This document shows, one piece after another, positions 1 through 57,704 of a stretch of 57,704 nt of DNA (within the stretch, counting starts at the first letter, position 1; every line of letters starts with the position of its first letter). Under the pieces are notes generated by a model, which saw nothing but the letters and a program-made list of their open reading frames with translations, was not told the origin of the DNA and made no database searches. The translations under genes and the position numbers were made by a program. The stretch is from IMG/VR virus record IMGVR_UViG_3300032245_001105, positions 1 to 57,704 of that record; one strand, written 5' to 3'. Source of the DNA: a virus.

Positions 1-1316
1 CCGGCTTCCATGCCTTGTTGGTCAATGGTGCGCGAAGCTTTCATTACGATGCCGGCTTGATCAGCCCAGAACTGACCATCATCGCCTTGGTGGGCTTTTT
101 GTGCAAACTTTTGTGCAATGCCTCTCAGCACATCAGCCATGTGCATGTTGCCATCATCGTCGTCGGATTCGTCAACTTCGTGCTTGCCGCCCATGGCATC
201 TTTGCCCAAACGACCTGCTATGACATCACCTTGTGTTACTGCATCATATGGTTTGGCATTGTTGGCCAAGTTGCCGTCGTTGCCTTCTTTAACTGTTAGG
301 CCTGCTAGACGAGCCAGTTCGTTTAGTTCAGCGGCTTCCTGCATACCCATCTTGCGGCGCAGGTCTGCTTTCATATCTTCATCGCTGCCGTGTCCTAACT
401 TGTTCAATACATGTCCGCCCATACGCTTGGCACGATCCATCATACTGGGTGCCTGAGCAGGTGCCAATGGCATGGGAAAATTATCATTGTCCATTGGATT
501 TTCTGTAGCATCATTCAACTGTGACTTGCCGTAGCTGTGTACTTCCATACAGTCACGCAGGAGTTCACTGCAATGGCCGGTTTCTTTAAATGCCTGGATG
601 TCCGATTGTAGTTCAGCCAACATCTCTTGTAGTGTCATGTCTTTCTTCTTGATCATCTCAGTGAAGTTAACACCTTCAATCAACAACTTGGCCATGCGAA
701 GACTACTTTCATTGGCCTTGATGGTTTTGCCAATGTGATGGGCACGTTTAATTGTGCTCTTAGGCAAGTTCTTGGCAGTGGCTTGACCCAGTCCAGTTTC
801 TTTCTTGGCCTGTGCCATGCCAATGGCGTAAGGATTCTTTGCAGTTTCGTTGGTGTCTTGTGTTGCTTTGCCTTTGATCACTGTGCCTTTGGCGCCCTTG
901 GGCGCTTTGTCAGGAACACGACCAAATGGATCATTTCCAATCTTGGCAGGAGCACTGGCCGCTGGATCTTTCTTGGGACGACCTTTAGGACCTTTAACAC
1001 GAACAACTTTTTCTTTCTTGGCTGTGCCTTTGGCAGGACGGCCACGCTTGGGAGCCGCTTCGTCATCCGGATCACCTTGGTATTCGGTGCCGTATGTACC
1101 TTTATGTTTAGTGACACCGTTTTTATATTCAGTGTCACCTTCATTGAATTCAGCAAATTGCTCTTTGAGTTTTTGTTCGACTTTAGCCACACCCTCAAGA
1201 ATTGACCCTTTGGCTTCTACACTTTCGTAGATGACCTGGGATTTCTTATTCTCTTGCGGCTCTTGTTGTGGTGCTACTTTTTTGAGACTGTCTAAAATTG
1301 TGTACATGTTGCTCAT
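1..1316 (-). CDS. Probable virion protein, 3' end cut by window edge
   Basis: Reading is open from an ATG at 1316 to the left edge (438 codons, no stop), so the C-terminus is missing. A GAGGAA ribosome site lies 6 nt before the ATG, and the gene follows its neighbour by 2 nt. The N-terminal half is basic and low in complexity, with two GRP-type basic clusters (KRGRPAKG near residue 90, KGRPKKD near 111) like AT-hooks. The C-terminal part holds an ELARLAGL segment, which resembles the RLAGL tail of the gp22 scaffold in this genome. Sites of the form LIEG and ILEG fit the L/I-x-E cut pattern of T4 prohead protease. I do not recognise a defined family. Position next to gp16 and the late promoter upstream suggest a late, virion-associated protein that may bind DNA. 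Confidence 0.7.
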   Translation of the reverse strand, partial: MSNMYTILDSLKKVAPQQEPQENKKSQVIYESVEAKGSILEGVAKVEQKLKEQFAEFNEGDTEYKNGVTKHKGTYGTEYQGDPDDEAAPKRGRPAKGTAKKEKVVRVKGPKGRPKKDPAASAPAKIGNDPFGRVPDKAPKGAKGTVIKGKATQDTNETAKNPYAIGMAQAKKETGLGQATAKNLPKSTIKRAHHIGKTIKANESSLRMAKLLIEGVNFTEMIKKKDMTLQEMLAELQSDIQAFKETGHCSELLRDCMEVHSYGKSQLNDATENPMDNDNFPMPLAPAQAPSMMDRAKRMGGHVLNKLGHGSDEDMKADLRRKMGMQEAAELNELARLAGLTVKEGNDGNLANNAKPYDAVTQGDVIAGRLGKDAMGGKHEVDESDDDDGNMHMADVLRGIAQKFAQKAHQGDDGQFWADQAGIVMKASRTIDQQGMEA

Positions 1317-1318
1317 GA

Positions 1319-1918
1319 TTATTTTCCTCGGGGACGTTGTAATGTGTTTTTAGTACTGCCAATGGGGCTATTGTTTTGTTGCGGAGCATCATTGGTGGTT
1401 TTACCCGTAGCATACTCTGTATCAGTACCTTGTATTTCTTGTTTGCGTGTGTTGGCACTTAGTTCTTTGATCAAACTGGACAAACGCTTTTCGCCAACAG
1501 CTTCTTGTGCGCCTGGTCCACCCAAATCTTCTTTGGTCAGCAACGGACTTTCGCTTTCGTTGCTGTCAACATGTCCCCACACCAATTGTTCATTCAATGC
1601 ATCAGCCATGGTTTTAACATCAACCCAACTGGCATTAACACCAGCACGTTCACCGATCAACTGGCGAATCTGACCAGGAATGGTTGGATACTTTAGGCCA
1701 ACATCTAACATGTAGCAATCACATGCACCTTCTTTGGCAAATTCCCAATGCTCAGTCACCGGTAATCTTTTTACAGCACTGATAGTTTCAACTTGGAAAC
1801 AGTCTAATGCGTTTTTAATGCGGTCAAGCACTTCGCCCTTGGGCTCTACGTGTGCCATTTTGATACGAAACTCGTAAACTTTGTGAGTTTCGTGAAAATA
1901 TGCTGATAAATTTTTCAT
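1319..1918 (-). CDS. Conserved phage protein of unknown function
   Basis: 199 residues. The first 85 form a compact domain beginning MKNLSAYFHE, with a patterned alternation of hydrophobic residues and a PTIPGQIRQLI segment. Residues 115-199 are polar, rich in Gln, Asn, Thr and Lys, and probably disordered. The ATG at 1918 has AGGATTAA upstream, and a late promoter motif lies at 1941-1948, so it starts a late unit that runs on into the gene ending at the window edge. I cannot assign a function. It sits where T4 has the terminase genes, but it has no Walker or nuclease motifs and is not the large terminase gp17. Confidence 0.75.
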   Translation of the reverse strand: MKNLSAYFHETHKVYEFRIKMAHVEPKGEVLDRIKNALDCFQVETISAVKRLPVTEHWEFAKEGACDCYMLDVGLKYPTIPGQIRQLIGERAGVNASWVDVKTMADALNEQLVWGHVDSNESESPLLTKEDLGGPGAQEAVGEKRLSSLIKELSANTRKQEIQGTDTEYATGKTTNDAPQQNNSPIGSTKNTLQRPRGK

Positions 1919-1940
1919 GTGGGATTAATCCTATATTCTA

Positions 1941-1948
1941 TATTTATG
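1941..1948 (-). promoter_or_regulatory. T4-type late promoter motif
   Basis: CATAAATA on the minus strand, 22 nt before the ATG at 1918, leaving room for a leader that carries AGGATTAATCC (itself a 10-bp palindrome). Confidence 0.6.
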
Positions 1949-1953
1949 TCCGA

Positions 1954-2472
1954 TTACTTCTTTTCTTCTGAGCGATTCTTGCCCAGGATCTGATCTAACA
2001 GCGCATTACGATCCAATACCATGCCCTTGCCATCCACAGGCTCATCTTCTTCTCGGTTGTTGTCTTTGGCTATCTGATGATCCAACTTGGCTTTGTTCAA
2101 CTGTAACTGAATCATCTTGAGCTTTTTGTCCATCTTTGCTGTTTTAGCAGTGATGCTATGCCCCAACAGGGTACCTGCTGTTTGTAGTATAACACCGGCA
2201 AAGCGTGGATCAACATTCATGCCCAAATCAATTAAGTCTTCTGCTTTGCTCTTGGCCAAAAATGCCAATTCATCCAGCTCACTGTCGGCAGTATCTAGAT
2301 CCCTAACATAGGGCAGGGCCGCATCAATTTTGTCAATGGCCGCATCAACATCAGTTATCATGTCTCTGTTTTGTGCTATCACAGTTCTAATGTCTTCAGT
2401 GGTGGTACCACCTGCATCATCATTTGCAGTAGAGGATGGCAAGTTAAAAGTTTCTTCAAGTTTTTTAGTCAT
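1954..2472 (-). CDS. gp16: Terminase small subunit, gp16-like
   Basis: 172 residues, almost entirely helical. The central part (about residues 28-135) matches the pattern of T4-like gp16 DNA-packaging proteins: a SELDELAFLAKSKAEDLIDLGMN-type helix, then a block ending MDKKLKMIQLQLNKAK. T4 gp16 recognises DNA for packaging and regulates the large terminase gp17. The start ATG (2470-2472) overlaps the stop of the upstream alpha/beta hydrolase as ATGA, so the two are probably translationally coupled. The large subunit gp17 is not in this window; in T4 it follows gp16 directly, so it may lie beyond the left edge or elsewhere. Confidence 0.75.
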   Translation of the reverse strand: MTKKLEETFNLPSSTANDDAGGTTTEDIRTVIAQNRDMITDVDAAIDKIDAALPYVRDLDTADSELDELAFLAKSKAEDLIDLGMNVDPRFAGVILQTAGTLLGHSITAKTAKMDKKLKMIQLQLNKAKLDHQIAKDNNREEDEPVDGKGMVLDRNALLDQILGKNRSEEKK

Positions 2473-3299
2473 GGTATTATTTTAGGTATGGGTTTATCTC
2501 TGTACCAATCACACATGGCAGCTACTACATCATTTTGTCGGCATCTAAAAAAATGCCCATCATCTGCACTGACATCGTTGGTTACCAATATAGATTCTGT
2601 TTTGGTCATTTGATCACGTGCATGGTCAAATACTTCTTTTTCGTGCATCACAACTAACACTGGGGTTTTTGCAGAGGTAACATCGTACCAATCTAATCGC
2701 CCGCCCTGATGGTGTTTGTCTCGGTCCGGAAGCACATGCCAGGTGCCCGATGCCGAAACGATTTTATATAACTTGGTTTCTTCTAAACTTATCATGGCGG
2801 CATCCAGTGCTCCATAGCTGATACCAAACCAGGTGATTTTTGATTCGGGAAATTGATCAGACAGCAAATCTATTACTTGTTTTGCTTCCCGTTTTCGATC
2901 ATCAGACATGCGATAAAAACTACCCACCCAGCCCATACCATTGACTGTGGCAATAAAATAATCCGGTACGTCAAATATAGCAATGGCTACATTTTGATTC
3001 AACCAATGTTCTATCCACTCCCACGTAAATTGTGGAGCTTCGTGTGTTTTGTCTGATATCTTACCTGCGGGAGTATAATGAAAATGGTGGGGTATCAACC
3101 CACCATAAGTGTATATCACCACAACGTCCGGGTTGGGCACTTTACTTAAAATACAAATTGCTGTTTTATGATGCGGATATTCTAAAAACTCAAGTCTTGC
3201 CAACGGCAGACTGTTGATGAGTTTATCCCTGTGGCGCTCAACTATTTTATTAATAACTCGTTGTCTATCAGGAAAGTCGCTGTACTTTAAATAGGTCAT
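2469..3299 (-). CDS. Alpha/beta hydrolase-fold protein
   Basis: 276 residues from the ATG at 3299. An in-frame ATG at 3314 is less likely because it lies before the late-promoter -10 motif at 3305-3311. A nucleophile elbow G-I-S-Y-G is at residues 159-163 (Ser161), preceded by a strand and followed by a helix. A later acidic region (HEKEVFDHARD, Asp225) and a DDGHFF histidine (His249) complete a plausible Ser-Asp-His triad. The early YTYGG (residues 63-67) fits an oxyanion-hole strand. No signal peptide is present, so it should act in the cytoplasm or virion. Substrate is unknown: esterase, peptidase or depolymerase activity are all possible. It is unusual to find such an enzyme overlapping the small terminase start by 4 nt. 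Confidence 0.75.
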   Translation of the reverse strand: MTYLKYSDFPDRQRVINKIVERHRDKLINSLPLARLEFLEYPHHKTAICILSKVPNPDVVVIYTYGGLIPHHFHYTPAGKISDKTHEAPQFTWEWIEHWLNQNVAIAIFDVPDYFIATVNGMGWVGSFYRMSDDRKREAKQVIDLLSDQFPESKITWFGISYGALDAAMISLEETKLYKIVSASGTWHVLPDRDKHHQGGRLDWYDVTSAKTPVLVVMHEKEVFDHARDQMTKTESILVTNDVSADDGHFFRCRQNDVVAAMCDWYRDKPIPKIIP

Positions 3300-3304
3300 A
3301 CAAG

Positions 3305-3311
3305 TATTTAA
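3305..3311 (-). promoter_or_regulatory. Late promoter motif, leaderless type
   Basis: TTAAATA on the minus strand, followed by CTTGT and then the ATG at 3299 of the hydrolase. There is no ribosome-binding sequence between motif and ATG. Confidence 0.5.
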
Positions 3312-3315
3312 CATT

Positions 3316-3340
3316 AAAAAAGGACCTTGCGGTCCTTTTA
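3316..3340 (-). terminator. Rho-independent terminator after the TctC-like gene
   Basis: A 9-bp stem AAAAGGACC / GGTCCTTTT with loop GCAA (GNRA type on the minus strand), followed by six T. It begins 1 nt after the TctC-like stop codon. Confidence 0.85.
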
Positions 3341-4249
3341 TTAGTTAAGTTTAACGCCTGTGGTCAACCGTTTCCACTTTTGATGTTGATCGTTGTACCA
3401 AGGGTCTAGTTCCGTGTCTTTTAGTACCAAGGGCTCGCACATGTCTGCTTTGTAACTGTCTAGTACAGTTTTGGCCTGTACTGCCTGTGTTAGTATAGCT
3501 CGCCATTCTTTAAATTTGGCATCGGGTGTTGTTGTGGGAACAACCATGTGATGCGGAATGTTTAACGATTTGACCACTGGATTGAATCCCATTCCGGCTA
3601 TGGGTTTGTATCCCAACATTGATTTAGCTCCGGTGATGCCCAGGACATGTGTTTGCACTTTTCTAGCTGGGTCGCTGGCCCAGGCGTGGTGGTCTGTTAA
3701 GAATCCAAGACTAAAATCCAACGATCCGCTGATCAGGCCCAAGAATGCTTCTGAAGTACTTTTGAAAGGCACTGCTTGTGCATTTGGATATTTGTCAACA
3801 ATCTGTAGACTGATCAAGTGTGTAGTAACACCTAGGCCGCTGACGCCAATATTCAGGGGTTTGTCCTTGGGTACTTCGTCCCAGGACTTGTACTTGACTG
3901 AACTGATGGCAACAGGGCTGGTACAGAATGGCATGAACTCACGGAAGTCTCGCACATCATAACTTTCAGTTGGATAAAACTCTGGGCGAATAAAGAATGC
4001 ACTACTGGTAAACAAGATAGTGTTGGGGGTTGCTTTTACAAAGTTTGCCGCAATGGCATTGCCTGCACCGGGTTTGGTGTCAAACATAAAATTGTATTTG
4101 GTTTGGATACGATTTGCTTCCTGTACCAAGGTACGGCCATAATTGGCAATACTGTCAGCAGGACTAAATGCGTAATAAATGGTTACATTTTCTTGGGCCG
4201 TTGCTGTAAAAGACAAGGCCATAGCGATGATGGCTAGTAGCTTTTTCAT
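3341..4249 (-). CDS. TctC/Bug-family periplasmic solute-binding protein
   Basis: 302 residues from the ATG at 4249, chosen because AGAGGAA lies just before it and the protein then opens with a classical signal peptide (MKKLLAIIAMALSFTATA, cut near ATA/QE). The mature protein has the layout of Bug/TctC proteins: an early KPGAGNAIAA segment (TctC G-G-x-x-x-A-A-type ligand loop), PLNIGVSGLGVTTHL, an FKSTSEAFLGLISGSLDF segment matching the family pattern of 'y-G-s-g-A-l-dLlgGqvd', and a C-terminal helical section ending DPWYNDQHQKW. In bacteria such proteins bind carboxylates or other small solutes for tripartite tricarboxylate transport or sensing. No membrane components are encoded nearby. It has its own late-type promoter and terminator, like a cargo gene. 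Secretion to the host periplasm is inferred; the ligand is unknown. Confidence 0.85.
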   Translation of the reverse strand: MKKLLAIIAMALSFTATAQENVTIYYAFSPADSIANYGRTLVQEANRIQTKYNFMFDTKPGAGNAIAANFVKATPNTILFTSSAFFIRPEFYPTESYDVRDFREFMPFCTSPVAISSVKYKSWDEVPKDKPLNIGVSGLGVTTHLISLQIVDKYPNAQAVPFKSTSEAFLGLISGSLDFSLGFLTDHHAWASDPARKVQTHVLGITGAKSMLGYKPIAGMGFNPVVKSLNIPHHMVVPTTTPDAKFKEWRAILTQAVQAKTVLDSYKADMCEPLVLKDTELDPWYNDQHQKWKRLTTGVKLN

Positions 4250-4303
4250 AATTTCCTCTGTGTGATTGTGTCCGCTCAAGGGACTAGTGGTTGGTACTAA
4301 TAG

Positions 4304-4311
4304 TATTTATT
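4304..4311 (-). promoter_or_regulatory. Late promoter motif overlapping the gp4 stop codon
   Basis: AATAAATA on the minus strand followed by CTA. Its first bases are shared with the TAA stop of the gp4 gene. It would give the TctC-like gene a leader of about 45 nt with AGAGGAA. Confidence 0.6.
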
Positions 4312-4744
4312 ATCTCTTCTTGCCTTGGTGAAATATTTGATCTTCTGTTATTACACGAAATGCCAGGCCTTGATTTTTACACCAGGCGCGGGCCGCTTCC
4401 CATTTGGCCATGTTGAGTATGGCGGCTGCCTGTGATCTGGCATTGGTATTGCCTTCCAATGTGGTTTCTTTTTTTGGTTTGACTTCGATCACTTCGGCAT
4501 GTTGTCGGCCCTGTGCATCGTTGTATACAATTAGGAAGTCGGGCACATAAATGGTATTCTTACCTGTCAAGGGATTACGATAGTTCACATGTATGGCTTC
4601 GCTGGCCCATTGCAAGATGTTGGGATTGAGGTCACAAAACTGCATGAAGGTCCACTCCCATCCCGATCTATAAGTTGGCGTTTTGTTGCCTACATACTTG
4701 GTGGGGTTTTGCAATTGATATTTGCCTTGTGCATACTTGCTCAT
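4310..4744 (-). CDS. gp4: Head completion protein, gp4-like nuclease
   Basis: 144 residues. The start MSKYAQGKYQLQNPTKYVG and the YRSGWEWTFMQFCD segment match the T4 gp4 (gp50) head-completion family. The core has the PD-(D/E)xK layout of TnsA-like nucleases: YVPDFLIVY (Asp near residue 69) followed by EVIEVKPKKE (E-x-K near residue 88). In T4 this protein acts after DNA packaging to ready the head for tail joining. The ATG overlaps the previous stop as ATGA (4741-4744), indicating coupling to the small upstream gene. Confidence 0.85.
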   Translation of the reverse strand: MSKYAQGKYQLQNPTKYVGNKTPTYRSGWEWTFMQFCDLNPNILQWASEAIHVNYRNPLTGKNTIYVPDFLIVYNDAQGRQHAEVIEVKPKKETTLEGNTNARSQAAAILNMAKWEAARAWCKNQGLAFRVITEDQIFHQGKKR

Positions 4745-5145
4745 GCTATTATTCTTCGCGTGACATATTTGTTTCGCACCGGTTGTTGCTGTATTCCTAT
4801 TAGGCTTGTTCCCACTCTATTGAGATTTAAAAACGTAGCAATGTATGCTCCAATATCTTCATTGGATAGTTTCTTAAACTCATCTAAAATTGCCATTGCA
4901 TCAATTCCCTGGGCAGTGCTTGTATAAATCACTGCGCTGGACAAGGCCAGGGCACTTTCTTTGTTGTCGGTTATCTTTTCAAAATAACTCACTATGGCAT
5001 CTTCTTTGGCTGTGCTGATAATAATTGTTTTATCAAAATAATTGTTAAAAAACTTGTTACCATCACCTGTCAGGTTGTTTAGATTGACGGCACTCAGGTT
5101 GCTTGGATTCTTTTTCAGCTGATCAAATGTGTTAACTACTGCCAT
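4741..5145 (-). CDS. Conserved T4-like small virion protein
   Basis: 134 residues, mostly helical, ending LNRVGTSLIGIQQQPVRNKYVTRRIIA. I recognise this C-terminal style from proteins encoded beside gp4 in environmental T4-like phages, where it is listed as a structural protein. An AAGGAACAACA ribosome site precedes the ATG. The gene follows the tail-tube-fold gene by 9 nt and overlaps gp4 by 4 nt, so it is probably late and in the same operon. Its function is not known; a neck or baseplate role is possible. Confidence 0.7.
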   Translation of the reverse strand: MAVVNTFDQLKKNPSNLSAVNLNNLTGDGNKFFNNYFDKTIIISTAKEDAIVSYFEKITDNKESALALSSAVIYTSTAQGIDAMAILDEFKKLSNEDIGAYIATFLNLNRVGTSLIGIQQQPVRNKYVTRRIIA

Positions 5146-5154
5146 TGTTGTTCC

Positions 5155-6717
5155 TTAAGGATCTGGGTACGGATTTGATTGGTTGCTTGATGCGTTGGCA
5201 TTATTCACAGCATTTTGTTGTGGGTTTGTGTATATAGAACCGTCTGCACTAACAATAGTCTGACTACCATCAGGGTTGGTTGTGATTGTGTCGCCAGACT
5301 CTGGATCATGTATGGTTTGACTGTCTGGGCCTGGGCCGCCTTCGTCTGCGCTATTGCCACTGGGGTTTTGTGCAGTCAATAGTTCATCTAGTTTTGCACG
5401 GCCATCAAGCACCGCTGTAGTTAATCCATCAATATTATCTTGTATAGATGCATTGTTGTCAATAACATTGACCAATTTGGCTTTATTATCTGTAATTATT
5501 TGCTCAAGTGCCGCAATATCTTCATCACTCAAGTTGGGGTCGTATTCTAATGTGTATGTGTCTGATTCAATTTGAGCTTCAATTTGAGCTTGTTCTGCTT
5601 GGCCTGCTTCTAGATCGGCACGGGCCTGATCAATTGCTTCCTCATCAGCTGCCAATTGTGCGGACACCTGGTCAATTTGTGCTTGTGGATCAGTAGAGTC
5701 ACCATCGTTGTCCGACGGTAGGCCGTTACCAAGACCTTGTAGAGCACCATCAACTTTCTCACCGTTGCTGAAAACTTTACCAAGCCCGGCTTTTGCCTTA
5801 CCTAATAGACTTGATGCTCCACCGGCCAACGCAGTAATCCCGCCGCCTGTTAGTCCTTGGGTCAATAGAGCTCCGCCCGCGGCACTAAGTGCTCCGCCCA
5901 ACAATGCCGCACCATTTAAATTTTTCAAATTATTCAAAATACCGCCTATGCCGGTTAATCCTTCAGCCATGTCATGTACTGTTCTATCACCAACTGCTGT
6001 GGTTCCCATTGAACTTGGACGGCTATCATAATTTAATGTAGCGAACCCCGACACTGTGTCTTCGCTAACTGTGCCATAATGATATTTTACAGCCTGATAT
6101 GATACTGTCATTGAGTTTTCCAGTGTACCTGCATCGCCGCCTTGAGCGTGTTCGCCGTGTTGAAATTGTGTAATGGTGGGATTAATCAACGTGTATTCTG
6201 TAAATTTTTTATTGTGTAAACTATAGATACGAATAGCAGTTAAAAATTGCTGAGTATTTGATGAGCTTGCGGGATATTGCCTTGGGGTGTAGCCCCAGAC
6301 TTGATTTTGTCTTTCGCTGTATTTACTGGCAGCTCTGTAGATGTTTTCATTCCAGTCGCTGTCTCTATAATAGTAACTGTAGTAGTCATACCAAAATTTT
6401 CTAATTATATCCAAGTTGTCGTCGTGAAACTTAATTGTGGTACTGTCATATTTTACTTTGGTTTGCACAATATCTATGCGATTGTATGCATTGAGATTTT
6501 TTGTTTCCACTGTGAACTTGGGAAGGCTAGCACTTTTAACAACAAATCCCATCTTAAGTATTTCGTCATTGGACATTCTGGCGATTTCTGGATTCAAATC
6601 AAATGCTACATGGAAAAGCCAACCATATTTAGGACTTAGACTAAAATTATTGGGTATGAATATTTTGGCCGCATGGTTGCGATCAAATAATGTTACAGGA
6701 GACACGGTGTTAGGCAT
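5155..6717 (-). CDS. Tail-tube-fold baseplate/tube protein with coiled-coil tail
   Basis: 520 residues. Residues 1-235 look like the tail-tube fold shared by T4 gp19, gp48 and gp54: KYGWLFHVAFDLNPE, the 'ASLPKFTVETKNLNAYN' strand region, FHDDNLDIIRKFWYDYYSYYY, and ITQFQHGEHAQG. After that comes a Gly/Ala-rich part (about 255-305), then a strongly charged coiled coil (about 340-450, many Gln/Glu/Asp/Ala heptads), and a Gly/Ser/Asn-rich end. A role as the tube initiator or cap (gp48 or gp54 type) is my best guess. The coiled-coil extension is not part of gp19. The ATAAATAC motif lies 6 nt before the ATG with no Shine-Dalgarno, suggesting a leaderless message. Confidence 0.7.
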   Translation of the reverse strand: MPNTVSPVTLFDRNHAAKIFIPNNFSLSPKYGWLFHVAFDLNPEIARMSNDEILKMGFVVKSASLPKFTVETKNLNAYNRIDIVQTKVKYDSTTIKFHDDNLDIIRKFWYDYYSYYYRDSDWNENIYRAASKYSERQNQVWGYTPRQYPASSSNTQQFLTAIRIYSLHNKKFTEYTLINPTITQFQHGEHAQGGDAGTLENSMTVSYQAVKYHYGTVSEDTVSGFATLNYDSRPSSMGTTAVGDRTVHDMAEGLTGIGGILNNLKNLNGAALLGGALSAAGGALLTQGLTGGGITALAGGASSLLGKAKAGLGKVFSNGEKVDGALQGLGNGLPSDNDGDSTDPQAQIDQVSAQLAADEEAIDQARADLEAGQAEQAQIEAQIESDTYTLEYDPNLSDEDIAALEQIITDNKAKLVNVIDNNASIQDNIDGLTTAVLDGRAKLDELLTAQNPSGNSADEGGPGPDSQTIHDPESGDTITTNPDGSQTIVSADGSIYTNPQQNAVNNANASSNQSNPYPDP

Positions 6718-6723
6718 ATAAAG

Positions 6724-6731
6724 TATTTATG
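6724..6731 (-). promoter_or_regulatory. Late promoter motif, leaderless type
   Basis: CATAAATA on the minus strand, then CTTTAT and the ATG at 6717. The predicted start of transcription falls at or next to the ATG, and no Shine-Dalgarno is present. Confidence 0.6.
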
Positions 6732-6733
6732 GC

Positions 6734-6762
6734 CAAAAAAAAGCCTGGTTTCCCAGGCTTTA
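6734..6762 (-). terminator. Rho-independent terminator after gp19
   Basis: A 9-bp stem AAAGCCTGG / CCAGGCTTT with a GAAA tetraloop on the minus strand and eight T after it. It closes the gp19 transcript just before the promoter of the next gene. Confidence 0.9.
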
Positions 6763-6783
6763 ATTTTGTGTTATATAAAACGG

Positions 6784-7410
6784 TTAAGTGGCTGTACTTG
6801 TTGGTATCACCCCAGTAGTGCCGCTACCAAACGGAATATGTGTCATATTTTGTCCTGGGGTTAACGGAGTCAAGTATGCATTATCAAACCTAACAGTCAA
6901 CGCAATTTGTGCGGCTTCGTTTGATCCATAATTCATGTCGCCCCAATCGGCTTGACTAATTTGGCAACCTTCCATGTCCCAAGTTTCTAGTATAACTGGA
7001 TTTTGACCATTACCACCATCAAGAACTTCGTAACGCATGGCAAACTTGTAGTCACCAGCACTGGCTGCGCTAGATTGTTCTAAAAAGTCAAATTGCTTCT
7101 GGATTTGCTCACTCACTAATCTTGCAACGAGTCCTGTGGCATCATCTCGCAAGTTAATTGAAGTTTCTTGCCATTCTGGTTTTCCCTGCATATAAACTTT
7201 ACTGTTGTAAATGTCCAACGCAAACGGACTAAAATTAACACTTGGTCGTTTAATATCGGCCACTTGACGTGTTAATTCAACCACATCCTTACCAGAACCA
7301 AAGTTTATAAAAGTAGCGCGAAAGCGATACTTTAACTTCGGCATTAAAAGGCCGCCACCTGTACCGTCAGTTGGCACCGTAAAATTCTTTAGACTTGCTG
7401 TAATAGCCAT
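6784..7410 (-). CDS. gp19: Tail tube protein gp19
   Basis: 208 residues. The length and pattern fit T4-like gp19, the hexameric inner tube of the contractile tail: LKYRFRATFINFG at the N-terminus, VADIKRPSVNFSPFALDIYNSKVYMQGK with the following sheet, and ETWDMEGCQISQADWGDMNYG near residue 155. It has its own unit, with a GGTAAATA motif and AGGAGA ribosome site upstream and a perfect terminator downstream, as expected for a highly expressed tail protein. It lies directly after the sheath gene, the usual gp18-gp19 order. Confidence 0.9.
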   Translation of the reverse strand: MAITASLKNFTVPTDGTGGGLLMPKLKYRFRATFINFGSGKDVVELTRQVADIKRPSVNFSPFALDIYNSKVYMQGKPEWQETSINLRDDATGLVARLVSEQIQKQFDFLEQSSAASAGDYKFAMRYEVLDGGNGQNPVILETWDMEGCQISQADWGDMNYGSNEAAQIALTVRFDNAYLTPLTPGQNMTHIPFGSGTTGVIPTSTAT

Positions 7411-7427
7411 ATCATTCTCCTATACAC

Positions 7428-7436
7428 TTATTTACC
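7428..7436 (-). promoter_or_regulatory. Late promoter motif for gp19
   Basis: GGTAAATAA on the minus strand, followed by a short leader containing AGGAGA and the ATG at 7410. Confidence 0.6.
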
Positions 7437-7490
7437 GTTTTTGCTGTTTGTAAATGCTAGGGTTGCCCCTAGCATTATCTACTTAGTTAA

Positions 7491-10400
7491 TTATGCTCCA
7501 AGTTGTCCTGCGGCAATTGAGCCTGGGTTCAACAATCGAATTGGAATGTAGATAAACTCAACATCTTTCATCGGCTCAATAGCAATATCAACCCATAATT
7601 CATTATTAGCAATACGGTTTGGTGTATTATTTGTTGTGTCACATACCACTAGATAGTCGTATATTCCTCGTTTTGCAACAAGATCATTCATTGCGCCTTC
7701 AATTGATCGTTTGATTTGATCACGAGTGATCTTATCGTTTGGTTCAAACAAATACGCATTACCGACCTTGGCCAAAATTGTACGTATGTAGTTGACCAGA
7801 CGTGCAACGTTTATGCGATCCAGGCTACTTGTAACTGGGTTGCGTGTTTTTTGTCCCCAAACTACCATGCCAACTCCTGGAAGAATTGTGATTGGATTAA
7901 CATTAGTTTGGTACATAGAATCACGTAGACCTTGGCTAATACCATTACGAGTAAACTCGCCTGTATCTTGATTAATATAACCAACATCAGTTGCATTGTC
8001 TACTAGCCCGCGACGTACACCCGCTGGAGCGAACCATGGATAACTTACGCTGTCATTGCGAATAAATGTACGCAACATAACATGGCTTGGTGGTACAACC
8101 ACTGTATTTCCACGAACGTCAGTAGAAACAGCACTTGGATAATAAACACCCAAATATGGATCTGCTGTGCTTAATCCTGTGCCATCGCTGTTGTTGCTCC
8201 AATTGACAATGTTAACTGCATTTGGGGCCAGTGTCATTGGTGTGTCACCAATGATAAATGCTGTGTTGGCACGATCGTTGTTTAAACCCACCATGTCATC
8301 AATCAACTCCTGGTAACCAGGGGCACAAATGATATTGTACGCAAACTGGTCTTCACGAATTTCAGCACTGGCTGCAATAGCTGACTGCATGGCTTTAACA
8401 ACCATGTTACGCTGTGCGGCTGGGCCAGCATACATGCTACCATTAAATTTCAATCCACTGACTGTTTGCCAAGTTGCAGCCACATCAGGTAACGAGCTAC
8501 CTGCATTTGGAACAGCTGGTGTGTCAGGGAAGCTGGTAGCATTAAAATAGTTGCTTATATATTGCTTGACGTTAAATCCACTACGACGTGTATTAAACAA
8601 CAATGTACCGCGTGGGTATAATCTATGATCTGGAGCATCTTGATCAATATAATCACTATACAACAAATCTGTAATCAATGGGTATGATCCAGTAACAACA
8701 TCAGTGGTGCCATCTGTGTCCCATCGCGCATCAGCAAACACAATACCGTTTTGACCAGTTTGATCTGTGATGTCGATGGACACAAATTTTGCGCCATTGT
8801 AACGATACAGGGCTGGATAATTCACCAAGTCGCCACTATCTAACCATAGGTCGCCGGCAACCAATGCTGTGTTATCAGTCTGTGTTGTTGGCTCGCTAGC
8901 ACTAACAATAACACCAGCTGGATCTGTATTGGTTAAGTTGTATCCACGTGCATCACTAGACACATTGCGATAACCTTTCCAGCCCGAGTTGTTGATCATG
9001 ATGTCAACGTCGGCAGCGTCGCCATAATACCATAAAGTACCATCAGCCGGTGCTTGGTATGGTGTGTAGAAGCTGTAAGTATATGTTTGATATCCTGTGC
9101 CTGTGCCGCCAGGTACCCAGTTACTCAATACTAATCCAGGAGTAGCTGGATCTGTAGTAACTCCAGTAGTACTTGTGGTAAAGCCAGCAACAGTCAATGG
9201 TGAATTAGAAACATTGTTTAGAATAATTTCACCGCCGTACAGGTGTGTAAATGTAATCAACCCGTTAGTCACCGATGCCGTTACATAATCAATTCCGGCT
9301 GCGCCAAGTGCGGCCAATGTATCAGACACAAAACTTGCAGTTGTTGTTCCCGACAAGCTGACTGTGACCTCTGATGATAACGATTCATATCCCAAACGAG
9401 ACACCTGAATCTTAAAGCTATGACCAACTGTGAAATTACCAGTAGGTGTTGTGCCTGTTACCACAGTCTTTGGCCCGGCTTTACGGAACATCAAACGGAA
9501 CCCCACCTGGCTACGGTTGCTGTTGATATAGTGACGTGCATACACCGACCCTTCGGCAATACCATTACCGCCGCCAGATACATCTAAATTGTAAATTGCT
9601 GTAGCACTGGAATTATACACTGGCACAGCCATTGTGGTCCAAGTACCGGCTAGAGCATTGTATTGCTTGACAGCAAGACTCATGCCGTTGCCCTGCACAC
9701 TGGTTTTTATAAAAACTGACCCACTCGGTGCTGGCGTATTATCTGTGGCTCTCCAATTTGGAATTCCAACATAAGTAGCATGAGACACTTGCGGGCTATA
9801 GTATAGCCCCTCGTCTATTCCAGCTGTGGCAAATAATGTCCCGGATGTGTCAGACAATTGAACTTTGCCATCTGCTGTACCATTTACGGTTCCTTGGGCA
9901 GAGCTGGTGGCAAAAATGTTTAATTTATTGTTGTCTGCGGAAGCAGTAACACCCGGAATAGCGGCATCATTGATTTTACCAACAACTGCACTGAGAGTAG
10001 TAGCAGTAGTCATCGAGACGGTTGAACGATTGATTGTTATTACGCAGTTAGCGGCAAATGTTGGTGATATTTCAGTACCAGTAACTGTTGCGTGGCTATT
10101 TTGCCAAGCTGTTGTACCAACTTGTACCCAAGTATTGGTTGAATTTTTGTAGAATACTCCATTGTCAGTGCTGGCAACAACCACAGCATAACTGCCTATT
10201 GTACCAATTGATGTCAATGGTGTTCCACTTGATAAGTCATCACTAGAAGTAATAACGGTTGGGGTAACAGTAGAGAAAGTTTCTGTTGAAGCGTCCCATG
10301 TATTGATGCCCCAGGTGGTATTGGTTAGATCTAACCAATAAGTGCCATTGACAGGGGGACTGTCTGGGCGATTGCTTGTTGCTTCAAGCTGTGCCAGATC

Positions 10401-10742
10401 AATATCTGCACGTATAGCATACAAACTGTTGGCTGCACCCAATGCGCTGTGGGCTGCCAGCAATCCGTATTCATTTTGTTCGTTACCATTTAACGGAGTT
10501 CCTGAACTGCTTTGCTTAAAAATAGCATAGCCCATTGCGGCAGCAAGCTCACGCTGACTTGTAAATGATTGTAATTTTCCTGCGTTGCTTTTTATTGTAC
10601 CGTATGCAATTGTGCCATCGGGTGCTGTTTTATCTTGTTCTGTTGCTAAAATGACTAGAGGTACTGTACTGGCGGCATTTGACACGTATGCGCTCATATC
10701 TGTTACTGTAATACTCTGTCCTGGTGAAACTAAAATAGCCAT
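7491..10742 (-). CDS. gp18: Tail sheath protein gp18
   Basis: 1083 residues, much longer than T4 gp18 (659). The N-terminus (MAILVSPGQSITVTDMS, then STVPLVILATEQDKTAPDG) and the C-terminal third are typical contractile sheath: NPITILPGVGMVVWGQKT, RINVARLVNYIRTILAK, FEPNDKITRDQIKRSIEGAMND, and DVEFIYIPIRLLNPGSI at the end. The extra length lies between about residues 110 and 650, a Thr/Ser/Gly-rich beta region that probably forms insertion domains on the outside of the sheath. AAGGAAG precedes the ATG and AATAAATA lies further upstream. The gene is divergent from the small zinc-protein gene. Confidence 0.92.
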   Translation of the reverse strand: MAILVSPGQSITVTDMSAYVSNAASTVPLVILATEQDKTAPDGTIAYGTIKSNAGKLQSFTSQRELAAAMGYAIFKQSSSGTPLNGNEQNEYGLLAAHSALGAANSLYAIRADIDLAQLEATSNRPDSPPVNGTYWLDLTNTTWGINTWDASTETFSTVTPTVITSSDDLSSGTPLTSIGTIGSYAVVVASTDNGVFYKNSTNTWVQVGTTAWQNSHATVTGTEISPTFAANCVITINRSTVSMTTATTLSAVVGKINDAAIPGVTASADNNKLNIFATSSAQGTVNGTADGKVQLSDTSGTLFATAGIDEGLYYSPQVSHATYVGIPNWRATDNTPAPSGSVFIKTSVQGNGMSLAVKQYNALAGTWTTMAVPVYNSSATAIYNLDVSGGGNGIAEGSVYARHYINSNRSQVGFRLMFRKAGPKTVVTGTTPTGNFTVGHSFKIQVSRLGYESLSSEVTVSLSGTTTASFVSDTLAALGAAGIDYVTASVTNGLITFTHLYGGEIILNNVSNSPLTVAGFTTSTTGVTTDPATPGLVLSNWVPGGTGTGYQTYTYSFYTPYQAPADGTLWYYGDAADVDIMINNSGWKGYRNVSSDARGYNLTNTDPAGVIVSASEPTTQTDNTALVAGDLWLDSGDLVNYPALYRYNGAKFVSIDITDQTGQNGIVFADARWDTDGTTDVVTGSYPLITDLLYSDYIDQDAPDHRLYPRGTLLFNTRRSGFNVKQYISNYFNATSFPDTPAVPNAGSSLPDVAATWQTVSGLKFNGSMYAGPAAQRNMVVKAMQSAIAASAEIREDQFAYNIICAPGYQELIDDMVGLNNDRANTAFIIGDTPMTLAPNAVNIVNWSNNSDGTGLSTADPYLGVYYPSAVSTDVRGNTVVVPPSHVMLRTFIRNDSVSYPWFAPAGVRRGLVDNATDVGYINQDTGEFTRNGISQGLRDSMYQTNVNPITILPGVGMVVWGQKTRNPVTSSLDRINVARLVNYIRTILAKVGNAYLFEPNDKITRDQIKRSIEGAMNDLVAKRGIYDYLVVCDTTNNTPNRIANNELWVDIAIEPMKDVEFIYIPIRLLNPGSIAAGQLGA

Positions 10743-10778
10743 GTTATTCTTCCTTTACATAATAGGTTATGTTATTGA

Positions 10779-10786
10779 TATTTATT
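10779..10786 (-). promoter_or_regulatory. Late promoter motif for the tail sheath gene
   Basis: AATAAATA on the minus strand, 36 nt before the gp18 ATG; the leader holds AAGGAAG. Confidence 0.6.
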
Positions 10787-10817
10787 CATATAGACTAATT
10801 TTGGGCGGTTAGCTTGC

Positions 10818-10829
10818 CCTTTGCAAAGG
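10818..10829. repeat. 12-bp perfect palindrome between divergent genes
   Basis: CCTTTGCAAAGG lies between the outward-facing late motifs of the sheath gene and the small zinc-protein gene. It could be a protein-binding site; nothing else supports this. Confidence 0.35.
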
Positions 10830-10848
10830 TTTATGTATTAGAAAAATA

Positions 10849-10855
10849 CTAAATA
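10849..10855 (+). promoter_or_regulatory. Late promoter motif, leaderless type
   Basis: CTAAATA on the plus strand, then CTGC and the ATG at 10860. No Shine-Dalgarno is present. Confidence 0.5.
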
Positions 10856-10859
10856 CTGC

Positions 10860-11210
10860 ATGTCTGAACGCCCATTATGCCCCACTTGCTTTGAAAGGCC
10901 TGTGGCCATTAATTATCTAATAGAAAATATTGTACACTACCGGAGTATGTGCGATATTTGTGCTCGAAAAAAGAAAAAAATAAAGCCATTACCACCACAG
11001 TGGTTCAAACGTGGCTATAGAAAAAAGCCACAATGCGAATCATGTGGCTTTACATTCAAGTTTCCAGATCAAAGTTTAGTGTATCACGTTGACGGGAATT
11101 TGAATAACTGTGATCACAACAACTTAAAAACTGTTTGCTTGAACTGTAGGGTAGCCATTAATAAAGGCCGGCTGGGATGGAAACCTGCGAAGGCTGTACA
11201 AGATTTTTAA
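10860..11210 (+). CDS. Small zinc-binding protein with HNH-like tail
   Basis: 116 residues, basic. Two pairs of cysteine knuckles are visible: CPTC (residues 7-10) with CDIC (31-34), and CESC (59-62) with CLNC (93-96). Between them is HVDGNLNNCDHNNLKTVC, the spacing and residues of a ββα-metal (HNH or endonuclease VII-like) core, with His75 and the Asn/His of the second half. Similar small proteins occur in environmental T4-like phages without a known role. A nuclease or DNA-binding role is possible but unproven. It is transcribed against both neighbours, and its 3' end overlaps the dNMP kinase gene by 53 nt on the opposite strand. Confidence 0.75.
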   Translation: MSERPLCPTCFERPVAINYLIENIVHYRSMCDICARKKKKIKPLPPQWFKRGYRKKPQCESCGFTFKFPDQSLVYHVDGNLNNCDHNNLKTVCLNCRVAINKGRLGWKPAKAVQDF

Positions 11211-11805
11211 GCTGAGTATACAAGTGCTCAATGCTGTGATTGTTGTCGATTATGACATCAAAATCAGTACCGGCCCACGAGTATTCGCTGGCATGAACGC
11301 CGTTAAGTCCTAGCCACTCACGAGCTTTGTTATCGCCTCGGTTGGCCTGTTCAGCAATGCTATACCAGTGAGGGGTCGTACCACGTTGGATCCATACTAT
11401 CTTAGCACCTTGATCTTTTAGTCCCCGGATTTCGTTGGGGAAGCGACAATCGCTGATCACCACATTGTCTCGTGCTGTTCTCAATTTGTTTTCTAGGCTG
11501 GCAATCCAAATGTCATCGTGAAAGTGTCGGCGCAATACTTCGGTTCCCCAGTGTTGTAACACCCATCTAGGAGTAAGTTCACGGATGCCCAGGCGTTCAC
11601 TCCACCACAAGTCCAGTTGTTCACGCCACTCGCGGCTTTGTTTGGTGCGGCCTTCCAGCATTTCCCGGTCCCAACCAAACACTGCCGAAGCCGCATCTTT
11701 AAGGGTGGCTGCAAAGCTCTCACGTCGAAACTCATGAAAGTTAACCAAATAGTCGGCCGCAGTATCTTTGCCCGATCCAATAAATCCGCAAATACCAATG
11801 ATCAT
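11158..11805 (-). CDS. gp1: Deoxynucleoside monophosphate kinase, gp1-like
   Basis: 215 residues. The P-loop GFIGSGKDT (residues 7-15) opens the protein, followed by a helix with AADYLV. ELTPRWVLQHWGTEVLRR and NVVISDCRFPNEI (about residues 112-124) match the T4 gp1 dNMP kinase family, and the last part places IDNN after a beta-strand. The enzyme phosphorylates dNMPs to dNDPs for phage DNA synthesis. Unusually, an early-type metabolic gene lies within the tail genes. Its ribosome site AGGAG (11814-11818) lies in the loop and 3' arm of a terminator-like hairpin whose T-run touches the ATG. Confidence 0.88.
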   Translation of the reverse strand: MIIGICGFIGSGKDTAADYLVNFHEFRRESFAATLKDAASAVFGWDREMLEGRTKQSREWREQLDLWWSERLGIRELTPRWVLQHWGTEVLRRHFHDDIWIASLENKLRTARDNVVISDCRFPNEIRGLKDQGAKIVWIQRGTTPHWYSIAEQANRGDNKAREWLGLNGVHASEYSWAGTDFDVIIDNNHSIEHLYTQLKNLVQPSQVSIPAGLY

Positions 11806-11833
11806 AAAAAATGCTCCTGTTACAGAGCATTTT
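11806..11833 (-). terminator. Terminator hairpin overlapping the dNMP kinase ribosome site
   Basis: A 9-bp stem AAAATGCTC / GAGCATTTT with an 8-nt loop and six T on the minus strand, ending directly at the ATG of the dNMP kinase. AGGAG, 8 nt from the ATG, is partly inside the 3' arm, so folding would both stop transcription and hide the ribosome site. Confidence 0.8.
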
Positions 11834-11859
11834 AACTTATTTGCGATACAAGGTCAACT

Positions 11860-12573
11860 TTAGCAATTCCATTTACGCAGTGCTAAGGCTTTGCGAGTGG
11901 GTTTGCCATTGGGTTTCTTCATTGGACCTTTTACACCCGACATTCTAGCGCAGAATGATTTACGGCGTTTGGCTGCTTTCGAACCTTTTTTAAGTTTACT
12001 GGGTTTGGTTGTTACTGCTGTTTGTAGTTTGCTACCTGGGTGTTCACGACGATAGCTGGCAACACCTTTGGCATTGAGTCCACCGTTCTTGTTCTTGCCG
12101 GCTTTGCGATGCCAGGCCGCTGATTCATCTAGTAGCTCGTGATCATCTACCGATTCAAACTCTTCCCAAATCTGTTCAGCATCTACCCCGTGGTGTTGGG
12201 CCCAGGCTTCTACCATGGCTTCGATCTGATCAAACTGCTCTTCCACACTTTCGTTAGGTACATTAGGTACACACCTACGAACTTGTCCACCATTCTTGCC
12301 CTTCTTGGTGCCTTCGGCGTGTTTGCCTGGCCAGCAACGAGTGTAGCCATTGGCGTCTTTAGCACCTTTACGAATTTCATTGATATTGCCGTGTGTTTGG
12401 CACATGCCACAGTCTTCACACACCATTTCCATCACTGCGTCTTCAACACCTTCATTGTGCTTTTTCTTGCCGGCGCAGTGAGCTCGCTGACTGAAGCCTT
12501 TGGGGTGCGAACAGTTGATACTGTTCTTGTACTTTTGGCTCCATGCTTCTGTTAAAATTTCGTTAATTTTCAT
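11860..12573 (-). CDS. Conserved phage protein with basic Cys-containing C-terminal domain
   Basis: 237 residues. The N-terminus has the segment NCSHPKGFSQRAHCAGKKKHN, and a CEDCGMC pair lies near residue 52-58. The C-terminal 85 residues (AAWHRKAGKNKNGGLNAKG to the end KALALRKWNC) form a small basic domain that I recognise from many environmental phages and that I believe carries the name DUF6321; it contains SYRREHPGSKLQTAVT and KRRKSFCARMSG. Function is unknown. AGGATAA precedes the ATG, and the gene starts 3 nt after the neck gene, so it belongs to that late unit. Confidence 0.75.
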   Translation of the reverse strand: MKINEILTEAWSQKYKNSINCSHPKGFSQRAHCAGKKKHNEGVEDAVMEMVCEDCGMCQTHGNINEIRKGAKDANGYTRCWPGKHAEGTKKGKNGGQVRRCVPNVPNESVEEQFDQIEAMVEAWAQHHGVDAEQIWEEFESVDDHELLDESAAWHRKAGKNKNGGLNAKGVASYRREHPGSKLQTAVTTKPSKLKKGSKAAKRRKSFCARMSGVKGPMKKPNGKPTRKALALRKWNC

Positions 12574-12576
12574 ACG

Positions 12577-13710
12577 TTATCCTGTTACCCATGTCATTGG
12601 CATATTGCCTTCGATGTTGTTTATGAGTTGTTTTTCCAAATCTTCCATTTCGGCCTGTGCTTCAGTTTTCAGCGCATCGCCATTCAGGCTCGCGCCGCCC
12701 TGTGGTCCGGCAATTTGATTAAACTTGCTACGAGCTTCGCCCAATATGCGTTTGGCAAAACTGTAGGCATATTCTTGTAACCAAGGAAATGCGTAAACAT
12801 CATTCAACAACATTTGGTCTGGTTTTTTGTTGTATACCCAAAGCAAACAACTTTCAGCAAATTGATCTATTACATTGCTGTAAATTTTTGTTTTGTTTAA
12901 ATCAAAGCCGATAATCTCTGTACTAGTTAATGTGCGCCCAGCCGCTATAGTAAATGAAGTATGATCATCATTGCGTGTTAGTACTGGATACATGCCGTTA
13001 TAGCCTGGGTCGGGACAGTTGCTGATAATAACAGTATCACCCACACTTACCATGTAAGACTGGGCTGTTGTAAAAGTGATTGTGCTACCCACTGCTGTAC
13101 CACTGGCTGTTAATGTCGATACTCTAGCATTGGTATGCCCGGCATTGGGTATTTTGCGTACTATCGTTAGTTTTCTAGTCACTGGATTGAATGTGTAATT
13201 GATATGTCCGCCAAACATGGTCATGGCCAACTTTTGGTAACTGGCAAATAATTCATAGTTAACAAGACCACCAACACGACCCGCAACCAACATGTATGTG
13301 TTCAAGTAGCCGCTAGCAAATGGTTCAAATTGGCTGGCTGTAGTACCTGTAACTGATCCAATACCTCTGCGGAACACTTGCCGTACAGACTGTATTTCCG
13401 CCGGTAGTATATATTCTTGCGTTTCAGGTAACAAGTCCAAGAACGCATAACTTTCTTCAACAGCATTGGCACTACGCTGGCGATATTTGATCAGGGCCTG
13501 TTTAATGGCCATTTCGTAATGTTCAAGTTCTAGCTCAACATCCACAATGCCATCGCCCAGCCGCATACGAATATAGTCAACTACTTCGGCCCGTTTGGCA
13601 TTTGAACTGTCGTAAAGTGTTTCATCGTATGCTATCGGGCCCGGACCTGCCAAACTATCGGTAGTTAAACTACCTTGTGCGCTGAGCCCGGTTTTAATTG
13701 TTACACTCAT
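12577..13710 (-). CDS. gp13: Neck protein, gp13-like
   Basis: 377 residues. The segment YIRMRLGDGIVDVELELEHY near residue 46, KYRQRSANAVEESYAFLDL, and QFEPFASGYLNTYM with MTMFGGHINYTFNPVTRKL are shared with a head-neck protein of T4-like environmental phages; the C-terminus has PWLQEYAYSFAKRILGEARSKF. T4 gp13 and gp14 form the collar that closes the filled head and receives the tail. A beta-rich insert (about residues 195-260) looks like an added domain. gp13 identity is by context: gp14- and gp15-like genes lie 2-5 kb away on the other strand. AGGAT precedes the ATG. Confidence 0.65.
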   Translation of the reverse strand: MSVTIKTGLSAQGSLTTDSLAGPGPIAYDETLYDSSNAKRAEVVDYIRMRLGDGIVDVELELEHYEMAIKQALIKYRQRSANAVEESYAFLDLLPETQEYILPAEIQSVRQVFRRGIGSVTGTTASQFEPFASGYLNTYMLVAGRVGGLVNYELFASYQKLAMTMFGGHINYTFNPVTRKLTIVRKIPNAGHTNARVSTLTASGTAVGSTITFTTAQSYMVSVGDTVIISNCPDPGYNGMYPVLTRNDDHTSFTIAAGRTLTSTEIIGFDLNKTKIYSNVIDQFAESCLLWVYNKKPDQMLLNDVYAFPWLQEYAYSFAKRILGEARSKFNQIAGPQGGASLNGDALKTEAQAEMEDLEKQLINNIEGNMPMTWVTG

Positions 13711-13728
13711 AGGAAATCCTGTTTACAG

Positions 13729-13736
13729 TATTTATT
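13729..13736 (-). promoter_or_regulatory. Late promoter motif for the neck gene
   Basis: AATAAATAC on the minus strand, 18 nt before the ATG at 13710. A second AATAAATA (13753-13760) overlaps the TAA stop of the upstream gene, so two copies stand in tandem 24 bp apart. Confidence 0.6.
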
Positions 13737-13755
13737 ACCGAAACAGGATTCCTAT

Positions 13756-14925
13756 TTATTGCACTCGGAGCAACACTATGTCTGCGTTGATACGCCCAGT
13801 TAGTAGTGTTTCTGTGGCACGAACATCGTCTAAGAACTTGCGTAACTGCACTTTACCTGCTTTGGCAAACTCTTTGAGCTTTTCCTCAGGCTTGCGTAGT
13901 GTTTTACTGGTGCTCTTTTGTTCATCAAAGTTGATGATTGTGGTACCCTTGACACTGAGTGTTTGATATGCGGCCGCTATGTACTTGCCCAATTTGCGTG
14001 TCTTTGTGTTATACACCCACAACTCGCTGGCACCCAATATATCTGCAGGATTAATGGACACAATCTTTAGTGCTGTATCAGTTTTTGCATACTTGAGCTT
14101 GGCAATTAGTTTTTCCTTGCTGGGTGCTTTCTTGACACGGGCTTTCTTGGTGGCTTTCTTGACTCCGCGATACTGTTCCACTGCCGCCAGCAAGTTGTCA
14201 ATCCATCCAATCATGCGTCGGAAGTCAGCGGCTTTATAGTGACTGTAGCCTTCTCGTACTTGCTCGTCGGTTCGACTCTGTGCAAGTTCCAATTCTGCTC
14301 GGCGTTTGCTGTACAGAGTTTCATATTTGCCCAATTGGCTTTGCACCACATTGTTGGCAACTAAAAAGTCGTATGGCTTAAAGTCAACTTTGTTGTTTAG
14401 GTGTACTTCGTCGTATATGCCCTCCAGTTCACCAATGATTTCACTAGTACGTTCGTTTAAACGGTCTTGGATCGTGGGTCGATACACTTCCACTTTGTCT
14501 ACTGCAACTTCAACAGCTTCGGGTTCTGCCAACTCAATGCTTTTTGCAATGGCTTCCTTTAAGAAGTCAGTGTGGCGGGCTTTTAACGGCATACCTTGGC
14601 GGTGTGCCATGACCAAACTACATGCTGTCATTGACATGCTACGATCTGAGCTACGGATAAAAGCACTAACATCTCGTTTAGTAAATGTTTTTTCTTGCTT
14701 TTGCATCCACTCGATTACGTATTTTTTACAATCTTTTTGATTGTAGTGATAATTGTAGTAGTAAAAACTACCACGCAGGTAATGGTCAAAATCAGAGTCT
14801 GAGAACGCCAGTGCTTGTTCGGTGTCCCAAATCGGTTCTGGGCCAGTGTATTTCTCATCAGCAAACTTGGTTCGCTGAACCCTGGGTGCCTTGTTTTTAA
14901 TCTTGATGCCTGCTACTGTAGCCAT
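13756..14925 (-). CDS. Virion-type protein of unknown function
   Basis: 389 residues, charged and largely helical. The N-terminal half has an aromatic run (YYYNYHYNQKDCKKYVIEWM near residue 56) and long helices; residues 255-275 are a Lys/Ala-rich link, followed by a small beta domain (SELWVYNTKTRKLGKYIAAAY). I recognise the architecture from T4-like environmental phages, where it is listed as a structural protein, but can give no mechanism. AAGGAG lies before the ATG, which shares one base with the previous stop (TAATG), so translation is coupled to the tiny upstream gene. Confidence 0.75.
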   Translation of the reverse strand: MATVAGIKIKNKAPRVQRTKFADEKYTGPEPIWDTEQALAFSDSDFDHYLRGSFYYYNYHYNQKDCKKYVIEWMQKQEKTFTKRDVSAFIRSSDRSMSMTACSLVMAHRQGMPLKARHTDFLKEAIAKSIELAEPEAVEVAVDKVEVYRPTIQDRLNERTSEIIGELEGIYDEVHLNNKVDFKPYDFLVANNVVQSQLGKYETLYSKRRAELELAQSRTDEQVREGYSHYKAADFRRMIGWIDNLLAAVEQYRGVKKATKKARVKKAPSKEKLIAKLKYAKTDTALKIVSINPADILGASELWVYNTKTRKLGKYIAAAYQTLSVKGTTIINFDEQKSTSKTLRKPEEKLKEFAKAGKVQLRKFLDDVRATETLLTGRINADIVLLRVQ

Positions 14926-15155
14926 TACTTTCGCTCCTTTTTAACACGACCGATACGGCCTGCTTTGTTCCAATCATATGCAATTCCGTCGGGACACTTG
15001 CCGTCCCGAACAGAATCCACCCCAAACCGTCCTACAATTTCAAATCCGTTGCCCACAATGGTAACAAACTCGTTTAACGCTTTGGCCTGGTCCATTGCTA
15101 AATCCAGATTATCAAATTCTTGTTCTTGGGTTTTTGTTATTAATTTATACATCAT
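14925..15155 (-). CDS. Small conserved protein, early gene
   Basis: 76 residues, starting MMYKLITKTQ. I place the start at 15155 (or the next codon, 15152) rather than at an upstream ATG (15221), because a sigma70 promoter lies between them at 15162-15190. The tail EIVGRFGVDSVRDGKCPDG is a pattern I have seen in small proteins of environmental T4-like phages, without known function. The stop overlaps the next ATG as TAATG. There is no Shine-Dalgarno, and the -10 box ends only 6 nt before the ATG, so the message may be leaderless. Confidence 0.65.
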   Translation of the reverse strand: MMYKLITKTQEQEFDNLDLAMDQAKALNEFVTIVGNGFEIVGRFGVDSVRDGKCPDGIAYDWNKAGRIGRVKKERK

Positions 15156-15161
15156 ACCCGT

Positions 15162-15190
15162 ATTGTAGCAAATCAACCATTTTGTGTCAA
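15162..15190 (-). promoter_or_regulatory. Sigma70-type promoter
   Basis: TTGACA (15185-15190), a 17-bp spacer and TACAAT (15162-15167) on the minus strand. It starts right after the stop codon of the previous gene and points at the 76-residue gene. Five of six -10 bases and all six -35 bases match the consensus. Confidence 0.8.
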
Positions 15191-15454
15191 CTAGTACATC
15201 AGTGCGGCCATTACAGCCCACTGCTCAAATGTGTTAATGGCCTCTGTGTATTCGGCTTGTAATTCTGTATACTTTTGTGTTAATTTATTCCTGCGCCTGC
15301 ACGACACCATTTCTTTGTCCATTTTGGTGTAAATTTCACGGCAGTTTTTGTAAAACTTATACAAAGTGCTACGGGCACGAATGTCCTTGGTGTGGGAAAC
15401 TGACGCTAGAAGCTCCTCTAGTTTGGCAATATGGGCTTCGTGTTGTGATTGCAT
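15191..15454 (-). CDS. Small helical protein, early gene
   Basis: 87 residues, nearly all helix, with charged heptads (KYTELQAEYTEAINTFEQW) that could form a coiled coil. No signal peptide or membrane segment. I do not recognise it. It is driven by a perfect-consensus sigma70 promoter whose -10 box ends 8 nt before the ATG, with no Shine-Dalgarno. Host RNA polymerase should read it from the start of infection, so an early host-takeover or regulatory role is a reasonable guess, but nothing in the sequence proves it. Confidence 0.6.
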   Translation of the reverse strand: MQSQHEAHIAKLEELLASVSHTKDIRARSTLYKFYKNCREIYTKMDKEMVSCRRRNKLTQKYTELQAEYTEAINTFEQWAVMAALMY

Positions 15455-15462
15455 AAGTGCGT

Positions 15463-15491
15463 ATTATACGATAAAAGTCAATACATGTCAA
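15463..15491 (-). promoter_or_regulatory. Perfect-consensus sigma70 promoter
   Basis: TTGACA (15486-15491), a 17-bp spacer and TATAAT (15463-15468) on the minus strand: a full match to both boxes at ideal spacing. It lies back to back with the plus-strand late motif at 15495. Confidence 0.9.
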
Positions 15492-15494
15492 ACC

Positions 15495-15502
15495 CATAAA
15501 TA
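15495..15502 (+). promoter_or_regulatory. Late promoter motif for the gp14-gp15-Nudix operon
   Basis: CATAAATAC on the plus strand, 18 nt before the ATG at 15521, with AAGGAAT as ribosome site. Confidence 0.65.
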
Positions 15503-15520
15503 CTACAATAAGGAATAACT

Positions 15521-16666
15521 ATGGCTCGCCTATCACTATGGAAAGACGGTAAACACTCAAATGATTACAAGTTCTTTGATCGCAGAATTAGCGAAATGTT
15601 TACCATGGGTGGAACCGGTATTATCATACACAAATACCTAGGCACAAATCAACAAACAGACAGCACGGACCTAACTCAGCCCAACTACACAAATCAAAGC
15701 GAAAAGAACATACAAGATTTGTTGTTTGTAGAAAACCGTGACCGCAAATACGATCGAGATGTTTACAAGATGCGTGGCATTTATACTCGTGCTGATCAAG
15801 ATTTTGATTTAAGCCAATTTGGCCTGTTCTTGCAAACAGGCACCTTGTTCATGACCTTTCATATCAACGACATGATGGACACCATTGGTCGTAAGTTAAT
15901 GGCTGGCGATGTACTAGAATTAGAGCATTTAAAAGATTACAATGCATTGGATCAAGATGTTCCTGCGGCATTGAAGCGTTACTATGTCATTGCCGATGCT
16001 AGTTTGGCCGCAGAAGGATTTACACCAACTTGGTGGCCGCACTTATGGCGTGTCAAAATCAATCCCTTGGTAGACAGCCAAGAGTACAAAGACATTCTCA
16101 GTACCATTGTGGAAGGCACTGCCAGTACCACCACTGCTGATATTATGAGCAACTACGGTGTTTACATGAACATCAATGCGGCTGTAGTGGCACAGGCCGA
16201 AGTAGATGTACCATTGAGTGGATATGATACCAGCAAAATGTATTTGTCTCCAGAGTATGGCGGAATTTATGCCAACAGTAGTGCAGTCACCGCAGACAGT
16301 GTATCCACCACTGCTGATGAGACTACCATTAGTCCGGCAGATAAACTAAAAGGTTACTTGGTAGGAGATGGATTAGCTCCGGATGGTTTGCCTTGCGGAA
16401 CTGGCATAGAGTTCCCAACCAATCCCAGCAAAGGGGATTATTTCTTACGTACAGATTATTTGCCCAACCGGCTATTCCGGTTTAGTGGAGCTCGATGGGC
16501 AACAATTGAAGAAAAACTACGTGCCAACTTGACATTGGGAGCCGAGTCTGGAACATTACGTAATAGTTTTGTCAACAACACAAATACTTCTACCAACATA
16601 GAAGGCGAAACTGTTCCCGAACGACAGAGTCTAAGCAAAGCATTTAAATTAAGAGCGGACAACTAA
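15521..16666 (+). CDS. gp14: Neck protein, gp14-like
   Basis: 381 residues. The segment DYKFFDRRISEMFTMGGTG at the N-terminus, TQPNYTNQSEKNIQDLLFVE and FDLSQFGLFLQTGTLFMTFH match a neck protein of environmental T4-like phages that I take to be gp14. LMAGDVLELEHLKDY corresponds to the T4 gp14 stretch with GDLIYFPM. The C-terminal third (after about residue 245) is Ser/Thr-rich and carries a small beta module, FPTNPSKGDYFLRTDY. The stop TAA is followed at once by the ATG of gp15 (TAAATG). It reads opposite to the gp13 gene, a break from T4 order and strand. Confidence 0.6.
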   Translation: MARLSLWKDGKHSNDYKFFDRRISEMFTMGGTGIIIHKYLGTNQQTDSTDLTQPNYTNQSEKNIQDLLFVENRDRKYDRDVYKMRGIYTRADQDFDLSQFGLFLQTGTLFMTFHINDMMDTIGRKLMAGDVLELEHLKDYNALDQDVPAALKRYYVIADASLAAEGFTPTWWPHLWRVKINPLVDSQEYKDILSTIVEGTASTTTADIMSNYGVYMNINAAVVAQAEVDVPLSGYDTSKMYLSPEYGGIYANSSAVTADSVSTTADETTISPADKLKGYLVGDGLAPDGLPCGTGIEFPTNPSKGDYFLRTDYLPNRLFRFSGARWATIEEKLRANLTLGAESGTLRNSFVNNTNTSTNIEGETVPERQSLSKAFKLRADN

Positions 16667-18046
16667 ATGGCACAGCAATTTTTTTACGATAGTCAAATTC
16701 GGCGTTTCTTAACGCAGTTTATCAGAGTTGTATCCGGCTTTCAAGTTGAGTTTGGGCAGGGCACTAATGGACAGAGGTCTTTGCAACAGGTTCCTGTACT
16801 GTATGGAGATCCCAGTAGACAAGCGGCGCAAATACTTAAACAAAACAGCGAAAACTTACTAAGTAGTGTTCCTGCAATGAGTGTGTATATCAGTGCATTG
16901 GACTACAACCGAGAGGCCATGGCTGACCCCACATTCATTAGTAAAATCAATGTCAGACAGAGGGAGTACGATCCAACCACCGGCGACTATTTACACGGCC
17001 CCGGAGATTCGTACACAGTAGAAAGATTAATGCCAGTCCCATATAAACTAACACTAAAATTGGATATTTGGACTAGCAACACCGAACAGAAATTACAATT
17101 AATTGAACAATTGGCTCAACTTTTTAATCCCAGTTTAGAACTACAGAGCACTGACAATTATATTGACTGGGGCAGTTTAACTGTGGTAGAACTAAAAAGC
17201 ACAGTATGGGATTCAAGATCAGTCCCAGCCGGTGCAGATGAATCTATTAGTGTTGCCACACTGCAATTTGAAATGCCAATTTGGATTTCTAGTCCGGCCA
17301 AAGTTAAACGGCTTGGTGTTGTCACAAACATGATCAATAATGTATTTGATTCCAATGGAAACATCAGCGAAGATGTTTTCACCAGCGCGGATTTAATGAC
17401 CCGCCGTGTTGTGTCATTAAGGGACTATCATTTGTTGTATATTGGTAATACCCTAAAACTTATCAAGAACACCGAACTTGGAGCGAACCCATCGCTGGCC
17501 AATGCCGAATTTGACAGTTGGGTGCAACTTATGGGCAAGATTGGTAAAGTTAGAAATGGTGTTAGTCAAGTAAGACTGCGCCACCCAAACGGCATTAGTG
17601 AGGTGGTCGGCACAATTGCCAATCATCCAACAGACGGAACATCCATGCTGTACACCCCCAATGTGGATACCTTGCCTGGAAACACTTTGTCGCCAGTAAC
17701 AGCAATTATTGACCCTGCCACAGTGGATGTTGAAGATTATTCATTGATGGCTCCTGTTTCGGGCACAAGATATTTGATTTTAAACCCCATTGGCCGTTAT
17801 ACTAATACGGAAGCTGCCGAGGCCTGGGATAAAACAAATCCACTGTTTGTTGCCAATGCCGGAGACATCATCGAATACAGAAATGGACAATGGACTGTGT
17901 CATTTGACAGTGAAAATAGTGACGACTATCAGTATGTCACAAACCTAACTACCACTGTGCAATACAAGTACGACTTCGATACACGTGAGTGGGCAAAAAG
18001 TGTTGAGGGTGTGTATAATTTTAACAACTGGAGTATTGTAATTTAA
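16667..18046 (+). CDS. gp15: Tail completion and sheath stabiliser, gp15-like
   Basis: 459 residues; T4 gp15 has 272. The N-terminal 230 residues fit gp15: FYDSQIRRFLTQFIRVVSG, LQQVPVLYGDPSRQAAQIL, YISALDYNREAM, RLMPVPYKLTLKLDIWTSN and a strand set ending TLQFEMPIWISSPAKVK. T4 gp15 forms the hexameric ring at the top of the tail that contacts the neck. The remaining 220 residues are an added beta-rich region, ending in a YEFD-type repeat with VTNLTTTVQYKYD. It is joined without a gap to gp14 upstream and to the Nudix gene downstream (TAAATG at both). Confidence 0.75.
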   Translation: MAQQFFYDSQIRRFLTQFIRVVSGFQVEFGQGTNGQRSLQQVPVLYGDPSRQAAQILKQNSENLLSSVPAMSVYISALDYNREAMADPTFISKINVRQREYDPTTGDYLHGPGDSYTVERLMPVPYKLTLKLDIWTSNTEQKLQLIEQLAQLFNPSLELQSTDNYIDWGSLTVVELKSTVWDSRSVPAGADESISVATLQFEMPIWISSPAKVKRLGVVTNMINNVFDSNGNISEDVFTSADLMTRRVVSLRDYHLLYIGNTLKLIKNTELGANPSLANAEFDSWVQLMGKIGKVRNGVSQVRLRHPNGISEVVGTIANHPTDGTSMLYTPNVDTLPGNTLSPVTAIIDPATVDVEDYSLMAPVSGTRYLILNPIGRYTNTEAAEAWDKTNPLFVANAGDIIEYRNGQWTVSFDSENSDDYQYVTNLTTTVQYKYDFDTREWAKSVEGVYNFNNWSIVI

Positions 18047-18508
18047 ATGTTATCAAGTACAGGTGCATTGATATATTGCATCCAAACACATCGATATTTG
18101 TTTTTACTTAGAAACAGCAACCGACACTCAGGTAATTGGGGAATTGTGGGCGGCAAAGTAGAAGAGGGTGAGTCAGTTATACAAGGATTGCATCGCGAAA
18201 TACGAGAAGAACTTGGTGGAGAAATTACAGGTGCTAAAATTATCCCTATCGAACAATATACTAGCGACAATGATAAGTTTGTGTTTCACACTTACTTGAT
18301 TAGTGTAGACGAAGAGTTTGTACCTGTATTAAATCACGAGCACCGAGGATACTGTTGGGTTCCCTTAGACGGTTATCCTAAACCATTGCATCCAGGTGTG
18401 TGGCGCAGTTTTAAGTTTACTGCTATTATAGATAAATTACGAACTATGGAGACTGTGTTATCCGATGTCGGCTTCAAGGACAAACTCTCTAAAAGTAATC
18501 TGTCTTAA
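18047..18508 (+). CDS. Nudix hydrolase
   Basis: 153 residues. The Nudix box is complete at about residues 36-58: GKVEEGESVIQGLHREIREE followed by LGG, matching G-x5-E-x7-R-E-U-x-E-E-x-G with its metal-binding glutamates. It would cleave a nucleoside diphosphate linked to another group; the substrate cannot be read. T4 itself carries NudE, and phage Nudix enzymes are linked to nucleotide or NAD/ADP-ribose turnover or cap removal. It starts immediately after the gp15 stop, so it is made late with neck proteins. Its last 51 bp overlap the end of the opposite-strand gene at 18458. Confidence 0.88.
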   Translation: MLSSTGALIYCIQTHRYLFLLRNSNRHSGNWGIVGGKVEEGESVIQGLHREIREELGGEITGAKIIPIEQYTSDNDKFVFHTYLISVDEEFVPVLNHEHRGYCWVPLDGYPKPLHPGVWRSFKFTAIIDKLRTMETVLSDVGFKDKLSKSNLS

Positions 18509-19150
18509 ATTGACTTGGTACTTCCAACTCTCGGGCATGTAGTACTCAGAAGTTGGTGTTACTCGAACGAAATCTACTTCGGGATATAGTTCAAAGATCA
18601 GTTTTAAAGTTTTTTCGTAAAATACGTCGTCACCCTGGCGCCCATCAAATCCCATTAAAAATATTTTTGTGTGTCCATCAAAGCAGGCCAGGTATACAGC
18701 AATACTACCTGCATTCCAACTGGGATCTTGCGGAATTAGATAAAATTTACCAGGATGCTCCAAGATTGGGTTGGCATGTGCATAAACAATATTGTCGTTG
18801 CAGTAACCAGATTCTATTATTCCATCAACTTCTTTGTTGTCAATGATTAGAAAATCTGGTGTAATTTCTTTATACAGTTGGTTGGTTCCGTATGTCTGCA
18901 ATTTATTGGATCCAAAGAGACCACCTTTGTGACTAGATAACAAACCAATGTCAAATCCTTGATAATCATGGCGCCAACTGGCTCGTGATCCACCGCCAAT
19001 TACTATGGCCTGTGTAGTGGTATAGATGTTGGTGATGGCATTGGGGATCCATTCGTACTCAGGTGTCCACTGGGCATTTTTGTAGGTCAATGTAGTGACT
19101 ACATCTTCACCTGTATATGATTCGCGATATAACTGTTTAATGGTTTGCAT
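18458..19150 (-). CDS. Rossmann-like protein resembling DUF115/GT42 enzymes
   Basis: 230 residues. AIVIGGGSRASWRHDYQGFD near residue 48 looks like a nucleotide-sugar or dinucleotide-binding loop. A later stretch, SWNAGSIAVYLACFDGHTKIFLMGFDG, matches the 'AIxxAlxxGxxxIxLxGxD' pattern of DUF115/MAF-type and GT42 sialyltransferase-like proteins. If so, it could attach or handle a sugar, possibly on the fibres or host surface. The family call is tentative. AAGGACC precedes the ATG and AATAAATAC lies at 19171-19178. It lies at the end of the fibre block. Confidence 0.55.
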   Translation of the reverse strand: MQTIKQLYRESYTGEDVVTTLTYKNAQWTPEYEWIPNAITNIYTTTQAIVIGGGSRASWRHDYQGFDIGLLSSHKGGLFGSNKLQTYGTNQLYKEITPDFLIIDNKEVDGIIESGYCNDNIVYAHANPILEHPGKFYLIPQDPSWNAGSIAVYLACFDGHTKIFLMGFDGRQGDDVFYEKTLKLIFELYPEVDFVRVTPTSEYYMPESWKYQVNLRQITFREFVLEADIG

Positions 19151-19170
19151 GGTGTTGGGTCCTTATACTG

Positions 19171-19178
19171 TATTTATT
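19171..19178 (-). promoter_or_regulatory. Late promoter motif
   Basis: AATAAATAC on the minus strand, 20 nt before the ATG at 19150, with AAGGA in the leader. Confidence 0.6.
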
Positions 19179-19181
19179 GCG

Positions 19182-19697
19182 TTACACTGGTATTAGTGTT
19201 CTAACCAGCTTAACTGTGTTGTTTGCACTGACTCCTGTACCCCATAGGATGACATTACCCGACACAATGTTTGATGAAAATGTCATACGAGCGTTGGCTG
19301 TGCTGGAAACTAGGCCATAAGTTGAAATAGTGCTGGTTGTTCCGTCCTGTACTGAGATAATTTCTATAGATTGATACCAAGAATTGGTGACATCTGTGGT
19401 ACTAACCACATACTTGGCTGTGCGATATGCTGTGCTGGCGAACCAATCAATGGCCACTGGAGCTGTGCCAATGCCGGTAACTGTTCTGCTACTTTCAAGT
19501 ATGGGCACTGTGCCGTAGGTCAGGTTGGCGCCGATGTTGACATCGCCCGCAATGCCCGCACCACCTGCAACAACAAGTGCGCCTGTTGTGGTACTGGTAC
19601 TGGTAGTAGTACCCGATATGTTGGCCGAGGCCGCATTGGCCCAAGTATCTACTACAAGATTACCATAAATTCGTGTGCCTGATAAGAGTTTAGCCAT
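19182..19697 (-). CDS. Short tail-fibre-like protein
   Basis: 171 residues. One copy of the TTTGALVVAGGAGIAG repeat sits at about residues 36-52. The C-terminal 80 residues (YRTAKYVVSTTDVTNSWYQ to the end) align by eye with the last 80 residues of the 2202-residue fibre (YRSAKYTVQATNGANYQ), including the DGTT/NGTT and AYG/TYG points. It therefore looks like a detached copy of that fibre's tip. AATAAATA lies 5 nt before the ATG with no Shine-Dalgarno. Confidence 0.75.
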   Translation of the reverse strand: MAKLLSGTRIYGNLVVDTWANAASANISGTTTSTSTTTGALVVAGGAGIAGDVNIGANLTYGTVPILESSRTVTGIGTAPVAIDWFASTAYRTAKYVVSTTDVTNSWYQSIEIISVQDGTTSTISTYGLVSSTANARMTFSSNIVSGNVILWGTGVSANNTVKLVRTLIPV

Positions 19698-19702
19698 AGT
19701 AG

Positions 19703-19710
19703 TATTTATT
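19703..19710 (-). promoter_or_regulatory. Late promoter motif, leaderless type
   Basis: AATAAATA on the minus strand, then CTACT and the ATG at 19697. There is no Shine-Dalgarno. Confidence 0.6.
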
Positions 19711-19715
19711 GTGCG

Positions 19716-21824
19716 TTATATGTTGTACCTGCGGCGTAGGGCGTTGAAATTTTGTGCCACTTCGTCTGCGGAAAGTGCTCGGGTATAGAGTTTTACTCCA
19801 GAGATGTTACCCTCAAATACTGACCCAGAAGCTCCGCTAATGCCGTTGGTTCCGCCAATTAACCAATAAGCAAGTTCTATAGGGTCGTCTTGTGTTGTTG
19901 TGCCAGATTGTGTTAAAGTTCCATTGACATAACATTGCAAATTGCCGCCTGCTCCTCCGGTCCATACACCAACAACTTGGTTCCATTGATTTCTTACGGT
20001 TGTTCCGTAACGTTCTGCTTGCGTGGTAGCATTTCCACGCAACACGATACCGACTTGATTATCATTTGTGGTTCTCATAAGCCCGTGTACACCTGCGTAA
20101 CTGCCCCGAAGATATAGAGCTCCTTTGTTAACTCCATTTGACCAAGTGGCTCCAGTTGGTACAAATATCCAGGCCTCAGCAGTCCACGGATCGTTGAATG
20201 ATGTAGGATAACCAACATTACCTGCTGTGATGGAATTGGTTGTATCTAGATAGTTGTTAAAAACAAATTGACCACCTGCATTTGAACGGTATGTGACATT
20301 ACCATACATTGTGCCAGTTTGTGCAGTATTAGACAAGTTTCTAATTTGTGCGCCCGAACCTGAATAACTGGTAGTTTGTCCACCATCAAACCACCACTGT
20401 AAACTGCTGTCTACAACAGGTGCACCGGTATATTCATCGTAACTGTTGGTGACATACATGTTGCCAGTCTGGTCCTCACGGCGAGCAAAGTTTGGTGTCA
20501 GTATGGTACTTGCACCTTTACCTTGGTAAATAGTGGGACTAGAGCCCTGTTCAATTTGCATACCCCACGCATAGTTATAGTCGCCGACTATATTATTGTT
20601 ATACACACTACGCACCCATATTCTACCAACTACGCCCACAGCCGAATAATTGTTGGTAGCACTACACCACAATCGATACCAACCCAACCCAGTATCAATT
20701 ACTCCATAGTTTACTGTACCAGTATTAGAGCCGCCAGCAGTTGATATAGACAAGTTTGCCCAAGTTAGTGTAAGTATGGCATCTTGGTATGTGTTACCAT
20801 TGTAAAAGGCTAGATTCACGCCAATTGTAGGGCAGTTGCCTTGTTTGACATACACGCTGAGGCAGTAGGGCAAGGCCGCAGTAGAGATGCCAGTTGGATT
20901 CCATTTTTGTATCAGCGCATCATTGCTATACCCGCCCACTGTGGTGGTTATAGTTGATCCAGTTTGTGTGCCGTCTGGCGCTAGTATGCTGTTGGCAGTC
21001 ACTGACACATTGGCTGAACTTTGAATATTGGCTGTCCAGTTCTGTGTTTGCCATAATAGATTCTTAATCACCGGTGCAGTTGAATTGTAAGTGACCTCGT
21101 CAAACTGTCCAGTAGCATAGACTGTATCAGGTACAGTTCGTGTAGTAAAGGTCGGAGTTAGTAATATGTTAGAGCTCGCTATAGGTTGATACGTTGATAC
21201 GTTTGCATTTTTTTCTAGCTGGGCTCCCCACACATAGACTACGTTACCTGCATAATTTGTACCATCATATTGCCCCATTCTATAGATCTGAGGATTCCAA
21301 CCTGTTACTCCTGCAGGAATTGTATAAGTGGAATACATTCTCCACCAATTATTACCAACCGAAATCATTCCAGCGGCTGTAACATTTGCTCCTTTAGTTA
21401 CTGTGCCATTAATTAAATCATATCGGCTACTAGTACCGCCAGTATACCATCCTGTTCCAGATACATATTCATTGACTATGTTCATGTACTGTAAATTACC
21501 ATATTTGACATATCCCGATACTGTCCAAACGTCGCCGCCATTGACCGTAAACTTTGGATTCCCCCTTGCACCATCAGTTAGTGTTGGATATGCATTTAAT
21601 GCCATTAGCATGGTTGCAGTATTGGACCCGTCTGGTGCTATAGCAACGTTTGGGGTGATAGACGTAGAGCTCAATACCCAATTGGTACCGCCATATATTT
21701 GAGAATTTGAGAACTGGTTATAGATTGCGGCGTTGCCAGCAGTTGTATTAAAAGTAACCTCGTCAATGGTGCCATTGACCAACAAGGTTCCGGCGTTGGT
21801 TAATCTAGTAGATATTGTGGCCAC
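19716..21824 (-). CDS. Large adhesin with LamG-like C-terminal domain
   Basis: 702 residues. Two or three long repeats of about 225 residues each share 'FDEVTYNSTA...NLLWQTQNWT'-type openings (near residues 17, 240) and WGAQLEK/WGMQIEQ ends (near 200, 430), as in carbohydrate-binding beta-sandwich modules. Residues 500-702 form a LamG/concanavalin-like jelly roll: PWTAEAWIFVPTGATW, GLMRTTNDNQVGIVLRG, WNQVVGVWTGG, LQCYVNGTLTQSG and the final GVKLYTRALSADEVAQNFNA. LamG-like modules bind glycans, so this is a likely receptor-binding tip or decoration. It follows the next fibre by 3 nt and is part of the late fibre operon. Confidence 0.8.
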   Translation of the reverse strand: MATISTRLTNAGTLLVNGTIDEVTFNTTAGNAAIYNQFSNSQIYGGTNWVLSSTSITPNVAIAPDGSNTATMLMALNAYPTLTDGARGNPKFTVNGGDVWTVSGYVKYGNLQYMNIVNEYVSGTGWYTGGTSSRYDLINGTVTKGANVTAAGMISVGNNWWRMYSTYTIPAGVTGWNPQIYRMGQYDGTNYAGNVVYVWGAQLEKNANVSTYQPIASSNILLTPTFTTRTVPDTVYATGQFDEVTYNSTAPVIKNLLWQTQNWTANIQSSANVSVTANSILAPDGTQTGSTITTTVGGYSNDALIQKWNPTGISTAALPYCLSVYVKQGNCPTIGVNLAFYNGNTYQDAILTLTWANLSISTAGGSNTGTVNYGVIDTGLGWYRLWCSATNNYSAVGVVGRIWVRSVYNNNIVGDYNYAWGMQIEQGSSPTIYQGKGASTILTPNFARREDQTGNMYVTNSYDEYTGAPVVDSSLQWWFDGGQTTSYSGSGAQIRNLSNTAQTGTMYGNVTYRSNAGGQFVFNNYLDTTNSITAGNVGYPTSFNDPWTAEAWIFVPTGATWSNGVNKGALYLRGSYAGVHGLMRTTNDNQVGIVLRGNATTQAERYGTTVRNQWNQVVGVWTGGAGGNLQCYVNGTLTQSGTTTQDDPIELAYWLIGGTNGISGASGSVFEGNISGVKLYTRALSADEVAQNFNALRRRYNI

Positions 21825-21827
21825 GGC

Positions 21828-22904
21828 TTATCCAAACACAGTGTCAATACTGTTTGTTGCTGAATTAAAAACTGTATAGGCACTGCTTACTGAGTTGGCC
21901 CAGGTGTAGCCGTGTTTACTATTAGTACCAATGGCGTAAATGTTACCACTGGCATTGATGTTTCCGCCAACGCCCACGCCGCCTGCTACTTGTAAGGCAC
22001 CTGTCACATTTGATGTTGATGCCTGAGCGTTTGCAACTACCACTGTGTTGGCTGTCGTATTAACTGAGAAAACTGGGTTAGTTGAGAATGGATTTATTAC
22101 ATTAAAATACCCAGTGCCACCAGATCCAGGCCAAATGTTAATGTTGGCATTCAGGGCTGTTGTGGCTGGATGACCAACTATGATGTTGTTTGATGCATCT
22201 TTACCAATTACTTGTCTAAAATAATAAGTTCCAGTTTGACCAATATTGGCGTAGATGCCCCAGTTACTACCTGGAACGGCAATCGCTGTACCATATGTTC
22301 CGCCAGCCACATCAGTGACACTGGTTGGGGTTACATAGTGATAGCCACCGCTAAACACATTACCACTTATACCTGCGCCACCTACAACAACAAGTGCACC
22401 TGTAGTGGTACTGGTACTGGCGGTGCCCGAGTTGGCCACCAAGTTGCCCGACACAATCTCCACACTGGTCACTATTTCTCTGTTCAAGGTGGTGATGTTG
22501 CCCACCACCAGCAAGTTGCCGCCCACATAGGCATCACCAGTGGTGGTCGAAGTAATCGAATATACGCCTGCGTTGGCTGTTAAATTACCAATTTGTAAAT
22601 TACCAACTACTCCAAGCACACTACCTGTGACCAATAATACATTGCCCACTGTGAGGTTGGCATATGATGTGACTGCAATGTTGGAGTTTGTGGCTCCGGT
22701 GTTGGCTGTGTAGGCTGTGACAATGCTCTGTGCGCTTTCGCTCCAGTATAAAGCCACATTACTAACCAGGCCATTGGCACGATTAAATAAAAATCCCACA
22801 TCCACATTGGCCGAGGATGCACCTTGGTTCAGTACCGTGATGGGGTCAGACTGAGCAACTATGCTGGAGTTGAGCTGTCCAAGTCTGGGTCTAGTTAATG
22901 CCAT
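21828..22904 (-). CDS. Tail fibre protein with TTTGAL repeats
   Basis: 358 residues from the ATG at 22904. An ATG at 22940 would place the late promoter (22928-22935) inside the gene, so MALTRPRLGQLN is the better start. Residues 15-70 carry the module 'DPITVLNQGASSANVDVGFL...ALYWSESAQSI' found in most fibres here. Two TTTGAL-type repeats lie near residues 175 and 310. Between them is a TVVG-like beta region. The C-terminus, SKHGYTWANSVSSAYTVF, does not match the others, suggesting a separate end domain. Confidence 0.75.
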   Translation of the reverse strand: MALTRPRLGQLNSSIVAQSDPITVLNQGASSANVDVGFLFNRANGLVSNVALYWSESAQSIVTAYTANTGATNSNIAVTSYANLTVGNVLLVTGSVLGVVGNLQIGNLTANAGVYSITSTTTGDAYVGGNLLVVGNITTLNREIVTSVEIVSGNLVANSGTASTSTTTGALVVVGGAGISGNVFSGGYHYVTPTSVTDVAGGTYGTAIAVPGSNWGIYANIGQTGTYYFRQVIGKDASNNIIVGHPATTALNANINIWPGSGGTGYFNVINPFSTNPVFSVNTTANTVVVANAQASTSNVTGALQVAGGVGVGGNINASGNIYAIGTNSKHGYTWANSVSSAYTVFNSATNSIDTVFG

Positions 22905-22927
22905 TCTGCTTTGTCCACAATATAGTG

Positions 22928-22935
22928 TATTTACC
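22928..22935 (-). promoter_or_regulatory. Late promoter motif
   Basis: GGTAAATAC on the minus strand, placed between a strong terminator and the fibre gene starting at 22904. Confidence 0.6.
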
Positions 22936-22942
22936 TGCAAAC

Positions 22943-22966
22943 AAAAAGGGCCCTCGGGCCCTTTAT
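22943..22966 (-). terminator. Rho-independent terminator
   Basis: An 8-bp stem AAAGGGCC / GGCCCTTT with loop CGAG and five T on the minus strand, ending the unit that includes the 335-residue fibre gene. Confidence 0.85.
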
Positions 22967-22999
22967 TTGTATTTTAGGTTAAGCTAGATTTAAACTCGG

Positions 23000-24007
23000 T
23001 TATCCTGCAAAACACTCAAATGTATAAACCACAGCAGTCCATCTAATGTTTGTTGAGGCTTGACCAGTTGCATTTATTTGTAGACATCCATTTGATGTAT
23101 CAGCGGTTGCTGCCACAGTCCAGGCAGAGGCGCCAGCATCTGCGGCATTTGTGATCACAGTAGGCGATCCAATAAGAACTGTTGTACCAGAACCTGCACC
23201 GCGTTTTATTGCCCCAATTACTGTGAAATATTTGCCATTGCCAGCACCTGTTTGAACAGTTGCCATTATCTCTGCCCTAAAGCCAAAAGCCGTGTTGTTA
23301 TCTAAATTTACTTGATTTAGTGTGCCTGCGGCAGCATTATTTACTGTTAAAGCAGTTGAGGTTGCGTTGGCTGTTGTAGCCATCAAAACTACTTTACGTT
23401 CTTGGTTATAACCATAACTTGTACTACCGTAAGCGCCAAAACAAAGTGCCGCACTTAGATTTCTGTCATAGCCATAGTTACCGCCAATAGCGGCTGAATA
23501 TGTACCTATAACATAATTGTTTGATCCGCCCACAACGGCAGTTTGAAGGCCACTTGCTTGATTGGTACTTCCACCTACAACAACTGAATCAGTTGCATCT
23601 GCTTTATTGTTTTTTCCCGCAAATAATCCACTGTCGGTGCCTGAAGCGACTTGAGTAGCGGCAGCTCTTGTTAACTGCAAATCTACTGAATAACTTCCTC
23701 TTACATTACCACCTGCAGAACTACTGTCTGGGATGGAGCCAACTACACCGCCTGTGCCTTTGGGTACCAGGGCTAAGAACTGATTAGTTGTTCCACCACT
23801 GGCTGTTACTCCGCTGACATTGTTGGTGTTGTTGGGGCTGGCTGTGTTCAGCGTCGAAGTTACACTGGGTAAGTTGACACTTTTTGCATAGGCAGCGACA
23901 TTACTTGCAGTGGTATTGTAAGTTGTGCCTGAGTCAACTGCCAAGAATTGCGTGCCGCTTGCGACTGTTACAAGCCCTGGTAATTCTGATACTTTTGATA
24001 CTGCCAT
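23000..24007 (-). CDS. Fibre protein with YadA-like head repeats
   Basis: 335 residues. The N-terminus MAVSKVSELPGLVTVASGTQFLAVDSGT is a typical attachment segment of small phage fibres. Residues 125-205 contain the short S-x-x-V/A-G-G repeats of YadA-type left-handed beta-rolls (ATDSVVVGGSTNQASG, TAVVGGSNNYVIG, YSAAIGGNYGY). The end is a beta-rich tip with YFTVIGAIKRGAGSG. The gene lies 7 nt after the tiny gene at 24015. It is likely a trimeric receptor-binding fibre, though the receptor cannot be read. Confidence 0.75.
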   Translation of the reverse strand: MAVSKVSELPGLVTVASGTQFLAVDSGTTYNTTASNVAAYAKSVNLPSVTSTLNTASPNNTNNVSGVTASGGTTNQFLALVPKGTGGVVGSIPDSSSAGGNVRGSYSVDLQLTRAAATQVASGTDSGLFAGKNNKADATDSVVVGGSTNQASGLQTAVVGGSNNYVIGTYSAAIGGNYGYDRNLSAALCFGAYGSTSYGYNQERKVVLMATTANATSTALTVNNAAAGTLNQVNLDNNTAFGFRAEIMATVQTGAGNGKYFTVIGAIKRGAGSGTTVLIGSPTVITNAADAGASAWTVAATADTSNGCLQINATGQASTNIRWTAVVYTFECFAG

Positions 24008-24014
24008 GTTGTTT

Positions 24015-24176
24015 CTATTGCTCCGTTATGATATAAGTTGCGCCATCTTCTTCTTTTACAATATATAAGAGAGAATTTTCGCTGACAATTTGAGTACCGG
24101 GAATAACTTCGGCCACCAAGTCACCGACCACAATGCCGCCTTGTATTGTTATTCCTGTTCCAATTATGATTGCCAT
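24015..24176 (-). CDS. Tiny 53-residue fibre-operon protein
   Basis: ATG at 24176, stop TAG at 24015. The protein begins MAIIIGTGITIQGGIVVGD and ends EDGATYIITEQ. It is hydrophobic at the N-terminus and glycine-rich, of the size and position of small fibre adapters. Support: it fills the gap between two fibre genes exactly, has the CTAAATA motif 2 nt before the ATG, and its stop is 7 nt before the next start. I do not recognise a family. It could be a small virion protein or fibre chaperone. Confidence 0.55.
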   Translation of the reverse strand: MAIIIGTGITIQGGIVVGDLVAEVIPGTQIVSENSLLYIVKEEDGATYIITEQ

Positions 24177-24178
24177 AT

Positions 24179-24185
24179 TATTTAG
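24179..24185 (-). promoter_or_regulatory. Late-motif-like sequence next to an ATG
   Basis: CTAAATA on the minus strand, 2 nt before the ATG at 24176. No Shine-Dalgarno is present. It may be a promoter or chance; it lies within the fibre operon. Confidence 0.35.
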
Positions 24186-24197
24186 TTTTTGTTGTTT

Positions 24198-25040
24198 TTA
24201 CGCTGTAAATGCGCTGGTTGGTGCAGTAAATCCAGTTAACGGGAATGGATTGCCCAATACCAGTCGTGTGTTGTCTAGTCGGAATCCTATCTTAGGATCC
24301 GCAAAAGTAAAGGTTTCGGCCAGGTGTGCAGTAGTTGAAGAACACCAGAAGTCAGCGCCGGTGGGGTTATCTGTGCCGCCAGAGTTTTGTACTACGCCGT
24401 TAACAAAACAATAAACTTTACCAGTTCCGGCGCCGGTACGAGCATATTGTATCACTAGATGTTTCCAGGCACCACCTGTCAGGTTACTACAGGCAACCTG
24501 TAGACCACTAGATGAACCGCTGTCAATGCTGTCAGCAAAATTAACAAATATCCTATATTCAGTTGATGAGTTGTATTTTTGACTAATATTAATTCCACCG
24601 TTGTAGAGATTTAACAGGTTGATATTGGTATTAATATTGTACGATACCACATTTTCGATCCAAATATTGGTTTCAAGGGCCCACGAGGCCTGGGCCACAT
24701 TGGCGTTGTGATAAGTGGCATAGCTGGAGCTGTTTATTGCGGCAATCCATGCATTGTTGTTGGTGCCATCATTTCTATAATAGTATCCACCGTCACTGTA
24801 GGCACCACCCGACGGCTGTGTCAGACTGGCGTATCCACCACTGCCGCCTCCGGACCAGGCATGCGAACTTGTCTCTGCAACTAGATCCGGCGAGGCAGCC
24901 AGGGTGTTGTAGTTGAACTTGAATACTTCGTTGGCTGCCAATATTGTGGGATATGTGCTGGCACCACCTGCGGCAGGTGCACCGGTCGAAAAACCAATGC
25001 CACCACCTATGAATATTCCACCACCGATGTTTATTGGCAT
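24198..25040 (-). CDS. Fibre-tip protein with LamG-like domain
   Basis: 280 residues. It begins with a glycine-rich hydrophobic segment (MPINIGGGIFIGGGIGFSTG) much like that of the tiny downstream protein's start. Residues 80-280 fit a concanavalin-like jelly roll: WALETNIWIENVVSYN, GINISQKYNSSTEYRIF, GAWKHLVIQYARTGAGTGK, VYCFVNGVVQNSGG and ADPKIGFRLDNTRL. It may bind glycans on the host surface. It sits between the 641-residue fibre (4-bp gap) and the tiny protein. Confidence 0.7.
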   Translation of the reverse strand: MPINIGGGIFIGGGIGFSTGAPAAGGASTYPTILAANEVFKFNYNTLAASPDLVAETSSHAWSGGGSGGYASLTQPSGGAYSDGGYYYRNDGTNNNAWIAAINSSSYATYHNANVAQASWALETNIWIENVVSYNINTNINLLNLYNGGINISQKYNSSTEYRIFVNFADSIDSGSSSGLQVACSNLTGGAWKHLVIQYARTGAGTGKVYCFVNGVVQNSGGTDNPTGADFWCSSTTAHLAETFTFADPKIGFRLDNTRLVLGNPFPLTGFTAPTSAFTA

Positions 25041-25043
25041 TGC

Positions 25044-26969
25044 TTAGACCCTTCCAACAACAACTTCGATCACTCCTTTTGCAGGGCTGGCAAAAGCTTC
25101 AACAGCTTTGCCTATGGCCTGGCCTGGTGCAGGGTTATTGTTGGCTCTAGCATAGCCGTGTCCTGCCGATACCATGATGTCACCTTTGGCCACTGGGCCA
25201 ATGATCATACACGGAACACGACCGGTCAAGGCCAAGGCCACAACATTTGCTCCCGACAATGCACCATTCATCAAGTGAGCTGGGTTTGTACTAACAATAC
25301 CTGCCACTCGTGTGGTATCTGTTTCTGCCACAGTAACTTCATTTACCCCACCAAACTGCAATACTGTGCCTGGCATGTATGGTTTGTCTGCTTGGTAGTT
25401 CTCTGCCAAGTCAGCGTATTTGGCTGTGGTTGATGTTCCAACAAATGTAATACCGTAAATGTTGTTCCAGTAGTTGGTTGTAGTACCCAAATTCTGGCTA
25501 ACGTTGCCGGTTGGTACAACCCAACCTCCGGTAAACACATTGCCGGCAATACCCACACCACCTGCCGCTATAAACGAACCAGTTGTTGCACTGGTACTGA
25601 CTGTTGTTGCACCGGCAACAATGTTACCTGTGGTGACAGCAAATGCTCCACCTGCTGGTGCAGATATTGTGGTACCACCCAAGTCAATGGTTGAACCAGA
25701 TAAGAATAAATCTTTCCAACGAGCTGTTGTTGAACCCAAGTTGTATGTAACGTTGGCACTTGGTAGTATGCTACCTGTGACTGTAACGTTGGCACCAACA
25801 TTCAATCGTCCTGCAATACCAGCACCGCCTGCAACTTGTAGTGCACCAGTTGATGTACTTGTACTAACTGTTGTGTTGGCAATGATGTGATCACCAGTTT
25901 TCATGGCGTCCCATACTAGGTTACCGTCAGACCAGTTGACTGTTGTGGTTGGCTCACTGGCCACGTTGGCAAACAGGCCCCAATAGTTGTTGGCTTGGCT
26001 ACGAACAAATCCAGTGTGCTGATAAGCGTTGGCTACGCCACCAATCCAATGGCTGTACATACCGATATCATAGCTGTAAGGATACGGGTTTGTGGCCAAG
26101 TACAACAACGGAGCATTTACCGACAATTGATTTGTCTGAACTGCCAATACACCGTATGAGTAAACGTTACCTGCTACACGCAAGTCACCGCCTACACCTA
26201 CGCCACCTGTAACAACCACAGCACCAGTACTTGTACTAGAACTGGATGTGGCATCACTGAATGTAACTGTTCCGCCGCCGGTGATGCTGTCGTTGATCTG
26301 AATAATACCAGTACCAGCCGCGCTCAATGCCAAATTGGTATTTGACGACTTGCTGGTAATGCTGTCAACAGCAATTTGATTTGAGAAACCAATTGCATTG
26401 CCATCACTGCTAGTAAAATACTTGCCAGCAGTGACTTTGATTGGGCCTTGCAATGCAATGGCACCTGTGCCCGACGGGTTGACCTGTATGTCGCCAGTAC
26501 CAGCAGTTTGAATTGTCAAGTTTTGATTTGTGTCGGTACTGAATGTAATTGTTCCGCTATTGTCACTAATAACCGACTTACCGTTAACATACAATGATCC
26601 TGGTCCGACATAAATATCTTTCCATTGTCTTGAAGAACTACCCAATGTGTAGGTAATGTTGGCACTGGGGATGATACTACCGTTCATTACCAAGTTGCCA
26701 CCAAATGTGCTACTCAATGTGCTGGGCACAAATGTTGCAACGTTGGCGCCATTGACCCCAACTGATATGTTTGCAGAGTATACTGTTACATTGCTTGTAC
26801 CAGAATAAATTTGATTTGCATTTAATCCCACAAAGCCGCCAGCACCTGTAATGGTACCGCCACCTGTGGTTATGATGTTACCGGTAGTTGTGATGTTACC
26901 GGATACTGCGTCGATTGTGATCGGACCAACTGTTAGTCCGTTTTGTACTATAAAATTACCGTTTGCCAT
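25044..26969 (-). CDS. Tail fibre protein with conserved C-terminal knob
   Basis: 641 residues. Three TTTGAL-type repeats (near 245, 375, 460) and three 'PSANVTYNLGSTTARWKD' repeats are mixed with a module 'PLLYLATNPYPYSYDIGMYSHW' shared with the giant fibre. The last 120 residues (ADLAENYQADKPYMPGTVLQF, RVAGIVSTNPAHLMN, GRVPCMIIGPVAKGD and the final GVIEVVVGRV) form a conserved fibre-end domain that I know from many aquatic phage fibres. The gene follows an inverted repeat and starts a unit. Confidence 0.8.
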   Translation of the reverse strand: MANGNFIVQNGLTVGPITIDAVSGNITTTGNIITTGGGTITGAGGFVGLNANQIYSGTSNVTVYSANISVGVNGANVATFVPSTLSSTFGGNLVMNGSIIPSANITYTLGSSSRQWKDIYVGPGSLYVNGKSVISDNSGTITFSTDTNQNLTIQTAGTGDIQVNPSGTGAIALQGPIKVTAGKYFTSSDGNAIGFSNQIAVDSITSKSSNTNLALSAAGTGIIQINDSITGGGTVTFSDATSSSSTSTGAVVVTGGVGVGGDLRVAGNVYSYGVLAVQTNQLSVNAPLLYLATNPYPYSYDIGMYSHWIGGVANAYQHTGFVRSQANNYWGLFANVASEPTTTVNWSDGNLVWDAMKTGDHIIANTTVSTSTSTGALQVAGGAGIAGRLNVGANVTVTGSILPSANVTYNLGSTTARWKDLFLSGSTIDLGGTTISAPAGGAFAVTTGNIVAGATTVSTSATTGSFIAAGGVGIAGNVFTGGWVVPTGNVSQNLGTTTNYWNNIYGITFVGTSTTAKYADLAENYQADKPYMPGTVLQFGGVNEVTVAETDTTRVAGIVSTNPAHLMNGALSGANVVALALTGRVPCMIIGPVAKGDIMVSAGHGYARANNNPAPGQAIGKAVEAFASPAKGVIEVVVGRV

Positions 26970-27006
26970 GGTTCCATATTCCCCAAAATAGCATTTTTAA
27001 ACTTTA

Positions 27007-27033
27007 GAACAGGGTAGAGAATCTACCCTGTTC
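27007..27033. repeat. 12-bp perfect inverted repeat between two fibre genes
   Basis: GAACAGGGTAGA / TCTACCCTGTTC with a 3-nt loop. On the minus strand there is no T-run after it; on the plus strand it is followed by TTCGTTTATT. It may work as a weak terminator, an RNA stabiliser or a processing site after the giant fibre gene. Confidence 0.7.
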
Positions 27034-27038
27034 GTTTA

Positions 27039-30000
27039 TTATATCAGCAAGTATTCTTTGCTTATTCTTACATTGGTACTTGCATTCAAAGCCACAAACT
27101 GCAATTGTGCATTTGATCCGCTTTGTGTAGCAGTAACTATACCCAAGTTACCATTGGTCTGTATTGTACCATATGCTGTCACTGTTGCAGTGGTTCCATT
27201 GCTGATCAGCAATGCTTCCATCACTTGGTAGTTGGCACCGTTTGTGGCCTGTACTGTGTACTTAGCACTACGATATGTTCCAGTAGACATTGTATCAATT
27301 GTGGTTGCCACGTTGGCACTAGCAATTGCTGTGTTGGCCAATAATGATACTTGTGCACCATCTGTATTAATTCTGTAACGAGCGTTCTTGGTTGCTGTTC
27401 CAGTACTGATTGTGACACCATCTGTATTGTCAACATCAACTGCATTATATCCAGTTGCATCATTAAGAGCCACAACAGTTTCAGTGGTTGTCAATCTTCT
27501 AACGTCAATGATATCCCCGCTTGCAGGAGCTTCAGTGAAACGCAATGTTGTACTAGAAACAACCGAGTACGCTAGTGTTGGTATTTGAATAACACCGTTA
27601 ATACTAACAATAGTTGCGGCAGTTGTAGTTGTCCCAGCTAATGTAAAGTCTGTTGTTGTGCCATCACCGTTAAACTGTTCATCTGTAATAACAGTAAATG
27701 CCGTTGTGGCTGCCATCCATTGTGTACCTGTATACCACTCAACAGCATTCTGCGTTGTGCTATAACGGAACATACCAGCAACATCAGTTTGACCTTGATT
27801 GCCTGGACGCTGACTGTTTGTACCAACTGGCAACTTAATTGAGTCTGTTGTGTTGATGTTTAGTTTAGCACCCGCAACCACATTGCCTGCCACTGCACTA
27901 TTACCAATGATAACAGTATCGTAACTGGCACTTGGACGAGCCCAAATTAATGTAGCATCATTTTTACCACGAACAATGTAGTCTGATCCAGCAGTTTGGC
28001 TGCTGTTAAATACTGCGGCATTACCAAAATACACATTGCCTGCAATACCCATACCGCCTACAACTTGTAGTGCTCCTGTACCAGTGCTGGTACTGTTGGT
28101 TGTGCTGTTAACAACAACAGCACCGCCAGTATAAACACTACCACTGATACCAACACCGCCAGTAACAATCAATGCACCCGATGTGGTGCTTGTACTAGTT
28201 AATCCGCCGTTGATTGCGGCAGCACTGGCTGTTAATGTGCCAGTACCAGGATTGTAGCTCAATAAGCTACTGGTTCCAGGAATACTGTTGCCACCGTTGA
28301 CATTGGCAAATGTTGGGTAGAATGTATCGTTGGTGTTTAACGAGACTGTTTGTGTGTAGAAAGCAACGTTGGCCGCTGTGGCCACTGCCGCAACTGTGGC
28401 AGTTGAGATTGCTGTAATACGACCATATGCGTCAGTTGTGATTACCGGCACTGCACTGGCACTACCAGTTGTTATGGCACCAGGACCAACAGGTGTTAAA
28501 TTAATATCTGTACCACTTATAGTCAAGTTACCTGCACCTGAACTTGTGCTAACTACACGAGTTCCGTTGTCGTATACACCGCGACCATATAATGTGCTGT
28601 TTACTGCTGTATTGCCACCAATGTTGACACGACCTGCAATACCCGCACCACCCTTGACCAACAACGCACCTTCAGTTGTATTAGATGATGCTGTTGTGGC
28701 ATTGATACATACGTTACCTGAAGTATCAACAAACACAGCCTGTGTTGCAGTGATTGTTCCCGTTGGAACTGTTAATATTTCCAAGTATGTGCCTTGTGCT
28801 GAATCTGTAAAGTTTTCAGCGGCGCCAACTCTAATTCCTGACGCGGCATACGCGGCCCCAGTAAATGTGCTTGATCCAAATCCTTTGAAGTTTAACGCTC
28901 CAATTGTATCCCCTGACAATAATGCAGATGGAGATGCGACTGTTCCTCGTCCTCTTCTAGCATAGAATCCACTAGCAACTCCAGGAGCAAAAGCGCCAAA
29001 GCTGTCCAGGCCATAGAAACCATTTTTACCATCTAGTGTTGTGGTATGTACCACTGCGTTGGCAAACAAGGCTGGTGTAGTTGTGTTTGGATTGATTGTT
29101 AATGGGCTGTCTGCATTGATTGCACTTTGTGTTGGGCCAATCAACAAGTTACCTTGTAAGGCATGTACGCTAGATGTTGCGCCTGCGTAGATATTGCCTG
29201 CGATACCTGCGCCACCTGCTACTACCAATGCACCTGTTGTGGTGCTGGTTGATGGCACTGTGGCTGTAATATTAGCCCAGGTGCTGGCTGTCAGTGTGGT
29301 AAATGCTCCAGTACCGGCTGTGACATTACCAATAGCCAGTGCTTGCAGTCCACTGACATTACCTGTTGTGAATGTATAGGTACCTGGGGTGATGTTACCA
29401 ATTGCTTTGGCTTGTAATCCACCAATGGTGCCTGTTGTCAAGGTTGACTCACCAGTTACACCCAAGTTGCCAGTTATTGCAGTGTTGGTTCCAACATACA
29501 AGTTACCACCAACACCAACACCACCTGTAACAACCACTGCACCAGTTGTTGAACTGATGCTGGTACCTGTACCAAGGAATGTGCCAGTTGTACCGTACAC
29601 ATTGCCCAGCAAGTATGGAGTTGCAATGTTTCCTGTTGCCACCATTACATTAGATGTACTGGATATTGTTACACGGTTACCTGTAGCTGTAGTAAGATTC
29701 AAGTTACCATCAGAGCCTTCGCCAATTACGGATCCGCCTAGGTATTCTGTCTGGCCGCTTAACCAGATATCTTTAAATCTGTTACCGCTTGTACCCAAGC
29801 TGTATGTGATGTTTGCACTTGGTACAATGTTACCTGTAATTGTAATGTTGCCACCAACTGTCAAATTGCCAGTTGTGCTGGCTGTGGTAAATGCGCCTGT
29901 TCCAGGTGTTACATTACCAATTGATCTTGCTTGCAATCCACCAATATTACCTGTTGTCAAGGTTGAGTCACCAGTTACACCCAGTGTGCCTGTTACTACT

Positions 30001-33000
30001 GCATTGACACCAACATTAATATTACCACCAACATAAACGTTACCAGCAACACCAGCTCCGCCTGCTACCTGCAATGCGCCAGTAGTTGTGCTTGTGCTTG
30101 TGGTTGTGTTTGACAACAACAAACTACCCATCTGTGCGTTACCAAATGTACCAGTTACATTACCAGCAACTTCGGTTGCGTTAATCAAGAACTGCAATGA
30201 CTTGGTTGAATTTTCTAAACCAACAAATGCCAATGCATCAGCACCGTTATAATAGTGCATACGCAAGCCAATGTCTTTGCCATCATCAGTAGACCAAGTG
30301 GCCAAGTTGCCGTATGTGTGTAAGTCAATAATGCTGTCATAGTGCGTTACTTGTCCGCCGTCAAATGCCACATTACCTGCATGGTTTGTGATACCACCAA
30401 TCCAAACGTTGCCGGCAATGCCTGCGCCGCCTTTGGCTACAAATGACCCGGTTGTTATGCTTGTGCTTGGTGCTGAACTTGCGGCAACAATGTTACCACC
30501 GGAGATAATTGTGCTGGTTGTGTTTACTAGGCTAAACGAACCAGTCGTACCGCTAAATGTTCCAGCACTCAATGTGTATGTACTAGGATTATAAGCAAGA
30601 CCGCCGTCCCAACCCGATACACCTAAAATAGTATTACCACTTGATGCTGAAGCAGTACCGATATTACTGAATACTAAGGCATAGCTTTGGTTATTGGTCA
30701 AGTAAGTAACATTAGAGTACATGCTCACGTTGGCTGTTGGATATGTTCCGCTGATAGAGCCCAGACTGATATTGGTAATATTACTACCATCACCTTTAAG
30801 GTATGCACCAATGTTACCAATTGTGGCAGAGTTGACACTTGTTGCATTGACAGTTGTAGCAAAGACTGTGTTAACCCCGCTAATGTTTCCACTGGCACCT
30901 GTAGTAACTAAACTACCGCCAATATAGACGTTACCAACAACACCTGCGCCGCCTGCTACTACCAATGCACCTGTTGTGGTGCTGGTTGCGGCTGTTGTAC
31001 TTGTTAGGTTTGCATTACCACCAATCAAATTACCATTCAATGTTGTACTGGCATTGCCAACTGTGGCTGCGTAGACATTTGTGGCATTAGCAGTTGTAAA
31101 GAATGCTGTGGCAGGTGTAGCATTACCGATAATGGTATTTTGTATGCCGCCACCAATGTAAGCAGAACCGATTACGCCAATTCCGCCTGCAACTTGTAGA
31201 GCTCCACTCGAAGTACTGGTTGCGGCTGTGGTGTTGGCCAATATCAATGAACCGGCTTTTACTGTGTCGTAAGCAAGCCCAACATCGTTCCAGTTGATTG
31301 CTGATCCACTTGGTTCACTAAAGACATTACTAAAGAAAATCCAAGTGTTACTAGCAAAGCTTCTTGCTAGACCACTGTGTCTATATTGGTTTGCCGTATA
31401 GTCACTATAGAAACCAATGTCATAATTGTAATAGCTCAAATTGCCCAGGGCTTGTAAGTATAACAAGGGATCCTGAACTGTAAGCATGTTGGTTGTTGTA
31501 GCAATTAGGTTACCGGCATAAATGTTGCCACCAACCCATAAGTTGCCAAGAATACCAGCACCGCCAGTTATCTGCAATGCGCCTGTGTTTGTGCTTGTGG
31601 CATCTGTACTGTTTGTAATTTGTGTAACGCCGCTGGCACTCAATGTTGTAAATGCACCTGTGCCGCCCACGAAACCCAGCGCACTGATGGTGCTGGTACT
31701 TGGATTAACGTTGACACTGGTGGCAACCACTGTGCCCACATTACCCGACGATTTGTCTGCCAACTGTGGGTAGTATGTGGCATTGGTTGTTGATGTTGCA
31801 ACATTGTCATACATGCTGACATTGGCTGTTGTAACTGTGCCTACAACGTTAGCGGCAATGATGTTGCTCAAGAATCCACCGTTACCAACCACGCTTGCAC
31901 CAACATTACCGATTGTAGTTGCATTTACATTGGTGGCGTTAATAGTTGTAATATTGCCATATGAGCCAGTTAAGACTGCGCTTGCATTGCCAATTGTTGC
32001 GGCGTTGACTGTTGCGGCAATTACTGTGCCACTAAATGTGCCAGTTGAACCCACGTGTGCGGCACCAACATTACCAATTGTTGCGGCTTGTACTGTGGTA
32101 GCATTGGCTGTCGTAAAATATCCTAGACCAGGTGTTACATTACCAATTGCTGTAGCTTGTATACTTGTTGCATTGGCTGTGGTGAACACCGCCGAGCCAG
32201 GTGTTACATTACCAATTGCTGTGACTTGTAAACTGGTTAGTGTACCAGCATTACCTGTTATGGCAGCACCAGTATTGCCAATTGTGACTGCGTTGACATT
32301 GGTTGCAATTACATTTGATGTGAATAAGTTGCTAACACCACTGATATTACCATTGGATCCTGTTGTCTGTATGTTGGCCGCAGTTACAGTATAGCCACTG
32401 TATACGTTGCCAGCAACACCAATACCACCTGCAACAATCAATGCACCTGTTGTGGTGCTGGTAGCGGCTGTTGTAGCCGTGATGTTTGCCCAATTTGTGA
32501 TAGTTGCAGTTGAACCATATAGTATGCTAGATGCATTACCAATTGTGGCCGCATACAAGTTGGTGGCATTGGCTGTTGTAAAGAAAGCTGTGGTTGCGGC
32601 TGTGTTGCCAATAATACCTTGCAAACTACCTGCAGTCATTGTGGTAAATGCACCGGTGCCAGGTGTGACATTACCAATTTGTACCGCTTGTAGGCCACCT
32701 GTTGTGGCTGTATTAAATGTACCTGTGGTAAATGCGCCTGTACCAGGTGTGACATTACCAATTTGTACTGCTTGTAGGCCACCAGTTGTGGCTGTTGTAA
32801 ACACGGCTGTACCAGGTGTAACATTACCGATTTGTACCGCTTGTAGGCCACCAGTTGTGGTTGTGGTGAATACTGCTGTGTTGGGTGTTGTAGCACCAAT
32901 TGATCCGTTGTGTGCGGCATTGACAATTGTAGTACTCAATGTACCTGTGCTGGGATTGTATCCTAAAGAACTGTTAACACCCACAATGGTGTTACCGCTG

Positions 33001-33647
33001 GTAGAAATGTTACTGAACTGTGGGTAGAAAATTTGGTTGGTAGTAAATGCAGTTACATTGTCAAAATAACTAACGTTACCGGTATTGGCTGCGCCGGCTG
33101 TTAGAGCCGCTACACCTCTTCCGCCAACATAACGAACACCAACAACCCAAATTTGTGATCCAATTGAGCTAGGAACGTTTGTATCAGCAAAGTTAAGAAC
33201 ACCAGCTTGGTAATCAAAGAACCACGAGTCGTTGTTGCCTGAACCGTCAATGGGCAATGCTGTCAGTGTTTGTGCTGTGCTTGTTGTACCACCTGAACCG
33301 GTGTAAACCTTGACTTGATAGCCGGCGCCAAATTCTGGGCCAATCCAGTCTGTTAAGTTTGTTTTCCAAGTGCGGTTTGTTGCCGCGGTACCGTCGTTGG
33401 TTGCCTGCACCGAACTTGACAGTGTATCTCTGTAAACAGAATACACGCTGGCAACGTTACTGGTTGGCAATGTGGCTGTACTGGTGATTTGGTCAGCCGC
33501 AATGTACATGCTGTCGCCACGGATCAATAGCGGACTGCTTATACTTTCGTTGGCAGGACTCTTGTTGGTGGATGTGTCTGTTTTGGCCACACCAAAGCCA
33601 AGTTTCTTAAAGAGATAGTCTACTTTTTGTGCGTCTGAGATAGCCAT
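27039..33647 (-). CDS. Giant tail fibre protein, 2202 residues
   Basis: The N-terminal 190 residues (KVDYLFKKLGFGVAKTDTS, SPLLIRGDSMYIAADQI, WKTNLTDWIGPEFG, then GSQIWVVGVRYVGGRG) match a fibre-attachment domain common in environmental T4-like phages, so this is probably the proximal long tail fibre. About eleven copies of the TTTGALVVAGGAGIAGNVYIGG repeat and about ten copies of the LQAVQIGNVTPGTGAFTT repeat follow. One copy of the DIGFYSDY module lies near residue 730. Near the C-terminus is the module 'IVSINGVIQIPTLAYSV', shared with two other proteins here. The tip resembles the 171-residue protein. Three copies of one repeat are nearly identical in DNA. Confidence 0.88.
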   Translation of the reverse strand: MAISDAQKVDYLFKKLGFGVAKTDTSTNKSPANESISSPLLIRGDSMYIAADQITSTATLPTSNVASVYSVYRDTLSSSVQATNDGTAATNRTWKTNLTDWIGPEFGAGYQVKVYTGSGGTTSTAQTLTALPIDGSGNNDSWFFDYQAGVLNFADTNVPSSIGSQIWVVGVRYVGGRGVAALTAGAANTGNVSYFDNVTAFTTNQIFYPQFSNISTSGNTIVGVNSSLGYNPSTGTLSTTIVNAAHNGSIGATTPNTAVFTTTTTGGLQAVQIGNVTPGTAVFTTATTGGLQAVQIGNVTPGTGAFTTGTFNTATTGGLQAVQIGNVTPGTGAFTTMTAGSLQGIIGNTAATTAFFTTANATNLYAATIGNASSILYGSTATITNWANITATTAATSTTTGALIVAGGIGVAGNVYSGYTVTAANIQTTGSNGNISGVSNLFTSNVIATNVNAVTIGNTGAAITGNAGTLTSLQVTAIGNVTPGSAVFTTANATSIQATAIGNVTPGLGYFTTANATTVQAATIGNVGAAHVGSTGTFSGTVIAATVNAATIGNASAVLTGSYGNITTINATNVNATTIGNVGASVVGNGGFLSNIIAANVVGTVTTANVSMYDNVATSTTNATYYPQLADKSSGNVGTVVATSVNVNPSTSTISALGFVGGTGAFTTLSASGVTQITNSTDATSTNTGALQITGGAGILGNLWVGGNIYAGNLIATTTNMLTVQDPLLYLQALGNLSYYNYDIGFYSDYTANQYRHSGLARSFASNTWIFFSNVFSEPSGSAINWNDVGLAYDTVKAGSLILANTTAATSTSSGALQVAGGIGVIGSAYIGGGIQNTIIGNATPATAFFTTANATNVYAATVGNASTTLNGNLIGGNANLTSTTAATSTTTGALVVAGGAGVVGNVYIGGSLVTTGASGNISGVNTVFATTVNATSVNSATIGNIGAYLKGDGSNITNISLGSISGTYPTANVSMYSNVTYLTNNQSYALVFSNIGTASASSGNTILGVSGWDGGLAYNPSTYTLSAGTFSGTTGSFSLVNTTSTIISGGNIVAASSAPSTSITTGSFVAKGGAGIAGNVWIGGITNHAGNVAFDGGQVTHYDSIIDLHTYGNLATWSTDDGKDIGLRMHYYNGADALAFVGLENSTKSLQFLINATEVAGNVTGTFGNAQMGSLLLSNTTTSTSTTTGALQVAGGAGVAGNVYVGGNINVGVNAVVTGTLGVTGDSTLTTGNIGGLQARSIGNVTPGTGAFTTASTTGNLTVGGNITITGNIVPSANITYSLGTSGNRFKDIWLSGQTEYLGGSVIGEGSDGNLNLTTATGNRVTISSTSNVMVATGNIATPYLLGNVYGTTGTFLGTGTSISSTTGAVVVTGGVGVGGNLYVGTNTAITGNLGVTGESTLTTGTIGGLQAKAIGNITPGTYTFTTGNVSGLQALAIGNVTAGTGAFTTLTASTWANITATVPSTSTTTGALVVAGGAGIAGNIYAGATSSVHALQGNLLIGPTQSAINADSPLTINPNTTTPALFANAVVHTTTLDGKNGFYGLDSFGAFAPGVASGFYARRGRGTVASPSALLSGDTIGALNFKGFGSSTFTGAAYAASGIRVGAAENFTDSAQGTYLEILTVPTGTITATQAVFVDTSGNVCINATTASSNTTEGALLVKGGAGIAGRVNIGGNTAVNSTLYGRGVYDNGTRVVSTSSGAGNLTISGTDINLTPVGPGAITTGSASAVPVITTDAYGRITAISTATVAAVATAANVAFYTQTVSLNTNDTFYPTFANVNGGNSIPGTSSLLSYNPGTGTLTASAAAINGGLTSTSTTSGALIVTGGVGISGSVYTGGAVVVNSTTNSTSTGTGALQVVGGMGIAGNVYFGNAAVFNSSQTAGSDYIVRGKNDATLIWARPSASYDTVIIGNSAVAGNVVAGAKLNINTTDSIKLPVGTNSQRPGNQGQTDVAGMFRYSTTQNAVEWYTGTQWMAATTAFTVITDEQFNGDGTTTDFTLAGTTTTAATIVSINGVIQIPTLAYSVVSSTTLRFTEAPASGDIIDVRRLTTTETVVALNDATGYNAVDVDNTDGVTISTGTATKNARYRINTDGAQVSLLANTAIASANVATTIDTMSTGTYRSAKYTVQATNGANYQVMEALLISNGTTATVTAYGTIQTNGNLGIVTATQSGSNAQLQFVALNASTNVRISKEYLLI
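32640..32900 (-). repeat. Tandem near-identical DNA repeats in the giant fibre gene
   Basis: A core of about 49 bp encoding GLQAVQIGNVTPGT recurs at 32659, 32743 and 32812 with only a few mismatches, spaced 84 and 69 bp apart. Both spacings are multiples of three, so gain or loss of a copy keeps the frame. Confidence 0.85.
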
Positions 33648-33648
33648 A

Positions 33649-36312
33649 TTAGTGTGTTGCCGTTTCCATAGTTAATGCTGTTAGTGATTGCCCGCTTGTG
33701 AAGGCCACTCGTACCCAAATTTCATTGTTCGTTGAGTTTGTTGAACTCAATGTACCAAATGTTGCTGTTACGCTCTTGTTAGTTTGCGCCGAGTTGAGTA
33801 CTGCTACTCCGCCCACCGCACATCCTGCTGATCCGTTTGCGCCTGTGCCTGTGCCTGGGATACCAGATCCTGCATAAGCAGTACTTAAATCCAACCAACC
33901 GTTTGTTGGGGCCGCATATACGTCAGTGCCGTTAGATGCATTACCTGGTAATGCCACCCATAAACCTGCAATAGTACCTGTGTACTTGACGTCAAACTTA
34001 GATACTGCTGTACGAATGAACTTCATTGTGAAGTATTGTGTTGTAGACTGGCCTGACAAGTTTGGCCCCACTGGCAAATAACCAGTAGAATAGTTTGTCT
34101 GACTCCAGGTCAATATACCTTGTGCGCCAGATCCAATGTTAATACAATCATATGTCTGTAGTGTACTGGTCTGTCCGTTCCAAATTGGCGAGCTGACATT
34201 ACCTGCTGTGTAAGTAGGATTGTTACTGCTACCTTGACTAGCAACACGGAATCCGTTACCAGAACCTGTACCTACCGAGTTAACAGGAATTGAAATTTCT
34301 TCAATATTGGTGGTATAACCGTTTTTGTATAATACAGTTACGCCCAATGCTGTGGTAAATGCCTGTGTAGCCGAACTGTATCCGTTGTAGGCTGTTAGGC
34401 TTGGTCCAGTTGAGCTGGAGCCAAATCCTGTAGTTATCAAGCTACTAGGTGTTTCAAAGTATGCACTGCCTGAGCTGGCATACAAGTTGCGTACCAATGG
34501 TGTAGCCGGTACTGGAGACAATCCGCTGTAAGCGACCGATGTTGGTGCTTGCCAGGCGCCGCCTGCACTACCAGTCATGAATGTGTCGCTGGTATAATAC
34601 ATATCACCGCTCAAGTTGGCAATGTTGCCCTTGAGTCTCAAGACTGATGTGGCTGTCAAGTGTGGTATTGTACTTGAGTACTGTACCACATTGCTGGTCA
34701 ATACAGCATTGGTGCCAGCTGTGGTCACATTACTGTATGTTGGTCCTGCAACTGTTGTGTTGTCATAGTAGAACAAGATTGGGTTTGTATTGGCACCGTT
34801 GTATGTGTCGTTGATCAATACTGTGTTCCATCCTGGCAATGCTGTGCCTGTGGCGTAAGTTGTGAATATTCTCCAGAAGTTGGCATTTACAGCACTGTTC
34901 ACGCTGTTGTAGTCCATGTTACGACCAATGCGTAAGTTACCTGTAGAAACGTTACCGCCTGCAACCAGTGTGTTGGCACCTGCGGCTTGTCCGTTCCAGT
35001 ATACTGTTACTGTGCCCGAATCGCCCAGGCCAACATCAGTGATGTTGCTGGTTTGGTATGTACTGGTTCTAATTGCGGCCACTGTTGTACCTGCGGCAGC
35101 TTGGTATGTGTTGCCCAATGCATTGTCTGTTTGGCTGAAGTTTGTGATTCTAGCAGAAGTTGTGCCGGTGGTTAATGTCAATGCTGTGGCACCAGGGAAA
35201 GCTGGTGGGCTTGGTGGTACCAGTTTGCCCAGGATGTAGTTTAATTGTGATACTGCGTCTGTCACTGTAGTAGATGTTGTTAATGTTACTGCGTTACTGA
35301 CCAAGTAACCAGATGCGTTGGCGCCAAGTTGGATACTGTTACCCAATAGCGAAGTGAAACTTAAATTACCAGCACCGTCGGTTGTAATGGTGTATCCACT
35401 AGTACCGCCTGTGATCTGCACATTGCTGATACTGCCCAGGCCAATTTTACCAGTGTTGCTGGTGATAGCATTGCCAGCAATGGTCAAGCTGGTTGAGCCA
35501 ACATTGGAGATAATGTAACCTGTGGTCAAGTTGCCTGTTACACCAACTGTACTGCTGAATGTACCTGTGGTAAATGCACCAGAACCTGGTGTTACATTAC
35601 CAATGGCTGTGGCCTGTATGCTGGTAGCATTGGCTGTGGTGAATACTGCTGAGCCAGGTGTTACATTGCCAATTGCTGTGACTTGTATACTTGTTGCATT
35701 GGCTGTGGTGAATACAGCCGAGCTGGGTGTTACGTTGCCGATTGGGGTAGCTTGTAATCCACCTGGGAATTGTCCCAATCCAGATGCGTAAACATTACCA
35801 GCAATACCTGCGCCACCTGCTACTACCAATGCACCAGTTGTTGTGCTTGTGCTTGTTGTTGTTCCGTAAATGTTGCTAGAAATACCTGTGATATTGCCAG
35901 CTCTGATGTTGGCCCAACCACTGATGTTGATAGAACCAGTTGTAATACCAGTTTCTGTTGTGGCCACTGCCGCAAATGTAGCGTCTGATTCTCTCCATAC
36001 AAAACCAGTGTTAACCGAGCCGTAACCTGCAAGATTTTGCAGGTTTCTGTTGTTGATCATACCAATATCGTATGTTGGGCTACCAGTATAACCGTTATTA
36101 AAAACAATTAACGGGTCGTTAACATAGGTATTTGTAGAGTTAATTGTACTTGTGTTACCAGTAACGCTTAAATTACCAAGAATGGTAACGTTACTGCTAA
36201 GTGTTAACGAAGGATTGAACAGAGCTCCAGTTAACGTACCTGACGCAATTTTAGCGTAGGTAATTGTTGCATCAGTAATCTGATTATTTTTAATCCGGGT
36301 AATATTGGCCAT
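33649..36312 (-). CDS. Tail fibre protein
   Basis: 887 residues. It begins MANITRIKNNQITDATITY, then has the 'NDPLIVFNNGYTGSPTYDIGMINN' module near residue 65, one TTTGALVVAGGAG repeat near 160, and three IGNVTPGSAVFTTA repeats near 195. A long beta-rich body follows (residues 380-760). The end (FDVKYTGTIAGLWVALPGN, then EIWVRVAFTSGQSLT) looks like a host-facing tip. AGGATG precedes the ATG, with GGTAAATAC at 36343-36350. Its stop is shared with the start of the giant fibre (TAATATG), so both are probably co-translated. Confidence 0.82.
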   Translation of the reverse strand: MANITRIKNNQITDATITYAKIASGTLTGALFNPSLTLSSNVTILGNLSVTGNTSTINSTNTYVNDPLIVFNNGYTGSPTYDIGMINNRNLQNLAGYGSVNTGFVWRESDATFAAVATTETGITTGSINISGWANIRAGNITGISSNIYGTTTSTSTTTGALVVAGGAGIAGNVYASGLGQFPGGLQATPIGNVTPSSAVFTTANATSIQVTAIGNVTPGSAVFTTANATSIQATAIGNVTPGSGAFTTGTFSSTVGVTGNLTTGYIISNVGSTSLTIAGNAITSNTGKIGLGSISNVQITGGTSGYTITTDGAGNLSFTSLLGNSIQLGANASGYLVSNAVTLTTSTTVTDAVSQLNYILGKLVPPSPPAFPGATALTLTTGTTSARITNFSQTDNALGNTYQAAAGTTVAAIRTSTYQTSNITDVGLGDSGTVTVYWNGQAAGANTLVAGGNVSTGNLRIGRNMDYNSVNSAVNANFWRIFTTYATGTALPGWNTVLINDTYNGANTNPILFYYDNTTVAGPTYSNVTTAGTNAVLTSNVVQYSSTIPHLTATSVLRLKGNIANLSGDMYYTSDTFMTGSAGGAWQAPTSVAYSGLSPVPATPLVRNLYASSGSAYFETPSSLITTGFGSSSTGPSLTAYNGYSSATQAFTTALGVTVLYKNGYTTNIEEISIPVNSVGTGSGNGFRVASQGSSNNPTYTAGNVSSPIWNGQTSTLQTYDCINIGSGAQGILTWSQTNYSTGYLPVGPNLSGQSTTQYFTMKFIRTAVSKFDVKYTGTIAGLWVALPGNASNGTDVYAAPTNGWLDLSTAYAGSGIPGTGTGANGSAGCAVGGVAVLNSAQTNKSVTATFGTLSSTNSTNNEIWVRVAFTSGQSLTALTMETATH

Positions 36313-36323
36313 GTATGATCATC

Positions 36324-36342
36324 CTAGCAAGAGTGTTGCTAG
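36324..36342. repeat. Inverted repeat beside the late promoter
   Basis: CTAGCAA / TTGCTAG with a 5-nt loop lies between the GGTAAATAC motif and the AGGATG ribosome site of the 887-residue fibre gene. If transcription starts about 6 nt after the motif, one arm is not in the RNA, so it may be a DNA operator rather than an RNA hairpin. Confidence 0.4.
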
Positions 36343-36350
36343 TATTTACC
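36343..36350 (-). promoter_or_regulatory. Late promoter motif for the long fibre genes
   Basis: GGTAAATAC on the minus strand, 30 nt before the ATG at 36312. The 125-bp gap 36313-36437 otherwise shows only the inverted repeat above. Confidence 0.6.
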
Positions 36351-36437
36351 AGACGAGAGTTTATTACCCTTGTTATGGGCGGATATCCAAATGTAAGTAT
36401 ATTACCATCGAGTGTTGATTACTGGGTTGTAATACAC

Positions 36438-38573
36438 TTACGACTTCATGATGTAACATAGTGCATAGTACGGTGGCAAGTTTTGCCCAGTACCACTGCT
36501 ACCCGTGCTGGCAATACTAATTCCCGTTGTTTTACTGTCAGTGCCGACAGTAAAAGCACCTGATGTATCGTCGCCATGGGCTTCGGCACCTTTAAGATCT
36601 GCGGGACCTTGATTAAAGTCATTTAAGTCGTAAAGGCTTACCGAGTGAGAGTGTCCAGGGTCAGTAATACTGTGAGTGTGACTTACCACTATAGCATCTG
36701 CTGTACCACCAGTTGCTCCAACTGAATACGTGCTGCCGGCTCCAACTACAAATCGATCTTGTAAGTTGGGTGTGCCATTGGCTCCATTACACAGGTACCA
36801 ACCGTAAGGAATCGATGCACTTGACCCCGACCACATGACAATTATACCAGTTGGTAACATACTGCGTACAAATGCCGTGGTTGCCAATTGTGTGTTGTTT
36901 ACAGAAATATTTGCAGTTGGTGCTGTGACATTCCCAGTCAGTGTAGAATTCCCACTGACTGTCAAGTTACCTGTAACACTTAGGTTACTGGTTGAAATAT
37001 TACCAGTGGTTAAATAAGCAGCCACATTGGTATTGCCGTAGGTTCCTGCTTGAACTGGCAAATTGGTCAATAGGCCACCATTGCCTTTGACATAATTGGC
37101 GGTCAAGTTACCTGCTGTGGTCAAGTTGGCCGCAGTAATGTTGCCAGTTGTGGTAATGGTTGATGTAGTTAGATATGCCGCAACATTGGTGTTGCTGTAG
37201 AGTATTGTGTTCGCATAGGTATAGAAACTGCCAATGTTGGCATTAATGCTGTCAATTGATGCCTGTTGTGTGCCCGCATTTGCTACTGTGCTATATGTTG
37301 TATTAGAATAGGTATAGAAACTGCCAATATTGGCATTAATACTATTAATTGATGAATTCTGTGTGGCAGCGTTGACCCACAATGATCCAATATTGGCACC
37401 AATGTAAGATTGAACATTGGCGTTACTGTATATGCTACCTTGTGGATTGGCCACAAGATATGCGGCCACCTGTGCATTACCGTAGGTATAAAAATTATTA
37501 AGACCATTAACAATATTACCATTGACTGTTAGATTACCAGATATTACCAAGTCATCACTTAATACAGAATTTACGCTTACAGCCGCGCCCAAGAAACGAA
37601 TATCAATGATGTCAGTTGCTTCTGGGATTTCTGTAAAAGTAATTTGATTTGTATTAACAGTATAAGCCACCGTTGGGCGTTGAATAATACCGTTGATGCT
37701 AACAATAACCCCAATAGTTGTTGCTTCTTGCTCTAACGAGTAGATTGCACTGACGCCATCGGGTACAATCTGTTGGTCTGTCACTGTGTTGGTAATTGGA
37801 ATCCAGGCATTACCATCAAAGTATTCTATGGATGGTAATTCAGTATTAAAGCGTACTAGTCCGTTTTGCCCTGGTGGTCGTTGCGCTGTGGTTCCAACAG
37901 GAAAACGCAATGCTCCAGTTCCGCCAATGGTTACCACATTACCAGTATTGCCTGTTATGGTATCTGCATGAATATTTCCATAAAACGTGCTGATTACACT
38001 ACCTGCATTTATATTTCCACTATAAGTTGAAAAATAGCCCGGTAGGTAAGCTGATACATTGGCATTGGCGTACACCAGCGAAAATAATGTAGTTATGTTC
38101 GCTGTTACATTCCCTACATTTTCGTTAATTATCGAAATAGCATCAGTTACTGTGGTAGTTGACGATAATGTAACAGCATTGCTAAAACTACCACTGGTAT
38201 TAGAACCCAATGTGACATTGTTACCAGTAAGTACATCAAGTCCAGCGATCACATTTATGTTGCCAAATGCCAAATTACCTGCACCATCGGTATAGATAAC
38301 ATCATAGCTTGTACCACCACTCAATACAACATTTGATGGTGTGCCTAAATTAATTTTACCAGTATCACTTGTTATGGTATTGCCCAATATGCTCAAATTG
38401 GCTAGATGCACATTGCCCATCACGTCCAAACTCTGTGTTGGGATAACGGTGTTGACACCCAATCTACGATTGGTAACATCAAAATATACCAAATTTGTGT
38501 CGACAGAAAGATCAACCCCTTGACGTGACAAGTCGGTTTGTAGCATTGGTCCTGATATTTTACCAATGGCCAT
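36438..38573 (-). CDS. Short-tail-fibre-like protein with tail collar domain
   Basis: 711 residues. The last 145 are a phage tail collar domain: LPTGIIVMWSGSSASIPYGW, YLCNGANGTPNLQDRFVVGAG, and a metal-binding region with HTHSITDPGHSHS (two H-x-H pairs, as in the iron-binding needle of T4 gp12-type tips), ending NLPPYYALCYIMKS. Upstream are the 'IVSINGIIQRPTVAYTV' module (near residue 290) and repeats of the form NIGSFYTYSNT that suggest a coiled or beta-helical shaft. It may be the gp12-like short tail fibre. The AAGGATCC ribosome site overlaps the end of the upstream gene's region. Confidence 0.8.
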   Translation of the reverse strand: MAIGKISGPMLQTDLSRQGVDLSVDTNLVYFDVTNRRLGVNTVIPTQSLDVMGNVHLANLSILGNTITSDTGKINLGTPSNVVLSGGTSYDVIYTDGAGNLAFGNINVIAGLDVLTGNNVTLGSNTSGSFSNAVTLSSTTTVTDAISIINENVGNVTANITTLFSLVYANANVSAYLPGYFSTYSGNINAGSVISTFYGNIHADTITGNTGNVVTIGGTGALRFPVGTTAQRPPGQNGLVRFNTELPSIEYFDGNAWIPITNTVTDQQIVPDGVSAIYSLEQEATTIGVIVSINGIIQRPTVAYTVNTNQITFTEIPEATDIIDIRFLGAAVSVNSVLSDDLVISGNLTVNGNIVNGLNNFYTYGNAQVAAYLVANPQGSIYSNANVQSYIGANIGSLWVNAATQNSSINSINANIGSFYTYSNTTYSTVANAGTQQASIDSINANIGSFYTYANTILYSNTNVAAYLTTSTITTTGNITAANLTTAGNLTANYVKGNGGLLTNLPVQAGTYGNTNVAAYLTTGNISTSNLSVTGNLTVSGNSTLTGNVTAPTANISVNNTQLATTAFVRSMLPTGIIVMWSGSSASIPYGWYLCNGANGTPNLQDRFVVGAGSTYSVGATGGTADAIVVSHTHSITDPGHSHSVSLYDLNDFNQGPADLKGAEAHGDDTSGAFTVGTDSKTTGISIASTGSSGTGQNLPPYYALCYIMKS

Positions 38574-38582
38574 TATGGATCC

Positions 38583-39005
38583 TTATACTGCGTTGGTACT
38601 GTTTAAATTATGTATAACAGTAATTGTTTGTCCGTATTCACCGTTAGTTGGACTTAGCGATATTGATGATGTGCCGTTAAATGTGTAATTGGTAACAGGT
38701 TGCTGATAAACTCCGCCCACAAACACCACCACATTTGCTTCTTGCCCATAGGCATAAGTGTAAGTCATCGGGCCATACGACGTTGTGGAGTTGGCAGTTG
38801 TAAATGTGTCTTTAACAATGTTAACTGTACCAATTTTGGCAATTTGGTTCCACGAGCCATCATAGTAAAATTCAACTTTACTGTTGGTTGAATTAAATCT
38901 AACAACACCATCAACCGGAGCATCAGATAGACTTTGACTGCCAATTGGCAATCTCACGCCTAACGATCCAGGTGCTATGTCAGGGTTCTTTAGTAGTCTT
39001 GCCAT
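38583..39005 (-). CDS. Small virion protein with shared fibre module
   Basis: 140 residues. The start MARLLKNPDIAPGSLGVRLP and VVRFNSTNSKVEFYYDGSW are typical of small T4-like structural proteins. Residues 85-135 (NVVVFVGGVYQQPVTNYTF) are a version of the 'IVSINGIIQxPxxAY' module found in the 711- and 2202-residue fibres. It lies between two fibre-operon genes with 2-9 bp gaps. It probably attaches to or caps a fibre, but the role is not known. Confidence 0.7.
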   Translation of the reverse strand: MARLLKNPDIAPGSLGVRLPIGSQSLSDAPVDGVVRFNSTNSKVEFYYDGSWNQIAKIGTVNIVKDTFTTANSTTSYGPMTYTYAYGQEANVVVFVGGVYQQPVTNYTFNGTSSISLSPTNGEYGQTITVIHNLNSTNAV

Positions 39006-39007
39006 TA

Positions 39008-39319
39008 TTATATTCCAATCGAACTTACAGTTGAAGTAACTGTGTTTGCTGCCGAGCAGTTGGCCTTAACTGTGTCGCCATCCGACAAAATAAATTTTTC
39101 AGCATACACAATTAATGTATTGTAGGCTGTGACACTGACATTGGAATAGATAATAGTACCGTTACCGGCTGTGCTACCGTTGGGAACTAAAAATATATTT
39201 GCGTATGCGTTGTTTGCTGTGTAGTTGCACAAGTGAATTGTGGTAATGGCGCTTGAGCCACTGCTGGCATAAATGTTAGCGGCATTGCCTGTGCCAAGTG
39301 CTGTGTTTAGAATAGCCAT
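39008..39319 (-). CDS. Small beta-rich virion protein
   Basis: 103 residues, MAILNTALGTGNAANIYAS to VTSTVSSIGI, a single beta-sandwich-sized domain with no Cys cluster or membrane segment. AGGAAC lies before the ATG. Similar small domains occur as decoration proteins in T4-like phages, but I cannot name this one. It is in the fibre operon, 2 bp before the next gene. Confidence 0.65.
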   Translation of the reverse strand: MAILNTALGTGNAANIYASSGSSAITTIHLCNYTANNAYANIFLVPNGSTAGNGTIIYSNVSVTAYNTLIVYAEKFILSDGDTVKANCSAANTVTSTVSSIGI

Positions 39320-39333
39320 TTAATTTGTTCCTA

Positions 39334-39963
39334 TCATCCAAAAATAATACTGTATTTAATTGCGGCACTCTTGGTTGCCAATTCGTTTGTTGCCCCAGTG
39401 CTTTGCACGGTGTAAAGTCCTGAACCACCACCGCCGGCACTAGTGGTATATATCACCGTATTGCCTGCCAGTGCAGTTGGTGCAACTGATGTTGTGGCCA
39501 TTGCAACATTATTATTGATTCCAACATAACTTGATGTGCTTGAATAAATTTGATAGTTTTGTACATCCAAGTTGCCGCCCAATACAGGAGCGGTGTCTTG
39601 TGATACTGCTGTCAATGCCGATCCAGCACCGGCGGTAGTGGCAATGTTAGCATAAGTAGATCCGTTTGTGGTAACTTGCCAATTTTTAACCGATTCATTC
39701 CAGCGTAACTGTACATTAGCCAGTGTTCCGCGATCCACTTCGATACCGGCATTTAATGTTGGTGCAATACCGGGACTCAGTCCTGCATTTAATGTAATGA
39801 CATTGTCAAATATTGCAGTATTTGTTGTACTGAGAGAAGCTTGACTACCCAATACTATCAAATTTCCAGTTATAGTGACCAAAGAAGTGTCCATGGTAAC
39901 TGTGTCGCTGATGTTGATTGTTTTCAGCGTGTAACTGGTATTAATTCTTTTGTTCAAGGCCAT
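39334..39963 (-). CDS. Virion protein with shared fibre module
   Basis: 209 residues. Residues 28-105 include 'TAIFDNVITLNAGLSPGIAPTLNAG', 'IEVDRGTLANVQLRWNESVKNW', a variant of the module used in the fibres here (DPLI..DIG..W). This is followed by LGGNLDVQNYQIYS and a short tip with YTVQSTGATNELATKSAA. It likely forms a small fibre or adapter. CATAAATAC and the CGGAAAT ribosome site precede the ATG, so this is the first gene of the fibre operon. Confidence 0.72.
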   Translation of the reverse strand: MALNKRINTSYTLKTINISDTVTMDTSLVTITGNLIVLGSQASLSTTNTAIFDNVITLNAGLSPGIAPTLNAGIEVDRGTLANVQLRWNESVKNWQVTTNGSTYANIATTAGAGSALTAVSQDTAPVLGGNLDVQNYQIYSSTSSYVGINNNVAMATTSVAPTALAGNTVIYTTSAGGGGSGLYTVQSTGATNELATKSAAIKYSIIFG

Positions 39964-39985
39964 TGTGGTATTTCCGTTATTGTAG

Positions 39986-39993
39986 TATTTATG
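39986..39993 (-). promoter_or_regulatory. Late promoter motif at the head of the fibre operon
   Basis: CATAAATACTA on the minus strand, 22 nt before the ATG at 39963. Confidence 0.65.
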
Positions 39994-40016
39994 CAGTTTA
40001 AAAATATGCAGAATTC

Positions 40017-40046
40017 AAAAAAATAGCACCCGAAGGTGCTATTTTT
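40017..40046 (-). terminator. Rho-independent terminator with UUCG loop
   Basis: An 11-bp stem AAAATAGCACC / GGTGCTATTTT with loop TTCG on the minus strand and seven T. It ends the 219-residue gene's transcript. Confidence 0.92.
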
Positions 40047-40060
40047 GGAGTGCTTGACTA

Positions 40061-40720
40061 TTAAGCTGGGTTTACCTGAACATAAGTTGTGGTTGGTGCA
40101 CCTAGGCGATAGTAGAACTTGTTACCACCAAAGTCATATACCCAACGGTTTGTGATGCGTGTGGCGTATGCGCTGGTTGTGATTGCAGTACCTGTAGATG
40201 CCGCAACGTTACCTGTTGCTAAAACTGTAACATTACCTGTACCGTTTACTGCTGTAACTTGTGCCACAGAAGAAATGTTGGCACTGGGACTGGTCCATCT
40301 GATGTAGTCACCAACACGAGCTGTTGCGATTGGTCCAGTTGCTGGTGTGCGTGTATCGTTGGTTACATAAGCACCAGTTGCACCACCGGCCACGTTGGCT
40401 GCCGCAACGTTGGCTGCACCACCTGCATTCAAGTTGATCAAAATGTTCATTTGACCAGCTGACAAGTTGGGGCTGTTGACCAATGTACAGGTGCCAAAGC
40501 GTGTGCCATCATAAACATAAAACTTATGAGCACCTTTTTGGCGTTGTATATTACCAGCAACAGAGCTGCCACCTGTTACATAAACCTGTGGGCTGATTTG
40601 GTAACCGGTTTGACTTGTGTTACCACCTGTACCACCGATTGGGTTACCACCGATCAAAATAGGACTTACATATTTGTCTGTGGTTGCGTTATTCTTTGTA
40701 ATTTTTAGTTTGTTTGCCAT
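40061..40720 (-). CDS. Probable head decoration or virion protein
   Basis: 219 residues. MANKLKITKNNATTDKYVSP, then KGAHKFYVYDGTRFGTCTLVN and the end RITNRWVYDFGGNKFYYRL with YVQVNPA match a structural protein of environmental T4-like phages encoded near gp23. A decoration role on the head is likely from position but not certain. It is a single-gene unit: GGTAAATA (40797-40804), a long leader with CAAGGAG before the ATG, and a strong terminator. The leader (40721-40795) is GC-rich and can fold. Confidence 0.72.
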   Translation of the reverse strand: MANKLKITKNNATTDKYVSPILIGGNPIGGTGGNTSQTGYQISPQVYVTGGSSVAGNIQRQKGAHKFYVYDGTRFGTCTLVNSPNLSAGQMNILINLNAGGAANVAAANVAGGATGAYVTNDTRTPATGPIATARVGDYIRWTSPSANISSVAQVTAVNGTGNVTVLATGNVAASTGTAITTSAYATRITNRWVYDFGGNKFYYRLGAPTTTYVQVNPA

Positions 40721-40796
40721 TTGTTTTCTCCTTGTGTTAGCGTTCTAAGCTACGCGAAGTGGCGCTCCGCGAACTCTCCTTTAAGAGCGAACATTA

Positions 40797-40804
40797 TATT
40801 TACC
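40797..40804 (-). promoter_or_regulatory. Late promoter motif for the decoration gene
   Basis: GGTAAATA on the minus strand, with about 75 nt of leader. It is divergent from the sigma70 promoter at 40812. Confidence 0.6.
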
Positions 40805-40811
40805 ATTTTTG

Positions 40812-40839
40812 TTGACTTTACCACAGTACCGCGTATAAT
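40812..40839 (+). promoter_or_regulatory. Sigma70-type promoter, overlapped by a late motif
   Basis: TTGACT (40812-40817), a 16-bp spacer and TATAAT (40834-40839). The sequence TTAAATAC (40839-40846) follows directly, so an early and a late element may drive the same small gene. Confidence 0.75.
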
Positions 40840-40861
40840 TAAATACGAAAAGGAACATATC

Positions 40862-41101
40862 ATGGATGTAGATTCAGCGGCAACATTTTTATCATGTGCA
40901 ATACTATTTGGAGCAGGCTTTGCCATCCTTGGTATCACAATTATTTTTCTAAACAATATCATTCACAAATATTGGAAACCGGTTCGTATCTTCACTGAAG
41001 ACAGTTGGGTATTCAACATGGGCAATACGCCTCCTGCCAGATTTGCTGAACCACATGAAATAGAACCAAAGATTCCTCCTGTACTGGACAAGAAACAATA
41101 G
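40862..41101 (+). CDS. Small membrane protein
   Basis: 79 residues from the ATG at 40862, chosen for the AAGGAAC ribosome site and the promoter just upstream. Residues 8-32 (FLSCAILFGAGFAILGITIIF) form one hydrophobic helix. The rest is a short cytoplasmic or periplasmic tail with RIFTEDSWVFNMGNTPPARF and a Pro/Glu-rich end. No known holin or lysis motif is seen. It is on the strand opposite to the capsid genes and between them. It may act in the host membrane early in infection (superinfection exclusion or similar), but the sequence does not say what it does. Confidence 0.72.
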   Translation: MDVDSAATFLSCAILFGAGFAILGITIIFLNNIIHKYWKPVRIFTEDSWVFNMGNTPPARFAEPHEIEPKIPPVLDKKQ

Positions 41102-41105
41102 TCAA

Positions 41106-41135
41106 CAAAAAAGGGCCTTTCGGCCCTTTTTTGTT
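41106..41135. terminator. Bidirectional terminator between membrane protein and gp23
   Basis: An 11-bp stem AAAAAAGGGCC / GGCCCTTTTTT with a 4-nt loop (GAAA on the minus strand) and T-runs in both directions. It can end both convergent genes. Confidence 0.9.
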
Positions 41136-41168
41136 TTTCCTTCCCATCCCTGAGAAAGCTCGTTCCAA

Positions 41169-42338
41169 TTACTGGAATGATAAGTTGCTTACTGCAATGC
41201 TTTCTAGGTAGTCGGCAGCGTTACCCAAAGATGACGCTGTGTTTGTTAACTCAACATATCCGTAACGAGTCATAAAGCCTACGACTGGTTCGAATGTAGC
41301 TGGGTCAAGAACAACACCAGAACTCATTAGAGGAATATATGGGCAATAGAACGCGGCTGCATCAGCCTCGCTAGTACCTTTGTATCCAACTAATACAGAA
41401 GCTGTGTCAGATGCATAGCTATCAACATAGATACGCATTGCACCATTCAATGTACCAACAAACTTGGTGTTTGTAGGAGCTTCGAATGTGCCTTCTGTTG
41501 TGCGAGCAAATGCGCTAGTAGTTGCAGATTGCAATACTGTCAATGCGGCTGGAGATACAACTGCCCAGTTAGCGGCGCCACGACGTGTGCGTTGTGCGAT
41601 CAAGTTAGCGGCACGGTTGATAACAACTGCCAATGCGGCATGCTCGTCACCAACGAATGTAGCTGTACCAGATACTGTAGCTTGGTTGTATGTGTATGTA
41701 GAACCGCTTAGAGCACGTAGGCTACCAAGAATTTCTTGGTCGATTTCAACTGTGATTTCTTGAGCCAAAGCTGCCATGATTTCTGCTTCAACATCCAAAC
41801 CGTGCATAGACTGTGCGTCTTGAGCGGCTTCAAATGTCCAACGAGCAGACAATTTACGTGTTTTAGCTTCAACAACTTGTTTCAAGATCTGAACGTTGAT
41901 ACGACGACCTGGAACTCCTTCAAGAGCCGCAGTAGACTGAGCCTTGTCATCTGCACCACCCGAGTATGCCGAAGCAATCTTGAATGGGCTTAATGCTTCT
42001 TCACCAGCAGTAACATCAGTACCACTTGTGCTGTCAACGCTGTCAGCGTAACGAACACGTAGAGTATGGATTTGACTAACTGGACCTGTCATTGGTTGTA
42101 CACCAACGATTTCGTTAGCAATAACTGTAGGCATAACACGACGGATAACTGGTAAAATCACACGGTTTAATGTGGAGATGTTACCAGCTGATGTTCCGCC
42201 AACTGTTGCGCTCTCAGCTAAATGCTTACGAGTGTTTTCCAAAATGGCTGCCATCGATGTACGACGTGAACCTTGTAGGCCTTCTAACAGGGCTTCTTTG
42301 GTTTCGCCCCAACGGCTTTCTAATAATACTTGTGACAT
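41169..42338 (-). CDS. gp23: Major capsid protein gp23
   Basis: 389 residues. The fit to T4-like gp23 is clear: LNRVILPVIRRVMPTVIAN and VGVQPMTGPVSQIHTLRVRY in the N-terminal third, MHGLDVEAEIMAALAQEITV and EIDQEILGSL in the middle, NWAVVSPAAL and the terminal PVVGFMTRYGYVELTN. T4 gp23 (521 residues) loses 65 residues to gp21; this one is shorter. A candidate cut site is LLEG near residue 18. AAGGAAAAAGGAAAA (two overlapping ribosome sites) precedes the ATG. It is last in the 20-21-22-23 head operon. Confidence 0.95.
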   Translation of the reverse strand: MSQVLLESRWGETKEALLEGLQGSRRTSMAAILENTRKHLAESATVGGTSAGNISTLNRVILPVIRRVMPTVIANEIVGVQPMTGPVSQIHTLRVRYADSVDSTSGTDVTAGEEALSPFKIASAYSGGADDKAQSTAALEGVPGRRINVQILKQVVEAKTRKLSARWTFEAAQDAQSMHGLDVEAEIMAALAQEITVEIDQEILGSLRALSGSTYTYNQATVSGTATFVGDEHAALAVVINRAANLIAQRTRRGAANWAVVSPAALTVLQSATTSAFARTTEGTFEAPTNTKFVGTLNGAMRIYVDSYASDTASVLVGYKGTSEADAAAFYCPYIPLMSSGVVLDPATFEPVVGFMTRYGYVELTNTASSLGNAADYLESIAVSNLSFQ

Positions 42339-42363
42339 AATTTTTCCTTTTTCCTTTTAGGGT

Positions 42364-43464
42364 TTACTTTAGCCCTGCTAAACGCTTTAATGCGATAACA
42401 TTGCTGTCATCTGCTTCGACAACGGTTTTAGCAGTCTTATCTCCAGTTACTTCGCTACGGCTTTCAGCTAATACAGCTTTTGGAGCTGATGTCTTAACTG
42501 TTCCGTTGTTTAGTACGGCTGGAAGATACTTTTCATATGCAGTCTGCAACTTCGCAGTCTGCACAGATTCTAACAAGTCGCTCATAATAGCGGCTTTTTC
42601 CTTATTCAAAGGCTTCAACATAGACTCAAGCATTACCTTGCGCTCTGCAGATTCCTTAATAATACGGATTTCTTTTTCTTTGGATTCTACTAGTACTGAA
42701 TTCTCTTCAGCTTGCTTCTTGGCTTCTGCCAATGCTTGCTGAGTTTGCTTAACAGCATCTTGTAGTTTACGAACTTCTTTGTTCTCATTCAAGTGAGTAA
42801 CAGCAAATTCGCTGGCAAAAGCTTCAAATAAACGACGACCAAACATGTTCTCACGAGCAGTATGGATATCTTCTTTTAGTTGAGTCAATTCCGACTCTAG
42901 CTTGGTAGCTACAGATTCTTTTACAAGTTCACTAGCACGACTAATAAATGCTGTTTGCAGTTTGGCCATTTTGTCTTTGGCTTCTGCTACTAGGCGTACT
43001 TTAGTTTCTACTACTGCTTGTTTGTCTTGTTCAAATTCAGAAATTTCTTCAGCCAAGGCCTTGATAACAAACGATTCAAGTTTAGCAATGCTATTCTCGT
43101 ATTGTTTGCGATCGCTACGAAGTTCTTTGATTTCTTCGGCTAGTTTAGTAACCATGAAATTGTTGAACTTGTCTGCGCTTTCAGTCATGTGCATGTTGAA
43201 ACGCACACGATCTTCAGCTAAGGCTTTCTTTTCTGTATGAAATTCTTCTAATTCGCTAGTAAGACTTTCTGTAACCATCTTGTCTAGAGCTTCAACCATT
43301 ACACTTTTGTCATGTTCGTAGCGACCTGCAAATTCCTCACGTAGCTCTGCGCGAACTTGTTCGCGGGCTTCATTCAGCTTGGCTTCCCAAGCTTCATTAA
43401 GAGCTTGTTGAGTGCTTTCGTTTATAAGGCCACTGTCTAACAATGGTTTGATAGCATCTAACAT
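42364..43464 (-). CDS. gp22: Prohead core scaffold gp22
   Basis: 366 residues, almost all helix and strongly charged with Lys/Glu/Ala heptads (residues 20-320), the nature of the T4 gp22 core. Segments LLDSGLINESTQQALNEAWE and ENMFGRRLFEAFASEFAVTHL are typical of environmental gp22. It ends NVIALKRLAGLK. The scaffold fills the prohead and is cut up by gp21. It lies between gp21 (10-bp gap) and gp23 (25-bp gap). Confidence 0.85.
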   Translation of the reverse strand: MLDAIKPLLDSGLINESTQQALNEAWEAKLNEAREQVRAELREEFAGRYEHDKSVMVEALDKMVTESLTSELEEFHTEKKALAEDRVRFNMHMTESADKFNNFMVTKLAEEIKELRSDRKQYENSIAKLESFVIKALAEEISEFEQDKQAVVETKVRLVAEAKDKMAKLQTAFISRASELVKESVATKLESELTQLKEDIHTARENMFGRRLFEAFASEFAVTHLNENKEVRKLQDAVKQTQQALAEAKKQAEENSVLVESKEKEIRIIKESAERKVMLESMLKPLNKEKAAIMSDLLESVQTAKLQTAYEKYLPAVLNNGTVKTSAPKAVLAESRSEVTGDKTAKTVVEADDSNVIALKRLAGLK

Positions 43465-43474
43465 TAGGTTTCTC

Positions 43475-44122
43475 CTATTTTAACTTCAAATCTTTGATTA
43501 GGCGCATAACGCCTTCTTGTACATACTTTTGTACTTTTTGATCTTTACTGGCTTCACGTGCCACTTCAAACAACTGAGCACCACCACGCATGTTCATAAG
43601 ACCCTCGTACACAGCTTTTGGATATGCATGAGGTGCGCTGGGTTGTGCCACGATGTCAACGGTAATGATTTCAAAATCACTAACGTGTCCACTGCTTTCA
43701 TTTACCTGACCTGAACCGCGACTGCTAACACCCAGCTTGACGCCACTTGTTAACATTGATTTTACAAGTTCACCCATTGGTGTTGGTAAAAGTTTTAACT
43801 TTCCATGTCCGCAGTTGCCTTCCATCCACATGCGTGTGATCATATGGCTAACACGGTCTAGATTAATTTTCAAATCATCAGGATGATCAACTTCACCTAG
43901 GACAGAGTATCCAGATTTTAATTGATCATTAATAGTTTGCACAGCTTTCTCAATTTCACGAACAGGGTATACTCGCTTGTTGTGGTTTTCAACACCACCT
44001 TCAATGAATACACCTGTCATGCAGAGATCCTTCGACTTGCCGTCTGCACTACCTTCTTCAAGGATAGTTAGTCCGGCTTGATCGAACGATAAATTCTCTC
44101 TAAGATAACGAGCTGTTTGCAT
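43475..44122 (-). CDS. gp21: Prohead protease gp21
   Basis: 215 residues, the usual length. Motifs of the T4 prohead protease family are present: GVFIEGGVENHNKRVYP near residue 37, GEVDHPDDLKINLDRVSHM (catalytic His near residue 79), and GVKLGVSSRGSGQV (catalytic Ser near residue 133) followed by DFEIITVDIVAQPSAPHA. It cuts scaffold and capsid precursors after L/I-x-E. It lies in the standard order between the core proteins and gp22. Confidence 0.93.
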   Translation of the reverse strand: MQTARYLRENLSFDQAGLTILEEGSADGKSKDLCMTGVFIEGGVENHNKRVYPVREIEKAVQTINDQLKSGYSVLGEVDHPDDLKINLDRVSHMITRMWMEGNCGHGKLKLLPTPMGELVKSMLTSGVKLGVSSRGSGQVNESSGHVSDFEIITVDIVAQPSAPHAYPKAVYEGLMNMRGGAQLFEVAREASKDQKVQKYVQEGVMRLIKDLKLK

Positions 44123-44127
44123 TCGTA

Positions 44128-45108
44128 TTATTTGCCTGTGTTCTGCTTTAGTACAGATTTGTCAGCAACTGGCACTTTACCGCCTGTTGTTTGGCCTTCT
44201 GGACCATTGGCTGATTCCCAGTTTTTACCTACTGGACTTGTTTTCTTGCTACCGCCAGGTGCGTTTTGAAACTTTTCGTTAGATAGTTTGCCTTCGCCCT
44301 TGCTGTATTCGTTGTTTGGCTTTGGAATGGACTTGCCGTCTGGAGCTTCGTTAGTAGCACCAGTCTTGTTCAAGATGTTCTTGCTTGTACCACCAAAGTC
44401 AGGACCGTTTGTACGGGTAACAGACTTGGTATTTACAGGAACTTTTTTACCGTTGCCAGACTCTGTACCTTCAGCATTGTCACCTTCTCCGCCGTATACT
44501 TGACCAATTTGGTCTACATATTCGCGCATTAGTTGTGCAACACTCTTAGGGCCATTGCTTTTGGCTTCTTTGACTTCGTCTTTTTCTTCGTCTTTGTCTT
44601 CTTCAGTGTCTTCATCAGACTCTTCAGCTTCCATTACGCCTTCGCCAAATGCTGGCTCTTCTTCTGGTGCGCCAACTTCTTCTGACTCATCGTCCATTGG
44701 CTCCATATCTGTGTCGCTGTCGCCACCATCCAATTGTGCTTGGATTTCAGCAAACATGTCTTTTAGCTCGTCGATGTCAGCTTTGGTAGCTGGCTCGTCA
44801 CCGCCCATGTCGTCACCGCCCATGTCTGTGGGTGGCAAATCGCCGCCTAGTTCGTCTTCGTCTTCTTGGTCTTCACCATCAAGACTGAATTCGTCTTCTT
44901 CTTCAGAAATGCCGCCATTCTCGTCAGCTGTTACTTCTTGAGTAAGTTGGTCCACAGGCATGCCGCCTATTTCATTCATTTCGTCTTCGTCCATTAAACT
45001 TTCGTAGATGTCGCGACTTTTTTCTACTACAATCTCATGAAATAATTCACGAGCTTTTTGTTCGTTTTCATTGATGATGTATTCAATCAATTTTTCATAC
45101 TTGTTCAT
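44128..45108 (-). CDS. Acidic prohead core-type protein
   Basis: 326 residues. The N-terminal 45 residues (EKLIEYIINENEQKARELFH) are a helical segment like that of T4-like gp68-type core proteins. Residues 40-180 are extremely acidic (long Asp/Glu runs, e.g. SDEDTEEDKDEEKDE), and the rest is Gly/Asn/Lys-rich and disordered. The charge and place between the portal and protease genes suit an internal core protein that is degraded during head maturation. A late motif (45141-45148) and AAGGAG lie upstream. Confidence 0.7.
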   Translation of the reverse strand: MNKYEKLIEYIINENEQKARELFHEIVVEKSRDIYESLMDEDEMNEIGGMPVDQLTQEVTADENGGISEEEDEFSLDGEDQEDEDELGGDLPPTDMGGDDMGGDEPATKADIDELKDMFAEIQAQLDGGDSDTDMEPMDDESEEVGAPEEEPAFGEGVMEAEESDEDTEEDKDEEKDEVKEAKSNGPKSVAQLMREYVDQIGQVYGGEGDNAEGTESGNGKKVPVNTKSVTRTNGPDFGGTSKNILNKTGATNEAPDGKSIPKPNNEYSKGEGKLSNEKFQNAPGGSKKTSPVGKNWESANGPEGQTTGGKVPVADKSVLKQNTGK

Positions 45109-45140
45109 AAGAACTCCTTTGTCAAGTGGCTTTGTGTAGT

Positions 45141-45148
45141 TATTTACA
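45141..45148 (-). promoter_or_regulatory. Late promoter motif
   Basis: TGTAAATAAC on the minus strand, 32 nt before the ATG at 45108. Confidence 0.5.
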
Positions 45149-45200
45149 TAACTACGTATATTTCTAGGTTAAATGGGGGTTTTTTAAAGGATTTTGACGA

Positions 45201-45214
45201 GATAACTAGTTATC
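45201..45214. repeat. 14-bp perfect palindrome
   Basis: GATAACTAGTTATC overlaps the stop codon of the small gene at 45213-45458. No T-run follows on either strand. Its role is unknown. Confidence 0.4.
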
Positions 45215-45458
45215 ACATCGGGGGAGCACCGGCTGCCGCGGCATCAGGCGCCGGTTGATATTGTTTTGCAACAGACTTTAACTTCTTTTCATGTTCAAAT
45301 TTACGCACATCATTGGCTATTCTCAGCTTGTTTAAGTGTGCCAAAGTCAAGCGAGTCTTGCGTAGATCTTTGAGTTTGAGTACAGAATTGTCATCCTTTT
45401 CTGTATTATAACCCGGAAGATTTGGCTTGGCTTCTTGTGAAAATTCGTATAAGTTCAT
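45213..45458 (-). CDS. Small conserved head protein, gp67-like
   Basis: 81 residues. The middle DDNSVLKLKDLRKTRLTLAHLNKLRIANDVRKFEHEK-type helix pattern is familiar from a small protein encoded beside gp20 in environmental T4-like phages; the end is Ala/Pro-rich. T4 has the small core protein gp67 in this place, so that is a likely analogue. TTAAATAC lies 5 nt before the ATG and no Shine-Dalgarno is seen, so it is another candidate leaderless gene. Confidence 0.65.
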   Translation of the reverse strand: MNLYEFSQEAKPNLPGYNTEKDDNSVLKLKDLRKTRLTLAHLNKLRIANDVRKFEHEKKLKSVAKQYQPAPDAAAAGAPPM

Positions 45459-45463
45459 ATGTG

Positions 45464-45470
45464 TATTTAA
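45464..45470 (-). promoter_or_regulatory. Late promoter motif, leaderless type
   Basis: TTAAATA on the minus strand, then CACAT and the ATG at 45458. Confidence 0.5.
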
Positions 45471-45480
45471 TCAAATTGGG

Positions 45481-47190
45481 TTAAACTGGTGCCGCAGGGG
45501 CCGCGCCAACACCGGGGGCAGGAGCAGGTGCGCCGGGTTCTACAGGTGCTCCTTCTGCGCCAGCTTCGGGAGTAACTGCACCCAAATCGCTTTCGATGCC
45601 GCCGGGACTAATGCCCATGCTACGCAAGTTTGGTGCATCGGCAGGGGCTTCTTCAACATTGCCACGCTCTTCATTCCAGGCAATTTCGTTTTCGCTGATC
45701 TCCATTTCGCTCATGCCCAAGTAGCGTTTCATTAAGAATCGCTTGGCCAGATATGGATATTGTTCTAGCTGTGTAAATGTGGCAATACGAGCACTATCAA
45801 TGTCTGCTTGGCGATAAGCCGCAAAGTTCTGCGGTTCTTCAAACACCAGATCAAACAGTTGTCCATCAATATTAACGCCTCTCCAGCGCATAAACATCTT
45901 GAACTCTTGATCTAAACGATCAATAATCATGGCTTGCAGACGCTTACAGTACTGTGTAAAGCGCCATTCTTGTATTAATGCTGTGCCCACTTTACCATCG
46001 CTATAACTCTGTGTGCCATCATCTACACCAGACGGCAAATAACTAGCAGGGATACGCAGTCCACGGAATAACTTGTTGGTGAAGAACTTCAAGTCTGTGA
46101 TTTCACCTAGATTTTGTCCACCGGCCAGTGCTTCTACGCTAGATCCACGACCATCTGCACTCACAGGGAAGAAGAAGTCTTCATTTTGGCTCAAGGGATT
46201 GTATGTGGCATCCATCATGTTGACACCACCTCCGGTTTGTGTAGGGATTCTGCGCTGATGAATTTCGTTTTTGATACGTTCAACAAAGGCCATGGCCATG
46301 TGTGGAACCATATTGCCCACATCAATCTTGAAGATTCTACGCTCAGGAGCACGTTGTACACGATAGATAATGATAGCGTCTTCTAGCAGTTCTTTCTGCT
46401 TGAACACTTTGAAAACGTTTTCTAACACGCTGTTACCAAATGGCCAGAATATGTCCAAGCCTTCTGTGAGACTCAGGTGTATGATGTGTTCTGCATTAAC
46501 AACCGCTTCGTTTTGAGCATGTTGAAAACGTCCGCCACCCGAGCTAGGAGCATTGGGCTGTATATAACTGCCCTGTGGTCCACCGATTTGTGGATGGTTA
46601 CTGAATGTATCGCTGGTACTGACTGCCGTAACTGTCAAGTTTTGAAAGTTGGGGTTAATGTCTTTGATCACATACTGTTCAGGTTTTTTGCCTTCACCTT
46701 CGTTTACAATCACTTTGACCACCTTGCTCATTTCGGTCCAAAACAATTTAAATGTTTCTGGATCACGCAAAAATACTTGGTCCCCATATTTGATTGTGTT
46801 ACGCACAATCTTAAAGATACGCTTGTTAAACTCGTTCAAGCTGACCCATTGCTGTAGTTGCTCTTTGATAATTTTAACTTCGTTGTCTGTGGGTTTTTCT
46901 TTAAAGTGTATCGTAAATGCTGTGCCGTTTTCAGCGTTCTTTTGTGTGCAAAACTCAGCCAAAATATCTAGAGCCGCATTAATTTCGCTGTCCATGTCCA
47001 TTTGCTCGTATTGATTATAACGTTCAACACGATTGGGATGGCCAATGTAAACTTCAGGTAGTGAACTTTGATAGTTACGATAACCAGGATCTGCAGGACT
47101 TCCAGATTGTGCAGTTGCACCCGAAATTGGGCTTACAGAGCCACCGTATTGGGTATTGCTGGTTTTAAAATATTTTTTCCATCCGGCCAT
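45481..47190 (-). CDS. gp20: Portal protein gp20
   Basis: 569 residues; T4 gp20 has 524. Typical T4-like portal signature: DMDSEINAALDILAEFCTQ near residue 66, RNTIKYGDQVFLRDPETFK, EDAIIIYRVQRAPERRIFK, MDATYNPLSQNEDFFFPVSA, LRIPASYLPSGVDDG and the following FTQYCKRLQAMIID. The dodecameric ring is the DNA entry point of the head. The last 40 residues are Ala/Pro/Gly-rich. GGTAAATA (47216-47223) lies upstream; the ribosome site (TTTAGAGAAC) is weak. Confidence 0.95.
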   Translation of the reverse strand: MAGWKKYFKTSNTQYGGSVSPISGATAQSGSPADPGYRNYQSSLPEVYIGHPNRVERYNQYEQMDMDSEINAALDILAEFCTQKNAENGTAFTIHFKEKPTDNEVKIIKEQLQQWVSLNEFNKRIFKIVRNTIKYGDQVFLRDPETFKLFWTEMSKVVKVIVNEGEGKKPEQYVIKDINPNFQNLTVTAVSTSDTFSNHPQIGGPQGSYIQPNAPSSGGGRFQHAQNEAVVNAEHIIHLSLTEGLDIFWPFGNSVLENVFKVFKQKELLEDAIIIYRVQRAPERRIFKIDVGNMVPHMAMAFVERIKNEIHQRRIPTQTGGGVNMMDATYNPLSQNEDFFFPVSADGRGSSVEALAGGQNLGEITDLKFFTNKLFRGLRIPASYLPSGVDDGTQSYSDGKVGTALIQEWRFTQYCKRLQAMIIDRLDQEFKMFMRWRGVNIDGQLFDLVFEEPQNFAAYRQADIDSARIATFTQLEQYPYLAKRFLMKRYLGMSEMEISENEIAWNEERGNVEEAPADAPNLRSMGISPGGIESDLGAVTPEAGAEGAPVEPGAPAPAPGVGAAPAAPV

Positions 47191-47215
47191 ATATGTTCTC
47201 TAAATGTGTATAGTA

Positions 47216-47223
47216 TATTTACC
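47216..47223 (-). promoter_or_regulatory. Late promoter motif for the head operon
   Basis: GGTAAATATACT on the minus strand, 25 nt before the portal ATG at 47190. Confidence 0.6.
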
Positions 47224-47227
47224 GCAA

Positions 47228-49582
47228 TTAATAGCTGTTGTTCAATAAACCTTGAGAGATATCTTTCTGGTCGCCCATCAAATCTGCCATGGTCACGTGA
47301 TAGCTCAATTGTTTGCTTGCTGTGTCCTTCATCTCTTCCATGTGCTTGACCAAATCATTCATTGAACTGGTATTCTGTGAGTCTTTATGCACTTGTATTA
47401 GCTCTTGAAATAATTCTTTAATTTCAGATAAAAATTCTTCGTTAGCATCACCGGAATTTGTTACATCTTTAGGAAACAACTCAGCAAGCATACTGCCAAA
47501 GTCAGGTAACTGCATGGCTCCACTGAGAGTAACTGGTATAGTCCTACCATCGGGCAACGGCACAGCGGCTTCAGGACCGGCTTCACCAAATATGGCTTTT
47601 CTGTTGGTTATACCACCAACTGCATACTGTTGCATAGAGGCTTCTATGGCACTGGTATCATTGTCTTTGATCGAAGCTTCATACGCTTCTTTTTTCTTTT
47701 GCTGTTCAGGAGTTAAATTGGCGCCATAATATTTCTGCAGAATAGTACCATCTTTTGTACTTTCATTATATTCTTTACGAAGTTTTTCTTGATCTTCATG
47801 TTTAGCACGTTTACCTTCTATTTCATTGATCTTGCCCTTGACATATCCAGAAAAATCCACAGCAACCTTCAGGGCTTCTTGAAAGTAGGCCATGGTCTCT
47901 GCGGCATTCTTTGCCAAGATGTTGGCATAGGCCGGCAAGTTGTCAGTAGCGAACTTTTCCATTTGATTTTGGAACGTGGTCATTTGACTAGTTAAATCTT
48001 GATAACCTTTGGTCAGACTATCTGTGGCTGTGGCTTGACTTTCTGCCGCGGCCCCCGATTCCTCAACTGCTTCAGCATTATACATTGCAGATGCACTGAT
48101 CTGATTTTGCATGTCGGCAGCGCCTTGCAACGATCCACCAAGACGGTTAGCAACACCAATTGCATTACCATTGGCTTTGTTCAAATCTCTTTGTGCTTGA
48201 CCTGCGGCTGACGCTTGTTTCAATGTTTCTTTTTGTGCAGCCGACGCATCTTTGCCTGAATCTTTAATAGTGTCATATGAACCTTTAATGAGTTTTTCAA
48301 CTTCTTTGTTTTGGCTCATAGCAATGTTGGTTGCCTGATCCGTGATAGCGGTGCCACCCGATGACACATATTCCAAGAAACCTTTCTTGGCATAATCAGG
48401 CATAGCGGCATAGGCCGCCTGGAATTTTTTAGCTTCCTCAGGACTCAGCTGGGCCATGATGTCTGCTTCCATGCCTTTCTTGGCCGCTTCCTCCATGGCC
48501 TTTTTAGCATCCTTGCCGGTAATGTCTGACAACACTTTCAGATCTTTGGCATAAGTTCTAGTTGTTGCGGCCAATTCTGCATCACTCATCCTGCGAGTAT
48601 TGCCTGCAGCCTTGTCCAAGGCATTAACCTGAGCTACCAGTTGGGCTTGCTCTTCGTAACTATAGCCCAAGGCTAACAGCTCATCGCGCACAGTATTACC
48701 GCTGGTACCCATGGTGGTAGCCAAGGTCTTTGCACCCTGTGCCATCATACGAGCGGCTTCGGCGTGTGTTACGCCCATCAACTTGATCTCTTCGCTGGAT
48801 GCCAACACAGCAGATTGCAACTGTTTCATGCCCATGCCTGAATCATGTGCTATGTTACGCATTTCAATCATGCCACCTGCAAAGCTGGCACCTACCTTGG
48901 TATACTCCTTTAATGCATCTGCTGACTTTTGAAATTCTTTGGCAAATATTTCATTGGCCATTTTCAGGATAGTGGTGGCAAAGTCGATCACAGCCTTGGC
49001 TGCCGCACTCATTGCATTTACCAATCCCGTACCAACACTACTAAACGGACCCAATATGCCTGCGGCCGCTGTACCCAATCCTGCGGCCACATCCACTGCG
49101 GCCTTGGCGGCCGCTCCAGCCAAATCAATATTGGTTGACAGCATGGTTGCGGCCGCACCAATGGGATTTTCTGCCATCTGATCATAACTGCTAACAAATG
49201 CCGAAGCCACTGCGGCCGCAGTTTGTGCCAGTGTTGATGTAAAACCCAGCAGTGCATTGCCCACTTGCGAAGCTCCTGTAGACACACTGCTACCCAAGTT
49301 CTTCATGTACTTGCTAGTAGCTTCAGCCTGTTGATTATTCTTTCCAGTTTGTTTGGTTGATTCCTCAGAGGCCTTGGTATTCTTCTTACGAGCTTCTATT
49401 TCTTTTTCTTGTTGTTTTAGTAGATCCTGTGCATTGCCAGCACCGTTGTTACCCACCATGCCACCGCCAGCGCCGCCTTTGCCCTTCATTACATCTAAAA
49501 GTTTTTGTAGTGTTTCTTCAGACGCGGCATTTTCAGCAATGACATTGCCAATTCCAGGTATGTTAATTTGTACGCTAGCCAT
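47228..49582 (-). CDS. Tail tape measure / hub protein, gp29-type
   Basis: 784 residues, helical and Ala-rich. Residues 100-205 are hydrophobic with several Ala/Gly-rich helices that could reach the host membrane (ALLGFTSTLAQTAAAVASAFV). Long amphipathic helices fill 230-620. The C-terminus has GEAGPEAAVPLPDGRTIPV, a mark of tape measure proteins of many tailed phages. T4 gp29 sets tail length. It is alone on the minus strand between the portal gene and the divergent gp26 gene. At 784 residues it would suit a tail of roughly T4 length, by the usual rule. Confidence 0.85.
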   Translation of the reverse strand: MASVQINIPGIGNVIAENAASEETLQKLLDVMKGKGGAGGGMVGNNGAGNAQDLLKQQEKEIEARKKNTKASEESTKQTGKNNQQAEATSKYMKNLGSSVSTGASQVGNALLGFTSTLAQTAAAVASAFVSSYDQMAENPIGAAATMLSTNIDLAGAAAKAAVDVAAGLGTAAAGILGPFSSVGTGLVNAMSAAAKAVIDFATTILKMANEIFAKEFQKSADALKEYTKVGASFAGGMIEMRNIAHDSGMGMKQLQSAVLASSEEIKLMGVTHAEAARMMAQGAKTLATTMGTSGNTVRDELLALGYSYEEQAQLVAQVNALDKAAGNTRRMSDAELAATTRTYAKDLKVLSDITGKDAKKAMEEAAKKGMEADIMAQLSPEEAKKFQAAYAAMPDYAKKGFLEYVSSGGTAITDQATNIAMSQNKEVEKLIKGSYDTIKDSGKDASAAQKETLKQASAAGQAQRDLNKANGNAIGVANRLGGSLQGAADMQNQISASAMYNAEAVEESGAAAESQATATDSLTKGYQDLTSQMTTFQNQMEKFATDNLPAYANILAKNAAETMAYFQEALKVAVDFSGYVKGKINEIEGKRAKHEDQEKLRKEYNESTKDGTILQKYYGANLTPEQQKKKEAYEASIKDNDTSAIEASMQQYAVGGITNRKAIFGEAGPEAAVPLPDGRTIPVTLSGAMQLPDFGSMLAELFPKDVTNSGDANEEFLSEIKELFQELIQVHKDSQNTSSMNDLVKHMEEMKDTASKQLSYHVTMADLMGDQKDISQGLLNNSY

Positions 49583-49592
49583 GAATTTCCCA

Positions 49593-49600
49593 GGTAAATA
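49593..49600 (+). promoter_or_regulatory. Late promoter motif for gp26-apt operon
   Basis: GGTAAATAG on the plus strand, 31 nt before the ATG at 49632; it forms one arm of an inverted repeat with the minus-strand motif at 49613-49620. Confidence 0.55.
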
Positions 49601-49612
49601 GAACTATACATC

Positions 49613-49620
49613 TATTTATG
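49613..49620 (-). promoter_or_regulatory. Late promoter motif for tape measure gene
   Basis: CATAAATAG on the minus strand, 30 nt before the ATG at 49582. It faces the plus-strand motif, so the two transcripts would start inside each other's promoter region. Confidence 0.55.
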
Positions 49621-49631
49621 GAGATCAAAAC

Positions 49632-50486
49632 ATGGTGAATAATGCCGCTAGTAACCCTTTGTTCAAGCACTTTAGACAGCCTGCTGTTTATTTAAAGTTG
49701 CCCAGTGGAGGACAGTTTTACCCTGAAGGTACATTAGATTTCCCACCAACTGGCACAATCCCAATTTACCCAATGACCGTCAAGGATGAACTGACACTAA
49801 AAACACCCGACGCCTTGATGAACGGACAAGGCATGATCGATGTTATACACAGTTGTTGCCCAAACATCAAAGATGCATGGGCCATGCCTGCTGTGGATGT
49901 TGATGCCATACTGATTGCTATTAGATTGGCAAGTTATGGTGCAGAAATGGAAATATCCACCACCTGTAACAAATGTGGGGAGAATAACGAACACAATATT
50001 GCATTAAATCACTTGCTTGATAATTTTAAAATCACAGACTATAGCAAGCCTGCATTTTTCGACGACTTGAAGTTTCAGTTCAAACCACAGAGCTACAAAC
50101 ACATCAATGATTTAAATATAATCACTTACGAAGAACAACGCCTGGTAGACAGTGTTATAAGAAATGAAACATTGAGTGATGGCGAAAAGGCTACTAGATT
50201 CACAGAAAGTTTTAATAAACTCAAACAAATGAATGTGGACTCAATTGCTGTATGTATTGAAAGCATCACCGCCGAAGATCAAGATCCTGTTACAGATAGA
50301 AAGTTTATCACAGAGTATTTAGAAAATTGCAGTAGAGAATCCTACACAGCAATCAAGGAAAAAATTGACATTATCATAAAAGAAAACAAATTAGCCCCAA
50401 TGAAGCTGGCTTGTACTGAATGTGCGGCGGAATACGAATCAGGACTGGAGTTTAACCAATCAAATTTTTTCGGCAAAGGCTTTTGA
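49632..50486 (+). CDS. gp26: Baseplate hub assembly protein, gp26-like
   Basis: 284 residues. YLKLPSGGQFYPEGTLDFPP near the N-terminus, IPIYPMTVKDELTLKTPDAL, and two zinc knuckles (CNKCGE near residue 115; CTECAAEY near residue 263) are typical of the T4 gp26-type baseplate proteins, which build the hub at the tail tip. The end is NFFGKGF. It begins the plus-strand operon, divergent from the tape measure gene. Confidence 0.78.
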   Translation: MVNNAASNPLFKHFRQPAVYLKLPSGGQFYPEGTLDFPPTGTIPIYPMTVKDELTLKTPDALMNGQGMIDVIHSCCPNIKDAWAMPAVDVDAILIAIRLASYGAEMEISTTCNKCGENNEHNIALNHLLDNFKITDYSKPAFFDDLKFQFKPQSYKHINDLNIITYEEQRLVDSVIRNETLSDGEKATRFTESFNKLKQMNVDSIAVCIESITAEDQDPVTDRKFITEYLENCSRESYTAIKEKIDIIIKENKLAPMKLACTECAAEYESGLEFNQSNFFGKGF

Positions 50487-50701
50487 TTCTTAGCAATGAA
50501 GAAATTGTCGCTTGGCTAGATAGCCTAGAAAACGATTCAAAAGCCCTAAAGAAAGAAATAATGCAGTTGTGTTGGTATATGAGAGGCAGTGTGTCATATA
50601 CCGAAGCCATGGAAATGAGTCCATCTGAAAGAGAAACCATAGTCAAGTTGGTCAAAGACAATTTGGAAACTGCCAAGAAATCTGGAATGCCATTCTTTTA
50701 A
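50483..50701 (+). CDS. Small assembly protein with TTG start
   Basis: 72 residues. The segment LKKEIMQLCWYMRGSVSYTE and end NLETAKKSGMPFF match a small protein that follows gp26 in environmental T4-like phages and is thought to help baseplate hub or tail assembly; its place recalls T4 gp51. There is no ATG at the right position; the reading frame begins with TTG at 50483, overlapping the gp26 stop as TTGA, with AAAGGC just upstream. The next in-frame ATG would remove 26 residues including part of the conserved region. Confidence 0.7.
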   Translation: MILSNEEIVAWLDSLENDSKALKKEIMQLCWYMRGSVSYTEAMEMSPSERETIVKLVKDNLETAKKSGMPFF

Positions 50702-50706
50702 TAATC

Positions 50707-51243
50707 ATGAAAACCATTGTACTATTAGCCTTATACGACGAAGCTCCCAAAATGGCCGACTTGCCGTTTGTGTTTTACACCGGAGTAGGCAAAGTAAATG
50801 CGGCCGCAAAAGCCGCAGTATTGATAGAACGACACCGACCCCAACATGTCATCAACTTCGGCACTGCTGGCGGCATAACACAAAGCACCGGCTTTTACCA
50901 AGCCACTAGATTTGTACAACGCGACATGCTGTGTGAGAGCCTGGGATTTGGACCCGGACAAACACCATACGAAACCAATGCTGTTATTGAATTTGCCCCG
51001 GGACTAACTTGCAGTACCGGAGATGACTTTGTTGAAAATCCCTCGCTGGCAATACCTGCAGATCTAGTAGACATGGAAGCATATGCCATAGCCAAAGTAT
51101 GCCAATCAGCCCGTGTTCAATTCAGTTGTTATAAATTTGTAACCGATGCAGCCAACACCACAGCGGCCGATGAGTGGGGCAACCGAGTTGTGCATGGGCA
51201 AACCCATTACCTACTAAAATTAAGAGAATTGGGACTATATTAA
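50707..51243 (+). CDS. PNP/MTAN-family nucleosidase
   Basis: 178 residues, shorter than typical 5'-methylthioadenosine/SAH nucleosidases (about 230). Family marks: an early DE pair (residues 11-12, place of the MTAN Glu12), TGVGKVNAA (25-33), NFGTAGG (50-56), VDMEAYA (121-127, with the ribose-binding Met-Glu) and FVTDAAN (144-150, with the purine-binding Asp147). It should cleave a purine nucleoside (MTA, SAH, 5'-deoxyadenosine or similar) to adenine and a sugar. It is followed without a gap by an adenine phosphoribosyltransferase, which strongly suggests adenine as the product. The exact substrate cannot be read. Confidence 0.85.
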   Translation: MKTIVLLALYDEAPKMADLPFVFYTGVGKVNAAAKAAVLIERHRPQHVINFGTAGGITQSTGFYQATRFVQRDMLCESLGFGPGQTPYETNAVIEFAPGLTCSTGDDFVENPSLAIPADLVDMEAYAIAKVCQSARVQFSCYKFVTDAANTTAADEWGNRVVHGQTHYLLKLRELGLY

Positions 51244-51756
51244 ATGAACTTGAAAAGCATAATTACAGAAACGCCCAATTGGCCCACTACAGGTGTTAAC
51301 TTTCTCGACATAACACCCATATTAGAAAACCCCAGTGTATTTGACTGGTGTATAGATCAATTGGTTGCTAGTGCCAAAACAGCAACCAGCATTGTTGCTG
51401 TGGAGAGTAGAGGATTTCCTATTGGAGCAGTACTAGCCAATAGGCTTGGTATCCCGCTGGTCTTGGTACGCAAACCCGGTAAATTACCTGGTGCTGTATA
51501 CTCAGAGAGCTACGCCACGGAATACAGCACAGACACCGTAGAGATCAAGCAGTCAGCTAATTTGGGTACACACCCCATGATCATTGATGATCTATTGGCC
51601 ACTGGTGGTACAGTTCGTGCAGTCGTGACATTACTTAAAAAGAATTTTAATCCAATTCAAGTATCATGTGGGGTACTAATTAATCTTAGTTTCTTGCCAG
51701 GCCAACAACTATTAAGAGATCTTCAAATAGATCTAACAAGTTTAGAAACATATTAA
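51244..51756 (+). CDS. apt: Adenine phosphoribosyltransferase
   Basis: 170 residues, the normal length. All family marks are present: GVNFLDITPIL (17-27), VAVESRGFPIGAVLA (51-65), VLVRKPGKLPG (73-83, the flexible catalytic loop region), YATEYSTDTVEI (90-101) and the PRPP loop MIIDDLLATGGT (112-123). It makes AMP from adenine and PRPP. The ATG follows the nucleosidase stop directly (TAAATG), so both enzymes should be made together in a fixed ratio. Expected to act in the cytoplasm. A 7-bp hairpin begins at the stop codon. Confidence 0.93.
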   Translation: MNLKSIITETPNWPTTGVNFLDITPILENPSVFDWCIDQLVASAKTATSIVAVESRGFPIGAVLANRLGIPLVLVRKPGKLPGAVYSESYATEYSTDTVEIKQSANLGTHPMIIDDLLATGGTVRAVVTLLKKNFNPIQVSCGVLINLSFLPGQQLLRDLQIDLTSLETY

Positions 51757-52196
51757 GATCTCTAACGAGATCTGTTGTTTCGCTTGCGCTCACAACACTA
51801 TTCTCTGACTTTAGTATCATCCAGATTAATCGGTCACACTTTGCCCGTACAGGGCAAAGATAGCATCATCCGAGTAGCACGATCACTAGTATTAGAACTA
51901 CAAAGGTCTATAATTCACTATAAACTATTTCACAGGCGGTTGTCCGGTACCTGCTCATTCTGTCTTTTCACAACGGCGGATCGACGATAACATACTAGCG
52001 TAATTGTCGACCGTGTACGATCACTCGTACGTCTTTTCAGCCTTAAACATTTTCTTCAAACAATCAAACCGCGGCAATTAGCGATCTTCGTCCTGTCAAG
52101 GATAGTGATTGAGTGCTCTGTACGGCGCAGAGTCTTCCGTCCCAGTGACCCGAGGTCCTGTTTTCTTGGGCACACGTTTTTAGACTTGTGCGAGTC
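51757..52196. ncRNA. Candidate structured RNA, strand not decided
   Basis: 440 bp with no credible gene in any frame, in a genome that is otherwise packed. Perfect or near-perfect hairpins are dense: AGATCTC/GAGATCT (51756-51773), TGTTGT/ACAACA (51773-51797), CTTTGCCC/GGGCAAAG (51839-51859), TCGAC/GTCGA (51981-52010, with flanking GG/CC), GTACGA/TCGTAC (52015-52030), CTCTG/CAGAG (52116-52132) and AGACT/AGTCT (52182-52197). Two copies of TAGyATCATCC (51812, 51861) flank the strongest hairpin. GC content and lack of stops bias look non-coding. I could not find tRNA, tmRNA or RNase P signatures by eye. Alternatives are a decayed gene or an untranslated operon end. Confidence 0.4.
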
Positions 52197-52628
52197 TTAA
52201 CCGTTTAACTTTTTTATGTGGGAGCCATGGACACGAACAGAGATTTGTCCGTTGTAATAATCTTGTGATTCTAGCACTTTGTGTGTGAATTGTTCTCTTG
52301 CTTCGATGTAACTGCATTCAGCTTTGGAGCGACAGTAATACATGATTTCTCGTGTAAACTGATCTGTGCCTAATGCCGCAACGTCTCGATTCAATTCTTC
52401 GTTTGAGCCATAATATGTTTGCCAATCAGAATCAATTTTGCTTCTGATCTTCTTCTTTTTCTTTGTGCCGTTTTTAAGTTTTACTACTTTGTATGTTGTC
52501 TTTGCGAATTTTGATAATTTTTTACCTATGTATTTGCGCCCTGATACACGATTCGTTATGATATAAACGAAGCCCACGCAGTCTTCTGGTAAAGTCTCTA
52601 CTGGGTTTCCTTGATATAGCCATGACAT
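52197..52628 (-). CDS. GIY-YIG endonuclease-like protein
   Basis: 143 residues. VYIITNRVSGRKYIGKKL (residues 21-38) is the GIY-YIG core, followed by a lysine-rich stretch (about 47-63) and WQTYYGSNEELNRDV, then YIEAREQF with the catalytic-type Glu, and a final NGQISVRVHGSH. It resembles SegE-like proteins of T4-like phages. It could be a homing or other DNA nuclease. It stands next to the gene-free stretch but shares no intron signature with it that I can see. Its stop codon lies inside the last hairpin of that stretch. Confidence 0.8.
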   Translation of the reverse strand: MSWLYQGNPVETLPEDCVGFVYIITNRVSGRKYIGKKLSKFAKTTYKVVKLKNGTKKKKKIRSKIDSDWQTYYGSNEELNRDVAALGTDQFTREIMYYCRSKAECSYIEAREQFTHKVLESQDYYNGQISVRVHGSHIKKLNG

Positions 52629-52647
52629 GTAATATAATTATGACAAG

Positions 52648-53652
52648 TTACCATGATGTTGAATATTCTTGATTTACTATGTTTTTGTTGCATTTTTGTT
52701 GACATTCCTGCCATTTGAAAGCCTTAAAGTCATCGTCCCAAAATGGGTCAGTGACTGCATCTGTTAAGGTCCTATGATGCAGATTGAATTGTTCGGCTAG
52801 AGTCTGCCATTCTGTGTTATGACTGTAGCGATTTGCTACCCAGCAACAGGGAAACAGTCTACCTCTAGCATCAATGTAAAGTCCTTTATTACCAATTTCA
52901 CACAAGGGCTTGACATTGTTTTGTATTATAACATCTTTGTATAATTGTATGTTAGTTTCTGAAATTGTAGTAGTTCTATTGGTAAAATCTGTAACATCTC
53001 GTTCAAATCTATGACTAGAGCTGACAAATCGAACGCTGGGTTGCAATGGATCGTCTATACCGTATGACGGATAAACGCTACCAAACTTGGTACTGCGGGT
53101 AAGTTGGAAACGATCAACGCCCAGTGTCTTGGCCATGGTTTGCATACGATCTAAACGATCTTCGTTAAATCGAAACGCAATAGCGGCCCATACAATAGTA
53201 CAAGGACTTGCGGCCCTTAAGGTCTGTAAACCTGCAACAATACTGTCATAATCGCTGTTTACACGGTATAAGTTGTTGCTTACATCGTCATATCCGTCAA
53301 TGCTAAAATGTACACTGTCTTGTTCTGTTAGTGCTTGACCAAGCTGTTGCCACCATTCGATCTTTTTGTGTGATCCGTTTGTAATGATAACAATCTCAAC
53401 AGGCTTTATACTCTTGATGTATTCTATAACAGGAATCAAATCATGTGCATAAATGGGATCACCATCATCTCCGCAGAACGTGATCTTCTCTACATTTGCT
53501 TTTATAAACTCAGGTGTAAAGTTGCGCTTGAAAAACTCCAAGTCTAATTCGGTGTTGACCAGTGTATCGGGAACTTCTTGACGGGCACAGCGAGGACAGC
53601 GCAAGGTGCACTTACTGCTGATTTCAATGTGAAAGTGCCAAGTTGCTAACAT
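52648..53652 (-). CDS. Radical SAM protein 1 with SPASM-like end
   Basis: 334 residues from the ATG at 53652, which overlaps the upstream stop by 7 nt; a start at 53673 is also possible. The radical SAM cluster is CTLRCPRC (Cys15, 19, 22; C-x3-C-x2-C). Next come ITFCGDDGDPI, IVIITNGSHK and VHFSIDGYDDVSNNLYRVN, the barrel motifs shared with two neighbours. The C-terminal part has CEIGNKGLYIDARGRLFPCCW and a late CQQKC, as in SPASM/twitch domains that hold extra Fe-S clusters. Such proteins often modify peptides or proteins. The substrate is unknown. Confidence 0.85.
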   Translation of the reverse strand: MLATWHFHIEISSKCTLRCPRCARQEVPDTLVNTELDLEFFKRNFTPEFIKANVEKITFCGDDGDPIYAHDLIPVIEYIKSIKPVEIVIITNGSHKKIEWWQQLGQALTEQDSVHFSIDGYDDVSNNLYRVNSDYDSIVAGLQTLRAASPCTIVWAAIAFRFNEDRLDRMQTMAKTLGVDRFQLTRSTKFGSVYPSYGIDDPLQPSVRFVSSSHRFERDVTDFTNRTTTISETNIQLYKDVIIQNNVKPLCEIGNKGLYIDARGRLFPCCWVANRYSHNTEWQTLAEQFNLHHRTLTDAVTDPFWDDDFKAFKWQECQQKCNKNIVNQEYSTSW

Positions 53653-54518
53653 AGTGGTACATCTCGTTGCCATTGCCCTGTGAAGTTGGACTGGTTATTG
53701 ACGGTGCTACAGGTTTCTCGACAAATGGGATTACAGTCGTTGGTGTTCCAAGATGCTGTTATAGCATCAAAGTCATTGACAGTATTTTCGCCATACCCCA
53801 GCCAACAGCAGGGATGAAATATACCCTTTGCACTAAGATACAAGCTCTGATCCCGATTTCTAAAACAATCAATTGGACCTTGTTCTACAACAGGACGAGT
53901 CCAACCTCGGGGCGGCTTGAGCCAGTTGACAGTGGGCTCGCGTTTGCTGACTTTGGCACGGAACCAACCAAAGCCCATGTCCTTTGCCAACTGCTCGCAG
54001 GCAGCGACTTGGTGTTCGTTGTGTTCGTAAACCAACATATCCCATTGAGCATTACCTCCAGCACGAATAAATGTTTCTGCATTACGCATCACTCGGTCCC
54101 AACTAACATTCTTACGATAGATATGATTGGTGTCTTCTAAGCCGTCGATGCTAAACACCACATAGTCAGTGGGCTTGTGCAGTACATTGGCTAAATCGGC
54201 CCACCAATGCGTTGCTTGTAGTCCGCCGTTGGTATTCATGCCCAACACAATGCTACTGTTTACTTCTCTAACATACGACAGGATAGACTTGGATGTTTCA
54301 TTCGCAGCCGGGTCTCCGTAGTTACCGCACATAAACAGTTTGTCTAGTCTGTAAATGATTTTCTCAGGCACCGTGTTCTTAAACTCTTGTAGACTTAATT
54401 TGTGCTGAACATGTTTATTAAACGCGGGATCTGTTTCGCGGGCACAGCTAGGGCAGGCCGCTTGACATACATCAGTCGGCTCTACATGCAGTACTCTAAC
54501 AGTTTCAAACAATTTCGA
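53646..54518 (-). CDS. Radical SAM protein 2 with SPASM-like end
   Basis: 290 residues from the ATG at 54518 (an ATG at 54560 lies deep in gp46). It overlaps the end of gp46 by 14 nt. Cluster motif CQAACPSC (Cys19, 23, 26). Shared barrel motifs: FMCGNYGDPA, GMNTNGGLQA and VFSIDGLEDTNHIYRKN. The SPASM-like end has CFRNRDQSLYLSAKG, then FHPCCWLGYG, then CNPICRETC. It is a paralogue of the flanking radical SAM genes. The region with KPPRGWTRPVVEQGPIDC may bind the substrate. Confidence 0.85.
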   Translation of the reverse strand, partial: SKLFETVRVLHVEPTDVCQAACPSCARETDPAFNKHVQHKLSLQEFKNTVPEKIIYRLDKLFMCGNYGDPAANETSKSILSYVREVNSSIVLGMNTNGGLQATHWWADLANVLHKPTDYVVFSIDGLEDTNHIYRKNVSWDRVMRNAETFIRAGGNAQWDMLVYEHNEHQVAACEQLAKDMGFGWFRAKVSKREPTVNWLKPPRGWTRPVVEQGPIDCFRNRDQSLYLSAKGIFHPCCWLGYGENTVNDFDAITASWNTNDCNPICRETCSTVNNQSNFTGQWQRDVPLC

Positions 54519-56274
54519 CATCAGTATTGTAAGTGGTAAATCCGTTTTCTTTAACCACATGGAGTGTGTTGTTCACCCGTCCTGACAATTCATCTTTGTG
54601 ACTTACTAGCCAAATTGATTTGTTGCTGTCACGGCTCATTTTCTTTAGAATAGCAAGACTGTTTTCGACACCCGAACTATCCATGCCTGAATCAACAAGT
54701 TCATCGATGAACAACAAGTTAATGGGTTGATATAGACTTTCCCATACATCACGGAATGCCCATGATAAACTCAATATAAGTCTATTGCGTTCACCACGCG
54801 ATAAATTGTCAAAGTCCAAATCTCTACCTAGTTCACTGATTGCTACAGTTAAATCGTTGTTGAACTTGACAGTATGCGGCAAGCCGATACGATCCAAGTA
54901 CTGTCCCAGGCGAGCATTCAAATAACTTAGGTTCTGATCAATAATACGCTTACGGATAAAACTGTCTTTGTTGGTCAATAATTTAAGCAAGAACTCTTGG
55001 TGATCCTTTAAACTTGCCAACTCGTTCATGGTACTGAAATCAATTTCTTCTAGGGCTTGTTCACTCATGTCGGTAATTTGATCAGCGTATGGATCTGCTT
55101 CTGCTTCTTTGGCAGTTAGTTGTGCCAACACACTGGCCATGCTACTACGATGTTCAAATGCATCACTTTCTCGATCGTAAAATACTTCGGGTCTTGAACC
55201 TAAAGCACCCAAGGCCTTTAGTGAGTCGGTATGTTCTATCCATTGTGTATTTGTTGCCAAGGACTGTAGTGCGGCTTCTTGTAAATCTTTTTTCTTTTGT
55301 GCCAGCACAGCTTCTTGTTTAGAATCATGAAATCCTTGACCACACGCATGACATGTATGATTTTCTAAACTTTCAATTTCTACTTTGAGTGTTTCAATTA
55401 GTTTTTGTTCACGACGCTCATCTAGCTCACAGCGTTTGATCCACGAGTTTAAATCATTAATTTTTTTACTTTTTTCATTATAAGCAGACAATGCAAGATG
55501 CGCCGCCAGCTCTGCTTCGATGTCGATTCGACTTAGTTCATCAAACGCCGATTGGAACCGAGCAACATCTTCGTTGTGCTTGGCTTGCCACATGCGCTGA
55601 CGCTTACGCAAGTTTTCAATCTGTTCTTCAATGCGTTTATTTGCATCGCCTACAGCCTTGATGCGGAATTCCTCGGCAGTAATGGCATCCTTGGTGGCCT
55701 TGCCTAGTTCTTTAAGACGTTCGGCTTTTTCACTTAGTAGGGTAATACCCAATAACTGCTCAATGATGGTTCGTTGATCATTGGCTTTTAAACTTAGAAA
55801 AGGCTCGGTATAGGTATTGAGCGCCACAATGTGCTTGAACATGTCATGACTCATGCCCAACATGCGCTCAATTTCGGCTTGGGTTTCTCTTGAATCGCCT
55901 TGACTATCGTCGGTGATTTCTTTTTCGTTGCCGCTGATCCAGAATTTCATAATGCCGGGTTTGCGACCACGCTCGATACGATAGTCAACACCCCCAACTT
56001 CAAAATCAATACAAACCAACATGCCTTTGCTGTTGGTCTTGTTGATCAGATTGTCTTTTTTAATGTTGGTTAGGGCGTTGCCGTAAAGGGCATAGGACAG
56101 CGCATTTATAATTGTTGTCTTCCCGGTCCCGTTACGAGCTCCTGAGTCATCGCCCCCTAGGTCTAGGTTTTCACCCAACACCAAGGTCAAGTCTCTGCGA
56201 TCAAAGTTAACCGCTTGTGTGGTATTGCCCACACTCATGAAGTTTTTTACAGTTAAGTCTTTTATTTTAAACAT
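54505..56274 (-). CDS. gp46: Recombination nuclease subunit gp46 (Rad50/SMC-like)
   Basis: 589 residues; T4 gp46 has 560. Walker A GARNGTGKTT (45-54), a coiled-coil middle with a zinc hook CHAC (about 310), the ABC signature LSRGERNRLILSLSWAF and Walker B LLFIDELVDSGMD near residue 540, and a D-loop/H-loop end (SIWLVSHKDEL). With gp47 it makes the Mre11-Rad50 type complex that processes DNA ends for recombination-dependent replication. A radical SAM gene lies between it and gp47. Confidence 0.95.
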   Translation of the reverse strand: MFKIKDLTVKNFMSVGNTTQAVNFDRRDLTLVLGENLDLGGDDSGARNGTGKTTIINALSYALYGNALTNIKKDNLINKTNSKGMLVCIDFEVGGVDYRIERGRKPGIMKFWISGNEKEITDDSQGDSRETQAEIERMLGMSHDMFKHIVALNTYTEPFLSLKANDQRTIIEQLLGITLLSEKAERLKELGKATKDAITAEEFRIKAVGDANKRIEEQIENLRKRQRMWQAKHNEDVARFQSAFDELSRIDIEAELAAHLALSAYNEKSKKINDLNSWIKRCELDERREQKLIETLKVEIESLENHTCHACGQGFHDSKQEAVLAQKKKDLQEAALQSLATNTQWIEHTDSLKALGALGSRPEVFYDRESDAFEHRSSMASVLAQLTAKEAEADPYADQITDMSEQALEEIDFSTMNELASLKDHQEFLLKLLTNKDSFIRKRIIDQNLSYLNARLGQYLDRIGLPHTVKFNNDLTVAISELGRDLDFDNLSRGERNRLILSLSWAFRDVWESLYQPINLLFIDELVDSGMDSSGVENSLAILKKMSRDSNKSIWLVSHKDELSGRVNNTLHVVKENGFTTYNTDVEIV

Positions 56275-56277
56275 ATA

Positions 56278-57120
56278 TTATTTGCCACAATGGTAAAGAC
56301 ATTGTCGTCTGGGATTGGGTAATTCACTCGCAATGTCTGGTAATTGGTTCAACGCATCAAAACTTAAACTGGTGTTAAAAAAGCAACAGGTGCTTAACTT
56401 ACCGTTGGCATTCAAGTATACACTAGGCTGTGACAAATGTCGACAATCTTGGGCAGTTACAGTTAAATTAGTTTTTTCATACTTGCTAAATTTTTGATTC
56501 TCTTCCCACGGATCTATCACATAAGGTTCACCAGTGCGCCAATTGCGAGCATTGAAATCTCTACGAACATTTCGCACAAACTCAAAACGACTAAACCCCA
56601 GGTCTTGACTCATTTTGATACATTTTAGTATTTGATGTTGATTGTGCTTCCATGGAATGAACTGCCAAACAGCAACACCGCCTTGATTTATAAAAACTGT
56701 TGCGTTGTTGATTATGGTATCAAAATCTGTACCTTGTCTATAAATAGCATGAGTGTCGGCTAGGCCATCTAAGCAGAACCATACTTCATGATCATGCCCT
56801 TTGAGAATATTGGCAAATTGTGCCCACCACACATCATTTCTTAGACTACCGTTGGTTCTTAATATGACTTTTGGCACATGTCGTTTTGCAATTTCTACCA
56901 AGGTTTTTATATTGTGTGCGGCAACAGCATCGCCGTAGGTGCCGCAAAAATCAACAACTTCCAAATGGGGCATTGATTTTACATGCTGTTCAAAAATGTT
57001 TTCATCTAGATCTTCGAGCACCAAGCCATCGGCCAATTCATACCCGCCCTTGCTTCTTCCACATCCAGGACACCAAGCATTACATTTGGTTGTGGCTTCT
57101 ACCTGTAACCACTTGTGCAT
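56278..57120 (-). CDS. Radical SAM protein 3 with SPASM-like end
   Basis: 280 residues. Cluster motif CNAWCPGC (Cys13, 17, 20). Shared motifs: VDFCGTYGDAVAAHN, ILRTNGSLRN and VWFCLDGLADTHAIYRQG. The SPASM-like end has CRHLSQPSVYLNANG and STCCFFN, with CLYHCG at the very end. The ATG shares one base with the gp47 stop (TAATG), and the stop is 3 nt before gp46, so it is inserted exactly between the two nuclease genes and co-translated with them. Confidence 0.87.
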   Translation of the reverse strand: MHKWLQVEATTKCNAWCPGCGRSKGGYELADGLVLEDLDENIFEQHVKSMPHLEVVDFCGTYGDAVAAHNIKTLVEIAKRHVPKVILRTNGSLRNDVWWAQFANILKGHDHEVWFCLDGLADTHAIYRQGTDFDTIINNATVFINQGGVAVWQFIPWKHNQHQILKCIKMSQDLGFSRFEFVRNVRRDFNARNWRTGEPYVIDPWEENQKFSKYEKTNLTVTAQDCRHLSQPSVYLNANGKLSTCCFFNTSLSFDALNQLPDIASELPNPRRQCLYHCGK

Positions 57121-57704
57121 TACAGATTCCTGTATATGTCTAGTAGCAAGTTCTTGTTAAACTTGTCGCTTTCGATGTTGCTGAGTTGCCCTGTGACAAT
57201 TTGATCCACACTTTCAAACGCAATATTGCCCTGTATTTCGTATTCGGTCAAGTCTGTGACTTTGGCCGGAATCAGTGTAATTTCTCTGAGTTTGTATTGA
57301 TCGATGAAAGTTTCTTTAATAAAGGTTGCTTCTTCGTAACTGATATCCACATCCAAGTTGACACGACAATGCATTCCGGGTTGTAGCATTGCTTCAGTGT
57401 GTTGTAGCACATCACTGAGTTGAAACACACGATACCTGGGTTGATCAGGCCACGCATGGTGCACCGGCTCTTTGCCCCATTCTAATATCATTAAGCCACG
57501 ATCATCGTCGCCGGCATCGGCATAGTTGTGTGGGAAACAGTTGCCAATGTAGGTGATATTCTTTTGTGTTTGTCGTTTGTGAAAATGTCCAGTAAACACA
57601 TGATCAAATCCGCCAAAGTGTTCTCTACGTACATCGCCATGCTCGGGCATGGCCACCATGGCATTCATCAAGTAGCCTGGCAACTCAAAGTGCCCAAACA
57701 TGTA
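57120..57704 (-). CDS. gp47: Recombination nuclease subunit gp47 (Mre11-like), 5' end missing
   Basis: The frame is open through the right edge (a Tyr codon precedes the internal Met), so only the C-terminal part (about 194 codons) is here. MFGHFELPGYLMNA and HVFTGHFHKRQ carry the late metal-binding histidines of the Mre11 phosphoesterase fold (GHFE and GHFH), followed by TYIGNCFPHNYADAGD and the cap region. It is the nuclease partner of gp46. Its stop overlaps the start of the third radical SAM gene. Confidence 0.92.
   Translation of the reverse strand, partial: YMFGHFELPGYLMNAMVAMPEHGDVRREHFGGFDHVFTGHFHKRQTQKNITYIGNCFPHNYADAGDDDRGLMILEWGKEPVHHAWPDQPRYRVFQLSDVLQHTEAMLQPGMHCRVNLDVDISYEEATFIKETFIDQYKLREITLIPAKVTDLTEYEIQGNIAFESVDQIVTGQLSNIESDKFNKNLLLDIYRNL

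What the first reader, a model, noticed from the sequence alone, without database searches (positions are those of the whole stretch)
52648..57120. Three paralogous radical SAM/SPASM-like enzymes woven into the gp46-gp47 nuclease operon
Three proteins with C-x3-C-x2-C clusters, shared CGxxGD, TNG and SIDGLxDTxxIYR motifs and Cys-rich SPASM-like ends surround gp46, with stop-start overlaps (TAATG, 14 nt, 7 nt). SPASM enzymes commonly modify peptides. A phage with three such paralogues in its recombination operon suggests a multi-step modification system of a peptide, protein or nucleic acid. No precursor peptide gene is evident in the window.
Basis: partly seen in the sequence, partly recalled or inferred. 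Interest (0 to 1): 0.82.

Follow-up and report, generated by a model that had tools for sequence, protein, structure and literature searches.

The report
Phage sugar-type radical SAM gene trio
A freshwater T4-like virus of bacteria carries three related iron-sulphur radical enzymes in interchangeable slots around its recombination genes; their relatives travel with sugar-building enzymes, so they probably remodel a sugar or glycan rather than a small peptide.

Summary
The three genes are real, and their SAM-binding motifs are intact and conserved in hundreds of relatives. They are not SPASM proteins. Each has a four-cysteine twitch motif, with one auxiliary cluster predicted; the seven-cysteine SPASM pattern occurs in 0 of 212 relatives. 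They are old paralogues (29% identity; rSAM2 groups with Bdellovibrionota chromosomal genes), not recent duplicates. They are not part of a fixed recombination operon. The gp47-gp46 and gp46-GIY-YIG junctions are cargo slots: 44 of 73 contigs sampled by gp46 carry an rSAM in the second slot, 29 carry none, and other contigs hold SGNH hydrolases, a sulfotransferase, UDP-glucose dehydrogenase or epimerases. No precursor peptide gene fits (junctions nearly all under 60 nt), and there is no N-terminal peptide-recognition domain. Relatives hold 1-21 rSAM genes per record. An rSAM lies within 5 kb of a carbamoyltransferase in 14 of 15 records and within 16 kb of an epimerase plus DegT sugar-aminotransferase pair in 14 of 14. 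Similar partners surround rSAM genes in Bdellovibrionota. Best reading: BtrN/BlsE-like oxidation or rearrangement of a sugar or glycan. Substrate and product are unproven. rSAM cassettes in T4-like phages were already known.

The parts
52648..53673 (-). rSAM1, twitch radical SAM enzyme, 341 aa (334 aa if the conserved inner Met8 is the start)
   Evidence: PF04055 1.6e-9; 227 relatives in IMG/VR; AF2 model pLDDT 88; Met8 shared by 75 of 92 orthologues
53587..53610 (-). rSAM1 CX3CX2C motif (C22, C26, C29) for the SAM-binding cluster
   Evidence: 91 of 91 orthologues
52690..52902 (-). rSAM1 twitch cysteines C258, C276, C324, C328
   Evidence: full motif in 89 of 91
53646..54560 (-). rSAM2, twitch radical SAM enzyme, 304 aa
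   Evidence: PF04055 5.8e-8; 290 relatives; groups with Bdellovibrionota homologues
54444..54467 (-). rSAM2 CX3CX2C motif (C32, C36, C39)
   Evidence: 99 of 99
53709..53867 (-). rSAM2 twitch cysteines C232, C251, C280, C284
   Evidence: full motif in 92 of 99
54505..56274 (-). gp46 (SbcC-like recombination nuclease subunit), flank of both cargo slots
   Evidence: phrog_77 9e-101
56278..57120 (-). rSAM3, twitch radical SAM enzyme, 280 aa, in the gp47-gp46 slot
   Evidence: phrog_21308 9.5e-20; 24 relatives
57061..57084 (-). rSAM3 CX3CX2C motif (C13, C17, C20)
   Evidence: 22 of 22
56287..56445 (-). rSAM3 twitch cysteines C226, C245, C274, C278
   Evidence: 22 of 22
57120..57704 (-). gp47 (SbcD-like), C-terminal part, cut by window end
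   Evidence: phrog_100 5.8e-25
52197..52628 (-). conserved GIY-YIG / SegE-like gene, downstream border of the cargo slot
   Evidence: PF19835 2e-33; in 166 of 180 rSAM-selected loci
50707..51243 (+). compact MTA/SAH-type nucleosidase, possible remover of 5'-deoxyadenosine
   Evidence: PF01048 2.3e-16, NF004168 3e-25; invariant E12, E124, D147
51244..51756 (+). adenine phosphoribosyltransferase, possible adenine salvage
   Evidence: NF002636 2.8e-48, over its cut-off

Best explanation
Three twitch-domain radical SAM enzymes carried as optional cargo of a T4-like phage clade. Shown by sequence: each has a SAM-cleaving [4Fe-4S] motif and a four-cysteine auxiliary-cluster motif. Inferred: SAM cleavage gives a 5'-deoxyadenosyl radical that takes a hydrogen from a carbon of a sugar (free, nucleotide-linked or in a glycan); the auxiliary cluster takes up the second electron, giving an oxidised, dehydrated or rearranged sugar, as in BtrN, BlsE or DesII. 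Further inferred: the product feeds a phage-encoded amino-sugar/glycan tailoring set (dehydratase/epimerase, DegT aminotransferase, carbamoyltransferase, GT-A-like transferase, SGNH hydrolases) that alters a virion or host surface glycan. The adjacent nucleosidase and APRT may clear the inhibitory 5'-deoxyadenosine and salvage its adenine.
For: Twitch four-Cys motif in 203 of 212 relatives, SPASM pattern in 0. PDB fold hits include BlsE and DesII, which act on sugars, and MoaA. Slot cargo: UDP-glucose dehydrogenase, sulfotransferase, RmlD/epimerase, SDR, AMP-ligase, aminotransferase. Relatives: carbamoyltransferase within 5 kb of an rSAM in 14 of 15 records (0 of 20,000 random placements) and an adjacent Epimerase+DegT pair within 16 kb in 14 of 14. 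C-twitch homologues sit inside those clusters (L184 9504-10490, L191 5925-6926). A partner family with GT-A-like fold hits lies near an rSAM in 77 of 80 loci. Bdellovibrionota: 22 of 164 rSAM neighbours match phage cargo versus 0 of 160 control genes, p = 2e-7; GT2 in 7 of 117 versus 0 of 120. CP220 and Mosig show the same company.
Against: No sugar gene lies next to the three genes in this window; the link is by family and by other phages. Structural hits do not separate sugar, nucleotide and peptide enzymes (viperin ranks first; SuiB and SkfB also appear). The GT-A match of the partner is weak (TM about 0.3). The Epimerase+DegT distance alone is only modestly unusual (p = 0.025). The MTAN link is weak: many marine loci with MTAN have no rSAM nearby.
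Confidence: 0.5

Rival explanations
1. Protein-modifying enzymes: they oxidise or cross-link side chains of a virion protein (for example tail fibre or capsid) or of a host protein, in the manner of anaerobic sulfatase-maturating enzyme, without an RRE.
For: Related rSAM clusters lie next to tail-fibre-like genes (L184, L185, Mosig). Structural hits include SuiB, SkfB, EpeE and anSME. Asp/Arg hydroxylase-type genes occur in the same company.
Against: The strongest statistical partners are sugar enzymes. Homologues on Bdellovibrionota chromosomes share the partners in a setting that is not a phage tail module.
Confidence: 0.2
2. Nucleotide-directed enzymes: viperin- or MoaA-like, acting on NTPs or a cofactor to disturb host metabolism or defend the infected cell.
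For: Viperin is the best fold match (3e-11) and pVip hits rSAM1 at 1.9e-8.
Against: The pVip match covers only the radical core; the NCBIfam viperin score is 27.8 against a cut-off of 180. Viperins lack (established knowledge) the auxiliary cluster whose ligands are conserved here; rSAM2 and rSAM3 have no pVip match.
Confidence: 0.12
3. DNA hypermodification: an rSAM step in a modified-base pathway, as described for some phages with hypermodified thymidine (recalled, not tested).
For: Four relatives carry a thymidylate synthase-like gene next to the Epimerase/DegT pair.
Against: No 5-hmU DNA kinase family match in 18 records, but no control genome rang either, so this is weak. Thymidylate synthase-like genes are in only 4 of 18 records although all have rSAM.
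Confidence: 0.08
4. RiPP-type maturases that modify a small precursor peptide.
For: SPASM/twitch maturases are common in RiPP systems; SkfB is a twitch maturase and is the best PDB sequence hit (2.4e-8).
Against: No N-terminal RRE: the radical motif starts at residue 13-32, while SkfB's N-terminal peptide-binding domain is residues 12-105 (PMC6231123). rSAM2-rSAM1 junctions are at most 60 nt in 71 of 72 cases. Few small cargo ORFs. The only free stretch over 20 nt in the window region is 301 nt between the APRT gene and the structured RNA.
Confidence: 0.05

Closest known systems
Radical SAM cassettes of T4-like phages (Campylobacter phages CP220/CPt10, pelagimyophages, TARA_ERS488813_N000010)
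   Same: Several rSAM genes per T4-like genome, in exchangeable cassettes with glycosyltransferase, amidinotransferase or carbamoyltransferase genes (PMC2853527, PMC7029224, PMC5332604)
   Different: Here the three genes sit in the gp47/gp46/GIY-YIG junctions; relatives reach 21 rSAM genes against 12 reported; sequence identity to CP220/Mosig is only 24-28%
Twitch rSAM enzymes acting on small molecules (BtrN, MoaA)
   Same: CX3CX2C core and four-cysteine auxiliary motif, as described for BtrN (PMC9012708)
   Different: No recognisable orthology; substrate unknown; the adjacent second Cys at the auxiliary motif is a feature of this family
BlsE (cytosylglucuronate decarboxylase) and DesII
   Same: Predicted fold: BlsE 5e-10, DesII 3e-7
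   Different: TM-scores of only 0.5-0.6 and 11-17% identity
RiPP maturases (SkfB, SuiB)
   Same: Radical core, twitch/SPASM C-terminal domain
   Different: RRE absent here, no precursor gene

Membership tests
Radical SAM superfamily | CX3CX2C motif and SAM-binding barrel | tested here: met
   212 of 212 relatives have CX3CX2C; rSAM1 model. Only rSAM1 was modelled.
SPASM subfamily | seven-cysteine CX9-15GX4C-gap-CX2CX5CX3C-gap-C pattern, two auxiliary clusters | tested here: not met
   0 of 212; Pfam SPASM matches rSAM1 only, below cut-off (17.1 vs 21.5 bits)
Twitch subfamily | CX9-15GX4C plus a closing Cys pair, one auxiliary cluster | tested here: met
   203 of 212 at motif level; cluster itself not testable here
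RiPP maturase | RRE domain or adjacent precursor peptide gene | tested here: not met
   No N-terminal extension; no room for a precursor in slots; precursor elsewhere in the genome not excluded
Viperin | full-length viperin profile | tested here: not met
   27.8 vs cut-off 180 bits; core-only pVip hit
Sugar-active twitch enzymes (works-like claim) | turnover of a sugar or nucleotide-sugar | not testable with these tools
   Genomic context only
Fixed member of the gp46/gp47 recombination operon | present wherever gp46 and gp47 are | tested here: not met
   29 of 73 contigs sampled by gp46 lack any rSAM between gp46 and GIY-YIG; 58 of 69 lack one between gp47 and gp46

The most novel reading that the evidence does not exclude
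T4-like freshwater phages and Bdellovibrionota share a mobile radical-chemistry sugar toolbox of up to about 20 rSAM enzymes plus sugar-nucleotide enzymes that makes a so far unknown surface glycan; the gp46-slot enzymes are exchangeable steps of it.
Probability: 0.35. Interest if true: 0.75.

Novelty: new variant of a known kind. Interest (0 to 1): 0.55.

Why it matters
Since 2010 T4-like phages have been known to carry puzzling numbers of radical SAM genes with no function assigned. The shared partner set with carbamoyltransferase, sugar dehydratase/aminotransferase and a GT-A-like protein, in phages and in part in Bdellovibrionota, turns that puzzle into a testable statement about sugar chemistry, and explains the position in the recombination operon as slot exchange rather than a role in recombination.

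Tried and rejected
SPASM assignment: rejected by the Cys pattern. RiPP precursor search in the slots and window: nothing conserved; small 'ORF' clusters downstream of the GIY-YIG gene largely overlap a structured RNA, RF01718. Recent tandem duplication: rejected by the tree, although several forks are open and the tree was built by a quick search. An obligate recombination role: rejected by presence/absence. DNA hypermodification: PF18723 rang nowhere, even in controls, so inconclusive. MTAN-rSAM co-occurrence: 23 of 26 versus 21 of 37 loci, p = 0.01, but the two samples were drawn differently, so only suggestive. Bacterial origin by a genome scan: only four loci; the Pacearchaeota-labelled contig carries phage-type genes and is probably misbinned. 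No single PDB hit of the rSAM1 model identifies the substrate.

Full report
Observation. The window is a 57,704-base IMG/VR virus record. On the minus strand it reads gp47 (cut by the window end), rSAM3, gp46, rSAM2, rSAM1, a GIY-YIG/SegE-like gene and an Rfam RF01718 RNA. The three rSAM ORFs match Pfam Radical_SAM (1.6e-9, 5.8e-8, 0.011) and all have phrog_21308 as best phage family. They share 29% identity with invariant CX3CX2C, CGxxGD and TNG motifs. The Met8 start of rSAM1 is shared by 75 of 92 orthologues.

Subfamily. The C-terminal cysteines read C-X12/13-G-X4-C ... C-X3-C in each protein, the pattern of a twitch domain with one auxiliary cluster. The full twitch motif is present in 89/91, 92/99 and 22/22 relatives of rSAM1, 2 and 3; the SPASM pattern occurs in none. 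BtrN binds its auxiliary cluster with four cysteines (PMC9012708). The AlphaFold2 model of rSAM1 (pLDDT 88, pTM 0.89) matches viperin, BlsE, SuiB, MoaA, SkfB and DesII with TM-scores around 0.5-0.6, so fold alone does not name the substrate.

Relatives and history. IMG/VR holds at least 227, 290 and 24 relatives found by the three queries. In a tree of 104 domains, rSAM1, rSAM2 and rSAM3 each group with their own orthologues inside one C-terminal-twitch clade; rSAM2 groups with chromosomal genes of Bdellovibrionota, and CP220 and Mosig enzymes fall in or next to the clade. The N-twitch enzymes of tandem clusters form a separate clade. The tree is a quick search with several open forks, so only the grouping by orthologue set is relied on.

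Cargo slots. The first 180 loci were mostly selected by rSAM and cannot show frequency, so I resampled by gp46. Of 73 contigs with gp46 and the downstream GIY-YIG gene, 44 have an rSAM between them and 29 have none; between gp47 and gp46 an rSAM is present in 11 of 69. Empty sites exist (gp47-gp46 junctions of -3 to 36 nt; gp46-GIY junctions down to 16 nt). Other cargo in the same slots includes SGNH-type proteins, SDR, sulfotransferase, UDP-glucose dehydrogenase, epimerase/RmlD, adenylate-forming enzymes, aminotransferase-like, amidinotransferase-like (by sequence look only), Rieske and 2OG-Fe(II) oxygenases and B12-type rSAM. The genes are therefore exchangeable cargo rather than part of the recombination machinery.

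No peptide substrate nearby. Junctions are at most 60 nt in 104 of 109 gp46-rSAM2, 71 of 72 rSAM2-rSAM1 and 99 of 106 rSAM1-GIY cases. In the window the only free stretch above 20 nt in this region is 301 nt between APRT and the RNA. The radical motif begins at residues 13-32, leaving no space for an RRE, unlike SkfB.

Company kept elsewhere. Nineteen whole records of relatives carry 1 to 21 PF04055 genes. In eight records inspected, N-twitch rSAM enzymes form conserved sets; two of these clusters (L184, L191) contain a C-twitch enzyme as well. A carbamoyltransferase lies within 5 kb of a listed rSAM in 14 of 15 records (mean 4.3 by random placement, 0 of 20,000 trials as high), and an adjacent Epimerase plus DegT aminotransferase pair within 16 kb in 14 of 14 (tested at 20 kb: p = 0.025). 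A partner family is found near an rSAM in 77 of 80 viral loci; its model (pLDDT 87) hits GT-A glycosyltransferases and sugar nucleotidyltransferases, weakly (best E 4e-4). CP220 has rSAM genes with two sugar-transferase-fold genes and an amidinotransferase; Mosig has MoaA-like genes with an ArnB-like aminotransferase, a carbamoyltransferase and a methyltransferase beside tail fibres.

Bacterial homologues. 25 of 291 genomes of the sample from the phylum of G020 (the Halobacteriovoraceae genome behind L181, Bdellovibrionota) carry C-twitch homologues at E <= 1e-30, with up to nine rSAM-type genes in 20 kb. In rSAM regions 22 of 164 other genes have homologues among the phage cluster and slot genes, versus 0 of 160 in control stretches of the same genomes (p = 2e-7); glycosyltransferase family 2 is found in 7 of 117 versus 0 of 120 (p = 0.007).

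Mechanism. Shown: gene structure, motifs, cargo behaviour, shared partners. Inferred: catalysis, sugar substrate, electron uptake by the auxiliary cluster, and the use of the product on a virion or host glycan. The neighbouring nucleosidase (with conserved E12, E124 and D147, which I equate from memory with the E. coli MTAN catalytic residues) and APRT could recycle 5'-deoxyadenosine, but this pair also occurs in phage loci without a nearby rSAM.

Prior knowledge. Multiple rSAM genes in T4-like phages were reported for CP220/CPt10 (11 and 12), for a TARA genome (12) and as cassettes in the host-recognition region of pelagimyophages (PMC2853527, PMC5332604, PMC7029224). What is added here: the twitch assignment, the slot behaviour at gp46, numbers up to 21, and the sugar-type toolbox shared with Bdellovibrionota.

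Noticed in passing
window 52058-52196 (-): Rfam RF01718 Polynucleobacter-1 RNA (107.6 bits) directly after the GIY-YIG gene; found at gathering score in 8 of 13 related loci scanned, also in loci without rSAM genes in the slot (L194, L195), so it looks like a phage RNA independent of the rSAM genes.
   Followed up: partly
window 50707-51756 (+): Nucleosidase (MTAN-like) plus adenine phosphoribosyltransferase pair; 65 of 80 viral relatives of the nucleosidase lie near gp46 or the GIY-YIG gene.
   Followed up: partly
records G002, G003, G006, G009, G010 (relatives, 289-374 kb): All five largest records carry two A-type Fe-S carrier (PF01521) genes each; none of the 13 smaller records do.
   Followed up: no
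L376 and L375 (Bdellovibrionota genomes): Nine and eight rSAM-type genes within 20 kb of a bacterial chromosome.
   Followed up: partly
L180, L182: Contigs filed under a Pacearchaeota and a Flavobacterium MAG carry the phage-type rSAM genes; L180 looks like phage DNA, so misbinning is likely.
   Followed up: no
window 52197-52628 (-): The GIY-YIG gene matches phrog_447, which is labelled 'NAD synthetase'; the label appears wrong given the Pfam SegE_GIY-YIG match.
   Followed up: no
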